Shown in pieces: positions 1 through 64,000 of a DNA stretch of 64,000 bases; position 1 is the first letter of the stretch; every line of letters begins with the position of its first letter. The notes beneath the pieces were generated by a model. The model saw only the letters and a program-made list of their open reading frames with translations, made no database searches and had not been told where the DNA came from. This stretch comes from Ischnura elegans (lineage: Eukaryota > Arthropoda > Insecta > Odonata > Coenagrionidae), in NCBI RefSeq assembly GCF_921293095.1, contig NC_060254.1, forward strand, positions 63,286,069 to 63,350,068. The letters are read 5' to 3'. The position numbers and the translations under genes were made by a program.

Positions 1-503
1 GAAGGAACGGGACATAGGGGGAGGGGCAGGAAAGAGAGGAGAAGTGAGGACGCTTGTCAGGCGTGGGTGAGAAAATGAAAGGGAGAGTATAACGATGTAG
101 AAAGAGTGGCTAGCTGAGGTAAAACTTCATGGCAGAAAATTCCGATTATAGGAAACATACCCAAATCAGATGATATCTCAACAATGATAAACCTAATAAT
201 AAACAGTGTAAGTAATGACGAAGTGCTGAGAAGAGTGGAAGGAAAGAGGAGTGTTCTAAAAACCTTAAGCAGGAGACGGGATAACTTAGTTTGCCACATT
301 TTGAGGCACGATGGCCTGATGATGAGTATCGTAGAAGGACAGGTGGAATGGAAGAAGGGTAAGGGACGGCCCCGAATGAGTTACATAGGACAAGTTATTA
401 AGGATGTAAAAGAAAAGAAATACGTCGCTATGAAAAGGCTAGCGGAGAAGAGAAAGGATTGGAGAGCTGCATCAAACTAATCTTAGGATTGTTGACTAAT
501 GAT
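1..503 (+). pseudogene. LINE 3' remnant (reverse-transcriptase C-terminal tail)
   Basis: An open frame from 184 to 480 (98 codons) reads as the region after the reverse transcriptase in insect endonuclease/RT LINEs. It has SNDEVLRR, then a basic stretch, then the signature HILRHDGL, a basic GKGRPR patch, and MKRLAEKRKDWR near the end. This order (RRxGNLxGHxLRHDG..GKGRPR..W) is typical of the ORF2 C-terminus. It is followed at about 481-502 by a short 3' UTR containing AGGATTGTTGACTAATGAT, the kind of tail these elements carry. The endonuclease and RT domains are absent, either beyond the window edge or lost. The first 180 bases are A/G-rich and hold no clear domain. No full-length element is present, so this is a dead copy. 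The clade is uncertain. Confidence 0.7.
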
Positions 504-517
504 AAACCCAATGTTCT

Positions 518-702
518 GCCGGCCTCGGTGGCAGCGGGTTAAAATCCTCGCCTTCCATGGAAGAGGTCGTGGGTTCGAGTCCCGCCTGGGTAGTTTGCCC
601 CTATCGGAATGGTTCGTGCATGTGTAATTGTTAAATTGTTGAAAAACCTCGATGTAAAGGCCAGCATGAGCTATTTTCGTTGGTACGTGAATAAAATAAA
701 TA
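518..702 (+). repeat. tRNA-derived SINE, copy 1
   Basis: A GCCGGCCTCGGTGGC head is followed by a pol III A-box-like stretch (about 529-539) and a near-perfect B box GGTTCGAGTCC at 572-582. A unique body and an A/T-rich (AATAAAATAAATAA) tail come next. A second copy with the same head, B box and body lies at 45772-45970. It sits 15 bp after the LINE 3' end. The folding of a functional tRNA is not retained. Confidence 0.8.
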
Positions 703-1103
703 ACGATATGCAAAATACTGGAGAGTGTGCTGGCGGATTAATTATCTCTCAATATGGATGATTTTTCTTAATATTTTATTGGTGGATTTGTATATATACG
801 AGCATTATTTATAACGCGTCTTTCGTTAAAATAGTATTTATCAGATGTAGAGATAGACCATTTTCCTTCCGAAATTGACAGTTTATATTATGTTTCTTAA
901 TTTCTGTCAATTATGCCCTCTCATCGTATAAAAACACAAGAATGAAAACCAGATTACAGAGGATAAAAATTCAATGACATTGGCTGGAGCGATGTTTTTT
1001 TCACATGAGATATTGATTCACATGAAATTAAGTGAGTAATGTTTTAATTAAATAGTTCGTAGTTTTTCTTCTTTATCGATTAAATATGCTCGATGTAGCT
1101 GTA
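703..1103. other. AT-rich spacer, no gene seen
   Basis: AT-rich sequence with stops in all frames and no recognisable repeat or signal. Confidence 0.5.
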
Positions 1104-1690
1104 TTGAATATTGTGGTTATAGATTTGATCTAATGTTGTCACTTCCCTGAAAATTCTCGGAAATCATACTCGGCGATCATGAGCCAATACCGATAACCTT
1201 AACTGGGGCGGGAGTTTTACTTATATTCAGATACGCCAGCATTGCGTGGTTGCCAATTTCCATTGTAAAAATAAGACTTAAGTTGCCATCACGAATCGGC
1301 TATCGGAGTGACTGAGTTACTGAATATTGTGGTTATAGTTTTTCTGTAAAATTGCTTTTTGTTGTTATTTTCTAGAAATTTTTCGGAAATCATACTCAAC
1401 GATAACCTGAATATTATGGGGTCATCATAATAATAGTTTTGCCGTAATGTTACGCTTTGTTGTCATTTTCCTGAAAATTCTTGGAAATCTTACTCTGCGT
1501 TTCTGAGCCAACACCAATAATCATAAGCTGGGACGGTTGAAGATTACTTATTCGCATAGCTTATTATTTTCCCCCTCCGTGTACTTATATTCAGGCACGC
1601 TACATTGTGTGGTTGCCAATTTCAAGTGTGGAACTAGTACTCAAGTTGCTATCACGAATCGGCTAACGGAGAGTGACTGGGCGCGGAAGC
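1104..1690. repeat. Diverged tandem repeat
   Basis: Blocks recur in the same order. GAATATTGTGGTTATAG is at 1104 and 1321. A CTGAAAATTCTYGGAAATC block is near 1150 and 1472, with a weaker one near 1370. GAGCCAAYACC is at 1181 and 1506. ACTTATATTCAGRYACGC is near 1218 and 1584. TGGTTGCCAATTTC is near 1246 and 1611, and ATCACGAATCGGCTA is near 1288 and 1650. This gives two units about 360 bp apart with a partial third between them. Coding is not evident. Confidence 0.7.
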
Positions 1691-2161
1691 TTGCAACACT
1701 ATTTTCACGGGCATTATTACCGTTGTTGTTCTCGCCCGAAACTGCTAGAAGCCAATGATGGAGAGCATCGCTCCCCTTTTAGAACGACGGGCGGCGATTG
1801 ACCATGAGTTCTTGTATTGTATTCGGTTGTTTACAACTGCCCTCTTGAGGTTCACGATGTGGCTGACCTTCGTGGTTAGTCCACTTCCCTCCACCTGCGA
1901 GATCTGTCCCCTCCCACTCCCTACGAAAAAACGCCGTCTCGTCCAGACCACGCCCTGCTACCCCTACTCCTCACCTCCCCCTGAATCCCCCTCCTTCGTG
2001 CCACCCCCCGGATATTTTCCCCACGCCCCACCCCACTTCTACTAGAGTGCTCCACCCTACGCCGACGCTGAAGACATCCTCCGCCGAATTCTTGGACCCG
2101 TCAGCATGCCGTACTGGTTGCGAATCTTTCCTGACCACATCACAGGTGGTTACTAAAACGA
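1691..2161. other. C-rich patch without a supported gene
   Basis: From about 1880 to 2050 the plus strand is strongly C-rich. Open frames of 96-117 codons exist on both strands, but they look like a by-product of composition. No start context, splice site or domain supports them. Confidence 0.4.
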
Positions 2162-2810
2162 GGAACAAAGCAATAGCATGCCCAAGGAAAACTGTAGAAA
2201 ATCCAAATGTATTTATTTTTGTTTTCTGGTACGATTTATGGTCAATATCAGTGAAGATTTCTCGGGTCTTGCACCGGGTAAGGTCATCGATATCTCCTAA
2301 CGTTTCGACAAGCAGCTCGCCCATCGTCTTCTGGGATTCAGGAATCCAATGAATCTAATTTCCATGACCTTCCATGGGCAAGTTGCTTGTCGAAACGTAG
2401 GAAGGAGATACGGAGGACCTTGCCTGGTGCAAGACCCAATAAATCTTCACTTCTATTGCTCGCCGGGATAGAACCAGGCATTACAATACTCAGTATATTT
2501 TGTTTCCTCGACAGGTTGAGATCAAACGACAAATTGTTATCTTCATGAAATTATTTATGTTTTCTGTCTGAGTTTACTTATTTTTTCAAATCGTATTGTT
2601 TATTCGCATCACAAAGCAATAACATGCCCAAGTGAAACTGTTTGAGAATCTTGAGGCATTTTTTTGGTTAATGGTACGATTTATACTAAATATATTTTTT
2701 GCGCGACAGGTTGAGATTTAATAACAAATTATCTTTTTATGCATTTATTTATGTTTCGTGTCGGGTCTCAGTTTACTTAGTTTTTCAATTCGCGTTGTAA
2801 TTTGTCCGGA
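2162..2810 (+). repeat. Tandem duplication, first unit interrupted by an insertion
   Basis: Unit 1 starts with CAAAGCAATAGCATGCCCAA near 2164. It ends with a block containing GACAGGTTGAGAT and GTTTACTTATTTTTTCAA (about 2500-2600). Unit 2 repeats the same order from about 2611 (CAAAGCAATAACATGCCCAA) to about 2808. Unit 1 is split at 2253-2484 by a foldback insertion that unit 2 lacks, which gives the order of events: duplication first, insertion second. Confidence 0.7.
2253..2484. mobile_element. Foldback insertion, possible Penelope-like terminal repeat
   Basis: Two inverted arms of about 75 bp (roughly 2252-2325 and 2376-2454) flank a 50-bp spacer. They share GGGTCTTGCACC and TGTCGAAACG, among other blocks, at about 80% identity. 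A 30-bp unpaired extension follows on the right (2455-2484). Possible imperfect target duplications are AATATCAGT (2244-2252) and AATACTCAGT (2485-2494). The GTCGAAACG motif and the asymmetric arm-plus-extension shape match the Penelope-like element at 38004-38618. Assignment to that class is inference. Confidence 0.5.
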
Positions 2811-5800
2811 GGCATCCCAATTCAGGCAATGCCTAAAAGGGATTCCTAATTTATCCTTGTTTATTTTGAAAGTAAAATATGCTTGTAAATTTCATTATAC
2901 GGTTGAGTAAATTTATCATTATTATATAAAAAAACTACACTGTGGCAGTCTTAAAGCCGGTTTATGGAAAAGTTCAGCAGAAATTTATGTAAAAAAAGGT
3001 AAAGAGAAATAATCATCCCGGCTCTTGGACGTTTAATCACGTAAAATGACACATGCTCGACGACATCCGTCACTTTTCTAAGAACTGGTGGAAAACTTCC
3101 GCGTGCGCTATTAAAATTGAGACAGGAAAAGAAAAATCACTTGGCACTTTCCATACTGCCACTTTATTTCCAACCTCGGTTTCTGCTATGCATTCCAGTT
3201 GCCGTGATAATTTCGTAACGGTGACGAAAACATGATTTAAATTAAGTGTCAATGCGGAACGTTCCATGTGAATTTCCTTTCCCTATTTCGTGGTTCCACA
3301 AAGTTAAGCTGTTAATGCTAAACCATGCTCACACCACGCCAATTTTTCCGTTAATTAGCTTGGGTCACGCATAAATGTTTTGCTATTTTTATATTGGCCT
3401 TAGGGCACTATACTCTCATGCTGTAAAATGCTCCTTACGATTTTTCAAATTGCTGTTTTGTTTTGTAAAACGGCCGTAAGTGCATAACATTTCATATCCT
3501 AGGAAAGTGTTTCCAGGGTAACGATTCGATGCCCGATGGTCGAGATGACGAAAGGGTAATCCCATGAAACAGTTTACTTGTTTAAAGCGTTTAACCACGA
3601 CGAAAGAATTTCCTCCGGTGATATCGGTAGATTGCTCTCTCCCAACTGCAAACCCAGAATTAATGAGAAGAATTAACCTATACCATCTCTGATAAACATA
3701 TGCTCTTATGTATAATGCGTGTAGGTTGTAGTGTCGAACCCGGAGTATGACTGGTAATAAACAATATGTTATCGAATCATCTATTCTTTCTCTCCCAATA
3801 TCGAGCAAAGGATTTTGAGTTTGTCCGATAGTTATTATTTTATTTGAACCACATCGAAGAAAACGGCTGGTTCCATCGAGATTGAAGTAACTTTTATTAC
3901 CTATTGTGGTTATACATTAGATACAACGTGTTGGATCTTGGATTTATTTAATCACAGCTCTACAATGCTGAAACCAAGTTTGAGTTTTGAATACAATTAT
4001 TTTTCTCTACGTTACGCTAATTGTATACATTTTCCATGGCTTCAGTATGAGGACTAATCTAACAATAAGTATTCTCACGTATTAGATTTAAATATGAATT
4101 TTAATGGATTTTAAAAATTTTACTCTATGTTATGACTACGGAATTGAATAATGGATTCAGTTGCAGAGTTTTTTTTTAGAAAGAACATGTTTACAAGTTA
4201 AGGTATCATATATTAGTCAAAGTAGGGTTTTATCCTGAGAGAAGTGAAGAGCGAGGAATTTTAAGGCTGTAAGAGGGACTTTGTTTAGTTCAAAATTGAC
4301 AATATTGTTTTAAATCTGGAGCAACATGTATTTTGTTCCAAAATTGAAATTCGGTCCGGGGCACTTGAGTTTGAGTCCAGTGCTCCGCAGTCAACCTCTG
4401 GAAAAATTTTAATTTATGCTTGAAATAACAATTGAGCGCGGTATGTGGATTTTCAAATGTCACTTTTTATGCAGTTTATAATTTAATATGGTTTTTTGTG
4501 TATTAAACTCTCAGGAATCACCAGGATCTGTATAGGAACTGATCATTTATCAAACGATACCAATTGTTCCGAACCTCGTATACTTTTAGACTTAGGTGTC
4601 GACGTTGGGTTTCCTTGCGACCAGTCATATTTTGTTAAATCTCGTTGCTGAAGGAAGTTCATCACGTCCTCGAAAGCCTTGATCACATTTTTATATACTT
4701 AAAGAAAAATATTCTCTAAAGTTGCCATTTTACGGTGGAAATGTAACAGGGTACGAATATACATGAGTTATCAAAATATCGACTTTTTAAAATATATTTA
4801 TGTACAAATATTTACCGGAAATAATTAATATGGCAAAACAACATTTGCCGAGTTAGCTAGTAACTTGATGATTTTTATACCATCACTCTAGAGTAAAGAT
4901 TTTACAAGATGTTGCATGTCTGACTCTTAAAAAGGTCTCCATTAAAATATTTACTACTGCAAATCCACTGAATAGAAAAAAATGGGGAACTAGCTACTAG
5001 GTGAGGGTTTTTTAAGTAGTAAATATAGGATGTGGAAATGTGTAGCAGAAAATGAGTCAGTGGAGGGGAGGGACGAAAGGAAAGAGAATGTTTGCTCTTT
5101 GATTGGCTAGAAATGGCATTGTGGAGTAAAGGGCGAGGTCACGTGCGGCGGGATAGGTCTTTGAAATTAATGCGACAGAGCAGTTAGGGACAGTTGAAGG
5201 TAGAGATAAGAGCGTTGCCAATAAGGAATAAGGCGTACAGAGTTAGGCTCGCGACTGAGAGATCAAAAACAAAATTTTCTCGTGTTTATTGTCGAACAAC
5301 CCGTTTTTCCATCGTAGGCAACACCTATATAGGCCGTAAAGGAAAAATTACGGAACGAAGAATGTTAATAGTATTATTACTAATATTTCTATGTTCATAA
5401 CTTTTCCAGCTATTTAAGTCGACGGTAGCTCAATTTATATGTGACTAACATAATTTGACGTTAGTTACTGAATTTTATTGGTAATTAGGAGACTTAACTA
5501 GGTGACATGTCTGTATTGTTTTTCATATCTATTTCCTTTTGGTGTAACGAACAGAAAGAGTCATTTTTTTTCTTAATGATATACACATTCTTGCTGCAAT
5601 AGTAACTCTTCCAATGCTTATATACAAGTACTACCCTAAGACCCTGTGAAAAAATCCGGATTTTAAAATGCCACTTCCACAAATGTTGACATGGATAGCC
5701 TATTTATTCGTGTTCGTCCAGCAATGTTAACTGTAGCTAGAAGAGCATAGTGTGACGTATTCATGACCATAACCTGTTCTCCGTTTATAGCTCCCGCACC

Positions 5801-6660
5801 TTCTGCGAGTCTTTCGGTCGAGGACCCTCAGCAAAAAGTAGGTACCGATGGAATTTATCTCTAAGGTAATTCTCCATATTTTACGCTCTAATCTCAGTTG
5901 TGTTTTATCTCCTGTAACTGGCAAATGTAACAGGATATCAGCTGAACTTCGGGTTATTATCAGTTACTTCATTATTTTATGCTCTATATTTTAACTTTAC
6001 CAGTTTCTGGTGAAAATGTTGAGATAACCACTTACAAAGGACATAACAAGTATCTTTTCCTATACGAGATAAGGAATGAAAATTTTCTGAAAGAATTAAA
6101 TAATATTTTGCAATATACTGAATGTTTCAACTCAGTAGTTGTAGTTAAAATTCAAAGAATAACAGGTGAGTATCAAGCGAGGTGGGCCATCTGTCAGTAC
6201 AAGCATTGTCTTGTAGTCAGTTAGCGTTTGCGTACGATAATTATCGCATTTAAAACACCGCATGATGAATTCTAACTTCAGGACATTTGTTTTTTTTGGA
6301 AGCAACAGTCTATGTAGAAAGTTTAAAAAGATATAAGTTAAGTGGAGGTTTACCAGCGCAGAATTTTAAGCAAATTTTAATGAATAGGGATGTCAGTGTT
6401 ATTTTCTATGCCCCTTTTCGATCCCCTTATCTGGACTGTAAAATGACATATACTATTCAAGTACTTTATTGTATATACTAGTGAGTGTTATTTATTTATA
6501 GCGAAATATTTAGTAGTAATTTATGTTGCTTAGTATATGAGGCCATAATGTTGATAAAACGAAGTGTAAACGCGTTAAGTATATGCCTGCTAGTTCAACC
6601 GTTTGGACAGGAAAAAGGACACAGCAGTGTGGGAATCAGGAAGATAATGCGTTAGAGAGG
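2811..6660. other. AT-rich intergenic DNA, no gene recognised
   Basis: About 3.8 kb of AT-rich sequence. Open frames of 60-130 codons (for example minus strand 3416-3808) resemble no family I know and lack splice or promoter support. Around 5110-5150 an inverted CCAAT motif (GATTGGCT) and an E-box CACGTG lie in a slightly GC-richer patch. That could be a promoter, but no transcript unit can be traced from it. Confidence 0.4.
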
Positions 6661-7375
6661 AAATCATTCATGAATAGGAATGAGAGCATAGCTTTATAAG
6701 AGTTTAGAGAAAGACTAGTGAAGAGTCTGATCGAGAATGTAGCGCTATAAGGTGCGGAATAGTAGACTTGTAAGTGGAATGGAATAGAGTGGAGGTGTTC
6801 AAGATGTTTCCGTGAAGAATAGAGGAGAAACTTATGTGGCGGTTGAGGAAACGGATCTTCGAAGGTATAGGCATGGTGGATGAGAAGTTGTAGAGGAAAT
6901 AATGGAAGAGTCAGAGAGTTTGTATAGAGGGAATGCTAAAAACTGTGCCAGTGGGGAGCAGTGGCGCATATATACGGGGGGCGTGGGGGGCGCACACCCC
7001 ATTGCGGGGCTACCCGCATCGCCGAACATTGCAGAACCACAATTGTAACTTTTTTATACCATAATTTATCATGGTATTGTATATGCGTATAATAAGTTTA
7101 AATAAAACTATCTTAAATTTTGCATGTAACTTCATTATTTTTCATTACGATAAAGTACTGGTAGCTCAAGATATCTATTGCGCCCTCACTTTGCGTTCTT
7201 TTTTATCCGCTACTGGTGAGGAGAATGCTAGGAAATCGATGTGGAGGAAAAGAATAGGATTTTTAGATGAAATGAAAGGGAATAGGAATTTAAGTATGTT
7301 GAAGAGGGGAGTTAAAATTGGACTGCTAAATTCTTCACGTAAACCTACCTCAGCCGGTGAAATACCTTTATAATA
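6661..7375 (+). pseudogene. LINE ORF2 3' remnant, interrupted by a MITE
   Basis: The segment at 6705-6765 translates, through stops, to ERLVKSLIEN followed by VAL-stop-GAE. This matches the RLIKSLxWSVALYGAETW signature that ends the reverse transcriptase in RTE-type and related insect LINEs. At 7224-7375 the frame resumes with MWRKRIGFLDEMKGNRN and a tail also present at 26880-27040. Between them (6959-7215) lies a 257-bp hAT-like MITE with its own target duplication. Several in-frame stops show the copy is dead. Its 3' end joins a tandem duplication. Confidence 0.65.
6959..7215. mobile_element. hAT-like MITE nested in LINE
   Basis: The 257-bp element begins CAGTGGCGCATATAT and ends TTTTATCCGCTACTG, the inverse of CAGTAGCGGATAAAA. 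It is flanked by 8-bp near-duplications GTGGGGAG (6951-6958) and GTGAGGAG (7216-7223). CAGNG ends and an 8-bp target site are hallmarks of the hAT superfamily. The family recurs in this window at 11997, 27108, 35027, 37551, 50025 and 51858. No transposase is encoded. Confidence 0.75.
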
Positions 7376-7737
7376 TACCTGCTCCAGTATTTTGCTTCAC
7401 CATTCAGTATTTAATTGAAATGAACGAGCGTTTTTGATGATAATTTTGATCTCATTAATGCTGTTTCCTATATGGTTTCCATGTTTTACAATTATAATAA
7501 TCTTGGTTACCAATTAATGCAATTAAAGCTTTGGGTCCTAAGTGTCCTACCTAAAATACCTTAATAATATACCTGCTCTAGTATATGCTTTCTCCGTCCA
7601 GTATTTAATTGAAATGAACAAACCCTTTTTGTGATAATTTTGTCTCATTAAGGTCGTTTCCGAAATGGTTTCCATGTTTTACAGCTGTAATAATCTTGAT
7701 TACCAATTAATGCAAATGAAGCTTTTGGGTCCTTAGT
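7360..7737 (+). repeat. 194-bp tandem duplication
   Basis: Unit 1 (7360-7553) and unit 2 (7554-7737) both start AAATACCTTW and share TATTTAATTGAAATGAAC, TGGTTTCCATGTTTTACA, TACCAATTAATGCAA and TTGGGTCC, with scattered substitutions and small indels. The unit begins exactly at the 3' tail of the upstream LINE, so the duplication probably involved the LINE end. Confidence 0.85.
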
Positions 7738-9488
7738 CTCCGTGGGTTGGCTTTTTTTTCTTTCTCAGTCTGCTACTCCCTCTTTTTGGACATATTTGAC
7801 CGCGGCGCAGTCTGCCATTCCTATAAATCTCCTCGCGGAAGAGACTCATAACCTCCCCTCCTCCCTCTCCTCCTCTATAGCCTCTCCTCCCCTTCCCACC
7901 ACGCCCATGCGATAACGTGCGGTTAAAAATAAAATGCTCCCTCCTCCCCATTTGAATTTCATGGATTTTTTTTTACCTCCAGCCACCACATCGTGACTGG
8001 CCGCTCGGCCCGCTTTTCCTGGGCAAAGTTTGATAGACTCCTATCTCATCGTGTTAAGGGAACTTGCCGAAAGTGTTTAAGAGGAGCCCGTTTTGGGATA
8101 TCGTTTTATTCCTCCCCTTCCTCCATTAGGTGGGCTCAAGGTTGACCGCGGCCAATGGCGCCGTGTTTCGGTCAGTTGGCTATAACTGCGCCGAGGGGGC
8201 ACAAGGAAACACGCGAGATCCATCTCGCTCGAATTATTTTTTTTCTCCCGAGGAGAAAACTCGCGGGATACAAGGTGTCCACCCACTCGCATCTAGAAAA
8301 GAAATAGGTTGAAGGTCAGCGCTTTGATCATTGCTTTCAACTTAATTTAGGGCTGTATTCGCAGAGTGTAATCGGTTATATGATAGGGGAAAAGATTGGC
8401 TAAGAACTAATGTCATATTTAATGATCGGTTGTCCATCGGAGTGATTTGGTCAAAGAAAATCGTTTCTATTCGCTGCCAACTCTTTTAACGCCTTGATGG
8501 TGTTCCCTTGCTAAATGCCTAACACTCTTGTCAATAAAGTGGTTTGCTCTGTGTTTTTCCTTGTGTGAGTTCCTTGCCTTCATAATATCCTTTATTGCTT
8601 CTCTTATGCAATCGTGACATCTGATTTTGGTCCCTGTCGGATCTCTTTATACTGTTTGATTCTTTTTTGTGTCCCTCTCCTGTCTGATGTTCCGTTTACT
8701 GCTTTTTCGCTCTTCTGTCGCGGTAGACTCCTTAAGTTTCACTGGATACCATCGATATTCAAAATGCATTTCCAGGGGCTCATGCTTTTTTTTTCCAGTT
8801 TCAGTGTTGCGTTGTACCATTCGTCTTGCGTTAATGTACATATTATGCTATATTTAGCTTGGAGAACCAGGGATAATGGCTATAAGATATTCCTTCCGCC
8901 CTAGCTATCCCTCTTCCGACTTACCTACCCTGAATCTGAATACACTTCATATTTTCCCGTCCATAATATTCTTGACTAATTTTTCGTGGCCCGTACATAG
9001 AAACCATTCTCCTGATGTCCTTCTAGATCAAAGGTAGTTTTCGTGCTCTGAATTGTAGGGTTTGATGTTGGGCCTTTCGCTTATTATCCCTCGAGGGACC
9101 ACAACGGTAATTGATCCATCCATCAGTGCCTGCTAGCTTAGGAATAGATATGATTTCGGCATTTTTGACGGCCGAACAAGTGAATGTGGAGGAAAGTACC
9201 TAAATTTTTCGCACAATTTGCGACTGACACGTCCGCCATGAGAAATAACTTCCCTTTGGCGTCGCGTCAAGGTTGCATTAGTGCCACCTTTCTCACACGA
9301 TTTTTCCTATATTTTGTCTGAGCGTATATTTCGTCATTAAGACTTCTGAAAAGGATCGAGAATGTGGAAAAGATCTGCTCGAGTCTTTTAAAAAACATGA
9401 GTAAAGAACTAATTGATATGGCAATATTAGTTGTATCTGTTTCCATTCCAATCTTTGATGGATTTATGCATGCAAATTGTTACCCGAG
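7738..9488. other. Intergenic, GC-richer then AT-rich; no gene recognised
   Basis: From 7740 to 8330 the composition is pyrimidine-rich and relatively GC-rich (including CGCGGCC near 8148), then AT-rich. Open frames of 60-96 codons have no recognisable domain. Confidence 0.4.
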
Positions 9489-9810
9489 TGGTGTATTTGT
9501 AAAATTAAAGTGTCACAAGAAGAAGTAGATTCTTTTATCATCTTCTGTCGAAGGACACTGCCCATTGAATCGGAAAAAAGTCACCTGTCGTAGTGATTAG
9601 GGATCATGCACTATATGAAAGTGATTCTTGTAAAAAAATGGCATCATTCTCGACGATAGAAAATTCGGGGTGGGAGGTTTTTGACCTGTGCCTTATGACG
9701 CGATGGATAGGAATGAACTCGTACGCTGGCTTACATTTCAACGGATAGTGTTCTTGTAAAATTAAAGTATTATGAGAAGAGAGATTCATTTATCATCTTC
9801 AAATTTAGGA
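9489..9810 (+). repeat. Short direct repeats with SINE-tail fragment
   Basis: A TTGTAAAATTAAAGTRTYA block followed by a TTATCATCTTC block occurs near 9496-9545 and 9754-9800. Between them, 9641-9745 matches the body of the SINE at 10906-11006 (shared CATCATTCTCGACG, TAGAAAAT and ACATTYCAACG). These are fragments of the SINE family seen 1 kb downstream. Confidence 0.6.
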
Positions 9811-10405
9811 TGCCACCAAGCGAATCTTTTAAAATTGAGTGATGTTACTGATAATGGGCCATAGAATTTTTCAGAGGAATGTTTTTACTTTTGAAATTTA
9901 AGACATCTATAATCTATTCACTTTATACTTGCGGGTGAGCTTTCGTGAGAGCCCGTATACTCTCGGGAGGCTTCGCTAATAGGGTTGGGGTAGTACTGAG
10001 AGAGAGGAGGAGCGAACTTAACGTTGCCAAATGCACACAGCCGCCTTAATTTGTCACAGAAAACGTCGGTACCGAGACAATATACCTACTCATTTCGAAG
10101 TTATTGAGGATAATACTTTGACAGAAGACAATGACATTCTCAGCTACCATGCTGAATGAAGCACCGTTGGTGAAAGGCATACTCGAAGACATACAAGGAG
10201 ATGCTTGGAAACATTGCTCCACGAGCAGATTCACGATGTTAACTCGACGGAGGTCTGAGAGCGACTGATTGAGGCCACGCCTGCAATCTGCTGATTAGCC
10301 GAGGGAAAGTCACGTGACCCCCACTTACTTAAGTCACACACCTCACCCGCAAAGATAAAATGAACAGAGTAAAAATGAAATTATTCTCCAAAGCACTGCA
10401 TTAAA
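9811..10405. other. No gene seen
   Basis: Mixed composition. The perfect palindrome GTCACGTGAC occurs near 10310, an E-box site, but with no gene attached to it. Otherwise there are no features. Confidence 0.4.
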
Positions 10406-10640
10406 CATGTAACTTTGTACGCAATGACGCGCTCGATTGCAAAGTTTCATACACAAAGGATGAAATTTACCATGAAAAAATCACTTGACTTATCCGGAAA
10501 AATAAATATCATACGGCAATCGGGACATCCAGGTTCGAATCCCGGCTAAGCCAAATGACTTTTTTAATGGCGAATTTCATCCAAGGTTTGTATAACTTAG
10601 CATCCGTTCGTGTGACTGTATACAAAGTTACTTGTGCCAT
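10406..10640. repeat. Inverted pair of SINE fragments
   Basis: The left arm (10406-10499) is the reverse complement of the right arm (10541-10640) at roughly 70-75% identity. Both arms hold the AAATGAYTTTTTYATGG block and end in CAAAGTTAC. The spacer contains a B box, GGTTCGAATCCCGG (10532-10545). The right copy is in plus orientation and lacks its head. The two copies face each other and could form a hairpin RNA. Confidence 0.6.
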
Positions 10641-10792
10641 GCAGTATATTGGAAAACGTCCGATCGGAATAGCGATGAATAGGGTTTTTCTCTCCAACAA
10701 GTAAGCACAACCACCGTCTCCTGTGGCACAGTGAGGGCTTACGCCTACAACTTGTTCGGTTAACCCAGTCTGTGATTGGCATTGGGAGAAGA

Positions 10793-11006
10793 TGGCTTGG
10801 TGGTTTGATTGGTAGCATACCTGACCGGCAATCCGGCGATCCGGGTTCGATTTAGGACTAAGCCAAATGATTTTTTCATGGTGAATTTTATCCATGGTGT
10901 CAGGTCATCATTCTCGACGGTAGAAAATCCGAAGGGTTTCCTGACTTGGGTCTTGTGGTTCCATGAATAGGGGTGTAATTTATGCTATGGATACATTCCA
11001 ACGACC
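10793..11006 (+). repeat. tRNA-derived SINE, second family
   Basis: The head TGGCTTGGTGGTTTGATTGG contains an A-box-like region (about 10801-10816), and the B box GGGTTCGATTT lies at 10843-10853. After the head come GCCAAATGATTTTTTCATGG and a body shared with the fragments at 9641-9745 and 10541-10583. The family is distinct from the GCCGGCCTC SINE. It is not a working tRNA gene: the acceptor stem does not close. Confidence 0.65.
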
Positions 11007-11010
11007 AGAC

Positions 11011-11450
11011 CGCGATGAGAAAAAGGAATCTTATAAGTTACTCTCTTTCCACCGTTAATCAGGGCTTCGTCTGGATTGTTCCACCCCCGTTCGTAGACAA
11101 CTCTCCTGCACTTCGCCACCGCCTCAAAGCCTGCTATCATCCGTACTCCAAGCGACCTTCCAGTATTTACCCACCCCCTCCTCCCGCTCTCCCTCCAACC
11201 TGTACTGAGGCACAATGGCTCGCCTCCTGTATCTCGCGATCCATCGGACCACTCCCATCGTCCTCCCCACGAAAAATCTTTTTATGCCTCTCTCCCCAAA
11301 GTCGATTATTCGCCAACGTAGCGAGTCGAGGAGATGAGGAGAGACGCTCGAGAAACCTCATCGATTCCCTTCGAGAAGAATCGTCTCCCTCCTGTCGTGC
11401 CGACCCGGATATCACGAAAAAAAAGGTCCACTTCGATCGCTCAAGATAGT
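11011..11450 (+). other. GC-rich island with 155-codon open frame
   Basis: GC-rich sequence stands out from AT-rich flanks. A plus-strand frame stays open from 10982 to 11449, and minus-strand frames are partly open too. The predicted peptide is basic, serine- and proline-rich, and matches no domain I recognise. It could be a promoter-associated CpG island or a first exon. Coding is unproven. Confidence 0.25.
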
Positions 11451-11988
11451 TCGATTCTCGCTGATTTGTGGCTCTTTTCGGTGGATTAAGGAAAACGCTA
11501 CGTTCTCCGGGTGGGATTTTTCTTTTATCTCAAATAACGACTCGTGAGTGTCCGGAGGGCGGGTGTTTTGTGAAGGAATTTTTTGGGTCTCCTCGGTAAG
11601 AGTAATGGGTTAGAAAAGTTAAGTCGGGGAAGAAATGGATCGCTCTAGACAAAAAAGATGTGGATTTTTTTTAAAAAGGGAAGCTTTTAAAGTTTCCTAC
11701 CCCAAACGATTTCTCGGGAGTGAATTATTGTATCATCAAATGACTTGAATTATTTGGTCATCTGGGCGTAATCAGAGTACTCCGACTTCCGCCGTGATAA
11801 GTGTTCCAGGAAATAAATGGGAGATTCTGCGATAGTTTTTCTGCCAATTTTTTTTCAAAAGGTTGGATATTATCTTTAGACTTTTCTTAGCCAATATCGT
11901 GTTCGTTGAAATCTTTCTCAGCGGCTCTTTTCTCTCACTTTACTTTCAGTTTCTAGACCATCTAATCTCTAATCCTCTGCAAAAGTGT
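11451..11988. other. No gene seen
   Basis: AT-rich sequence; nothing recognised. Confidence 0.4.
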
Positions 11989-11996
11989 GCTAGGGG

Positions 11997-12197
11997 CATA
12001 GGCGGATCCAGGGGGGGGGGGGGCACGGGGGCACGTGCCCCCCCCAGACCCTCAAAAATATGCAAGAATTTTAATACGGTCCCATTATCATTGCATTCGT
12101 TTTGTATTGCGAGGTATCCTTGTGCCCCACCCAGAACAAAATCCTGGATACGGCCTTGCTTGTGCCCCTCCCAAAAAAAATCCTGGATCCGCCCCTG
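11997..12197. mobile_element. hAT-like MITE with perfect 8-bp target duplication
   Basis: The 201-bp element starts CATAGGCGGATCCAGG and ends CCTGGATCCGCCCCTG. The flanks GCTAGGGG (11989-11996) and GCTAGGGG (12198-12205) are identical. The left end carries a poly-G run and a complementary poly-C run, so the 5' end folds on itself. Confidence 0.85.
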
Positions 12198-12205
12198 GCT
12201 AGGGG

Positions 12206-12932
12206 CTAGAATTTTCTGTTATTTTTTAATGACTTCTTTTGGAATTCAGTACTTCACATATTTCTTTTCATGTGGGTACTCGAATAGCTCGTAGGAATGT
12301 TTATTGGATGAATGCAAAGATTTATTCACTGTATTCTGAAATTAAGTTAATTCCGCTTCATAAAACCGCGCACGAAAAATTTAATCCAAGATCAAAATCA
12401 AATACATTAGGAGCAAGAGGCGGGCGAACTTAGGGTGTTACACGGATTTTACAGGGAATAGCTACTGAGCCGCTGTAGACTCGGAGACTGGGTACCAGGC
12501 TGGGATTGATTGATCAATAAATAATAGATTCATTTTGTAGGTACGCTAAGAACGACACCTTAGACTAGCACTATACAGAGCAACTTGGTTATTGCGGTCT
12601 CGGCCGTATCGTCAACACGGATATAACGTCATTCGTTCCTAAGTTCCGCCAAACTTGAAGTGTCAGCATTAGGTAAAACCTCGGATTTATGGTCAATACA
12701 TTCCAAAACCTCGTATATAGCGTAAAAAAAACCGGATTCAAGCATCAAAGGACAGTCCAGAAGAAAATTACAGATTTATTTCATTGGTAGGACTTAATTT
12801 AAACATGGCAGTAATTTTAAATTTTTATGATCATAACGTATTTAGCCTTTACTTAAACTTTACTCCAATAATCTCATTAAAGTAAATATTTCATGAAAAA
12901 TCGTAACTTTTTATTTCTCTTGTGTTATTGAT
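12206..12932. other. No gene seen
   Basis: AT-rich sequence up to the Harbinger element; nothing recognised. Confidence 0.4.
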
Positions 12933-13127
12933 TAAAGGCTCCCACACACCTAAGCGGCCGCGGTGGCGGACTAGGCCGCGCGGCAGATACGCCCGCTAAG
13001 CGGGCACCACTGTGCACACACCTAAGCGGCCACACCTACGGAAATGCTGCACTTAAACCGAGAGCGATAAACCGACGAACTCCGACCATTCTCGAGGTGG
13101 ATCTTTATCCAGCAAGTCACTTGTACA

Positions 13128-14596
13128 ATGGAGGTGAATAATAGTTCTGATATTGAAGAGGAAGCAATACTATTAGCCCTGTTAATCGACGAAGAGCGAA
13201 GGCACAGGCTTTTTGATTCTTACCAGCTTCGGTCATACTTTAATGAGCAGTTTACAAAATTGCGATATCTATTATAGAAAGAAGCATCGAATATGGATTC
13301 ATGAAATAAATCTTTCTCGAGAGGAGGAAGGAGAACTTCACTCCCTCTACAAGAAGCTAAGGGAGCTTTATTTATTCTTTCGAATGGATTTAGAATGCTT
13401 TGACCAGCTTCTGCATGCTGTGAGGCACGATATCACGAAGCACTTCACTACTGTCGGCGTGAAAATGATGTGCCGCTGTACTTTGCCAATTTATATCTGG
13501 ACTTCTGTGCATGCCATAATAATGAATAATGTGTCACTTTAAAGAAAATTTTATTCTCAATTCTAATTATTTTTTTATTTTATGAAAAATTAAAAATGTA
13601 GACACGCGAGTACAATAAATGACTCAACATAAAATCAGCCGTTTTGTCAACTTCATGAACTTTGTAACTCAACCTAGGGAAAACTACAGCGTCTACAACA
13701 TTCATCTTCCACAATATGTTGCAAACATGATTATAGATTAATTAAGTGGCCTTTGCGAAGTTTTAAAACGCATATTTTGTTGTCAAATAACGAAAATGTT
13801 TAAACATTATATGTAGTCCTACAGTTTACCCAGAAAGAAAAAATAAAATTGATAGAAACACGTCTGACTTTATTTTCAATTTTTCTATGATCCAAAAATA
13901 CATGATTTTTATGTAGAATAGATTATGTATGGGCATTAAAAATACGCCGGAGGCGTTGACGTTGCCACGTCTTGCTCGCTAAATTTTACTTCCTGGTAAC
14001 CAGCACAGGTCTGGCGCGGCCCCGTTTGGCAAAATGACATTAATAAAAGTTATTGACATTCACAAATATAAATATTGTTATAAATTATGGATCATAGAAA
14101 ATTTTCAAAAAATTAGAAGTGTTTCTATCAATTATATTTTTTCTTTCGGGGTAAACTGTAGGACTAGATAGTGTTTAAACATTTTGTTATTTTGCAACAA
14201 AAAATGCGTTACAATAATACGCAAAAGCCATTTTATTAATGTACATTAATGGTTGCAACTTTTTGTAGAAGATGAATGTTGTTGACGTAGTAGTTTTCCC
14301 TAGGTTGAATTACAAAGTTCATGAAGTTGGCAGAACGGCTAATTTTATGGTGTGCGGAGTCATTTATTGCACTGGCACGTCTACATTTTTTATTGTTTCA
14401 TAAAACAAAAAATAAATAAGAATTGAGAATAAAATTTCCTGTAAAATGACGTATTACATATAATTATGGCATGCACTGAAGTCCAGATATAAATTTGCAA
14501 AGTACAGCGGCACATCATTTTGACGCTAACAGTAAGTACCGAAGACCTATAGGACCAACAGAGCGTCTAGCAGTTGCACTAAAATCGAAAAAATAG
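13128..14596 (+). pseudogene. Harbinger transposase N-terminal fragment, frameshifted and interrupted
   Basis: An ATG at 13128 opens with MEVNNSSDIEEEAILLALL, an acidic leader usual in HARBI1-like transposases. A frameshift between 13213 and 13270 moves the frame to the one encoding HRIWIHEINLSREEEGE, then LYKKLRE, then FRMDLECFDQLL. These match the conserved WVHPI..R...GEF..LY..LR....FF.YFRM....FD.LL pattern of this family. The frame runs to HFT at 13449, where a 1,082-bp element was inserted. After it, 14537-14593 encodes YRRPIGPTERLAVALK, the next conserved block, before a stop at 14594. The DDE catalytic region is missing. The product would have bound the Harbinger ends and moved the element; this copy cannot. 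Confidence 0.8.
13451..14532. mobile_element. Foldback (long-TIR) element nested in Harbinger, TA target
   Basis: The 1,082-bp insertion starts CTGTCGGCGTGAAAATGATG and ends with the inverse of CTGTTAGCGTCAAAATGATG. The two arms are about 450 bp each (13451 to about 13900, about 14077 to 14532) around a spacer of roughly 180 bp. The flanking dinucleotides are TA (13449-13450) and TA (14533-14534). Removing the element and one TA restores the transposase frame between HFT and KYRRP. A TA target and long inverted arms point to a Tc1/mariner-mobilised MITE. It has no open frame of note. Confidence 0.85.
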
Positions 14597-15849
14597 TAGA
14601 AGAATTAAAATATCAGTCTATTTATGTACTTCACTCGCTAGCTACGCTAAATGAAATAATGTTATTGAAATCGTGCACAAAATTATGATTTTTGAAAGCA
14701 TTATTTTCTTCTGATGGACTATTCGTATATGCCAATACAGATATAATTAAAATACCAATATTTTGAGTGTAATAAAAAGCAAACTTTTACTAGGTTAAAG
14801 TATTAGGCTAACATTTACTTTTGTCAAAAAACCTTTCAAAATTTCATCATTTTGTTTGATTGATGGAACTGGGGATTGGGTTCCTAAATGAATTACTGTA
14901 AACAAATACCAGAATATTTAAATTTAAAGACTTTTATTCATTTAAATGGTTAATCGTTTAATGAACAATACATTTACGATTTGCAGTAACTTCCTAGACC
15001 TAATGCGCTTATATTTGCAGACTTAAGTTTAAATAAGAGGAAACCGAGATATGGATACATTTTATGGCTCATTATTTTTAAACATCAGCCTCAATATAAA
15101 CCTCTTCTGGTTTATGAATGTTTTCGTAAATAAAGGTACCTACATAGTAAATAAATACGTAGGTACTTCATGGTTCCAATGGTCTATACAAAAGCGTTGT
15201 ATTTTTACGGCTAATTGGTCTCTGATGTTTCAATCCTATATTTTTTCTATAGAAGCGTCTTCTAGCATATTTGAGCATTTGCTTCACACACATTGTTAAT
15301 TTCAGGTAACTAAAATATTGAAATGGCTCAGGCTCGCGAGCGATTTTCAAAAGACAAAAAAGACTTCAATTGGCAAGTAATGCATGCGTTCTTTGATCTT
15401 TTATAAACCGCAAATTGAATTATTTCAATTATGAATCATCATCGGAGAAGGTACCTGGACAACCAATTTTTAGGGCTACAATGGGTCGAAATATACTTAA
15501 AATTTTCCTCATGTAATTGTCTTCTGATGATTACAAAAAAACTCAGAAGCAAAGTCTATGTCATGCAAATGTTAACAGACACATATTTAGACCGTTTCGT
15601 GTTTGCGTAGCCCTATTTCGCCAAGGCAATCCATTGGAAAATTGAAACTTTGTAGGCGTGAGCAAACGCGGCCTGCGGCCAAACTCGACAGGTCGCGTTC
15701 GGCCGCCACCGCGGCGGCCAACCGCTGCACAGGCCGCGGTCGCGCCCGCTAGGCCGCTCTGGTGTGTGTGAAACCATTGAACGCTATATTGATAGTTGGC
15801 CGCGTACCGCGGCCGCCACCGCGGCCGCTCAGGTGTGTGGGAGCCTTAA

Positions 15850-16934
15850 TTAGTTTAATAACCCTTTTATAGTGTCACTCTGATTTAGCGTTAAATATTA
15901 ATTGTGTGGTCCCTTAAATGACGTTATAACCAAGTTATACTGTGTTTTTAGGGCCGAGAGAAACGATGAATTAGAGAAATATTTTGCGCAGCGGATACTT
16001 CGGTTTTGTTTTTCTCCCTGAACAATAATGGACTTCAACAGATGTTTTAACTCTCTCCCAAGGCTCAAATACTACATTTTTGTATTCTCGTGTAGGTTAA
16101 CGGCTAGTGCTAGTGTATGGGTGTATTTAGTATGGTTACTCATTGCGTGAAGATTCCTTAGTGATTTCTCTCAGGACGGGTAGATTTAGTATCAGACGAT
16201 AATTAGTGGATATAATTATTTTATCAAAGTACACACGAAAAGTTTCGCTCTTAATTCTGAGACTTGGTAACGGTGGTACGTCCTTAAGAGAACAAATGAT
16301 TATAAAGAGAATTTTGGGGTAGTTTTTGACCGGCGGAGAATCGCAGGGCGGAGAAAGAATAGTTGCTTTGTAATAGACCTTTTTATTGAGCTCCCGACGC
16401 CATTGAGTCCTCAGCTGAATGTCACGTCAAACGGATTATTTGAGATGAAACGCTCTTAAAATGGAATTCGAGCTGGAAATAAGGCTTCCATAATTCACGA
16501 CCGCTGTTAGCTTTTGACCATAGTTTCGTGGGATGGAAATTAATATTCCAGACACCATTTCTTGGGAGTTCACCGGAGGGAGCAAATTGGAAAGAAAGGT
16601 CTTTCGTAATTGAATTGAGGCAGAGGTTGATTTCCACTCTCTGATACTTATTTGTATTTTTATTTTCAATTCAATAAAAGGGCTGTAAATTGAAGAAACT
16701 CCTGGTGGTTTCAAAAAGCGTTTTCTAGTGGAGAGTCAAAAGTGAATATAAGTGCTATCCTCCTCTTTTCTTCTTTATCTTCGACCTTTCTTTGTCTGCG
16801 TTTTCCACTCTTACCCTATTGTTATTATTATTACATAAATTGTTACAAGTCGACCATGAAGTCGGGTGGTAACATAAAGTCAGGAAGTATATTAAGACAA
16901 AATATAAAATGTAAAGTACAAAAAAAATTTTAAA
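15850..16934. other. No gene seen
   Basis: AT-rich intergenic DNA. Short open frames (up to 92 codons, minus strand 16436-16714) show no domain. Confidence 0.4.
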
Positions 16935-17400
16935 AGCCCTCAAAATACTATTTTTTACACAATACATGTCCCCATGTACTTACAAAGCACCAAATCAGCA
17001 AAAAACAATACATGACTACATTTACATTGCCTTCAACATCCATTTTTACACAATAATATACGAAGACCAAAGTTAAAAAAAACAAGAAACACCAAATTAA
17101 AAAAATATACGTTTGTAAAGCCCTCAAAATTCAATTTTATTTATACTATTGATAAATATAGTGGCGTTAGTTGGGAAGGGCTAAAAAAAAATTTCCTCCG
17201 GTAAACCATTCCAGTCCTCTACCCCCGAGTGAAAAGTGAAATTATCTGAAATATCTGGGTTACTGTGATTCAAACAGAAATAGCAGAAAGTTTTCATATT
17301 TTCCCTCATTTATGCAGTTTTAAGCTGTAAAATAATTGGGTTTAATAAGATTATCAGGCGTAGTACCCTGTCTTTTTCAATTTTGACCCCAATTTTTGAC
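16935..17400 (-). pseudogene. Probable LINE ORF2 C-terminal remnant (jockey/CR1-like)
   Basis: On the minus strand around 17200-17260 the translation reads FHSGVEDWNGLPEEIFF, which matches the xDWNxLPEEI motif near the end of ORF2 in CR1, jockey and I-type elements. An AT-rich 3' UTR-like stretch follows toward 16935. No reverse-transcriptase domain is visible upstream. The call rests on one motif. Confidence 0.4.
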
Positions 17401-19220
17401 ATCCCCTACGGCCTCTGCCTTATTGTCCTGTAGTCGAATGTTAAATGCGATTCTCTGAAAGGTTACGAATTTGAAGTAACCACTTAGCCAGTTCTTCAGT
17501 TATTCGAATTCAATACTTATTTATGTTTTAGTAAAAATAATTTTAATATTATCTACTTACTCTGTAAATGAATCCAGGTCCTAAGTCATAAATAGTGACC
17601 TTACTATGGTTTTATCCACCATTATTGTGCTGTGGACCAACTAGAATCCAGGCTAGACCTATCGAGCACCGTTAGATTATGGCATTGATTTTCAACTCGC
17701 TCGGGACTTGATAATGCTCAGGCCGTGGCTATGATTACGGTTTATAGTGAACTTATATGTTTTTTATAAACTTATAGGGTTATAACTTGGGTAAAAATGG
17801 AGTCATTCGATCAGACTGGGCAAAGTAATTTATTGAAAGTATTCGGTCGACAGAAGGGAAAAATAAGCTATGAAGAATAAAAATTTTCCCCATTTTTTGT
17901 AAAAAGGCTGCATGTAAAAAATCTCTTCTTGTATCTTTATTGCTTCACGTGGTATGTTTTTGCCTCATGTCGTATTTTATGAAAAATATTTATAGTATAT
18001 TTAAGCTAATTTTTAGAGTGGCTAGCATTGCATTATATTTGAGGATGATAGCTTCCAAAATATTGTTTTAACCACTGAAGCTACCTAAGACATCTTCATT
18101 TTTGTCACTTAAGTTGTGAATTTAAGAAATTTTAATTATATTTATAATATAAATAAATTATTTACTAAAAATAAATAAATTATTATCATTCAGCCATCCT
18201 CTCCTAATTTTATTGAAAAAGCGCAAGGTTTTCTGCCCACTTTTTATGATTTTCGTAGTTAATTAGTATCATTCAAGGAGATAACCCCTCATTCAGAGTA
18301 ATAAAGCATGTAATAAAGTGTAAATACCAGAGTGTTAATAGAAACGAACACGCGAGGCCGCGACGCGGTGACCTCCTGGACAGAAGTCGGTGACGTCATC
18401 AACTCATCTGCGAAAGGGTTAATAGTGTCAATTTTTCTTCGCCAATAGATCGAGAAGTAGGCCAAGGATTAAAAACTGGAAGAAATTTGGGCTTCTTTTA
18501 TTTTTTAAAATTTCTCATTATCGATAATTTAAAAAATTGGCGAAGGAGCCCATTAATTTTGACGCCCAACGTTTTATCCTTGGACACAGTATTCCTCGTT
18601 CTTCACCACATGTCGGAAGTCTCCTTCCTCCATTGCAGATGCATTTGACAAAGCACCACGTACCCGATATTCCTACCCTTCCCCGGCGTGACTGTCGCGA
18701 CCTTTTGTCTTCCTTCCCGAGACCCCACAAGCGCAATCAAAACCTCACTCCTTACATCCCGATCTATAAATCCCCCTCCATGTCCCAATCATCATCTTCT
18801 ACTCTTTCATTGAAATGCGAGGATGAAAAGTTGTCCAGACGTTGCCTTATTAACGACAAACTGGTCGAAGTGTTTTTATTAAGCCTTTAAAATATGAGAG
18901 CCAAGGTTCGAAAACTGATGCTCATGAAGTTTAAGATCGTAAATACTACCTCAGTTTGGATATTATGTCAAGTTCTTGTCTCTACCTTTGCTCCCTCCAT
19001 CAAAAGTAAAAGTGTACGAAATACATGTCATTCTGTTGATAGGTCTTATTGTAAATTACGAAATATATGTTCATTTTATAATGTAATATACTCTGCGTAT
19101 GCAGAGGTGTTTAATAAGACACTGAAAAAAGCGAAGAGAGAAACTTTATATAAGAGAGAAACTTTATATATAAGAAGCCTCAAGTACTGACAATAAAGTG
19201 ATATGGTCACTTAGCATTAA
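17401..19220. other. No supported gene
   Basis: AT-rich sequence. An open frame of 117 codons at 18537-18890 (plus) is serine/proline-rich, with no recognised domain. A short duplication GAGAGAAACTTTATAT occurs twice near 19136-19170. Confidence 0.35.
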
Positions 19221-19222
19221 TA

Positions 19223-20127
19223 TTAGGTGCGCAACTAAGTTCCGCTGTTTTTTGAACGAAAATACAACTTTATCGTGAAAAAAAGGTCGTAAATGAATCA
19301 TTCAAAGTATTGTCCATCGGTAGCTAAGACTTATCCCCATCAATTTGGCAGAGGCCAATACCGCAACGGTAAAAGTGTTCATTTTTTGAGGCTACCCACG
19401 AATCATGTCATTTTTTGGTGTCTTCGTATGAGCGCAACTACAGATCAGCCAGACCATGTGCCATATAACAGAACAAGTAATAATCGGACGGCGTAATATC
19501 TGGGGAATACAGCGGGGAGGTCGGGAATTTTCATTTGAGGGTTTACATGTAGGTTTTAACAGGTTTTACAACGCGGAGTCGAGCGTTGTCAAGCTGTAGA
19601 CTCACTTAGAATCATAAGGAATCCAAGTTCCTTGCTTTTGCATAAATCCCAACGCATCCAATCGCTTGGAAATGTGGGTGGGTAACTCCAAACGCAAGCT
19701 CTTCTTAATTTTGGTACTGATCCTCATCAAGCAATGCCTCCAATTCAGCGTCTTCGAACGTTTTTGGTCTTCCTTCGCGTCAGCATTGAAATGACCATCT
19801 TTGAAGCGACGGAAGCAATCACGGCACGTTGTTTCACTTAAAGCAGCATCTCCGTAAACTTTTTGGAGCTCTCGATGCACTTCAGCCTCTATTTCTTTGA
19901 ATGAAAGAGGAAAATAAACACTCCCCGCAAATGACGGTTACCTAGCACGATCCTGGACATTTTCACTCAACAATAAGGATATGACGCTAAAAAAAAACTC
20001 GCCATTGTTGTCGTGTGGCTTGTTTACCAGATGTCTAACCTTGAATCGTGACGTTTCCGATGCGTCAAAATCGACCACTAATCACTGCTAGAGCCATCAA
20101 ACAGCGGGAACGTAGGTGCGCACCTAA
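19223..20127 (-). mobile_element. mariner (Tc1/mariner) element, internally deleted
   Basis: The 905-bp element is bounded by inverted repeats beginning TTAGGTGCGC. The two ends share about 27 bp with a few mismatches, running into CCGCTGTTT. A TA target duplication is on each side (19221-19222 and 20128-20129). A full-length mariner is near 1.3 kb, so about 400 bp are missing from the middle. The transposase remnant lies on the minus strand. Confidence 0.92.
19298..19960 (-). pseudogene. mariner transposase remnant (DD34D family)
   Basis: The start codon is at 19958-19960 and the stop at 19298-19300. The N-terminal helix-turn-helix region is clear: VHRELQKVYGDAALSETTCR, then RRFKDGHFN, then the linker block HISKRLDALGFMQKQGTW. 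The protein then jumps to LDNARLRVVKPVKTYM, where the second catalytic Asp of the triad lies (DNARPHV block). YSPDITPSDYYLF follows, which carries the third Asp, then the C-terminal HGLADL and SYEDTKK blocks. The stretch holding the first catalytic Asp has been deleted (about 130 codons). A stop near HSKK and several later stops and frameshifts add further damage. It is not functional. About 220 codons remain of about 345. Confidence 0.9.
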
Positions 20128-20149
20128 TATTTAGATGATACAATCCAAA

Positions 20150-20570
20150 ATTTATTTCTCAATGAATTTAAGAAACCTCTGCTGTGACATTGGTATATTG
20201 GCGAAATAAAATGTTAAGGTTGGTAATAATAGCGCGGAAGCGTGGTCAAAGAGACAAAGATGAAAAAGTTAAAGGTGACGTGAAGAAAAGACGAAAAAAT
20301 ATAGACTATAGGGAGTCTTTGTCGCGATAGGAAGCTATAAGTATGTAGTGAAACCTGCTATACTTAGGGAAAAATCAATAGATGTATAAAATTTGTTATT
20401 AACGTTTGAAAGGGAAGAGCGACAGGGATAGGCGTCGGATTAAAGGCGTAGAAAAATTAACGATGAATGTGATGTCGAAGCATTATGTACATATTAAAAG
20501 TTTAGCTGATTGGAGAATTGAGTGCAGGCTTGCGTTAATCAATCATAGGATTGATAACATTTGATAATGA
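20150..20570 (+). pseudogene. Possible LINE 3' tail, highly diverged
   Basis: A 20420-20565 frame ends in KHYVHIKSLADWRIECRL and then a 3' sequence TAATCAATCATAGGATTGAT. In position and wording it resembles the MKRLAEKRKDWR..AGGATTGTTGAC end of the LINE at the window start. The similarity is weak. Confidence 0.3.
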
Positions 20571-23505
20571 CGATGACCGTGGGAAATGTATGCGGATAGT
20601 GATAGTTTTTAATACGAGAAAAGATTTATTTATAGTTCATAATGGCTGTGATTCTTGATTTGTAACTTAATTTCTCTGAATACCTTTATTTGTCTGTCTA
20701 AAGTTTTAATGTTTGAGTATTATTGTTAGTCAGAAAGCGTAAAAATTTACACATATTATTTTACAGACTGATTTTAAAAGATAAATCCATGGCCATTTTT
20801 ATTATGAGAAGAACCTTGAGACTTGATATGACCAAATGCATTCTTTGCACCTCAAGCGCCCTCTTCCGGGTACGCCCAAATACGAAAAACACTTTTATCT
20901 CTTTTGTTTTTGAATACTTTAAGTATTAATCGGGTAGTTAATAGAAGTGTGTTATATTTTGTCATTATTTTAACTAAATTAGTTGCAAATATTAATTTAA
21001 CATACAAAAATAAAAATCGAAGATGATTTTACATACTCGTGAGATTGAAGCTTAGATTTTTAAACTCTCACCTTGACTCAAAATAGTGCCAACCCCGTTT
21101 TAAACTTATTCTACTGCTGCTAAGTTTTGAATTTCATTTTAAGATTTACGGCATTCACCTTATCTAAGCCCATGATATTCACTTAAGTATAAGTTGCAAG
21201 CATGAAATGTTTTAAGGGATCAACATTCTTCCGCTAAAGTTATTCTGATTCACGTGTGCTTGCAAAAATTATTTATTGTGGAATTAAAATTTGGCTTATT
21301 GCTGAAACGAAACTTCAATGAATTTTACTCTTTGAAACTTCAATGTTTCCCTCATTCTGAGAGTGGATAATTTTCTAAGCTTTGCGCAGTGCCTTTAGGA
21401 TACGAAAGTGAAAATTCCGGTATTTATATTAACTGGACAAGGTTGTCGAATTAAACTTCCTTGTGTGGTAAAAACGTTGCGTAGAGATTATGTAAATGAA
21501 AAAACGAGCATCAGAAATCTAGAGGATAATCCTTTTCAGAGTATCACTATTAGCATATAGAATTTCTGGCGTTGGAGTTACCCCTAATGCCCTTGGATTA
21601 CTATTAGACTTAAATACGTTGCGAAATTACCCTTGAAAATCCTAATTGAGATTAGGGAAGCAGATGTTAAATAAATGACGCATATTCATTTAGTGCGGAA
21701 TGAGATTTTTTTAATAATATAATTTTTTACAGGTTCCTTAAAATTGAATTGGTACGCGTGTCAAAATTACCTCTGAGCGTGTTTTTTTTTATCTCCTGGT
21801 CCTTTAATGCGTTACCTCTCACTGTGTGGTATTGGAAGTTTTATGTTATTTATCACCATAATTTAAAACATTTCTTAGAATGAAAATTTACGTTTTCAAA
21901 TTTCAATGATTACATATTTTATTGTCATATAGTTATAATCAACCTAAAGGTAATGCGTGAATATGTAAATATTTTTCTGAAACTCAACTATTGACTACTT
22001 CTGAGATATTTCATTGGAGCTACGAATCGTTTTTAGCCCTTAATTTGAATCGTTTTATTTTTGACCTAGTAACCTACTAAATTTAAAATATCATTTCATT
22101 AACAATGACTCGGTCCGACCTTTCAAATTCTCAACAATCGAGCAACGGTAGAATATATTTTGTTCCTGTAAGAATCAACTTTTTCTGTTTATATTGCTTA
22201 AGTAGAAATATGTAAAGTAATTTGCATATCAAGAGGTGATTTACTCGCGTGTCGTCATAAAAGTTAAATATTTTCAGGTGTGGGAAAATGTTAATGAAAA
22301 CGTAGTGATGGGTATTTAAATGCATAAAGTACGTACTCTTTGAACATATTTTTTATGATTCCTTTGGAAGTTACGATAAAAGATGTTTTCATTCAAGCAT
22401 ATAAAATGCATATTCTTCTGTCCGTATTTTTATCGAGTTCTATATTACCGACAGTTGTAAACTTATATTTCACACTCCTTCAAGTTTATTGGTCATTCCA
22501 CCAAGTGTACGAACAACTACTTACAATCTGAATTCTCTCCCATTGTCAATTTCAAGGCCATTGCTTCACGATTTTTCCTTCTATTTTTTGATGTCTTCAC
22601 GTGGAAGCTATTACGCAATTTTCGCGTGTATCACGAAGCTCATGCATCTTGTTGTGGTCGGATTTTATTTATAGCGGTAATGTAGAACATCATATTCTGC
22701 GGTGAATTGGTACGCTACGAGAAGTCCAATTTAATCCGTTTCACACCCCGGTGGGAAATATAGACAACGAAAAATTCATTCATCGCTTAATCGCACGTGA
22801 TGTGATGTATTTCATCCCTTCTATCGAGTTCCCGTCTGTTGTGTAATATCTTGGGACTTGAAATCCAACCTTATGGACATCAGCTGAGAGCGTTGAAGTC
22901 TCTATACCATCCTACCTTTATTTTGAGCTGCTGCCGTGGTTACTCCACTGTAAGTCTCCGCAAATCGTCCTTCCCCTTGCGTCTTCCGGATAGACGAGGA
23001 ATGAAGACGACCAACAAGAACACGAGTGTCGGCCTAGAGGGTATGGGTTACGTACGATAGCTCATTGGATGACGTGGATAGGCCGCAAATCCCTACCGCC
23101 CCGCGGTGACCGCAAGAATATTCAATTGCAGATTATCCCTTGCCGCTCTATCGCGAAGGGATTTTTATCTAGGAGGAGAGAGCAGGAAGAAACAGAGGAT
23201 TATCCCTCCTTTATTCCCCGATCCTCTTCATCGGAAAATCCTCTAAGCGTTTACCTCACCCGCTTCGAGACCGTTACCGTAGGAAGAGCGGACTGCAATC
23301 GCTCGCTCCGATCCTTAAGATTTTTTTTCATGCTATTTTCTCACGGCGTCTCCGCTAAAATCTCATCCTCCGTCGGCATCGGATAGGCGGTTTTTCGATT
23401 CGACCTTGTGCCTTGATCTTGTCCCATGCGTATCCTTCCCCACTCCCCGGAGCTGCCTGCCGGCTTGGCGTCAGTGGTCGGGACAGGGCGGTTCCTTAAG
23501 GCGTG
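20571..23505. other. Intergenic, no gene recognised
   Basis: Mostly AT-rich. From about 22900 to 23400 it becomes GC-richer and a 105-codon plus-strand frame (23069-23386) opens, but it has no recognised domain. This may be the upstream regulatory region of the gene that starts at 23.8 kb. Confidence 0.35.
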
Positions 23506-23509
23506 GTGG

Positions 23510-23765
23510 CGATGCTGTTGCCGCGGTGGGGTGGGGTGAGGTTTCGGGTGGGGGAGGGGGGATAGAGGTGTGGTGGGGGTGGGAGGAATAGTAGTATAGT
23601 CTGCGGAGGATGCAGCTGAAAAAGGAAGAGGTGTCTGTGGGGGAGGGGGTGGGGAGCGATGGTCCAGGAGGGGTCCGGTGGGTGGGGGAGGGCTAGCGGA
23701 ACGTCCCGGAGGGGAAGGGGTTAAGAGGAGTATTGGAGGGGGGCAGGTGGGATCTCGCTGCCCCC
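23510..23765 (+). promoter_or_regulatory. G-rich upstream tract of cuticle gene 1
   Basis: Dense runs of three to six G on the plus strand (for example GTGGGGGAGGGGGTGGGG near 23640) end just before the TATA box at 23773. The spacing would allow G-quadruplex formation. A regulatory role is inference from position. Confidence 0.45.
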
Positions 23766-23772
23766 GCTCGCA

Positions 23773-23780
23773 TATATAAA
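23773..23780 (+). promoter_or_regulatory. TATA box of cuticle gene 1
   Basis: TATATAAA sits 27 bp before a TCAACA initiator-like site (A at 23800) and 95 bp before the start codon. This gives a predicted 5' UTR of about 68 nt. Confidence 0.8.
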
Positions 23781-23867
23781 GATCCCGCGAGGAAGACTCA
23801 ACACCGCATTTTGCGATAATCTGCTTTGCTGAGGATCCTAACGAGGACTACCCAACACAAATCCACC

Positions 23868-23873
23868 ATGAAG
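23868..23873 (+). CDS. Cuticle gene 1, exon 1 coding part (Met-Lys)
   Basis: ATCCACC precedes ATG AAG, and the donor GTAGGC follows directly. The exon encodes two residues only. Joining to 26138 in phase 0 gives MKHLAVICLLFAVASA, a textbook signal peptide. This is the usual arrangement in insect cuticle genes. Confidence 0.85.
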
Positions 23874-26137
23874 GTAGGCGATATTCTTCGAAATTCTCTC
23901 GTGAAGTGCTCAATTTGAAGTTTACGTTAAAATACTGTACTCGCTGGCATTGGTTTGTTTTCTACAATTGAAGCTGCGGGAATAGTTTGATTCTATTAAT
24001 AGCTGACTTGGAATTGGTCGTTTTTGTCCAATTTTTATTTGTTTTCTGTTGAGACATGGCCCTTTTTTTTGAGAATTCACATAGGTAAAATTTTAGTCTA
24101 CATAACTGATATAGTAAATTGAAAAAAAAATATGTGAAAGAAATCATTTACCGCGTCTACCAAGTTGTTTATTATGTTTCTCCTTTTCAAACTTCCTTAT
24201 TATTCAATTACTTCCGGTACTTATCGTTAAATCAGTGGTTTTGCACATTTTAGTTTATGTAACTCTATGGTCGCACTATTACTGTGATTTTTTAAAATGA
24301 CCGCGCTGTTTATTACAAAGGTAGTGATTTTCAACTTGCGTCATGCCACGTTCGATTTCGTTGACATTTTATATTTTGAGTCAAAAGAGGGAAATCGAAT
24401 TCATGGGAATCAGAATTAGCGTTATTGCATACCATTTGAAACGTGGAGCTCATGGACCGTTCACAAAGCGTGAGTTATTATCTCTCGGAGAAATTTTGTC
24501 TGGCAGTTTTCTAGTTAAATCCTCTATTAAATTTTTTTACGTTCTCCAATTAACAAAATAATTTTACAAAAATAAAATTCAAAGTAATTGAAGTTTAATT
24601 GAAGTAGCAAGGCCTACTGAATGCATATCTCTTCTTATAGAATCAGTATTAGAACTATGGATATCCTCTCCGGTATTGCATACTAATTGCTCTTTATTAA
24701 TAAGATCATTCTGGGGAAAATTATATTTTTAACTTTCATTCCCATGCTTCCATCTGTTAAGAATAAGGTAAATCATAGGCGATTTCCGGAAATTCATTAA
24801 TGCACGCTCAGCTCAATTACTATTTCGTGAAAATAGTCCAAAATTCACGTGGGTGTTCCTTTTGGAAAAGTTCCAATGTTAGCTTGACGTAATATCTGAA
24901 AGATAGCGTCCCTTTTTCTTTTGTGCTGCTATTAAATTTTTGGAGCATCAGTTTTTACTCCTCTCTGCGTATTGCCAGAATCTAATCGGTACATGTTTTT
25001 AAAACATTTTTTTGATGACTATAATGCAATATTTCGTCATCTTCAAGTTTGTGTCGGGGGAAAGAGAATTACTTTTTCCACCTCTATTAGTGAAGGGAGA
25101 GTCAATAATTGTTATTCAGGGAAAAAGGAAATAGCTGCCTAAAGAAAAATCTCGTGAAAAGCATGGCCGAAAAAGTGGGAGTTTCGAATAATGGCTGGTA
25201 CAAGCAGCAGAGGCGACTATCGGGTGCCTCATGCAAGTGGCGATAGTTCGGAAATTAAAGGGTAGTACAAACTAAATAAGCTAAGTACATTAGCTACAGT
25301 TTTTTTACGCGAAGTCTGTGATTCTCATTTGAATGCATGGTCGTCTTAATAATTTAAATTTCCAAATAAAAGTTATTTCCATGAGTGGAATAATAAGTTG
25401 GCTCGGAATGAAGGAATCTTCAATTGTTATGACTTTCCAGTAATATCAAGGAATTACAGATGATTACAACGTTTTTTTCCATATTTTGCGCGTTGTTTCC
25501 ATCAGGTTAACGATTGACACCATTTTACCCTAAATAAATATAATTTTTTCAAAGTGTCATGGAAACCATTTAATAAAGTTTATACTAGGGAGGGATAAAT
25601 ACGTGATTCTCGACAAAGTTGACTAGACAACATAATTCTTGACTGCTAATCTTTGCATTTCCATGAGTTTATCCATAGGTTTTCTTTGGGTAATGTGAAG
25701 AAGAGACTTTTTTGGGTTCGGGTAGTTCCAAAAGAATTTCGAAAATGAAGGAATGGTTATAATTAAAACTTATCAGTCTTATGATCATAAAATGGGTACG
25801 ATCGAGAAAATTATCTGCCAAAATGATGGCCTATTTCCCTTCTTTATGTTGCTTTGCCCCTTGTTTTTATAGTTTTAAAGGAGGGTAATTTGCTTGAAAG
25901 AGTGTTAAGGAAAGAAGCCATCACCAATCGGGTGATGTGAATCAAAATCCTTTGTAAGCTATCATTAAAAATGTAGTTAACTCTAATTTTATCATTTTTA
26001 TAATCATAATTGCGTGGTATCATAAAAAAACCAATGCCAGCAGTTGGTGTATGGGAGGGAGAAGTCTTAGGAGTTCCCGTATGACCAATTCTAACACCTT
26101 ACGACCACGTTCTCTTCCCCTCTTCACCCTCACGCAG
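23874..26137 (+). other. Intron 1 of cuticle gene 1 (2,264 bp)
   Basis: Donor GTAGGC at 23874; acceptor CTCACGCAG ending at 26137, preceded by a pyrimidine-rich tract TCTCTTCCCCTCTTCACC. Phase 0. The interior is AT-rich, with no recognised repeat or other gene. Confidence 0.8.
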
Positions 26138-26596
26138 CACCTGGCCGTCATCTGCCTGCTCTTCGCTGTCGCCAGCGCCGGACTCATCCCCGCCACCACC
26201 TTCTTGAGGACCCCCAGCCTGGACAGCGCCGTCATCAAGTCCGAGCGCCTGGGAGGCAACTTTGCCTACTCCAGCGTCGAGGGCCACTCTTACGCCGCCG
26301 TCGCCCCTGTCGTCCAGCACGTGGCCACCCCTGTTGCCGTCTCCTACCACGCCCACGCCCCCGTTGTCACCGGCTACACCGCTCACGTCGGAGCCCCCAC
26401 GTTCGTGGCCGCTGCCCCGGCTTACGCCCACCACGGCTATCCCCTGCACGCCTACCCTGCCCTGGGCTTCGCCCCCGCCGTCATCGGTGAGGCCCCCGTC
26501 GCCACCCCTGTGGCCGAGGCTCCCGCACCCGTCGAGGCTGCACCAGCCCCCGCCGCCGACGCCGCCTCTGACAGCGTCGAAGTCGAAGCCGCCTAA
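26138..26596 (+). CDS. Cuticle gene 1, exon 2: alanine-rich secreted cuticular protein, retinin/CPLCA-like
   Basis: With exon 1 this gives 154 aa. Residues 1-16 are a signal peptide (MKHLAVICLLFAVASA), cleaved before Gly-17. Residues of about 25-60 (SLDSAVIKSERLGGNFAYS and PVVQHVATPVAVSYHA) resemble the retinin-like domain of the CPLCA group of cuticular proteins. The rest is low-complexity A/P/H/Y sequence with HAHAPV and APAYAHHGYP, and a tail of APAPVEAAPAP ending in acidic EVEAA. Such proteins are secreted by epidermis and built into cuticle or lens surface. Codon use is strongly C/G-ending, unlike the surrounding DNA, which argues for high expression. The frame stays open upstream to 26051, but an in-frame ATG there would drop the signal peptide, so the spliced start is preferred. 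Family assignment is from pattern memory. Confidence 0.85.
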   Translation, partial: HLAVICLLFAVASAGLIPATTFLRTPSLDSAVIKSERLGGNFAYSSVEGHSYAAVAPVVQHVATPVAVSYHAHAPVVTGYTAHVGAPTFVAAAPAYAHHGYPLHAYPALGFAPAVIGEAPVATPVAEAPAPVEAAPAPAADAASDSVEVEAA

Positions 26597-26741
26597 GCCA
26601 ATACACGATTCTTTCTTCTTCTTCAAGTCGTCTCGCAGTGCCCGCTTAGCCATCAAGGCACGAGAAAAAAAAAAGGTTTCCCCCTGACCTGTTACCCACC
26701 CCCATGTACGAAATGCAAAGAAAAGACTGTAAATCCTCGCA

Positions 26742-26747
26742 AATAAA
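26742..26747 (+). terminator. Polyadenylation signal of cuticle gene 1
   Basis: AATAAA lies 145 bp after the stop codon, followed by T-rich then GT-rich sequence. It predicts a 3' UTR of about 165-170 nt. Confidence 0.75.
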
Positions 26748-26879
26748 GTAATTCTTTTTATTATCATGTAATTGTGGAGTTTTTGTACTTTTATTTATTG
26801 CTTTTGGAGACAGAAGGTATGGATGGATCAAGTACTTAGCGGGGAGGGGATGTTGTAGACGGTTGAAAGTTAGGTAAAC

Positions 26880-27040
26880 GAGGGAGAGCAAGGAAAAGAA
26901 TAGGATTTTTTATATAAAATGAAAGGGATTAGGTGTTATTGTGAATTGAAGAGGGAAGTGCATGATGGAAGAGGAGGCTCCCGTAATTCTTCCAAGTACT
27001 CCATGGAAACCTATCTTAATCGGTAGAATACTTTAATAAT
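26880..27040 (+). pseudogene. LINE 3' tail copy
   Basis: AGGAAAAGAATAGGATTTTT, then AAATGAAAGGGA, then TTGAAGAGGG, and the terminal AATACTTTAATAATA match the tail at 7224-7375. Better preserved blocks here (TCTTCCAAGTACTCCATGGA) show where the 7.2-kb copy has decayed. No upstream ORF2 remains. Confidence 0.6.
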
Positions 27041-27107
27041 AATTTATTGCTTTGCCTCTCGCACGTAGCGTTTTAAGGGAATGTAATTTGCTGGAAAGGG
27101 CGATAAG

Positions 27108-27398
27108 CATAGGCGGAGTTTTGGGGGTACTAGTGGAGAGCATCGCCCCCCAACTTAAATGGTAATTTGTCCGAAAAAGGTACGAAAACTGAACATTCAA
27201 GTGCAACGAGAACAAAAACATCAAACTTTTAAATAAATTTTAGCCTTAGATAGTACTTGTCTCTTGTCAGAGGCTAACGCAAAAATATTTTCCAGGAATA
27301 TTTAGCAGCTATGGAATTTCAGTGGGGGTGTCCTATAGCCCCTAAACCCCCAGCAGGATGGCTGCCCCCCCAACGTAAAACTCTCTACTTCGCCCATG
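27108..27398. mobile_element. hAT-like MITE
   Basis: The 291-bp element starts CATAGGCGGAGTTTTGGGGG and ends CTACTTCGCCCATG. The flanks GCGATAAG (27100-27107) and GCGTTAAT (27399-27406) agree at six of eight bases, so this is an older insertion than the 37.5-kb and 12-kb copies. Confidence 0.6.
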
Positions 27399-27406
27399 GC
27401 GTTAAT

Positions 27407-30400
27407 GAGTGTAGAAAGTACTTATTGGAAGCTGAGAATCAGAATCCATAGTAAGCTATGATTAAGTAAGCATTTACTGCTAGTATTATTTTAAAATAGC
27501 ATACCTATCATAAATATCTTCGATATTTGTCTTCCATATTCGTTGAACCTTGTCTTGCTTCACTCCCAAGTTCTATTTTATATGAATTAGTTAGCTCTTG
27601 AAGTTGTATTCTACAATGGTGACGTAAAGAAATATCGATTATTTTGTATACATTGATCCGCGTCTGCTTTCGCAGTTCTTTTTCTTAGAAGAATTTTTAG
27701 AGATAGAGCGATAATATTTCTCTTGAGTCTTTTTTTGATAAAACCAACGTTTCTTCTTTCTTTGAGAAAGCTTTTTTTGAGCATCAGTATGATTTAAAAA
27801 TTTGACACCGTCTAAAACGTTACGTCTATGATTTTTGATGGAGGTTTACGAAAAACGTTAATTTAAATAGAAATAAGCTCGAATATTTTGCCAAAATATT
27901 CAATGAATGATCTTAATTTTGCGTTTATTTTCACTGGAGACCATTAAAAAAACTAACTGCTGATGCTGCCTCCGTCACCATCGAAGATGAATCATTGTAA
28001 GCACTCACCGCGGGTCCGTTCGGAGTTCTCGTCGTGGAACAGAAATCTGTGTACGAAACCTCAGACAAATTAATTTGTAATATCTTTTGATGACCATGTG
28101 TTATGCATGATGATGTCTGATATGATATAATTTTTCGATATGACGATGGCTGCATTTTTCGCACATGCGCCTTCGTCATTTGGATTCTAGATAATAGTTT
28201 TGTTGACTATCCTGTCAGCGCCTTCCGATCAATATGAGAATCAGCGAAACTGTTGACTTGCTCTATGTCCACGTTCTTCAACTTCCTTTTAGCCTACACT
28301 TTCTTTAGTGTTTCCTCCGTGATCCACGGTTTATTTATTATTCTATTCTCTCCGTGTCCTATTAACTTCTCTGCCGCTTTACCTGGCAAAATCTCCTTTA
28401 CACATGTTGACTCTGAAGAAATTTGGGCTAGTTGAATCTCACGTTTTTAAAACTCAGATCACTTAACTTCCTTGCTGGTCAGATAACTTCTTTTTTCTAG
28501 TGAAACTTTTGTTTGCTTTTTCAAATTTTATATGATGAGAATTGGTCCGATGGTGGTCAAGGAATATAAAAATGGTAGCATTAAAAGCCACTTTCCATGA
28601 AATTTGTAACCATTACCATATTTAGAATGGAGTCTAGGCTGAGAAATGGGCTATATTTTCATTTGACCCCACTCAATTGCGCTTTTTAATTTTTTCTTTC
28701 TTTCAAGGTTTGAAACGGTTCAGTTTCATTAATATCTGCGTCTTTAAGTTGCCTGGTAATTGATTCAATTGCATCTTATTAGAGGAGGTTCATAAGTCAC
28801 ATGAGATCACCATCTAAGCGTGGTTTTTGTTGTCAAGAGACCAAGTATATGCTTGTGGAGACATATATATGCTCGACATTTGATAAATATTTGTTCATTT
28901 TATTTAGTTAAAAAATATGAAATGTCAGTAATAAATCCATTATGTTCACGATTTAAATCCAACCTTATTTCCATTCGTAAAAACATTTGTCGCGTTGAAA
29001 ATTTCGTCAACAGTAGCCTCTGAAAACGATGCTAAATGATTGCGCTTCTATTGGTTGTGGCGTTTATTCAAAAATATTACATTATACCGACGTGGAGGGA
29101 GGTAAATCAGTAGTGTCATGGCGCCAGAACGCCGTTCCGGCACTGGTTAGTAAAAGACATAATAGTCAAATAACATTTTGATTAATTTTGTTGCCTCAAA
29201 ATTTCTATTGTATACATTCGTATCGAAAACAAAAATATTGTTAGAAAATGTAAATTATAACTTGTAATAAAAACACACCGAGTAATATTTCACTTCTAAA
29301 AAAAAGTTAAGGAAAGTGCGTTCGATCTCTGCTAATTTTGCCGTGACGTCACTGACGTGGAGGGAGGTAAAATGGCTTTAATACTTCCTGAGGACAGTGG
29401 ATAAATATGCTTATCTTGCTATACTTTCATATCGCGCCAGACTTTACAGGAAATTAGCGTAAGCAATATTACGCATTGCGTATCCTCCGCGAAAATAAGA
29501 AAAAGCGATTCAAATACGGCTGAAATAATCCCTCGTTGATACGGCCGAGGAAGCTTTTTTAGCTGTCCGATAGTTTCCAGGAATGTTTTAGTGTTTTGAT
29601 TCTACAGATACGACGCCGTTCTAGTGTTTAATACCATGTGCATATTCATTTAGCTGGCTGGCTTTGTAATATTTTACTATACTAGATTAAGATTTTTCTC
29701 AACGAGTTCATATGTACACAACAACATCTTTTGAAAAAGATATCACTGGTAGCAAGCTGGAGTTATAAAATGCTTTTATCTACGTAGCGAGTATATTTTC
29801 TAGTGGATTAAATCTCGTTGCGCTTTTTGGAGTGTTTATTGTGGTGAATGTCACGGATAATCGTGACCATCTTGATGCTACAAACCTAGTTTTAGGATAA
29901 TGAAATGCCTTGAAATTCAATTAACTTGAATAAAGTAACTTCCCTTATCCCGTACAAAGTATTTCCACTGAACCGCCCGGGCGTAGGATTTTCCAATTCA
30001 GCAGTTAGTTTCCTGCGAAATAACTCAGATTTTTTATGGTTGAGAAGCTTAGTTCCTATTACAGTAAAATTATCGTAAATTAGAACCCAAGAAATTCTAT
30101 AGTGGCTTGTAGGAATCAGATTCTCAACAATGCCACTCTCATTTGCCAGCTATTGCTTTTCTGCTCGAATATTGCTTGACAATGTAGTCCATCTGGGCTA
30201 CCAGCATCTGTCGAACCAGCATATATGTATCCAGGTTTTTCCTCAGTTTGATAGTGAAATGTAGTGTATTAAATTTTCATAAATGCCATTTTATTACATT
30301 GTGTCCACTATTTATATTATTTTTATCCGAAATACTTCTCCAAATAGTATATAGTTTAATTTATCTCGTTTTCCAGCCTCAAACCTACCATTAAATGTGC

Positions 30401-32234
30401 AGGACTTTATCATTAGTTATAGAATTCCATGTGAAATGTCGTACACATTCTGTCAATATCCATATTATCCTGGATGAGAAATTTCCTGTGTTGCATTGTA
30501 TCGAATATGCGTTAATTTCTTGAAAGAATTAATGCTCATTTTCTTTCGCCTAACGCTTTAATATGAAAGCAGTTTTCATATGGGTTGCAATATTGAGTCC
30601 CTCCTTTGCTTGCCTCTTTATAACATCTCCATTATTTATTTTTATCTATAAGACAAATAATATGCGAAGAAAGTGTGGGATTAAAGTTTATGAGTATCTA
30701 TGAATCACATGTTGTTTGAGTGAATTATCTTGATAGCATGTCTGTCATTAAAAGATACGTCATTTTGCTTAACACTCATGTTTTTAGTGACCTAAGAAAT
30801 CAGTGTTCACTCGGGGCTTCTTTCTTCATATGTAGTGTCCATACTAAATAATTCGGTATTTCTTTCTGTTCTTTCCTTGTATTTCCAAGATTATCCATGC
30901 TCAGCCTGAAATGGTATATCCTGTTTACTTCGTAAATTTTGGTATAATTCGCTTTCCTGTTTCCTCGTTTTCATGCTACAACTACTTTCCTATTTTTAAA
31001 AATACATAATTCTATCATCTCCTAAGCCTCCAGTTTGATTTATTCCTCTTTCTGTTTTTGTGGATTTCCATGGCTGTGCAACCCTACGCTCCATGCAGCA
31101 TTTTTTGTTGTAATGATTTTCTTGTTAATTTCTAATTCCTAGAGCTTCTGATTATGTCGCCTTCGTAAACGCAGGCTTTGCTGCTATTATGTTCCTTAAA
31201 TTCACTGCCAACTGCATCCATTTCTTGCTATGCTAGGAATATGCTAAAATAGATACGAGAGATTTTTCATCACTTTTATCTAATAATCGGTTTCCTTATT
31301 TACTATTTATTTCTGTTTCGTTTTTGGAATTTTTGCCTGAAGTTTTTAATTCAATCGTCAAGCTTCTGAGTATGATATCTAGACACAATCCGGTTTATTT
31401 TTGCTTTTTTTTTGCTTTTCCGGTTTGCGGTTTATTGAAAAGGTTTTGTTTAACGCTTGAATGTGATATTTAGCCACGTTAGATTTTGTCTTATTTTAGT
31501 ACCATCAAAACTTCTTTCTTCGCCTTCTCCCTCGATGGATTTCCGGATACACCAGCAAGCATTTATTCATTTCACCCCATTCTCTTCTTTGCAATATTTT
31601 GCATTGATCTTTTAAAAAAGTAATTTTTTAATTCTTCGTTAAAACTCTCACGGGTACTCGTCATGTTGAATAAAAACTTGTGGGCAATGTCGCCGCGTGA
31701 ATTCTTGGGTGGCCCCAGCGTTTCCCGACCGTTGCTGGTCGCTTTCTCAAGGGATTCTGAATAGTTGAAAATTTAAATAAAATAGCTAATTTAGTTCTTG
31801 ACCTTCTGCAGGCCTCTTGCCCTATTTAAGATTGAATTTTGCGGGAAAAAGAGCCAAGTTGACACAATGAGTATCATCATTCGGTGAAATCCTATTCAAG
31901 CCAAGACTCGTGTGGAAAACTTTTATTTTACCCTGCGCTTGGCCTACAAATTATCTTTCACGCTTGTTGCGCAAAACACACATTCATCCAGTTCGGATTC
32001 TTATTTACTTTTGCTATTGATCGCAAGAACTGATATATCTATCCTTCATTTTATTCAAACACCAATGCTCAGCTGGCGCTACGATTTATTCATTTGTGAT
32101 TTCCGAGGGAACACTGACAGCGTGTGTTTCCATCTGTTAGTAACCGACGGTTATCAGAAGGTATGTTATCATTTCAAGACATCCTCAACATAGCGTTTTG
32201 ACAAACGGAGGCGTCACTTAAAGCACTTTTCCCC
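27407..32234. other. 4.8 kb AT-rich, no gene recognised
   Basis: Stops are dense in every frame. The only pattern noted is GACGTGGAGGGAGGTAAA, present near 29090 and 29355. No splice-supported exon or domain was found. Confidence 0.4.
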
Positions 32235-32550
32235 TGTGCATAATTAACTTCAAGACATTTTGTGCCTTTAATATTGTTTGTGGTGTTAGCGAGATTCGTT
32301 ACAAGGTCCCATTTTCGTAGTTACAGTTCATTTTGATTTTGTTAAAACATAAGTTTTGAATGGATTTGCCAAGGAGATTTAGGTTAATGCATAATTGGGA
32401 ATGTACATAATCAACTTCACGACATTTTGTATCTTAATATTGTTTGTGGTGTTAGCGAGATTCGTTACAAGGTCCCGTTTTCGTAGTTACAGTTCATTTT
32501 GATTTTGTTAAAACATAAGTTTTGAATGGATTTGCCATGGAGATTTAGGT
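32235..32550 (+). repeat. 167-bp tandem duplication, recent
   Basis: Unit 1 is 32235-32384 and unit 2 is 32402-32550. From TTGTTTGTGGTGTTAGCGAG through AGATTTAGGT the two differ at only a couple of positions (CCCATTTTCG against CCCGTTTTCG; CCAAGG against CCATGG). That near-identity implies recent origin. Confidence 0.9.
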
Positions 32551-34935
32551 CTCACGTCCAAGTTTAGGTTTCCATTATATTCTACCTATGGCTTCTCTAT
32601 CGTTCAATAAATATTTTCAGATCATCCTTTGCCATTGGGCTTTGAAAATAATTACCATGAATTTCCAAGCGATATGAAGGAATACGCCATGAAAAAATAT
32701 CTAACGCGGCCGAGCACAAATATTACTCTCTGTGCAAATTTTTTTGTTCAGTGCATATTTCTTCGCTTTTTGGGTTTGGCTACACGAAAAGTCATTTGTA
32801 ATATGTTTTACTTTGAAGTGACAGTGAAAATACTGATGGAAATTCGCGAGCGTAATGGAAATCGTGTTGCTTGTATATTTACGGCAGGCGAAGCAGAAAC
32901 TAATCTTGTGATTGCGCGAAGTACGTTTCTCCCACGTATGTACCTCACCGTGAGTGAGATCTGATGGAATGAATGTCAGGAAATAGAAAAACCCATGAGC
33001 AAAAAGTTACCGCCACATCTAATTAGGAAACTAGCAACGCAAAAAACTAGACCTAGAAATTTTTATTCAGGCAGGTAGCACTTCTGTGTTCAGGTGGGAC
33101 TAACACTTTGACCTGTTTCAAACACCACGATAGCAAGGTCATTTTATTAGCTCGCGCTATTTATAGTATTCTATTTAGTTTTCCCGCGCTCTTTCTAGTT
33201 TTTAGTTATTTAGAAGATAGTTTAATTATTTCAGCTATTACCTGGAATGAAGTCGAGTGAAAGATTCATAGGCCAATCTAAGAGGTCAGTAATTTTTCAT
33301 TTGGTATTTTTCATGTTTCAATTACGAGGGCCGTTTTATTTTCAACCACCGATGGGTCACGAACGGAAGACGAAGTGATCGATTGAAAATTATTTCATAG
33401 CTAAATATTGAGCACACTTATGGTGTACTTTGGACATAATTGCCTTGGCGATTGATTAATTGGCCGTGCCTGTGGGCAAGCTTTACCATATCTTCTTCAT
33501 AGGATGTTGTCGCCAATGACTTATTATGAATTTTGCCTTGAAAATGCTTATCTCCATTTCAGTCTTCCTGAATCCTACCTAAATCTTCATTTCCTACCTA
33601 AATTACCTAAACCCTACCTAATGTACCCAAATCTTCATTTTAGCGTGAAGATGGAAGTCACACCTCACTAAGTCGACATTGGACGCCGCATCATCGAAAA
33701 TGTGCCATTGAAATTGCTCAAGGAGCAGTCGGGCTGCATCAGCGCTGAAATGACGGGCGTTAACATGGATCAGAAAACTTCCAGAAGTCAGCACGTCTCT
33801 TCTTTTGTTTTCAATAGGAATGGGCGTAGTGTTTCACAACGAGCAGCTGCATTAACGCAAAAATTCTCTTTTACCGGTACTAAGGTGAAGGCATGTCAAT
33901 GCTGAAGCCATTCGGCGAGTTTTCTGGCTGTCGCTCCGCAGTGCTCACTCGGCGGGAGAATCAATTGAGGCAGTGTAGTTAATGAGATTGCCACTAAACT
34001 TAAACTAACAACTTACGGTCAGAAATAACTTGAACGTGTGGTGCAGGGGATGCGCAGTTGCCCTATCCGCGCAGTACCCGCCTGTCGCTTGTATGGTGCT
34101 CTTTCCGAGCGATCGGAGGTTGAAAAAAAGCGGCAGTCGTATACTTTAGCCATTCTACCACTCTACTAATATATGCTCATGTGGTAGGTTTTAATTTGAA
34201 TTTAAACATTTTCATCGATAAATAAGTACTTTTCAGCTTTTTTACCTTTTCTGTAGGAAAATAAATTTGAAATAAAGGAGACTAATTCAGTTTATTGAAA
34301 TATTTGACCATAAATAGTGGGTAATATTTTAAGTTATTAATGTCCCTAACTGATAAATATTTATTGGACGCACAGTAACGATAAAATATCTTATTTACTA
34401 TGTCGAACGGATGAATCTAATTTGTTATTCATCAGATGATCGTTCATCCAAAAATCGAGCTACAAAAAAGCGCTGCAAGTAACCATTTAATGCTTCTAAC
34501 TATATCTTCGGATCGGATTAGCGTGGTGGCTAGTGTTAGCTTCCTACCTTGTGGGTCAGATTTAAAATACCGGCGGCGGCAGAAATTTTTCATAGTATGC
34601 CCCATCCCTGCTACTGTGCTTTGTGGAGGATAATTTAAATACAGCCTTCCGTCCGTCTGATGGAGCGTTAAGCTGTGGTTCCTTGGCATATTTTGTTATT
34701 AGCAGGCTCATTCCGATGCTGGGTGTCCAGCCTTTTTTCGTTACCCTTCCCTCACGGCGCAAATTACTTCAGCTGTCGCTCGCCTCCTCCAAATATCATA
34801 CAATAACATTTCCTTTTATAAGTTACTGTGTTTCATACTATACCATATGTTTTGACGCTAGGAATAGAAATATTGAGCGATTCGTTAGGTGAAGGTGCCA
34901 GAGGGATTGTATGAAGCAATTTACTAGTGTTTACT
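32551..34935. other. No supported gene
   Basis: AT-rich sequence. CCTACCTAAATCTTCATTTC-type short repeats occur near 33575-33640. A patch at 33650-34130 is GC-richer, with broken open frames that I cannot assign. Confidence 0.35.
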
Positions 34936-36026
34936 TATAGTGCTTCATAAGGAACCCGCAATACTTAAGGAGGTGGTATGGGAGACAATTTTAAGCATTT
35001 TTTTCCTATAAACATGGGGTTGCAACCAGTGGCGGATCCAGGATAGGGACAAAGGGGGGGCTGATATTATGATTCTATCTAATGTTTATTGGATTCTCAA
35101 GGGGGTGGGGAGCCCCTCTATGGAACTACCCCTGGATTGTAACATACCAAAAGCGAATAGAATAGGCCCTAAGTTTAGATCTGATTTGTATTTTAATTCG
35201 TTAAAGTACGTAAATGTATCGGAAAATATAAATAAACAATTTCGTACAGTGACAACAGTATCTATGGGAGAGGGCTATATCCCTTAGCCCCTCCCATAGA
35301 TACACTCCACCCACTGATTGCAACTCCTTAGTTACTGAGGTATGGCAACGAAAAAAAAAGTTTTGGATGCACGTTGCAGTTAATATATAAACAATATTAG
35401 TCGCTAAATGGGTGAGATTGCGCAGTCGTATTGTTGATTACATCGCTGGCACATTAATTGCGTAAGCTTGGTTTCGCTAATAGTAGGGCCCTCTTCGCTT
35501 CTATAGCGTTGAGGTGTTGTTCCTTCGTCCCGTCCCTTCCTTCCCTTTCCTTTCCTAGAGGCGTCGACGGGCTCCTATCGCGGCGGAGCCTCTATCCTTT
35601 TTCCCTCCTTTCCTCCCCCTTCCCGGGTGTCTAGGCGTAAAATCCACGGGCTTGGTTCCCGGCCCCGGTGTGTTGTATCCTCGAAGGGCTCCCCTGAGCC
35701 CTCATGCATTGTTGATACTGACCCAAAACTCTCGTTTAAATAAGCTCAAAATGTATTGTTTCAGACAATTATAATTGCAAATTTTAGTCCAAACTTAACT
35801 ATTTAATTTCCTTTAAAATTGAGAGTATTAAATAAAATGTCGATAAGGCTGGATACCCAAGAATAATCGTTTTCATGGTAACTGCTAAGTGCTTCCAAGA
35901 AAAAATGTTTGCGTTGCCATAGCTCAGTAAGTAAGGAGTTTCGACCCCATGTTTAAGGACAAAAATGCTTAAATTGTCTCCTCTACAACTTCCTCAAATA
36001 TTACAGATTCCTCCTGAAACACCCTG
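34936..36026. mobile_element. Foldback element with nested hAT-like MITE
   Basis: The right end reads, inverted, ACAGGGTGTTTCAGGAGG. Arms share GGAGACAATTT, AAGCATTTTT, AAACATGGGG and ACTGAGSTATGGCAACG. The left arm is 34936 to about 35385 and the right about 35876 to 36026. The left arm is split by a 290-bp MITE at 35027-35316. The interior (35390-35875) carries a GC-rich block at about 35500-35700 with TTCCTTCCCTTTCC and GGCGTCGACGGGCTCC. Confidence 0.7.
35027..35316. mobile_element. hAT-like MITE nested in foldback element
   Basis: It starts CAGTGGCGGATCCAGGATAG and ends CTCCACCCACTG. The 8-bp flanks are GTTGCAAC (35019-35026) and ATTGCAAC (35317-35324), seven of eight identical. Excising it and one flank re-joins the host arm (GGGGTTGCAACTCCTTAG), which matches the inverted right arm. 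Confidence 0.85.
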
Positions 36027-36029
36027 TAT

Positions 36030-37542
36030 ATAATTTATAGATTTCATACATTGATATCATTGATACATAGTTTTGTTGCATGCTGCACGAATCAATGGGT
36101 TTGCGATTGATTATATTGCCCAACGATCTCAATCAATTAAAACACGTATCATGAGCGTAAAATTACAACTTTCCTACAATTAAAACTATTATTTTCTGTA
36201 TTTAGCTGTCGAGTAATATGAACTGGTAAGATTATTTTGGGTTCAACTTTCATAGCCCTGATGCTAGACCAGCATTTTCCATCAACATTATGGCTGCGAT
36301 TTACATGGGTGATATAGCTGACAAGATCTAGTTTTAGCCTGTAAATTTGCATCTGCATCTGGCGTCTGTGACATCTTAATAATATACAGGAATGGGTTTA
36401 TATTTAGAAAAGGAAAGTTAAACGCGTGCGCTAGGAATATGGCGGAAAAACGTTTCTCTGTAAGTGATGCTAATACATTTGATATCAGCTGCAGTGACAC
36501 TGGGGAAATTGTAACAACGAAATTTGAGAGGAACTTACGTTAATAATAACAAAATGAATATTTAATTTTGGGCGCATGAAATAGTAGGCGAACGATAATG
36601 CTAATTTTGCCTGTTTTGTAACTAAACTTATCGGTAAAGTAGGGAAGTAAATAGAGAAATATTTTTTGGATGAAAATCATGCCTTCGTGAATTTTCAATG
36701 ACAATGGACCGTAAATATGAGCGTTTTATCAGGTAAAATATCAATATGGTAGCCTTAATCTCAGTTAAGTTGCTATGATGGACAATCATGAATACTTCTT
36801 TATCTTAACATCTTTTTTTCTGGGGTTCCTACCTCATGAATTTAAAGGTCACTTCACTCTGCTCCAGATGGCGCCAGTGGAAGGTCTCGGCGTAACCTTC
36901 ACCTTGGAAATTGAGAGCGTAACAGATTTATCTTCCTCCAGATGGAGAGATATGGTTCACTTAAATTAATATATCCCATATTTGGCTACTTTAATCCTTC
37001 ATAAGATATTATTTTCGTGAGCATTAATTTTTTCTTCGTTTTACCTCCTTATTTAAAGTAAACCATGAAGGTGTCCTTACACCATCGATTCAACTTAGTA
37101 ACCTTAGGGTCACATTCATTTATTGGCAAGGAAATGTAGCTATTATGAAGCATTGGTATTCGGTTGATAAATTCCTAATTTCTTTGGGATAATGTTTTTT
37201 ATACCAACAGGTCCAAACTATGTTTACATCCAGTGAGTTTTTCACATGGTACTCCTAGTGTTAACGCTTGGGCGTATTTCTTATGTTTAGAAAAATATAT
37301 TCAGGATAACTAATGTGCGATAAAACTAGAGGCACTTTTTTTTATTTCACCGCAGTTTTTTACTTATTTGTGATAATCTTCCAAATCATTTGAAATTGAG
37401 AGCGTAGCATTGGCGGCGAAGGAAATGCAGTTGTCATGAAGACTTTGCTGTCGGTCAATTAATGCCTAACTCCGTGTGATAGTGTTATTATATATGTGTC
37501 TAAACAATGTTATTAAGTCAGTGAACATTTCATACGGTGGTT
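36030..37542. other. No gene seen
   Basis: AT-rich sequence. Open frames of up to 70 codons have no features. Confidence 0.4.
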
Positions 37543-37550
37543 CTAGTGTC

Positions 37551-37835
37551 CAGGGGCGCAGCTAAGAATTAAGGCCAGAGGGGGTTTTAGGCGCAAGTGA
37601 TACTTAGGGGTATGGGGGTATTGCATACTCGCCAGGGTAAGCAGGACTTGCGGGGGCCCTCCTCCAGAAAAATTTGAGAATAATGGTTCAAAATGGCGAT
37701 TTTTACGGCTTTCTGAGGTATATATGATTAATCATACTGATCCAATTAAGTGAAATGGATTAAACTTAAAAATTTCTCTGAGCTCTGGGGGGGGGGGGGG
37801 TTATATCCCCCAAACCCCCCCTCGCTGCGCCACTG
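37551..37835. mobile_element. hAT-like MITE with perfect 8-bp target duplication
   Basis: The 285-bp element begins CAGGGGCGCAGCTAAG and ends CTCGCTGCGCCACTG. It is flanked on both sides by CTAGTGTC (37543-37550 and 37836-37843). A 12-base G run lies near its right end. Confidence 0.9.
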
Positions 37836-38003
37836 CTAGTGTCAACTCTTATTACGTCTTTCTTATGTTTTGAAAAGGATCTGAGAATAATGTGAATATA
37901 TGTTGAAATTAAGAGAACCTAATTTTTGAATTTCACCGTATATACTGAAGTAGTTAAATAGTTCATGAAGGAAATTTAATAAATAATACTTAATTATTAT
38001 AAT

Positions 38004-38618
38004 TTTCGTCTGAAGATTTTCACAGCTTCTTTTATCTATGTTGGTGGTGGTTTTCGGGTATTGCTGTGTAGAAAACATTTTTACTCGACGTTTCACTCCT
38101 CCTACTCCCCTTCAATCTATGGGAGTGTATGAGGTTCCCTGCTGCTGCGGAAGAAGCTACGTGGGGCAGAGCAAGCGTTCAATCTCCCAAAGGCTTAAGG
38201 AGCACGAAACGGCGTTAAAATTACATCAGTGGGACGCATCAGCAGTTGCTGAACATTTTGCCTCCAGCCCTGGGCATAGAATAATGTTTGACGCTACACG
38301 GGTATTAGCGAAGACGGAAGAATACCATCCGCGTCTTATACGTGAATCCATCGAGATAGCGAAAAGACCTAATAACTTTAACAGGGAGGATGGGTATAAC
38401 CTCAGCCGTATATGGAGAGGGTTCCTAGCACAATATAATGACCAACGGCTATCGCCTAAAATTCAAATCCGGCACAACAATGGGTAGCGAAAAACATGTA
38501 TAAGCTCGGGACGAGAATAAATTCCTTCCATTATCTTGATAACGCTCCCAGTAGGAGGAGTGAAACGTCGAGTAAAAATGTTTTCTACACAGCAATAACC
38601 GAAAACCACCACCAACAT
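38004..38618 (+). mobile_element. Penelope-like retroelement, 5'-truncated, with inverted terminal repeats
   Basis: A 12-bp target duplication AATTATTATAAT brackets the insertion (37992-38003 and 38619-38630). Two 69-bp arms, 38038-38106 and 38550-38618, are near-perfect inverse copies carrying GTGAAACGTCGAG. A 34-bp unpaired extension sits at the left (38004-38037). Between the arms lies a GIY-YIG coding frame. An inverted terminal repeat at one end plus a short extension is the common form of truncated Penelope-like insertions. The reverse-transcriptase part is missing. Confidence 0.85.
38107..38487 (+). pseudogene. GIY-YIG endonuclease domain of a Penelope-like element
   Basis: The frame is open from 38038 to the stop at 38485-38487 (149 codons), but its first 23 codons fall inside the inverted arm, so real coding starts near 38107. 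Motifs are GVYEV (the GIY position), CCCG, then SYVGQ (the YIG position), an Arg-rich helix KRSISQRLKEH, AVAEHF, PGHRIMF, and LIRESIEIAKR with the metal-binding Glu. NREDGYNLSRIWRGFL closes the domain, as in Penelope-like proteins. In an intact element this endonuclease nicks the target for target-primed reverse transcription. Here it is undamaged but has no reverse transcriptase attached, so it cannot transpose alone. Confidence 0.85.
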
Positions 38619-38631
38619 AATTATTATAATA

Positions 38632-40403
38632 TTCCAAAATGTTTCGCATGATATTAGTGAATTGATGGTGAGTTTAGTTCAGGAATGGTATGTTCTGATT
38701 TTTATATATCACAGTTGAAATGACTTTGCTGCATCAGAATTTTCTATTTATTTAAAAATGGCATCAGAAAGGAAGATAAAAGACTTTTACCGTGGAAAAT
38801 AAAAGACGAATTTTTTTCGGTTTTCAAGCGTTTAATATCGTTCAAAATGAAATTTGATGTTACCTCAGTACAAATTTCGTCCTCGCCAAAAAGAAGTTCA
38901 TCCGGGTACGTTTAGCACTTTCACCAGTCGTGCGACGCGTGCGCGTGGCACGCTACATCAATTAATTTCACCGTTTGGCGGAACCGCCTCCCTTGTCATC
39001 TCCGATTTTTTTCTTCTTTCCGAGAGCTCGATTGGGATGCTTTGGCGTTTTCACCAACTCGACTTTCTTTCGCGTCCAAAAAGGTAGTCTCTTTTCATTT
39101 CTTCTGGAGCACCTGATTTTGGCTCCCCGCCACAGAAAAACTGTTATCCACAATCCCGTGACGAAAAAAGTCCGGAACACTCTTCCTACGCCGTCGATTT
39201 TCATCGCTAGGATAGGAATGGAAGAAAATGGGATAGAAGATGACGATCTAGATGCTTAGAAGTTGGAATGAAATGGAGAGTGAAACTCTGCTTTAAGTGG
39301 TGAGTCGAGATCCACAAACAAGGTTTGTTAGCGGGACGATCCTAGCATTTAGCGTCTTTGTCACGCACATTCAATTGCATTGGAGAGGGATTGAAAACCG
39401 GAGAGAGAGATGGCTAGAATATTTTGTGGACGACATGTGTGAAAGAATGTTCAAAATAAAACCAAGAATTTTCATTGATTGTTCACTCATCATTTTACTT
39501 TATAAGAATAATTTGTGAAATTTTCCCTACTCATCAAGTTGCTCAGGCATGTAGCTACACGGGAAAAACAGATATCGGAACAAGCGGAATATAATTAGGC
39601 TCACGCTTTCAGGCGATGTTGTATAATTAGGCTTGCTCTGACTGTTTATGAGTATGCGATTTCTGATTTTATGAAACCCTGGATGTCAATAACAAACAAT
39701 AAATATCACTATAGACCACTTTTGATTGGGATAAAAAATACTTCAGCTACATGAGAAAGAATGAATTTTTAAGCAGCGCAATATCATTGGCGCGACTTAT
39801 TTTAGGTCACTATATCATCAGATATTCAGAAACGATCGAATTAAATAGTCCGAAATTGAATTGTTTTTTTTTACTTTCTTCTATCTTAAGTTAATGATGT
39901 GGTGACCGAAAAAATTAGTAGCGCCAACATTTGTGTTTGTGGAGCTTAAAAATTCATTGATTTATTATAATATACATGGGGCCACGCTGGGCGTGAATTA
40001 GTTGGAGTTATACTTCCGCTGTGCCCATTTCCTTGTTTGGGATCTCAGATGATCGAAGGTTCACTGCATTTCCTTCTCAGCACTTCCGCACGGTTGAAGT
40101 TATCGGAGAGTCTTCGAGGCAGGCACACGATAGCGCGACCACTAACTGACGCATACGGCCGGTTTTCAAGTCGGGCCAATTGGAAAGACACGCACATAGC
40201 AAAATGCGACTCGTTGGTCAAAACTTGCTCGTGCGACCGAAATTTTTGATTTTGTCCGTCCCTGGTGAACTTTTAATAACCACTGAATTCAATGCAATGG
40301 AAAAACGATAACCTTATATGGGATCAGCAGAAGCCAGATCAAGACCTCCCAATTCCACCCAGTTCAATGTGGAATTTGAATGTGGGGATAGTGCCCTTGT
40401 AAA
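38632..40403. other. No supported gene
   Basis: AT-rich, with slightly GC-richer patches near 38940-39200 and 40040-40240. Open frames of 70-94 codons there match nothing I know. Confidence 0.35.
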
Positions 40404-40409
40404 TTTATT
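40404..40409 (-). terminator. Candidate polyadenylation signal of cuticle gene 2
   Basis: The reverse complement reads AATAAA, 510 bp after the stop codon. It is the nearest canonical hexamer downstream. A non-canonical signal closer to the stop is possible. Confidence 0.35.
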
Positions 40410-40918
40410 GAAATACCGTATATTCCCAATGTTTAATAATGCAAATTGCTAGCCAATCTAAACTTTTTGGGTTGAGGTAAAAATTCAAAGTTTTTGGGAT
40501 TTCCCATTTAAATTCGAAAACAGGATTACACCAATGATGTTCAATATTTGGAAGTCCCTTCTAAGATAGCTAGATGCGTAATTTCTGGGCTTCAATCGTG
40601 GATCGTCATTCTATTGTATTAGGTCCAGTGGTAAAAGAACACATTGTCTCGGCGCGTCGCGCACTGCCTACGACATCACTGCGACTCTGCCAATCCTAAT
40701 GGTTTTAGCGGCCGTGGACGAAGGGATTGTTGCATCAGTCAGTAGCGTTCGCGCTAATGCGCACCTGCCCTGACACGATATCATTCCCCTTCCACACTCA
40801 ACACACAAACACGCCAACAGTCTCCGATTATGGACAGGATCAGAATCTCTCTCCCCACCACTATGTATCTTGAATCCTCTCCTTCTCCCTATCTGTCTCC
40901 AATAACGCCTTCGCCACT

Positions 40919-41524
40919 TCACCGCTCCTCCTCCTTCGCCTCATCCTCCTTGGCCTTCTCGCCTGCGTCCGCCGCCGTCTCTTTTGGCGCCTCCTGGGCC
41001 TTAGCCTCGCCGGGGAGCGCGGGGGCGTGGAACGCGGGCCCGAAGAAGTACCCCGGGTGTGCGAACGGATGGTGGATGAACGGAGTGGGGTCCGGGAGCG
41101 GGAAGGCGTACGGATGGTAGAGTGAATAGAAGGGCAGCGTGGTGGCAACCACCGTGGGCGCGGAGGAGCTGTTGGTGACGGTCGCACCCGGGAAGTTGAC
41201 CGCGACGTGGGTGATGGGCAGGGCGGGAGGGACGGGAAGGTGCGGCGGTGCGGGCGTGGATGCAGCGGGTGCGGAGTCGGCGTCGCCGGGTGCCTCGGTG
41301 GAGGCGGCGGCTGAAGAGTCCTTGCCCTCGGCGGCCTTGCCCGCGTTGTGGAAGATGGGGTGGTCTAAGGGCAGGGAGTAGGCGGCGCTGGGGAGCAGGT
41401 TGCCGTCCGACCGCACTATGATGTTGTAGACCCTTGGGGTGCGCAGGAGAGGGAGCGGGTGGGCGAAGAAGCCCGCCTGGGCGACACCCGCCACCAGGGC
41501 GGCGAAGAGAATTGCAGCGCAGGC
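40919..41524 (-). CDS. Cuticle gene 2, exon 2: secreted Ala/Pro-rich protein with charged tail
   Basis: The acceptor CATTTAG ends at 41525 on the minus strand and the exon starts at 41524 with Ala-Cys-Ala-Ala. With exon 1 the product is 203 aa and opens MKACAAILFAALVAGVAQA, a signal peptide cleaved before Gly-20. The mature part has FFAHPLPLLRTPRVYNI, then a Ser/Ala/Pro-rich linker (STEAPGDADSAPAAS). Next come LPITHVAVNFPGATV, a His/Pro/Phe-rich block (YHPYAFPLPDPTPFIHHPFA), and a Lys/Glu tail ending EAKEEER before TGA. This looks like a low-complexity cuticular or other secreted structural protein. I see no Rebers-Riddiford chitin-binding motif. GC-rich codon use and the Met-Lys first exon make it a likely relative of the 26-kb gene, though the mature sequences are not closely alike. 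Function is inferred only from this pattern. Confidence 0.8.
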   Translation of the reverse strand, partial: ACAAILFAALVAGVAQAGFFAHPLPLLRTPRVYNIIVRSDGNLLPSAAYSLPLDHPIFHNAGKAAEGKDSSAAASTEAPGDADSAPAASTPAPPHLPVPPALPITHVAVNFPGATVTNSSSAPTVVATTLPFYSLYHPYAFPLPDPTPFIHHPFAHPGYFFGPAFHAPALPGEAKAQEAPKETAADAGEKAKEDEAKEEER

Positions 41525-42099
41525 CTAAATGGGGGAAAATAAGAGATGCCATTGTTACCAACATATCAGAGAGTCTTAGGGTGCTAAGTCTAGCGGCTGG
41601 ACGTTTTGGTTTTTATCGAAGGGTCCTAGGTACTAATCCTGGGGGAAGCCTTTTGGTGTCCCAAACCACATACAAATGTGCAGGTATTTGGGATTATCTC
41701 GAAATCGAAGGTGGCCAAAGCGTAGTTTCACGGTACATTAACAGGTGCGAGTTAATGTGTGAATGCATGAACGATTGTGTCGGACCGGAACGGAATATGT
41801 ACGAATGTATAAACCGAATCAGAACAGGTTCAATTTTCCGTTCATGCGTTCGCACAAGTTGGGTTGTTACACGGTGCATTTTCGTGATCATTCACGCGTT
41901 AACACATTTAGACATTATCTCGTGCGTGTTAATGTATCATGTAACAAGGCCTTATGGGAAAACAATTTTCCCCCCATGAGTGAGTGGGATTTACACACCA
42001 GAGATAAGTCTGGTTTGGGCTAATTCTCACCTACGAAAAAATAGCTTAAATCTGGACGGAGAATTTGGGAAGCACATCAGATTTGGAAGGAGATTTGGG

Positions 42100-42350
42100 T
42101 AACACATGAGAAGGTTTGAGGGGAGCTCGTTAGCCTTGGCCTCTGACGTATGAGTTCCTAGATCAAATCCCGGTTCAGGCCTTCTGACATCCCCGATCAT
42201 GTGAAGTCGAGATGCTCGGTCGCTTAGGGAAAAGAACTGACCCCCTAACCCTGAATGTGTGCAGTCGTTCGCCCGCGTGTTGGGGTGAGCTCTACCCTCA
42301 GTTATTCTGGCCAGAACTAGGGCGGAAATACAAGAGTGGAAATTGAGTGA
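42100..42350 (+). repeat. Possible tRNA-derived SINE
   Basis: AGCTCGTTAGCCTTGGCCTC resembles an A box region and GATCAAATCCCGGTTC a B box. A unique body ends near GCGGAAATACAAGAGTGG. Only one copy is visible here, so a family cannot be confirmed from this window. Confidence 0.4.
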
Positions 42351-42458
42351 GTGAGGGGATTTATTTCAAGACTATTTCTAGTTTTTATTCGGTGAAAAAC
42401 AATGTGCAGTGACCAAGAAAACTTATAAATAATTTTAAAATTTTAATAATTTCTTTTT

Positions 42459-42735
42459 ATGAATACTGAATGGAAGGGTACGGTTAACCATGGTAAGGAA
42501 AATGGTTAACAATGTTCGACTGTTTCAGGACTTTTTTCAGAGCAAGACCTTTTGAGAGAAATTCTGGATGGTGCTTATAAAGAAATCAGGCTGCAAAAAC
42601 TATTAGACTTTAAACTTTTTACACGAGAAAACCTTATTATTGTTACATGAAGTATGAATTCTTAAATATTGGCCTTTTTCAATGAAAAGAATTCTATTAC
42701 TTACTGTTAAATTTTTATGTAAAATAACTTGAAAT
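42459..42735 (+). repeat. Direct repeat, copy 1
   Basis: It shares ATGAATACTGAATGGAAGGG, TTAACCATGGTAAGGAAAAT, GAGAAATTCTGGATGGTGCT and TTACTGTTAAATTTTTATGT with copy 2 at 43765-44129. Copy 1 lacks an internal stretch of about 85 bp present in copy 2. Confidence 0.85.
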
Positions 42736-43559
42736 TCGTTCAAAATTACTCGGGCAACTCAGGGATTTTTTTTCTTTTTCTGGAAAACCTTAGCAGTTTT
42801 AATGGTATCAAAATTACTCTAGTTTAAACAGCACCCATGCAATACTTCCTTTTGAATTGATTTAATACAATGCCTAAGTGTTATGACTGACGAAATGTTG
42901 TAACTTCGGAGTTTGGGACAGACGGATGTAGGGTTAATGGGGTGAAAGAGAGAAAGAATCAGACTAAGGTCTAATGAGATCGAAAATTAGTATACAGTTA
43001 TCTGGATTCTTTATTTCGCTCCTAAATCATAATTGCAAACGTGCCATATTAATAGATCTTTCATAAAAATTCCGAAAATGCATTTTCCTGAATGATAATT
43101 ACTCATTAATTAATAATAGTGTTTTAAATTTAGGAATAATTGCTGTCACTTAATCGGCGGAGATAATTCATCGATTTATGAAAAATGCGCAGCTGTCCAA
43201 ATTTAAATAATAATAATTCATTACTCGAACGATGATAATTATATGAATTGATTGAAACGGTTTATGGAGTGCTTTTATGTAGTTAAACATAACTAAATTC
43301 CTCCAATGCTGTGCCGACATTTATTTTAAATGGAGATCAATAGCTTTCTTTATCAAGAAGAATATGGAAAGGATGGATTCTTGCCTTGGGATGGGACTCT
43401 AATGTAATTTTAAGTCAAAACTTTAGATGAATTTGTTCTTGATAATGCGCCGGGAAATTAGCTTTACAATGCCTCCAACCTCTCTTTCTTTGAGTTTATT
43501 GTGATCATTCGATAGTCACGCTGTCTTTGTTTCTCTTATTGCCACTTTTAATGTGTTTT

Positions 43560-43625
43560 GGCGGCGTTGTAGTTAAACGGGTGGGGCGTTGGACCGCCAG
43601 ACTTGAGTGCTGTTAGAGTCCTTCC
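43560..43625 (+). repeat. Degenerate tRNA-like fragment
   Basis: GTTGTAGTTAAACGGGTGG and GTTGGACCGCCAGAC resemble the D-arm and anticodon arm of a tRNA-like SINE head; the B-box position reads GTTAGAGTCC. It is too degraded to be a tRNA gene. Confidence 0.3.
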
Positions 43626-43764
43626 ATAATATTTCCGTACTTCAACATACATTAATGAAAGCCCTAAATTATCTAGGTATTTCATTTTCCAAAATTCAAT
43701 TTAACTAGTGGCTTAGATGAACTTTCGTCTTTAAAAGTCAGGCTCATTTAAATAATTTCGTTTA

Positions 43765-44129
43765 ATGAATACTGAATGGAAGGGTACGGTTAACCATGGT
43801 AAGGAAAATGGTTAACTATGTTCGACTGTTTCAGGACTTTTTTCAGAACAAGAACACGTAGATGGTTCAATCTAATCCGTAGCATAGGTACATGTAAACA
43901 AATCAGTGAGAACTAATGTAGATAAGATATTTTTTTTACCTTTTGTGAGAAATTCTGGATGGTGCTTATTATGAAATCAGGCTGCGAAAAATACTAGTAG
44001 ACTTTAACATTTGTACACGAGAAAACCTTATTCTTGTTACCTTAAGTATGAATTCTTAAATAGTGGCCTTTTCCAAAGAAAAGAATTCTACCTTTTACTG
44101 TTAAATTTTTATGTAAAATAATTTGAAAT
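43765..44129 (+). repeat. Direct repeat, copy 2
   Basis: The duplicate of 42459-42735, 1,306 bp downstream in the same orientation. It holds about 85 extra bases after TTTTTTCAGAACAAGA, so either copy 2 gained an insertion or copy 1 lost it. Confidence 0.85.
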
Positions 44130-45771
44130 GAGTACCGGTTTGGTAAAGGTTTACCAAATGTTATAGTTAACAAGTATGTGTCTACGTAAATTAAAAATAA
44201 TTTTGTGCCATAAATGGTATATTTCAGGAAAGAGAAAGTGCATTAACCCAAAACGATGATGAGCGATTAGCGATTAAAGATTAACTTGGGATGAAGTTTG
44301 AAAATGGTATAGAAAATTTACCTTGTTCTAAATTAAAATTATAAGTTCATTAACAGAGTAGCCATTGACCTTTACCCCCCCCCCAATTCAGCTTTTAGCT
44401 AATTATGGGATGAATTAAGAGTCTAATACTTAATATTTTATTTCTTGTTTCAGATGAGTTCTGTTTGATGTGATATTACCCCTTACTCGGCAAAAACAAA
44501 ATAGTCCCCGCACCAATGTAATGCTTGTATCTGGAAATTTTATAATTTTAAGCGAAAAGAATGAGCCTTTAATTAAATTTTCTAGCATTCTTTAGCGTAC
44601 CTTTATGAAAACAACAAATACTTATAAATTGCCAAAGTTTCCTCGATTTATTCAATCTCGATCTAATCCTGTGGAATTGTATTCGTAGTATGTGAACATT
44701 TTATGTCTAAATTCCTTTCACATTTAGAAGATACATAATTTTCCCCTTCGTCGATAGTGTGCCTCAAAGTTTTCTTGGATAAGAAAAAAAACTTATAATG
44801 AAATACTAGAAAGTTAATCATGAGTTAGTTAATTTTAGTGTGCCTCAAAATTACTTTAAATGAGCAGAATGTTTTTGGAGTACAAACGGTGCATGCTGGG
44901 ACCGCGCTCGAGTAAGAGTTAGAAATTGTTATTGTATATTTTCTGTGCATTTATCATATTTCCTAGGTGTGTCAATAACTTAATGCGCCTGTGAAATGTT
45001 TTTATATCTTTTTCTGCTTAGCATGGAATTCTTATTGATAAGGTAGCATTTTAACGCCCGTATTCGCTGTCGTAAATGTTGTTGCCAATCATTGAATAGT
45101 GCAGTCCATAAAGTAGTAATTTTAATTTGATTAGAAAAACGCTAAAATATTCAGGTTCTGTAATGCAAATAATTCGTCGCCTTCATATAGTTTCCGTTTG
45201 CGCATAACTCAACGTCTAAAAAGCCTAATCTTCTGTTTGCGTTTGATGAATTGATTTATGTATTCGAAATAAGTCTTTATTCATCACCAGTGAGGAACCT
45301 TGAATAGGTACATGAAGAGTTAGTATGTATAAGTAAATCATGCGATATGACACGTCGGGGTTACATTATCCGAACCGATAAAAAATGGCGTGGACAAAAA
45401 ATATTACTCAGCGATCGCGCATAACGGTAAACACCTTCACAAACTCCAATTCCGACACACTCCCTTTTCTTCCGGAATTCCCCCAAAGCCATTACGCCTA
45501 CTTCACTACTCTTATTAACTGCCCTCACCAACGTGATGCAGCCAACTCCACTTAGCCGATCCAGTTTCATTAAAAACATTATCTCCTGATGCAGTAAAAG
45601 CAAATAGAGACCTTGAGGATACTTGGCGTTCTGAGTGGATGCCTTGAGCGGCACGTAATGAGAATAGCTGAAGCGAGGTGGAGATGGATTAAAGTGTTTT
45701 CTATATTGAATTATACGGAGTATTATATTTAATTTAAAATTTTTATAGATAAAAATATTTTTAAATGATGT

Positions 45772-45970
45772 GCCGGCCTCAGTGGCGACGGGGTAAAGTC
45801 CTCGCGTGCCAAGCAAGAGGTCGCGGCTTCGAGTCCCGCCTGGTTAGGTTTCCCATATCCCGGGCATGGTTGTTAGTGTACGTGCAATTGTTAAATTTGT
45901 TGAATATCCCGAAGTAAAATGTCCTGTATTCGGTGGTTTTACAATAAAATAAATGAAAATAAAATAAATT
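45772..45970 (+). repeat. tRNA-derived SINE, copy 2 of the GCCGGCCTC family
   Basis: It matches the copy at 518-702 in the head (GCCGGCCTCRGTGGC), the B box (CTTCGAGTCCCGCCTGG), the body (GTGCAATTGTTAAATTTGTTG) and the AATAAAATAAAT tail. It is more mutated in the B box (GGCTTCGAGTCC). Confidence 0.8.
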
Positions 45971-46888
45971 GATTGGGCACATCCTCAGGCACAGATCGTC
46001 AAAGCGGCAGTGGCTAAACATTAGGGGATAAGCCTCAATGAATAATTAAAAGAGACTGATGTATGGCCACAATGACAGTTGGATTTGAATAGTAGAAATT
46101 ATTTGAAGGATGAAGCGAAAGACGGAGGAGAGCAATTAAAAGGAAGCAATGAAAAGACATTGAGCGAAGCGGAATATGATAAGGGGCGGTATGCAAACCG
46201 AGTTAACGAGGGTAAGCGAGTACACATGTACAATAGCGCTCAAGTTGGCTGCGTAGTAACAAAAAATGAGTACAATATTGAAACCCTAATTCCGGTTCTA
46301 TTTTAAAAAATAGAAAAAGTTAGTAATGGAATGATTTTAAATATTTAAAATCTAATTCCTTCTTTGGGTATTAAATGTAATCGGAATGAAATTTGTAATC
46401 GAAATGAACAGCATTAAAACGAACGCTAATGTCGCATTAGCCAATTATAATTATCACGTAATCTCGGATTTTGCCATTTCAATCTCACTCCCACGCGTCG
46501 GACACCACGAAATATTTGCATTAATTTGTTTGAAATTATTGAGCCAAACAGTTTTTTAAAATTTAAGAATTGCTCTCGTTTGGATTACACGGACACATCG
46601 TTTAGAATTTCCATCATTAACGCCTCCTCGATGCTGGTGGAAAAAACGAAATATGTGCTTCTATATCCAATATTATTTTTTTTACGAATCCTTTATTTCA
46701 ATTACATAAGCAGAAAGAGAATTGCTAATCCTTGCAGGTATTACGTGACATCTTTCTTTTTGGGTACAAAACTGGTTATATTCATGTTGCAAAAAAGTAA
46801 GTTAGTTAGTTTTAAGCATAGTGATCCTTGAAATCTGCACTTTAAAGAGCTATATATCGTGAAGGATGAATCATTGCCATATGATATA

Positions 46889-47100
46889 GATAAAGATAAA
46901 GATATTTATTTCACTGCCCCAAAATATTACAACATATGTCATACATTAACAGTGAAATTAGACACCCCTTAAGATGAGTCTTGATTAGGGGTTGCCATTA
47001 CATACAAATAAGGCAATGCTCGGCAGTACATTTTATATTAACTTTTAAACAAAAGTGGCTCTTCTATGAGTCCTACATAGAAACATTTGTCCATGTGCAT
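46889..47100 (-). repeat. Probable retroelement 3' end with short tandem tail
   Basis: On the minus strand a unique stretch ends in AATAAATATCTTTATCTTTA, a microsatellite-like tail typical of LINE and SINE 3' termini in insects. No coding remnant was recognised. Confidence 0.4.
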
Positions 47101-47820
47101 GTATACAACCTTGAAAACATACAAAATACGATTAGAATACAGTAATAGGAAAATTAACATGAAATGAAATTATAATAAATTTCGCTTCATTTCCGCCGAA
47201 ATTGCTAGCTCTCTGAATAGGACGCATCACTATAGCTCGTTCGCTCATATTTAGTTGTTTTGCCGTGACTTTGGAACTTATAATTCCAATTTGAAATTTT
47301 TAGAGCATTTAGAATAAGCTCTTACAATATCTTGCATCTAAAATATAAAAATAGCCCGAGAAAACACTGATTTAAAATTTATGTATTAAAAGTATAGTAA
47401 AATTGTGTCAAGAGTTTATTCCGTACACTATTAAAATTTCAAGATAACGGTGTAAGTTTTAAAAAAAGTGGTACGCTACGCCACGCAGACCGGTCGGGAG
47501 GGAATGCTGCGAAAGTAGGATCCACCAATATAACAATAGTGAATTCTCAAGTCGTCCTCTTTTACCCAATGCGCGTTTAAATGGGTTTACAAGCGTTACC
47601 AGGGGCATTGTTGACGGGCAAAGTGATCCGAATTTTACGCAGAATTAGGCTAAAATCAGGGCTGGTCAAAGAACTAAAAATTTCGCGGTCTGTGTTTGTC
47701 AATGTTAATGGAATTTTGGGATAACCCGTGTCATGACTTTAAAATGGCCTCCAAGACCTCGTCAGGGAAAATTATGGACTCAGAAATTGATGCTCAGTAA
47801 AGGCGACGCGATCATTTGCC

Positions 47821-47860
47821 CTGATAAGGTCTCCGGTATAGGGGAGGAAACGTTGGCCAT
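47821..47860 (+). ncRNA. Hammerhead-ribozyme-like motif, degraded
   Basis: CTGATAA (47821-47827) is followed by CTCC (47831-47834), a loop, GGAG (47843-47846) and GAAACG (47847-47852). The order is that of a hammerhead core: CUGAUGA, stem II, GAAA. The sixth core base is A instead of G, and stems I and III are not evident. Penelope-like terminal repeats carry such ribozymes. The match may be chance. Confidence 0.25.
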
Positions 47861-47977
47861 TTTAAAGACGCGGCTCACTCCCTAAATCCTATTATCGGGG
47901 CTGTTAATCAAAATTTGTATTCTTGATGATGTTATCTATCGAATGCATAGCTTTTCATTTTCATTCCTCGCAGTTGT

Positions 47978-48704
47978 AAATACTGTACTGGAAAATATTG
48001 GAAGTAAATGGATCGTACTGTACTCATCGCTGCGGACATTTTTGAAAACCGATTAAAAAGCGACCTAAGTGGCAATGGAAGTAGACCTTTTTGAATGGGG
48101 CCTCCTCTAAGTAGGGGCCTCCCTTGGTAGGCTCCTAACAAGAGATGTCCCTCAAGTGTCGCCACCAGGTATCGTTCAAATTTTGCTAGGTGATAGGAAA
48201 TGGATTCCCATGAGGTGCAGTTTTTATTTCAGCCGCCAATGCTCAATACTTAAAGAGATATTAGGGACGGAAAGTACAACGGAAGCGCCTAAATGAGTAG
48301 AAAACGTAGCGCACCAATCGCCCCTAATACTCCGTTACTAGGATGAACAGTGAAGGACGCACTGACGGCGTATTGTCGTACTATGGGTTAAATGCATTTA
48401 GGCGTTTTCCTGGTACTTTCCGTCGCTAATATTTGGAAAGGCATTGAGCGTTGGCGGCTGAAACAAAAAATACACCTCATGGGTATCCATTTACTATCAC
48501 CTGGAAAAATTTGAACAAGATATGGTGGTGTTTTTGAGGAAATTCCCTTGTATTTAGTCTATCAAGTGGACAACGAAGAGGAGGCCCCATTCAGGTGTTA
48601 TTTCTATCGCCACTTCTATCGCTTTTTAATCGGTTAAAAAAAGTCCGCAGCAATGAGTTCAGACCGATCAAATTTGCATCCAATATTTTGCAGTACACTA
48701 TTTG
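47978..48704. mobile_element. Foldback repeat of unknown class
   Basis: The left arm (47978 to about 48300) and right arm (about 48385-48704) are inverse copies at roughly 75-80% identity. They share GAATGGGGCCTCCTCT, CCGATTAAAAAGCGA, TTCAGCCGCCAAYGCTCAAT and GACGGAAAGTAC. A partial third arm in the right-arm orientation follows at 48751-48842 (CCATTTCCTATCACTTAGCA, GACACTTGAGGGACTTTTCT). No transposase is seen. Confidence 0.7.
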
Positions 48705-48919
48705 TGATTACGATAATAACAAAAACGATTGCGATAATAGCAAAAACTACACTTCAGGAGTTTCCATTTCCTATCACTTAGCAAAAAGAGATCTGGTGGA
48801 GACACTTGAGGGACTTTTCTTGTTAGAACGAATCTGCACTGGAACAAGTGACGACGACTTTTGGCGACTTCCTCCCTTGATCCCGTAAAACACCTCCTTT
48901 CACACCGGACAACACGGAG

Positions 48920-49058
48920 CACACCTCTAGGTCCACACTTCCCCCTCCCCCTTCCGATGAGGCCCCACCCCATCCTCCCCCACAAAACCCATTGTCCACG
49001 CCCCAAACACCACCCCATCCCACCCCCCCAAAAAAAACTCATCCCCCACACCCTATGC
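48920..49058 (-). promoter_or_regulatory. G-rich tract at start of gene 2 intron
   Basis: On the minus strand, runs of three to seven G (GGGTGGGGTGGG types) begin within 10-20 bp after the exon 1 donor. The plus-strand gene has a comparable G-rich tract, but before its TATA box. Possible G-quadruplex; a function is unproven. Confidence 0.4.
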
Positions 49059-49065
49059 CCCTTAC

Positions 49066-49071
49066 CTTCAT
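49066..49071 (-). CDS. Cuticle gene 2, exon 1 coding part (Met-Lys)
   Basis: On the minus strand AGCGAA precedes ATG AAG, and GTAAGG follows. Joined in phase 0 to 41524 it completes the signal peptide. The match to the other gene's exon 1 is exact in design. Confidence 0.7.
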
Positions 49072-49220
49072 TTCGCTAGGAACACAAGTGGCTGAGGTGC
49101 GTTGGGTATATCCTTCGTCTGCCAACTGGCCAACTTAAGCCGCCCTCTTGAAAGCGCTCTCGATTTTCTCCCCGTGGCCAAGGAGAATCGAATGGTTACG
49201 GATCGGAGTGAGCAGAGGCC

Positions 49221-49227
49221 TTTTATA
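49221..49227 (-). promoter_or_regulatory. TATA box of cuticle gene 2
   Basis: The minus strand reads GCGTATAAAAGGCC, a strong TATA context. Start of transcription is expected near 49195-49200, giving a 5' UTR of about 125-130 nt before the ATG at 49071. Confidence 0.75.
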
Positions 49228-49236
49228 CGCCAGCAA

Positions 49237-49440
49237 GGTCTCTCTCTCTCTCTCCTTCTCCTTCCATCTCTCTCTGTTGTCTGCGTCGCCTTCTCTTTCT
49301 CGTCCCCTGTTTTCTCTTTCTTCCTCTCTCTCTCTATCTGTCTCTCTCACCCTCACATTCACACCCCTCCTTTTAATTTCCTTTACACCCATTCCCCCAC
49401 CTCTTCATTGCCCACTTTTCCCTCCCTCCGGCGACCCTAG
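49237..49440 (-). promoter_or_regulatory. GA-repeat tract upstream of gene 2 promoter
   Basis: The plus strand is a CT-rich run (CTCTCTCTCTCTCC and similar), so the gene's own strand is GA-repeat-rich immediately upstream of its TATA box. GAGA-type elements near promoters are known in Drosophila (GAF/Trl). Whether this species uses them here is inference. It can also be listed as a microsatellite. Confidence 0.45.
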
Positions 49441-49566
49441 CGCGTAGACGCGTTTATAGAAGACGCGTGCACATGAAAATCATAGAAAACAGTTCCGTGG
49501 ACGCGGTCGTGTGACGTTTCCGAGAAGGCGGAGGTAAAGGAGGCCTTGGCAGTCAAGTATATAGAT

Positions 49567-49592
49567 GAGTGCGAAATAACTCACTTTGTAAT
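49567..49592 (+). repeat. Single end of the TAGTGCGAAATAA hairpin family
   Basis: GAGTGCGAAATAACTCACTT matches the ends of the hairpin element at 50306-50475. Only one end is present here. Confidence 0.5.
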
Positions 49593-49642
49593 GTACCTCA
49601 AAACTTTATTATTCCGACCCAGGGTTTCAATTGCTATATATA

Positions 49643-50014
49643 CAGGGTGTCCTATTTATCTTGACCACCCGAAATAACTTTTTGTCCAGATGTAAATTCA
49701 AAAATGTGTCAAGCAAATGTCTATTAGCCGTCAGGGGGACATTAATTAGCATGATTGCCTTCCTTGTAGCGTTGTTATGAACGGCGGTATTTCTTTTTTA
49801 AATGGCTCCCTATATTTTGTATTCCGCAATTCATTTCCTCCATTTAAGAAAGACATACCGCTGTTCATATCTTTGTGAATAACAAAGCTACAAGGAAGGC
49901 AGTCATCCTGATTAATGTCCCCCTGACGGCTAATGAACGTTTGCTTGGCACATTTTTGACTTTACATCTGGACAAAAAGTCATTTCGGGTGGTCAAGATA
50001 AATGGGACACCCTG
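49643..50014. mobile_element. Foldback MITE with CAGGGTGTCC ends, TA target
   Basis: The 372-bp element is almost entirely palindromic: arms of about 160 bp (49643 to about 49803, about 49848 to 50014) around 40 bp. The ends are CAGGGTGTCCTATTTATCTT and its inverse (AAGATAAATGGGACACCCTG). TA lies on both sides (49641-49642 and 50015-50016). It is probably mobilised by a Tc1/mariner-type enzyme. Confidence 0.8.
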
Positions 50015-50024
50015 TATATATAAT

Positions 50025-50290
50025 CATAGGCGGATTTAGGGGGTGGAACGTTTCCCCCACCCCCCGGCACTTAAAAAATAGACAAGATTTTTAATACCGT
50101 TTTCATTAAGTTCGTTTTGTTTTATGTATTACGAAGCCTCATTTATTTAATTTCATATTAATGACTTTCATGTTAAAATAAAGATAATATTTCGTGCAGT
50201 CATTGTATGTTATTTTGAATCTCAAATATGAGAAGACCGTTTGTCTGTCCGACCATTTTAGCCCCAGAAAAAATCCTAGATCCGACCTTG
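50025..50290. mobile_element. hAT-like MITE, target duplication not found
   Basis: The ends CATAGGCGGATTTAGG and AGATCCGACCTTG, and the internal AAGATTTTTAATACCGT, match the 11997 copy. The 8-bp flanks differ (ATATAATC-type against CGGCCAGG), so a rearrangement probably replaced one flank. It directly abuts the CAGGGTGTCC MITE. Confidence 0.6.
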
Positions 50291-50305
50291 CGGCCAGGTA
50301 TGTAG

Positions 50306-50475
50306 TATAGTGCGAAATAAATCACTTTGTAATTTTCCACAAAAATTTCCTGAGTTTCAACTACAATGTAGTAATTATCAAGTAATGACAAGGTATGACT
50401 ACATTGTAGCAGTCACCAAGGGCCTCAGTAATATAGTTCTGTGGAGCATTATAAAGTGCTTTATTTCGCACTATA
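50306..50475. repeat. 170-bp hairpin MITE
   Basis: The ends TATAGTGCGAAATAAATCAC and the inverse of TATAGTGCGAAATAAAGCAC give about 28-bp inverted repeats with few mismatches. Its class is unknown. Confidence 0.65.
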
Positions 50476-50484
50476 GATATGTGA

Positions 50485-51589
50485 TTCCACCAAGTGAAGC
50501 CTGAAAAGTTTATAAATAGGTATATTGTAGTTGAATATGGATATATTTGGAATTTTTCGGTGGTACTATTTATTCTGGAGTACATTGCGTTGAAATAAAT
50601 CGTCTTGTTTAGCCACAGTCGCTCTTGAAATTCAAAATTAGCCCGATGGAATAATTTTTGTGAAATCACCAAACTGTGTCATCCAGCTTCAGGTAAGTTG
50701 AAGGCTTGTATTTAAGGAAGTATATGGCGTTCGTGGAAAACGAGTTCACCTGAAAATCAATCGTTGAGAATCGTTGCGTACGTTCAAGTACAATGGATTA
50801 GGCGTCCTGTTCACTGGATATAGAAACTTTTGCAGCTTCTCGTTGAAGTGAAGATAGAATTCTTTTTTGCAGTGATAACGGTCTACGTAATGTGATGCAT
50901 GGCAACAGATTGATAGCTACTCTGTGAATTCAAAGCAAATGCACGATTTCGTTGTAAATTTTGCCTATTTATTGGATCTATGATTTATACTATCCCTGTG
51001 TAAGGGAAAAATAGAGGTAAAGTCGATTTTCGTCGTTTACTACTGTATGTTTAGGAAATCATTCCAAATATTTAATTTTAGGACTTTCCTTAGAATCACG
51101 TATAGTTCTGTAATTTCTAGGCAGAATTATTTAGCTTACGTAAATTGGCATATGTAATTACTCTCAAAATTGCTACAAATTTTTTCATTATGTCGGCGAT
51201 TACTCATCATAATAGCAGGTCTTTATGTTGCAATCTTGAGTTAAAGCTTCAAGAATACATAAGAGGGGGATTTTTTCAAAATAAAGTTGTGCCTAGACGA
51301 ATGAATGTCCAGAGGAAGCATTTTTAATGCTAGAAATACTTAAAAAGGAGAGGAAAAATGATATTATGGTACCTGTGAATAAAACATTAGGATGAGTCAA
51401 GATGAATATGTTTTTCTAGGAATTCGTCAAAAAAACCATGCTTAACGTTGTCAAGTTGATTAGTCAAAGTTAAAGGTTTGTGCCACAAAATACCGTTGGA
51501 ATATTGGTATTGAAATCCTTTCATGAATGAATACCAATAATGATCAATAAAATTGTTTCTGGCTTGATTTGGTGGAAGTTCAATATATC
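50485..51589. other. No gene seen
   Basis: AT-rich sequence; nothing recognised. Confidence 0.4.
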
Positions 51590-51760
51590 CGTGATGAAAA
51601 AACACAAAGGTTAATTTCCACAATTTTTAATTTCAAAACTCATCAACCGAACATGGTTTCAACACATTGTTAATGGCACAATGTGTTGAAACCATGGTCG
51701 GTTGTTGTGTTTTGGAATTAAAAAGTGTGAAAATTACCTTTTGTGTTATTTCATCAACAA
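51590..51760. repeat. Long near-perfect hairpin
   Basis: The core arms 51624-51670 and 51678-51724 are inverse copies with only a few mismatches around a 7-base loop. They include CAAYCATGG-type and GGTTTCAACACATTG blocks. Weaker pairing continues outward to about 51590 and 51760 (CACAAAGG and CCTTTTGTG). It is an inverted duplication capable of forming double-stranded RNA if transcribed. Confidence 0.75.
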
Positions 51761-51857
51761 TAATCAAGGTGGACAAAAAAGACTTCATATAAGACCTCTA
51801 ACAAGACATCCTGCATTCAGTTCGAGATCCTTACCTTGTGTGAAAAGTAAGGGGCAC

Positions 51858-52015
51858 CAGGGGCGGATCCAAGATAGGGACAAGGGGGGTTAACCTACAA
51901 GCAGTAGCGGGGGTTCGAAAAAAATCATAATCCTATATACTGTAAATTGGATTCCCAAGGGGGGGGCTATAGTCCCCATAGCCCCGTCCCCCCCCCCCCC
52001 AAAGATCCGCCACTG
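51858..52015. mobile_element. hAT-like MITE, short copy
   Basis: The 158-bp element runs from CAGGGGCGGATCCAAG to AAAGATCCGCCACTG. The flanks AGGGGCAC (51850-51857) and ACGGGCAC (52016-52023) match at seven of eight bases. Confidence 0.8.
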
Positions 52016-52023
52016 ACGGGCAC

Positions 52024-53369
52024 TGGAGGTGGGGAAGACGATAAGTCAACGAAAATAAAAAAAACATGCATTGGTTTTCCTCATGAGATCATAACTAAAA
52101 AATTCATACAAACAGTCATCTCCTGACCACTGCGTGACTCGAGATAGAGCCCCTCTGGTTTTACAGCCTTTCATTGCATCCCCCTTACAGCGGGTTGGGA
52201 AATGGGTAAGAGTCGTGTCCAAGTTCTAGACCAACCACCATTCTGGCTTCAATTACCCACCTTTCCCTTTGCCTTCCTCCCAAGTCATACTTGATTACTG
52301 CTAGTTATGCAGAACCTATCCGTGGAAATTTTTTACGTCCTTGTCGAACGCCGTTTACGTGGGTGTTGAATTGATTTGTTAATTTGATTTGGTTCCCCTC
52401 ACGTTTTCCTCTCGAGAACGCTTGCTGTTCCTGTTTTTTTTCAAGGCATCAGTTTGCCTCCGGTTTTTTTTGCAGGTTGGGATCGTCGCGAATAAATTCT
52501 GCTCTGTGAGAACCCACGCCCGAAATCTTGGGCCGGCCTCTGTCTCTAATCGGAGCACCATCTCCGAAAATCTCCATCCATAGATCCGCTCTTTAATTAG
52601 AATTGGGTCGGATCATTTCTTTTCCTCCATACTTCTCGTTTCACCACCCGTAGGACCTTATAAAAAGGAATCCATTTCGGATGATGGGTGGGAATGAGTT
52701 TATTTCGCCGAAATTTGATTGTGATATAATGCTTAGCCTTCAGTGAAACCCTCAATTGTTTTGCTTCGATATATGCCTAACTTATTCACGGATACTATCA
52801 CATTTGAGTACCTGCCTTCAAAGGACTCATCGCTCAAACTCGTTAAGCCATTTTTAGTTTCGGATAACTCTTTTAATCTTTAACTATCATCTTGTTATTT
52901 CCAGGGTACGCAGAGTAAATCCATACCAATCATTGCCGGGATGTCGAGATTGAAACTCAGCGTTTTATCGAATGTATAATTTTCTAATTTCAAACAATAA
53001 AATTTTGATAGAGATTTTCTATGGGTACCATGAAAATTTCAAGATTATAACTTAACTAGAAAACAAGTAATACGTCATTTAAAAGACAAAATGCGACCGG
53101 TTGAGAGGAAGTGATGCATCCTCTTAAGCCCTCCAATGTTTTGTTTGGAAATCTGTCTGAGTAATTCACAGACGCTATTAAATTTTGGCCAGAGAGGCCA
53201 TGAAAAAATAAGAGTAAAGTTGCTTTGACACAATGGTCTGAAAAAAAGTAATGAAAGTTGTCCTATTAAGGCTGTGAGTGATTTAAACGCCCGAGACCTA
53301 GTTTCGCCGGTCGATTAGCGCTAATTTGAATAGCTTTCTTTCTCAACAATCGACCCCTCACGTATTATG
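52024..53369. other. No gene; weak duplication
   Basis: AT-rich sequence. A block of about 65 bp near 52745-52810 recurs, diverged, near 53130-53190 (CCCTCMAWTGTTTTG, then TTCACRGAYRCTAT). No coding support. Confidence 0.35.
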
Positions 53370-56300
53370 CGAGTCTTTTGTTTTGTAATGGGCGGCGTTG
53401 TGGGAATGCACGAAGAATATTTAGTTTGAGGAAGATACCCACAACTGTTAGATATTCAAATCTGAATCTTAGATTTAAAGAGGAAAATATTTGAATTCTT
53501 TCCTTTAAGAACTCTTGAGTTTTAAAATAAAATATATCAGGAACTTTGCCGGTGCTCAAGTAGGAATTTTCTGCAATGGTCAACACATTGGTTTTATCTC
53601 GCAGAATCTGGAGAACCTTGGATGTGGAGCTTAAAATTTTCCTACGGACTTTCGAGAAACCGCATAAGTAAAGCTCGTAATGCATGAGGAAAATTGACTT
53701 AAATCCTAAATAATGAAAAATATATCGTTGCACACACGACATTACGGAGCGCATTCCTTTTTCCAAGGAAAATTAGTTTAAAGCATTCGTTCGCTGGAGA
53801 TTTGCCATATGATAGATCTAATAAATATGCTGTAAAGTAGTTTGCCAATAGGTAATTGGGATTCAAAAGCGCTTACTACGCTGAGGTGAAATTTTTCCGT
53901 TTATCTAACGATGGAAATCCTATTACAAGAGCTATGAGGTAGGACGACTTGGGCATACTTTGATCGCCTTAGAGTTGATGATAGAAAAATTTGATGACGC
54001 CACAAGCTCATGCCTATCGAGTCACTGCGTCTCTGCTGCGCCTCAGTTTTGGGCATGGGCATGGAGTGGTTAGTTGTTGTTTACATTGTTACTACCGATT
54101 CCATTCCTCAGTCAATGAAAGGTTCTTTTTGATCGAGTAAATGAACCAAAACCCAAGAAACGTCACCAACTCATGAAATGTGGGTTACAAATTTAGTGTT
54201 TTTTTAAATTTTAAACTTGAGAAAGAATAGCTTTAAGGGGACGATTATTTTCACCATTACATATTTACCATCCATGTTCAAAATTGCTTTACTAAATTTT
54301 GAATTCGGGTCAGAGTAAACGAACTCATTCTTAGGTCGTACTAAAAAGTTTTACTGGCATCCATTAATGTTAGAAATCAAAATTAATGTACACAGAGTAT
54401 GGAAAATTAAATGTTTCTATTTTTAAACAAAGGTCTTTTTTGAGGTTTGGTTTTGTAATGGGCGGTATTGTGTGCAAAAAGAATGTTAAGTTTGAGGATT
54501 TAAATTAAAAAAAAAGTTTTTTTGAGCCTTATTAGCACCATGTCCAGAATAATTAACGTGATTTTACTTATGTTAAAGTATTATTTCCCTAATAATTTAA
54601 AAATAGTATGATAGCGTGTGCGTTTCAATGTATTACGAATTTTGCATAAGATTTTTTTATGAAAATTGCTTATATTCTAGTTCAATGCATATTTTTCCTA
54701 TGCATAGACGAGCATCACTATGAGAGCAGCGGTAAAATTCTCATTTTCAGATGTAGTGGGTTTCGGCGGGTTTACAGGATCCTGTCGAAATGGCATGAAA
54801 ATCCATGTTTTATCACTAGGCGATGAAGTAAAATTTGAAAACAGCATATTTTGATTTTTTCATGAAATGGATCTGTCTTTGTTTCTCTTTGGAACCCTCT
54901 TAATTAGCTTTGAGTTTTGACTGGGTCCTTCGCTGAAAAAAGGCTATAACTGATAGGAGGAATGGCAGAGACTAGAGGTGGATCGAAAATGATTTATTTT
55001 TTGCCCGAATGGTCTTCAGTCTCCTTCAAATTGGAAGCCACTATCTAAAAAGAAATTTGATAGGTGGGTCTGTAGAGTAAATAGATGCAAGTGTGCAATG
55101 GTTGCGCAGTGTCAAAAAGCTGAGGTCAACATAGACGCCCCAAACCTATGAGTTAGTTATGGGAAATGGGACAAATTATCGAATGTAATACTTATAACGT
55201 ATTTTAATAAAAAACCTTCATCCTTCTACTTGTACTTATATTAAAGCATTCTTTTCCTAATAATTTGCAAATAGTACAATGACGTCTGCGTTTTAATTTA
55301 TCATGTTTGTCATGATATAACGGAGTCTGTATAAAATTTTCTTTACAATTCCATATATTGCGGTATAATCTTAATAATAATAATTTTCCTATGCGAAGGC
55401 GAGCATCGCCATGAAAGTCGCGGCCACCTTGCCACTTTGATTGTCATTAGTATGCACTCATGTGGAGAGATTTCAAGCAAAATGAACATGTATTCAGTGG
55501 GTATCATCAGCCAATCTGAACCAGCGGACTCATTACGTGATTTTTCCATATCAGTCTTCTTATTTTGCGCATAGGCTACTTATCTCTCTTGCTCTTTTTT
55601 ACTCAGAGGGTTTAATTTGTTGGCGGTGGGTCCAAGCTTGCGTCAAGCAGGGGTAAAGCCCAGGTGAACCTCACTCCTCTGGCTATAGATGGCGTTGCTA
55701 AGTGTTATCACGGCTAGGAGACTCATTTAAACGAGGCCCTAGAACATGGCGATTAAGCGTTACTTATGTTACCGTTTCGCGCGCATTTTATTCGGCGGCG
55801 TCACAAGGCAGCGGTATCTAATTCAGTGTGACTATCGCCATTAACCGTAATGGAAGTGGTCTTTTTTAGTTAGCAATCGTCTGACATGAGTTAAATGTGT
55901 GACTTGTAAGATTTATTGGCTCTGTTACATCTTACTGTCGTGTATTTTCTCGTGAAAAGTGGATATCGTTGACTGATAGCGCCGCGAGTGGCCATTTTGA
56001 TATCTGATTTTAATGCGCGCGGAGCGACAACAATTCTAGTGGCGGACTGGAGAATTCTCTAATTGACGGGTGGGGGTGCAGAGTAAACGAATGCATGATG
56101 TGGTCAAAGTGGTGGCGCTGTAACAAAAAGCTGAGATCAGCACCACCAAACCTCGGGATTATTTATGGAAAATGGGTAAAGTTATCGAATGCAATGCTTC
56201 TAATGTATTTTATTAAAAACTTCATACTTCTCCTTCTTAGTGAGTTTTGTTTCGTAATAAGCGGCATTATAGGTGCAAAGAATATTAATATTGAGGAAGA

Positions 56301-56760
56301 TGCCTTCAAGAGTTAGATTAATTACTCTGAATCTTGAATTTAAAGTGGAAAATATTTGTATTCTTTCCATGAAGAATTCTTGAGTTTCCAAAAAATACAA
56401 TATCAGGTGCTTTGCTGGTACTCAAGTAGAAATGTGCTACAAAGGTCAGTAAATGGTCTTATCTCGCAGAAAATAGGGAACCTTGGAAATGGTGCTTAAA
56501 ATTTTTGAATTGAAATTGAATATTAAAATGTCCAAAAAATTAAACACGTAAAAAATAGGTTCAACAGTCAATCTGAACCATCTGATCCATCACATGATTT
56601 TGGGATATCAATTTCGGTGTGTTGCGCGCAGGATGATTCTCTCTCCCGTTCATTTTTACTCTTAGTGGTGCATTTGTTGGCGGTGGGTTCAAGCTTGCCC
56701 CTCGCCCAGGGAAAGCCCGGGTGGATCTCACTCCTCTGGTTTAGGTGACGTTGCAAATTG
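53370..56760 (+). repeat. Diverged repeat array, period near 1.07 kb
   Basis: Matching blocks occur at 53376-53645 and 56240-56512, with a short copy at 54452. Others are at 54555-54745 and 55215-55430, at 55060-55215 and 56080-56230, and at 55505-55700 and 56568-56757. Shared phrases are TTTTGTAATGGGCGGYATTG, ATTTAAAGWGGAAAATATTTG, and CAATCTGAACCA followed by a TTGTTGGCGGTGGGTYCAAG block. No open frame spans the unit. It may be a decayed transposon in several partial copies. Confidence 0.65.
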
Positions 56761-59700
56761 AGTACCGGGCATCGACGAGGGCGGAGGAATGGCTGCGCGG
56801 GTGGCAGCGACCTGGAACGGCTCTTGTTGTTATCGGGAGGACCGGGGGAGGTTTTGCGTTTCCTCGCGAGAGGCGTGGCCCGGGGGAAGTGAAGGGAGAA
56901 ATGCCTGCGTAAGGCTAGAGAGTGCAGGGCTGTAAGGTTCAATGCAATCGGGTGACGGGAATTTAATGCGTTGCCTTTGCCAAGGTGGGGAGTCATTCGT
57001 TCACAGCAGCCGCAGGAGTATTCAGACTCGCTCAATTCTTCGTGAGGCCATTATGAAATCTCCCTTTTGCGCCATTTTTCTAACTGTTCCCCCTGAGGAA
57101 AAAGGCGTGATGATGTTTTATTACTGACACGGTTTAAGCCTACTTGCATATGACTCGAGTTATCTCTAAGATCTCGAGTTGCGGGAAAGGCCTGTAAAAG
57201 GTTATCACTATCATCGAGTGATTCATGCTAGTCGCTTTTGCAACATTTTCTTGGAAGTCGCTCATCAATTGTCATGCAAAAATCAAAGTTGTTTATATTC
57301 AAGCTATATGGTGCAAATGTATGTACATATCTATTCTGAAGGAAAGTGAAACTGCTATGAAAATGAGGGTTGTATGGTGGCGGCATTGTTAAAAATCTTT
57401 TGTTTAGGTGTTAGGGCCCATAATAGTAATGTGTTCTTAGTCGGATTTACCAATATCTATCGCCGTATCGATATGCTAAAGAGTCATGACCAGACTTCCT
57501 TAAATACCGCTGATTTAAATTAAAAATTTTACCGAGGTGTGTTTTGCATGACCATAACCCATTACTCCCAGGTGATCTCATATGAGATCACTTAAAAATT
57601 AGATTTCAGGCGAAAGCTTTTATATCTATTAATTAAGAGAGAATTTTTTCAAAATTTCATATGGATATCAGAGAAACATATCTAATAGATATAGTAGGGA
57701 GGTTAGATATGCAATTGTACTGACAGATAATTACGAAATCTGTTAATATTTAAGTTATATCATTTGAGATCGCCGGGCGTTAATCGGTAAACTTTTGCTA
57801 AAAATTTTTACATTAAAAACCTTATTAAGCAATTTTGCATTATGTTCTAACCTAGATGGATATAGTTTTTACTAAAAGAATGAGCGTAAGAATATCACCG
57901 TGGCCATTTTGTTTCCACTCAATGGTTTTGGGTATATTATCCTCAACTCAGTGGGTGCTCACTCGAAATTATTCTCAAAAGTTCCAGAATCTGGATAATT
58001 ACGGAAAAAAATCGGAAATCATCTATAAAACTCTTTAATCTCGCTCGCTGCAAAATGCAATTAGTATCTCGGTCGTAGAGCTCCTCGGAGATGCGAAGAA
58101 CTTTCTTGCCCGTCGCGAGCAGTCCCAAAATTCTAATGCGCTTCTTATCATGCGGCAAAGTTTGCACCTCTAGGTCGTAATCGATTTATGGTGGAGTATT
58201 AATGGCATGGGCCTTACTAATAACCTTGACATGAGAGGGTGGACGTAAAAATATTTCGGCATAATTGCACGGAGGAAATATTACCATTCCTATAAAATTT
58301 TCCTTTAAAAATTTTATCTGCTAATTGTGTTTTCAGAGATTACTGGAATAATTAAGGGAATAATCTTGTTAGTGCAACTTCTTGTTAACGGCAGGGGTAT
58401 GGGAATATGAACTTAATTTTAATGTAAGTTATATTTACTTACCCTTGTGGTCACTAATTACTCATTTGGTTTTGAGCCTCTCAGACAACCTCCCATGTCT
58501 TATGCCTTTCACAGCTCCAATTACCACTCCAAGTTTCCTCTTGCTCTTACTTGATCTCCCGAGCGGAGAATAGTCTGGTGCCCTCTTGTCTTTCTATTCA
58601 CACTTATTTGATTCTCTGTTCCTTCCTTTTCATTTGCACATTATATGCACTCATGTATATAAGGTCTATTATAAGGCTTTTTATAATATATAACGTCAAT
58701 TATATGGCTTTTTTTTCAGGTATATTTCGTTTAGATCCTTGTATAAATGCATAAGTTCTCTATTTTTCCGTGTTCTCGATGCCATATTTTCCCGGATTGA
58801 TCCTAAAACTTTCAATATTTCATTACCAAAATCTATTTATTTTTTAATAAAGTTATCCTACTCGTATGATGCGAAACTAAACTCATACAGATATAATGTA
58901 TTTAATAAGGCATGCCAAATTATATTTTACAGTGGTAATTTTGTCAGTCATATTAGTCGGTGAGAAAACTCTACTAAAAAGTTTACTTCCAAGATATTAT
59001 ATTTTTGAGAAAATCCACCTCAATATATCATGACGGAGTCAATTTTATTTCAGGGAAGTATATGGAGACAAATGGGTGAAAGAGTTTTACCCCGTCATTA
59101 CTCCGACTTCAGCCAGTACTAGTTAGATAAAGGTGTAGTTAAAATGTTTTCAACTTTTGTGATTTTCAACTAGGGAAAATTATATTTAGTTGTCAGCTGT
59201 CAAACAAAGACATAAAAAAGTACTAATCCTTAATATTAAACGGGTTTCGCGCAGAAATAGACAATGAATTGTTTCATTTTTTCGGTCAAGGAGGCAATAC
59301 AACTATTGCCACGTTTTAGGGTAAGTTGGTTCTAATGAAAGTGGAGATCACAATTAAACAGTCTTTATTGGGTGTATTGGTTAAGTTACAACACCTTTTA
59401 TGCAGTCATTTAAATTTGAGGTAATGTAATTGATTGATATATAATCAATTGCAATCAAACTCACATTCACTTTTTGCGATACATATTTACAAATTGGCTT
59501 CATTCTTGGATTTTGCTTTCAAGATAAAGAATGGCGAATATTTTCTTTGAATGTATACATGTCTTTCACTTTCGCATTGATCATTCACGACTTCACAAAT
59601 GTTCCATTTGCACTCGTATTCATCGGCGCCTTGAATATTTATTTCTTCTTACTGGAAAGAAATTGTTGTGATGGCACCATAATATATGAATTGATCCACA

Positions 59701-60011
59701 CGCTAGTTACGTCATTCGTGGGTGTTTGTCTTGGCTTCCGAAATTTTATCGGCCTCAGGAACGTGATGTGGCTACTGAAGAATATAAGGATGCTCTCATC
59801 TTTCCAACGCCCCAATGTGATTCTACATTTCCCAAGCATCGAGGGTAACTTGGCTCGTGTTCAATAGTTTCTCAACCACTATTTTCATCTGACACGTGCT
59901 GAGGAACCGCTTATGTTTGGGTAAACGTACAAATAAATTCGATGAGATGGCGACCTTTTCATTAGAAAATGGCTTACAATTTGTGTATTATAGTTTATCA
60001 GACAGATGAAT
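56761..60011. other. No gene recognised
   Basis: A short GC-rich patch (56770-56920) is followed by AT-rich DNA. The perfect palindrome TGATCTCATATGAGATCA lies at 57573-57590. Open frames of up to 155 codons (minus strand 56568-57035) have no identifiable domain, and part of that frame overlaps the repeat array. Confidence 0.35.
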
Positions 60012-60125
60012 ACCCCCATGAAAAAATTGTATAAACCTGTTTCAAATGTTTATGCATTCTTATACATTTCCATGGCAATGTATAAAAATTTGAAACAGAT
60101 TTATATAATTTTTTCAAAGGGGTTC
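60012..60125. repeat. 114-bp near-perfect hairpin
   Basis: The left arm begins ACCCCCATGAAAAAATTGTA and the right arm ends with the inverse of ACCCCTTTGAAAAAATTATA. Each arm is about 50-55 bp at about 88% identity, with almost no loop. It looks like a small MITE or an RNA-hairpin source. Confidence 0.65.
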
Positions 60126-63100
60126 TAATAGCTGTCGGATGAATAAGGTACGGCATACATATACACACAATATTAATTTCAAACTTGGAATCCATTCCTT
60201 CGCATGCTTTCTTATATGCATCTGTCAAACACAGCCATCGACAGTCATATTAATAGAGGCATACATTGAAAACCGTTGTTTGCAAGATGTATAGTGAGAA
60301 CTAAATAAGTTCTAAGGAAATTTTTCTGGCCTAATTATTTTTGGAAACTTAGAAGTACCCAGGAAATATATTATCAAAAAACAGTAGTTCACGGAAAAAT
60401 TAATGCGCAAGAAATTTTAATGACAGAAGATGGAAATACAGTGCAAACTAGAATACTTAATTAATTCTATTCTGCATAAATCTGTATAAGTGGAAATTCC
60501 TGAAAATTGTTTACTTTGGCTTCACATGTCTACTACGATTGTTAAAGGCATACCTTAACCTGAAGGAAAATCATGGCACTGAGATCGCTGATATGTTAAG
60601 TCCTCCGTATTTTACTCAACCGTGAAAAAGTCACTCTTGAGTCCACTTTGCGTAAGGTTTGTTGGTAACGAGGGTGTTCGTAGCACGACTCATGATTTTT
60701 GTGGCCACCGTTTCTTGTGGGGACCTTTTACATGATAATAACCACCAGAACCTCTCCCCCTTCTCATCTGCGATGAATGTGAGCAAAGTTTTACATTGCA
60801 GTCGAAACTTTCCGTGTCATATTGATTCAATTGGTATTGCTGATATTCGTCGAATCAGAAGAATAGGAAGATTAGGGAGGCAATAGAGTATCATGAACAG
60901 GAAAATGGGAGAGAAGAGGATGATGAGAGATGTGTAGACTACAGAGAGCCATAGGGGCGTTGACAATGTCCATAAGGAGAGCAAAGCCATTTTCAAAGTC
61001 GTGACTTGTATGTGACTATTTTACAAATTTTATACGCTCTCTTCTCACTGCCAATTTGGATATGGTGTCTTCGGACAGGTATCTGGTTGATGGCAGCAAG
61101 GCAGCAAATCACGATCCTCTGAGGTGGAAGTAATTCTGAAATTGAAAGATATAGTGATTAGATATCATAGGTACCCGTATCTATCTATATATTAACCCTC
61201 CGTTGGTCGCGTGGCGTCTACCATACGACAGACTATTTTATTTTCTTGGCTCACATCGTATTTTCATAGTTAGGAAACTTAGTCCTTGTCTCTCATTAAT
61301 TTATGATTCTGAAGTAGGCACCAATATGATTATATGTTTTGTCACATTTATTGAATTAACTTTGATATTTTGTTGTTTTTGGAGTCTGATAGACGCCTAG
61401 CGACAACTTGAGTTACAATTCGTTACATGCTAAAAGGTTCGTGATATTCATCGCAAAGTTTTGAAATACGTTTATAATTTAAACTAACAACTGTTAGTAA
61501 TATGCATTAAATTTTGTTCATGCGTCTTATTGTTACGAATTTTTTATTGTAATCAATTTAACGCCTGAATAAACCTATGATTGCGAAGAATTTGCGATGG
61601 TTGTCTTATTATTTGAGTGATATTTTGCGTTTAAACACCGTTTTCCCCTGTGCTACATACGTTTATGGTGGCTTATTACATTGATGTAGATGCATGAATT
61701 AACCGTAAACATACACATAACAATTTTGTGTGTGCATCGAATAATAAGTTTCCAATCTGATAGGAGATATTTTGGTTCAAGTTCAACTGAACGCGCTATC
61801 AATTTGAAACGTCTCCCAAATCAATTATTCCCCCTGTAGTCAAAATCATTTGTTAGATTATTAGCAAAATCATGACTGCGAAATTGTGAAAATTGTGTTT
61901 GCATTTACTGTCCAAATTGAACATGTTCTTATAATTTCGATGACAGAAACGTCAATATAGTCAGTCAATTCAGTATTTTATTAGTACAAATATCTCCATC
62001 ATTATTATGCGTGGATATGTTGTTCAGTTATGAAATTAATTATTCACTGAATGATTTATTGTAGTTCAAACAATTATTTCTTCTTTAACGCATTTTGTGT
62101 AACCATTCTAAAATGGTGTCTGTGAGACGCCGCGCGGCAAATAGCGTTCCAAAATGTGACGCGACTGACGGAGGGTCAAGTTTTTTAGCGTGCCAGTATG
62201 CCTGCATTTCGTGCAGTCACACTTTAGGGTCTATCTCAGTCGTTGCAAGTGCAACAGGGATAAGGTTTGGTGCGTTCGACGCGGAATCTCTGCACGCAGA
62301 TTTTAGGCTAGGTCCCAGCGCTGTAGCTTGACAAAACGTTAAGTTGCGATCAAAATATGTGCGAAAACGGACCAAAAACGGACTTCCCACAAGACGGCAG
62401 TCAAACAGTGGTGGGCCACTATTAATTCCTGTCTCCCCACTGCAGTTCTTCTCCTTTGCAAAACTCTAGCAAATAAGAGCCAGGCACTGGCATGCCACAA
62501 TTAATTCTATCCCCCCAAACCCTCTGTGACCTTTTCTGGCAATTGGCCCATGATTCTCGCGATTGGACCACGACAAGTAACACGGTAATAACCACTAGCC
62601 AGGCAACGTCAACCTGGGGCTGAGCACGCTAGTGGACTCTGCTAGTCAACTATCATTATTTTTAGTAATATTCAGCGATACACTGGAGATGAAAATTTAA
62701 ACGTGTAAATCAATATATTTTTAATTTTAAACGTGGGAAATATAGCAGGTATAAATTTGAGTGGGTGAGAAGCCTAGGGGTACGAGTGATTTTGTTTTTT
62801 AGAAAGAGTTAGCTACAGTAATTGGGTATAAAAAACAAACAATATCGATTAGATGTTTAGTAGTGCATTTGATTTTCCACTCGATGTTAGCTCAAAACAG
62901 AGACTCACTCGTATCCATTGGCAACCTATTTTTTGTGTATTTATTCTAACAATTAACTTTACCTAACACCTAAACTAAAATCACTTGTACCCCTTGGCTT
63001 CTCAACCTTCAAGTCATATTTGACAATATTATTCCCATTGGTTTATCATCAAATTGCGGGAGATTGAAAAAAATGCTATTTCCTTGTGTTAATTTCCTCC

Positions 63101-63777
63101 TAGTGTCAAAAGTCCTGGATTTATTAAAGGGTTTAAAATTTAAATTTTGGTTCGAAGTTGCCTCACAAATAAAAAAAATATCGGTTATCACATGAAATAT
63201 TGAGTTGATATTGTTTTTTGACAGTCAATTAGAAGATTTGCAAATCGTATTACTCTCTGATTATTTTTATTTTAATATATAATGAAATCGTTTTTAAATA
63301 AATATTTTCAAATATATTCGAAGCTACCATTCCAATTATGAATGTTTAATTTCATTAATATTACGTGATTTAGATGAATTTTATTGGATCCAATTAAATT
63401 TATCGCTTTATTTTAAGCCATTGATATTGCGAAAAAACATAATCGGGCTGATTTTAAAATTTAAATATCGTTAAAAATGCTATAAGGTTTAAAAAATTGA
63501 TTCATAGTACATGAGAATCGCATTTTTTCTTACCAGGAAAACTGGGTGGCGTCAAGTTGTTCGATTTTGGGGGTAACTTGCGAAAGCTATGGTTAGTGAG
63601 CAATGGATTTTAATTTACGGTGATCAAATTTTATCCTCAAGCTTATTAAAAATAAAAGTATATAAGTTAAGAAATGGGAATATCAGATTTTTTCACTTTA
63701 AATTGCAGCAGCTGTGACTAATTATCGGGAAAATTTCTTTTTGCAACTCTTTCCTCTTGATGCAGCGATTTAGTTTA
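60126..63777. other. No gene recognised
   Basis: AT-rich sequence with scattered short open frames. A GC-richer island at about 62100-62340 holds a 78-codon frame with no recognisable domain. Confidence 0.35.
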
Positions 63778-63825
63778 TTGTTATTTCTCATGTATCCAAT
63801 TGTAAGGATACATGAGAAAGAACAA
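63778..63825. repeat. Short 20-bp-arm hairpin
   Basis: TTGTTATTTCTCATGTATCC and its inverse (one mismatch) are separated by 8 bases. Confidence 0.6.
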
Positions 63826-64000
63826 TATCAAGTTCTTCAATATCAAAGTTGGAATTGCATTTAAGTTTACGTTTTATAATTGTTGAAATGAGCCATTCCA
63901 ATGTTTTAGAAGCAGGAATAAATTTTATTTCTAATTGGGTAAAAACAAAGCTTTACTCATTTATAAAATTATACAAGAGTACCTGTTTAGGCTAACGCAG

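Follow-up and report, generated by a model that had tools for sequence, protein, structure and literature searches.

A foldback element inside a Harbinger-type element of Ischnura elegans: a composite with standalone relatives, empty sites and, very probably, a single origin

Non-autonomous members of PIF/Harbinger (PHIS superfamily) have been described as having TWA target site duplications, inverted ends and remnants of a transposase, and the same account gives the 3-bp TWA duplication as the signature of PIF/Harbinger (PMC4482050). The Ischnura elegans element reported here shares all of these features but, as compared to the elements in that account, harbors an entire foreign foldback, joined in one subfamily by a hAT-like MITE. 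MER6, as presented in PMC6887750, is a Tc1/Mariner MITE with a SINE-derived segment, the SINE being related to those of bony fish; like the composite studied here, it is a non-autonomous DNA transposon that amplified part of another mobile element, whereas the passenger in I. elegans is an entire DNA element, flanked by target duplications and accompanied by empty sites, standalone sisters and a second capture. AgaP2-P12MITE of Anopheles, described as a composite P-element MITE with ends from two P subfamilies (PMC1562414), is likewise a MITE built from parts of two elements; in the I. elegans composite, in contrast, both ends are Harbinger ends and the foreign element is internal. Galileo, a foldback-like element of the P superfamily (PMC3688188), has long inverted arms in common with the foldback, which differs from Galileo, as characterized in that source, in having TA duplications and no recognised transposase. 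Among published MITEs of nested or composite make-up that multiply as one unit, MER6 and AgaP2-P12MITE were the nearest found; the subscription literature lay mostly outside this search, and absence from print is not claimed. Mechanistically the case is ordinary; what is unusual is how completely it is documented, and the naive dating of the locus is reversed. Beyond the published parallels, it offers a complete passenger, a single genome that holds both empty sites and standalone sisters, and two successive captures.

The window analyzed here is the whole 64,000-nucleotide stretch of DNA at C9:63286069-63350068 of the 1.72-Gb I. elegans genome, and all genome-wide counts refer to that genome. 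Direct reading of the sequence places the outer Harbinger-type element at window positions 12936-15846, interrupted at 13451-14532 by a foldback with long inverted repeats. The outer element is flanked by TAA target site duplications, read directly (12933-12935 on the left and 15847-15849 on the right), and has terminal inverted repeats of 34-35 bp (left, 12936-12969, + strand; right, 15813-15846, - strand); the ends at 12935-12969 and 15813-15847 are 97% complementary over 35 nt, so that the target site and inverted ends noted in the preliminary description are indeed retained. Its left part (12936-13450, +) has at least 42 matches in the genome (best 40 of 387 first-look candidates scored), and its right part (14533-15846, +), which is without a long open frame, has at least 48 (best 40 of 407 candidates scored). 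The foldback is bordered by TA on the left (13449-13450) and on the right (14533-14534; read directly and seen by comparison of the composites), and its previously proposed boundaries and TA flanks proved exact to the base. No second copy of either family was found inside the 64-kb window at E 1e-3. The window also contains tandem duplications at 7360-7741 and 32235-32550 (units of 194 and 166 bp, approx. 2 copies each). An open frame of 157 aa at 38014-38484 (+) contains a YVGQSKRSISQRLKEHE stretch that, by eye, we take to resemble the end of a GIY-YIG retroelement; it gave nothing above cut-off in Pfam. Two frames rich in Ala, Pro, Val and His, at 25958-26593 (+) and 40922-41524 (-), have signal-peptide-like stretches and no Pfam match at E 0.1, and are presumably, judged by eye, similar to arthropod cuticle proteins.

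The only coding content of the outer element is the relic of a Harbinger transposase N-terminus (RKKHRIWIHE...DITKHFT; 13276-13449, +), continued beyond the foldback by KYRRPIGPTERLAVAL (14534-14581, +), which in empty copies is joined to the first block. The locus had been described as an interrupted Harbinger transposase; a Harbinger-type element it is, but with the N-terminal relic only, and rather than a transposase gene it represents a non-autonomous derivative shaped by deletion, in which the second ORF of PIF/Harbinger, with a Myb/SANT domain, would not be expected. As a protein query, the relic matched at least 93 places in the genome when the best 150 of 368 candidates were scored; by count, 36 of these places lie in the family itself. 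Ten of the 57 matches outside the family have a DDE_Tnp_4 match on the same strand, 1.2-1.7 kb further downstream (compared by eye, among 150 scored DDE_Tnp_4 matches), and these related frames probably link the relic with genuine Harbinger transposases. Comparison to Pfam models and to the PDB gave nothing relevant for the relic itself. No autonomous Harbinger element with the ends of this family was found through PF13359 among the best 150 of 2144 DDE_Tnp_4 candidates, these 150 matches having been compared by eye against the 62 exact outer ends among the matches listed (100 of 418). A related N-terminal family with 43% identity to the relic (L085) was found; its N-terminal frame was without a Pfam match, and no further transposase frame could be recognised by eye in 1.7 kb. 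Among the aligned copies, deletions of 6 and 12 bases in the relic are common to the window copy and C4:23829562-23832473 alone, and the stretch that follows GCACTAA is shortened only in these two.

Both families are found elsewhere in the genome, as the preliminary description had anticipated. The outer family carries AGGCTCCCACACACC-type ends, and 418 outer end sites were found genome-wide at up to 3 mismatches, some of which represent a variant with one fixed difference. These variant ends (AGGCTGCC for AGGCTCCC; e.g., G000:C1:805944) probably belong to a sister Harbinger family. Matching TWA duplications were present in 22 of the 26 outer copies that have both ends (12 TAA and 10 TTA).

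The foldback is 1,082 bp long, with ends of the CTGTYGGCGTCAAAATGATG type (CTGTCGGCG... in the window copy, which lies on the + strand), and is itself non-autonomous. Its arms of approx. 450 bp align at 84%; in the window, the left arm (13451-13897, +) is 84.1% identical to the reverse complement of the right arm (14085-14532, -) over 453 columns, and the loop between them (13898-14084) holds short open frames only, according to the ORF list and the predicted structure. The predicted RNA fold of the foldback has an energy of -534.5 kcal/mol, a value that has no shuffle control at that length. The end pattern of the foldback matched 606 and 617 sites on the two strands at up to 1 mismatch, composites included, as compared to 0 for the reversed control pattern. 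When the best 40 of 2694 first-look candidates were scored, 26 foldbacks lay inside Harbinger composites and 14 outside. For all 14 standalone foldbacks that were fetched, no outer sequence was found within 300 bp on each side (E 1e-5), and the flanks read differently; TA was present on both sides in 11 of the 14, while L073, L074 and L081 were without TA on one side. In 25 of the 27 composites checked, the foldback is flanked by TA on either side; another has GT on the right, and the last was uncovered on the right. The foldback is a mobile family in its own right, with the TA-flanked copies elsewhere for which a search had been suggested; its TA duplication is that of Tc1/mariner elements but does not by itself fix the superfamily. 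Two of the foldbacks have themselves been interrupted. At C1:44426693-44429862 (L033/L048), an insert of approx. 250 bp, largely palindromic by eye, lies within the foldback, and the pieces around it overlap by 13 positions, which likely represent a target duplication. At C9:90808120-90812018 (L026/L059), a 731-bp insert is flanked by foldback pieces that overlap by 22 positions; on its reverse strand, and by eye, this insert resembles a fragment of a GIY-YIG-type or Penelope-like retroelement.

The position of the foldback within the outer element is common to many copies. We observed the foldback at the same base and in the same orientation in 29 outer copies, including the window copy. The left-junction pattern (up to 3 mismatches) gave 43 matches, 28 of which are Harbinger composites, i.e., all 27 matches at 0-2 mismatches and C6:122484337 at 3. 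The remaining 15, all at 3 mismatches, are absent from the Harbinger places found by the element and relic searches, and probably represent standalone foldbacks whose outside sequence resembles the pattern by chance. The right-junction pattern matched exactly at 26 places and with 1 mismatch at one more, 27 in all. The union of the two is 29 copies, with both junctions in 26, the left only in C2:44854623 and C8:2394414, and the right only in C2:143879002. Reversed control patterns for the left, right and empty junctions gave 0 matches, so that an arrangement found in 29 copies exceeds what chance would produce.

Empty copies, for which a search had been recommended, were also present. The empty junction was found at 5 places in the genome, each with a single TA and no footprint, and two further copies are free of the foldback but altered at the junction (C2:72870150, with a small deletion, and C6:121166403, with a gap of approx. 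six bases). The empty copies read TTCACTA|AGTACC or |AATACC, which gives FT-K/N-YRRP in frame, and at C11:35009714-35009950 the frame runs uninterrupted over the junction; the proposal that removal of the foldback plus one TA would rejoin the frame is thus borne out by natural copies. In total, 29 filled copies and 7 without the foldback were detected among 36 close copies, counts that cover copies near patterns drawn from young copies and miss older, diverged ones.

The presence of the foldback in 29 of 36 detected close copies is what one would see if it were an original part of the Harbinger family that was later lost from the empty copies. This reading has hardly any probability, as the five empties have a single TA, an in-frame junction and no footprint, and as 55 of the 57 distant relatives of the relic, judged from coordinates, continue through the junction with no more than small indels, the other two ending before it; the standalone foldbacks, 11 of 14 of which have TA on either side, also speak against it. 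The five read-through copies with a single TA and the 55 contiguous relatives together indicate that the foldback-free state is ancestral. According to the preliminary description, finding the same 1,082 bp in other copies would make the foldback part of the element and not a nested insertion; 29 copies carry it and 7 do not, and the choice turns out to be a false one, as the foldback is both an insertion and, by now, a part of the element.

The structure of the window copy, taken as a single locus, looks exactly as if the Harbinger element had arrived there first and the foldback had later jumped into it. We consider this order of events extremely improbable, as 28 other copies have the foldback at the same base and in the same orientation, with a junction common to all, and as the compared flanks are unrelated (no similarity at E 1e-5 among 60 flanks of 300 bp) while the copy on C4 is near-identical throughout. 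The window copy differs from C4:23829562 at 7 of 2,912 columns; the window copy has TAA and the C4 copy TTA, and their flanks are unrelated. This near-identity, together with the differing duplications and the unrelated flanks, indicates that the outer insertion at the window locus is recent and brought the foldback along. The nesting at this locus is inherited, and the Harbinger landing there came after the foldback had already joined the element. The relative date previously read from the nesting is therefore reversed, and of the proposed nested insertion, a separately mobile foldback within a Harbinger-type element stands, while a local event with the inner element as the youngest does not. 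Among transpositions of the two-element unit, that of the window copy is one of the latest. Three further pairs of copies, all filled, have outer distances below 0.003, and the nearest empty pair is at 0.0055; all four closest pairs are filled, and one of them carries both passengers.

The 29 copies with the foldback at the same base and in the same orientation point to a single insertion, after which the composite transposed as a unit. To compare the histories of the two parts, we used trees in which interrupted copies were entered as joined matched pieces. In the unrooted outer tree, which holds 23 filled and 5 empty copies (28 in total), all empties group together (support 0.971), and one branch thus divides filled from empty copies. 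Mean outer distances were 0.045 among filled copies, 0.058 among empty copies and 0.072 between filled and empty copies. In the foldback tree, a single clade (support 1.000) unites the 26 composite foldbacks against 14 standalone ones, which are the non-composites among the best 40 of 2694 candidates; standalone copies that would fall within the composite clade may exist beyond this sample. Inner and outer distance matrices were strongly correlated (n=23; Mantel r 0.90, p 0.0001, 9,999 permutations). Conversion between repeats is a generally known process, and the foldback could have entered one copy and then spread by gene conversion into Harbinger copies that were already resident elsewhere. 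Among copies with both ends, the TAA/TTA duplications match in 17 of the 21 filled copies and in all 5 empty ones; the four unmatched copies, all filled, fit with conversion, and they indicate that mutation or recombination affects some copies. Conversion in place, however, would mix inner and outer distances, which agree (r 0.90), and filled and empty copies split on one branch; we regard this spread by conversion as quite improbable, if somewhat less so than the two readings weighed above. Overall, these data make it very probable that the foldback inserted once, in an ancestral Harbinger copy, and that the composite then amplified as a unit.

A second passenger is present in three of the composites. 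An insert of approx. 183 bp, starting with CAGCGGTTCCCAAAC, was found at C9:90808120, C2:119469434 and C1:166645614, and in all three it is flanked on both sides by an 8-bp duplication, CACTAAGG. Among the 29 listed copies, the site is occupied in 3, carries a single CACTAAGG in 20 and is altered or interrupted in 6. The three two-passenger copies form a clade in the outer tree (support 1.000), and their flanks are without similarity. Of the 24 matches to the junction pattern of the second passenger, only these three are exact; the other 21 lie elsewhere and have 2-3 mismatches. Its inverted ends are CAGCGGTTCCCAAA, and the left-end pattern matched 157 and 168 sites in the genome at up to 1 mismatch. 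The length of the duplication and the ends suggest that the second passenger is a hAT MITE; the CAGCGGTTCCCAAA ends may correspond to the CAG-type ends of hAT elements. At G000:C19:21068780-21087202, matches to the MITE end (3 mismatches) recur every approx. 1,417 bp or at double that distance, eleven in number and all on one strand, a spacing suggestive of a tandem array that includes the hAT-like MITE.

The history that we propose would begin with a non-autonomous Harbinger-type element of approx. 1.8 kb, with terminal repeats and a truncated transposase N-terminus, that was active in the genome. A TA-targeting foldback MITE very probably inserted, once, at a TA inside the relic frame of a single copy. 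With its Harbinger ends still functional, the resulting 2.9-kb composite would have been cut and pasted by Harbinger transposase supplied in trans, the presumed mobilising enzyme. The composite very probably then multiplied to at least the 29 copies detected, and on one branch the hAT-like MITE joined as a second passenger, the larger composite moving again to give three copies. It is tempting to hypothesize that the composite is an accreting transposon lineage and that captured MITEs, chiefly the kilobase hairpin, aid their carrier by favoring transposition or escape from silencing; the pattern cited for such a benefit is 29 filled as compared to 7 unfilled copies detected, together with the filled state of all four closest pairs, a picture that search patterns drawn from young copies may favor. 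As one lucky founder gives the same picture, copy numbers do not tell the effect of the passenger on mobility, and we regard a benefit to the carrier as unlikely.

Chronologies based on nesting, as described in PMC5657132, take the interrupting element as the newer one, with overlapping activity and annotation noise given as caveats. In such chronologies, the one insertion described here, copied to at least 29 places, would count many times, and at the window locus the true order is the opposite of the nesting order. As the controls are found in one genome (i.e., empty sites, standalone passengers and a second capture), this family represents a clean example for testing and correcting nesting chronologies. 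The findings also suggest that a Harbinger element can bear cargo in the form of a kilobase hairpin.
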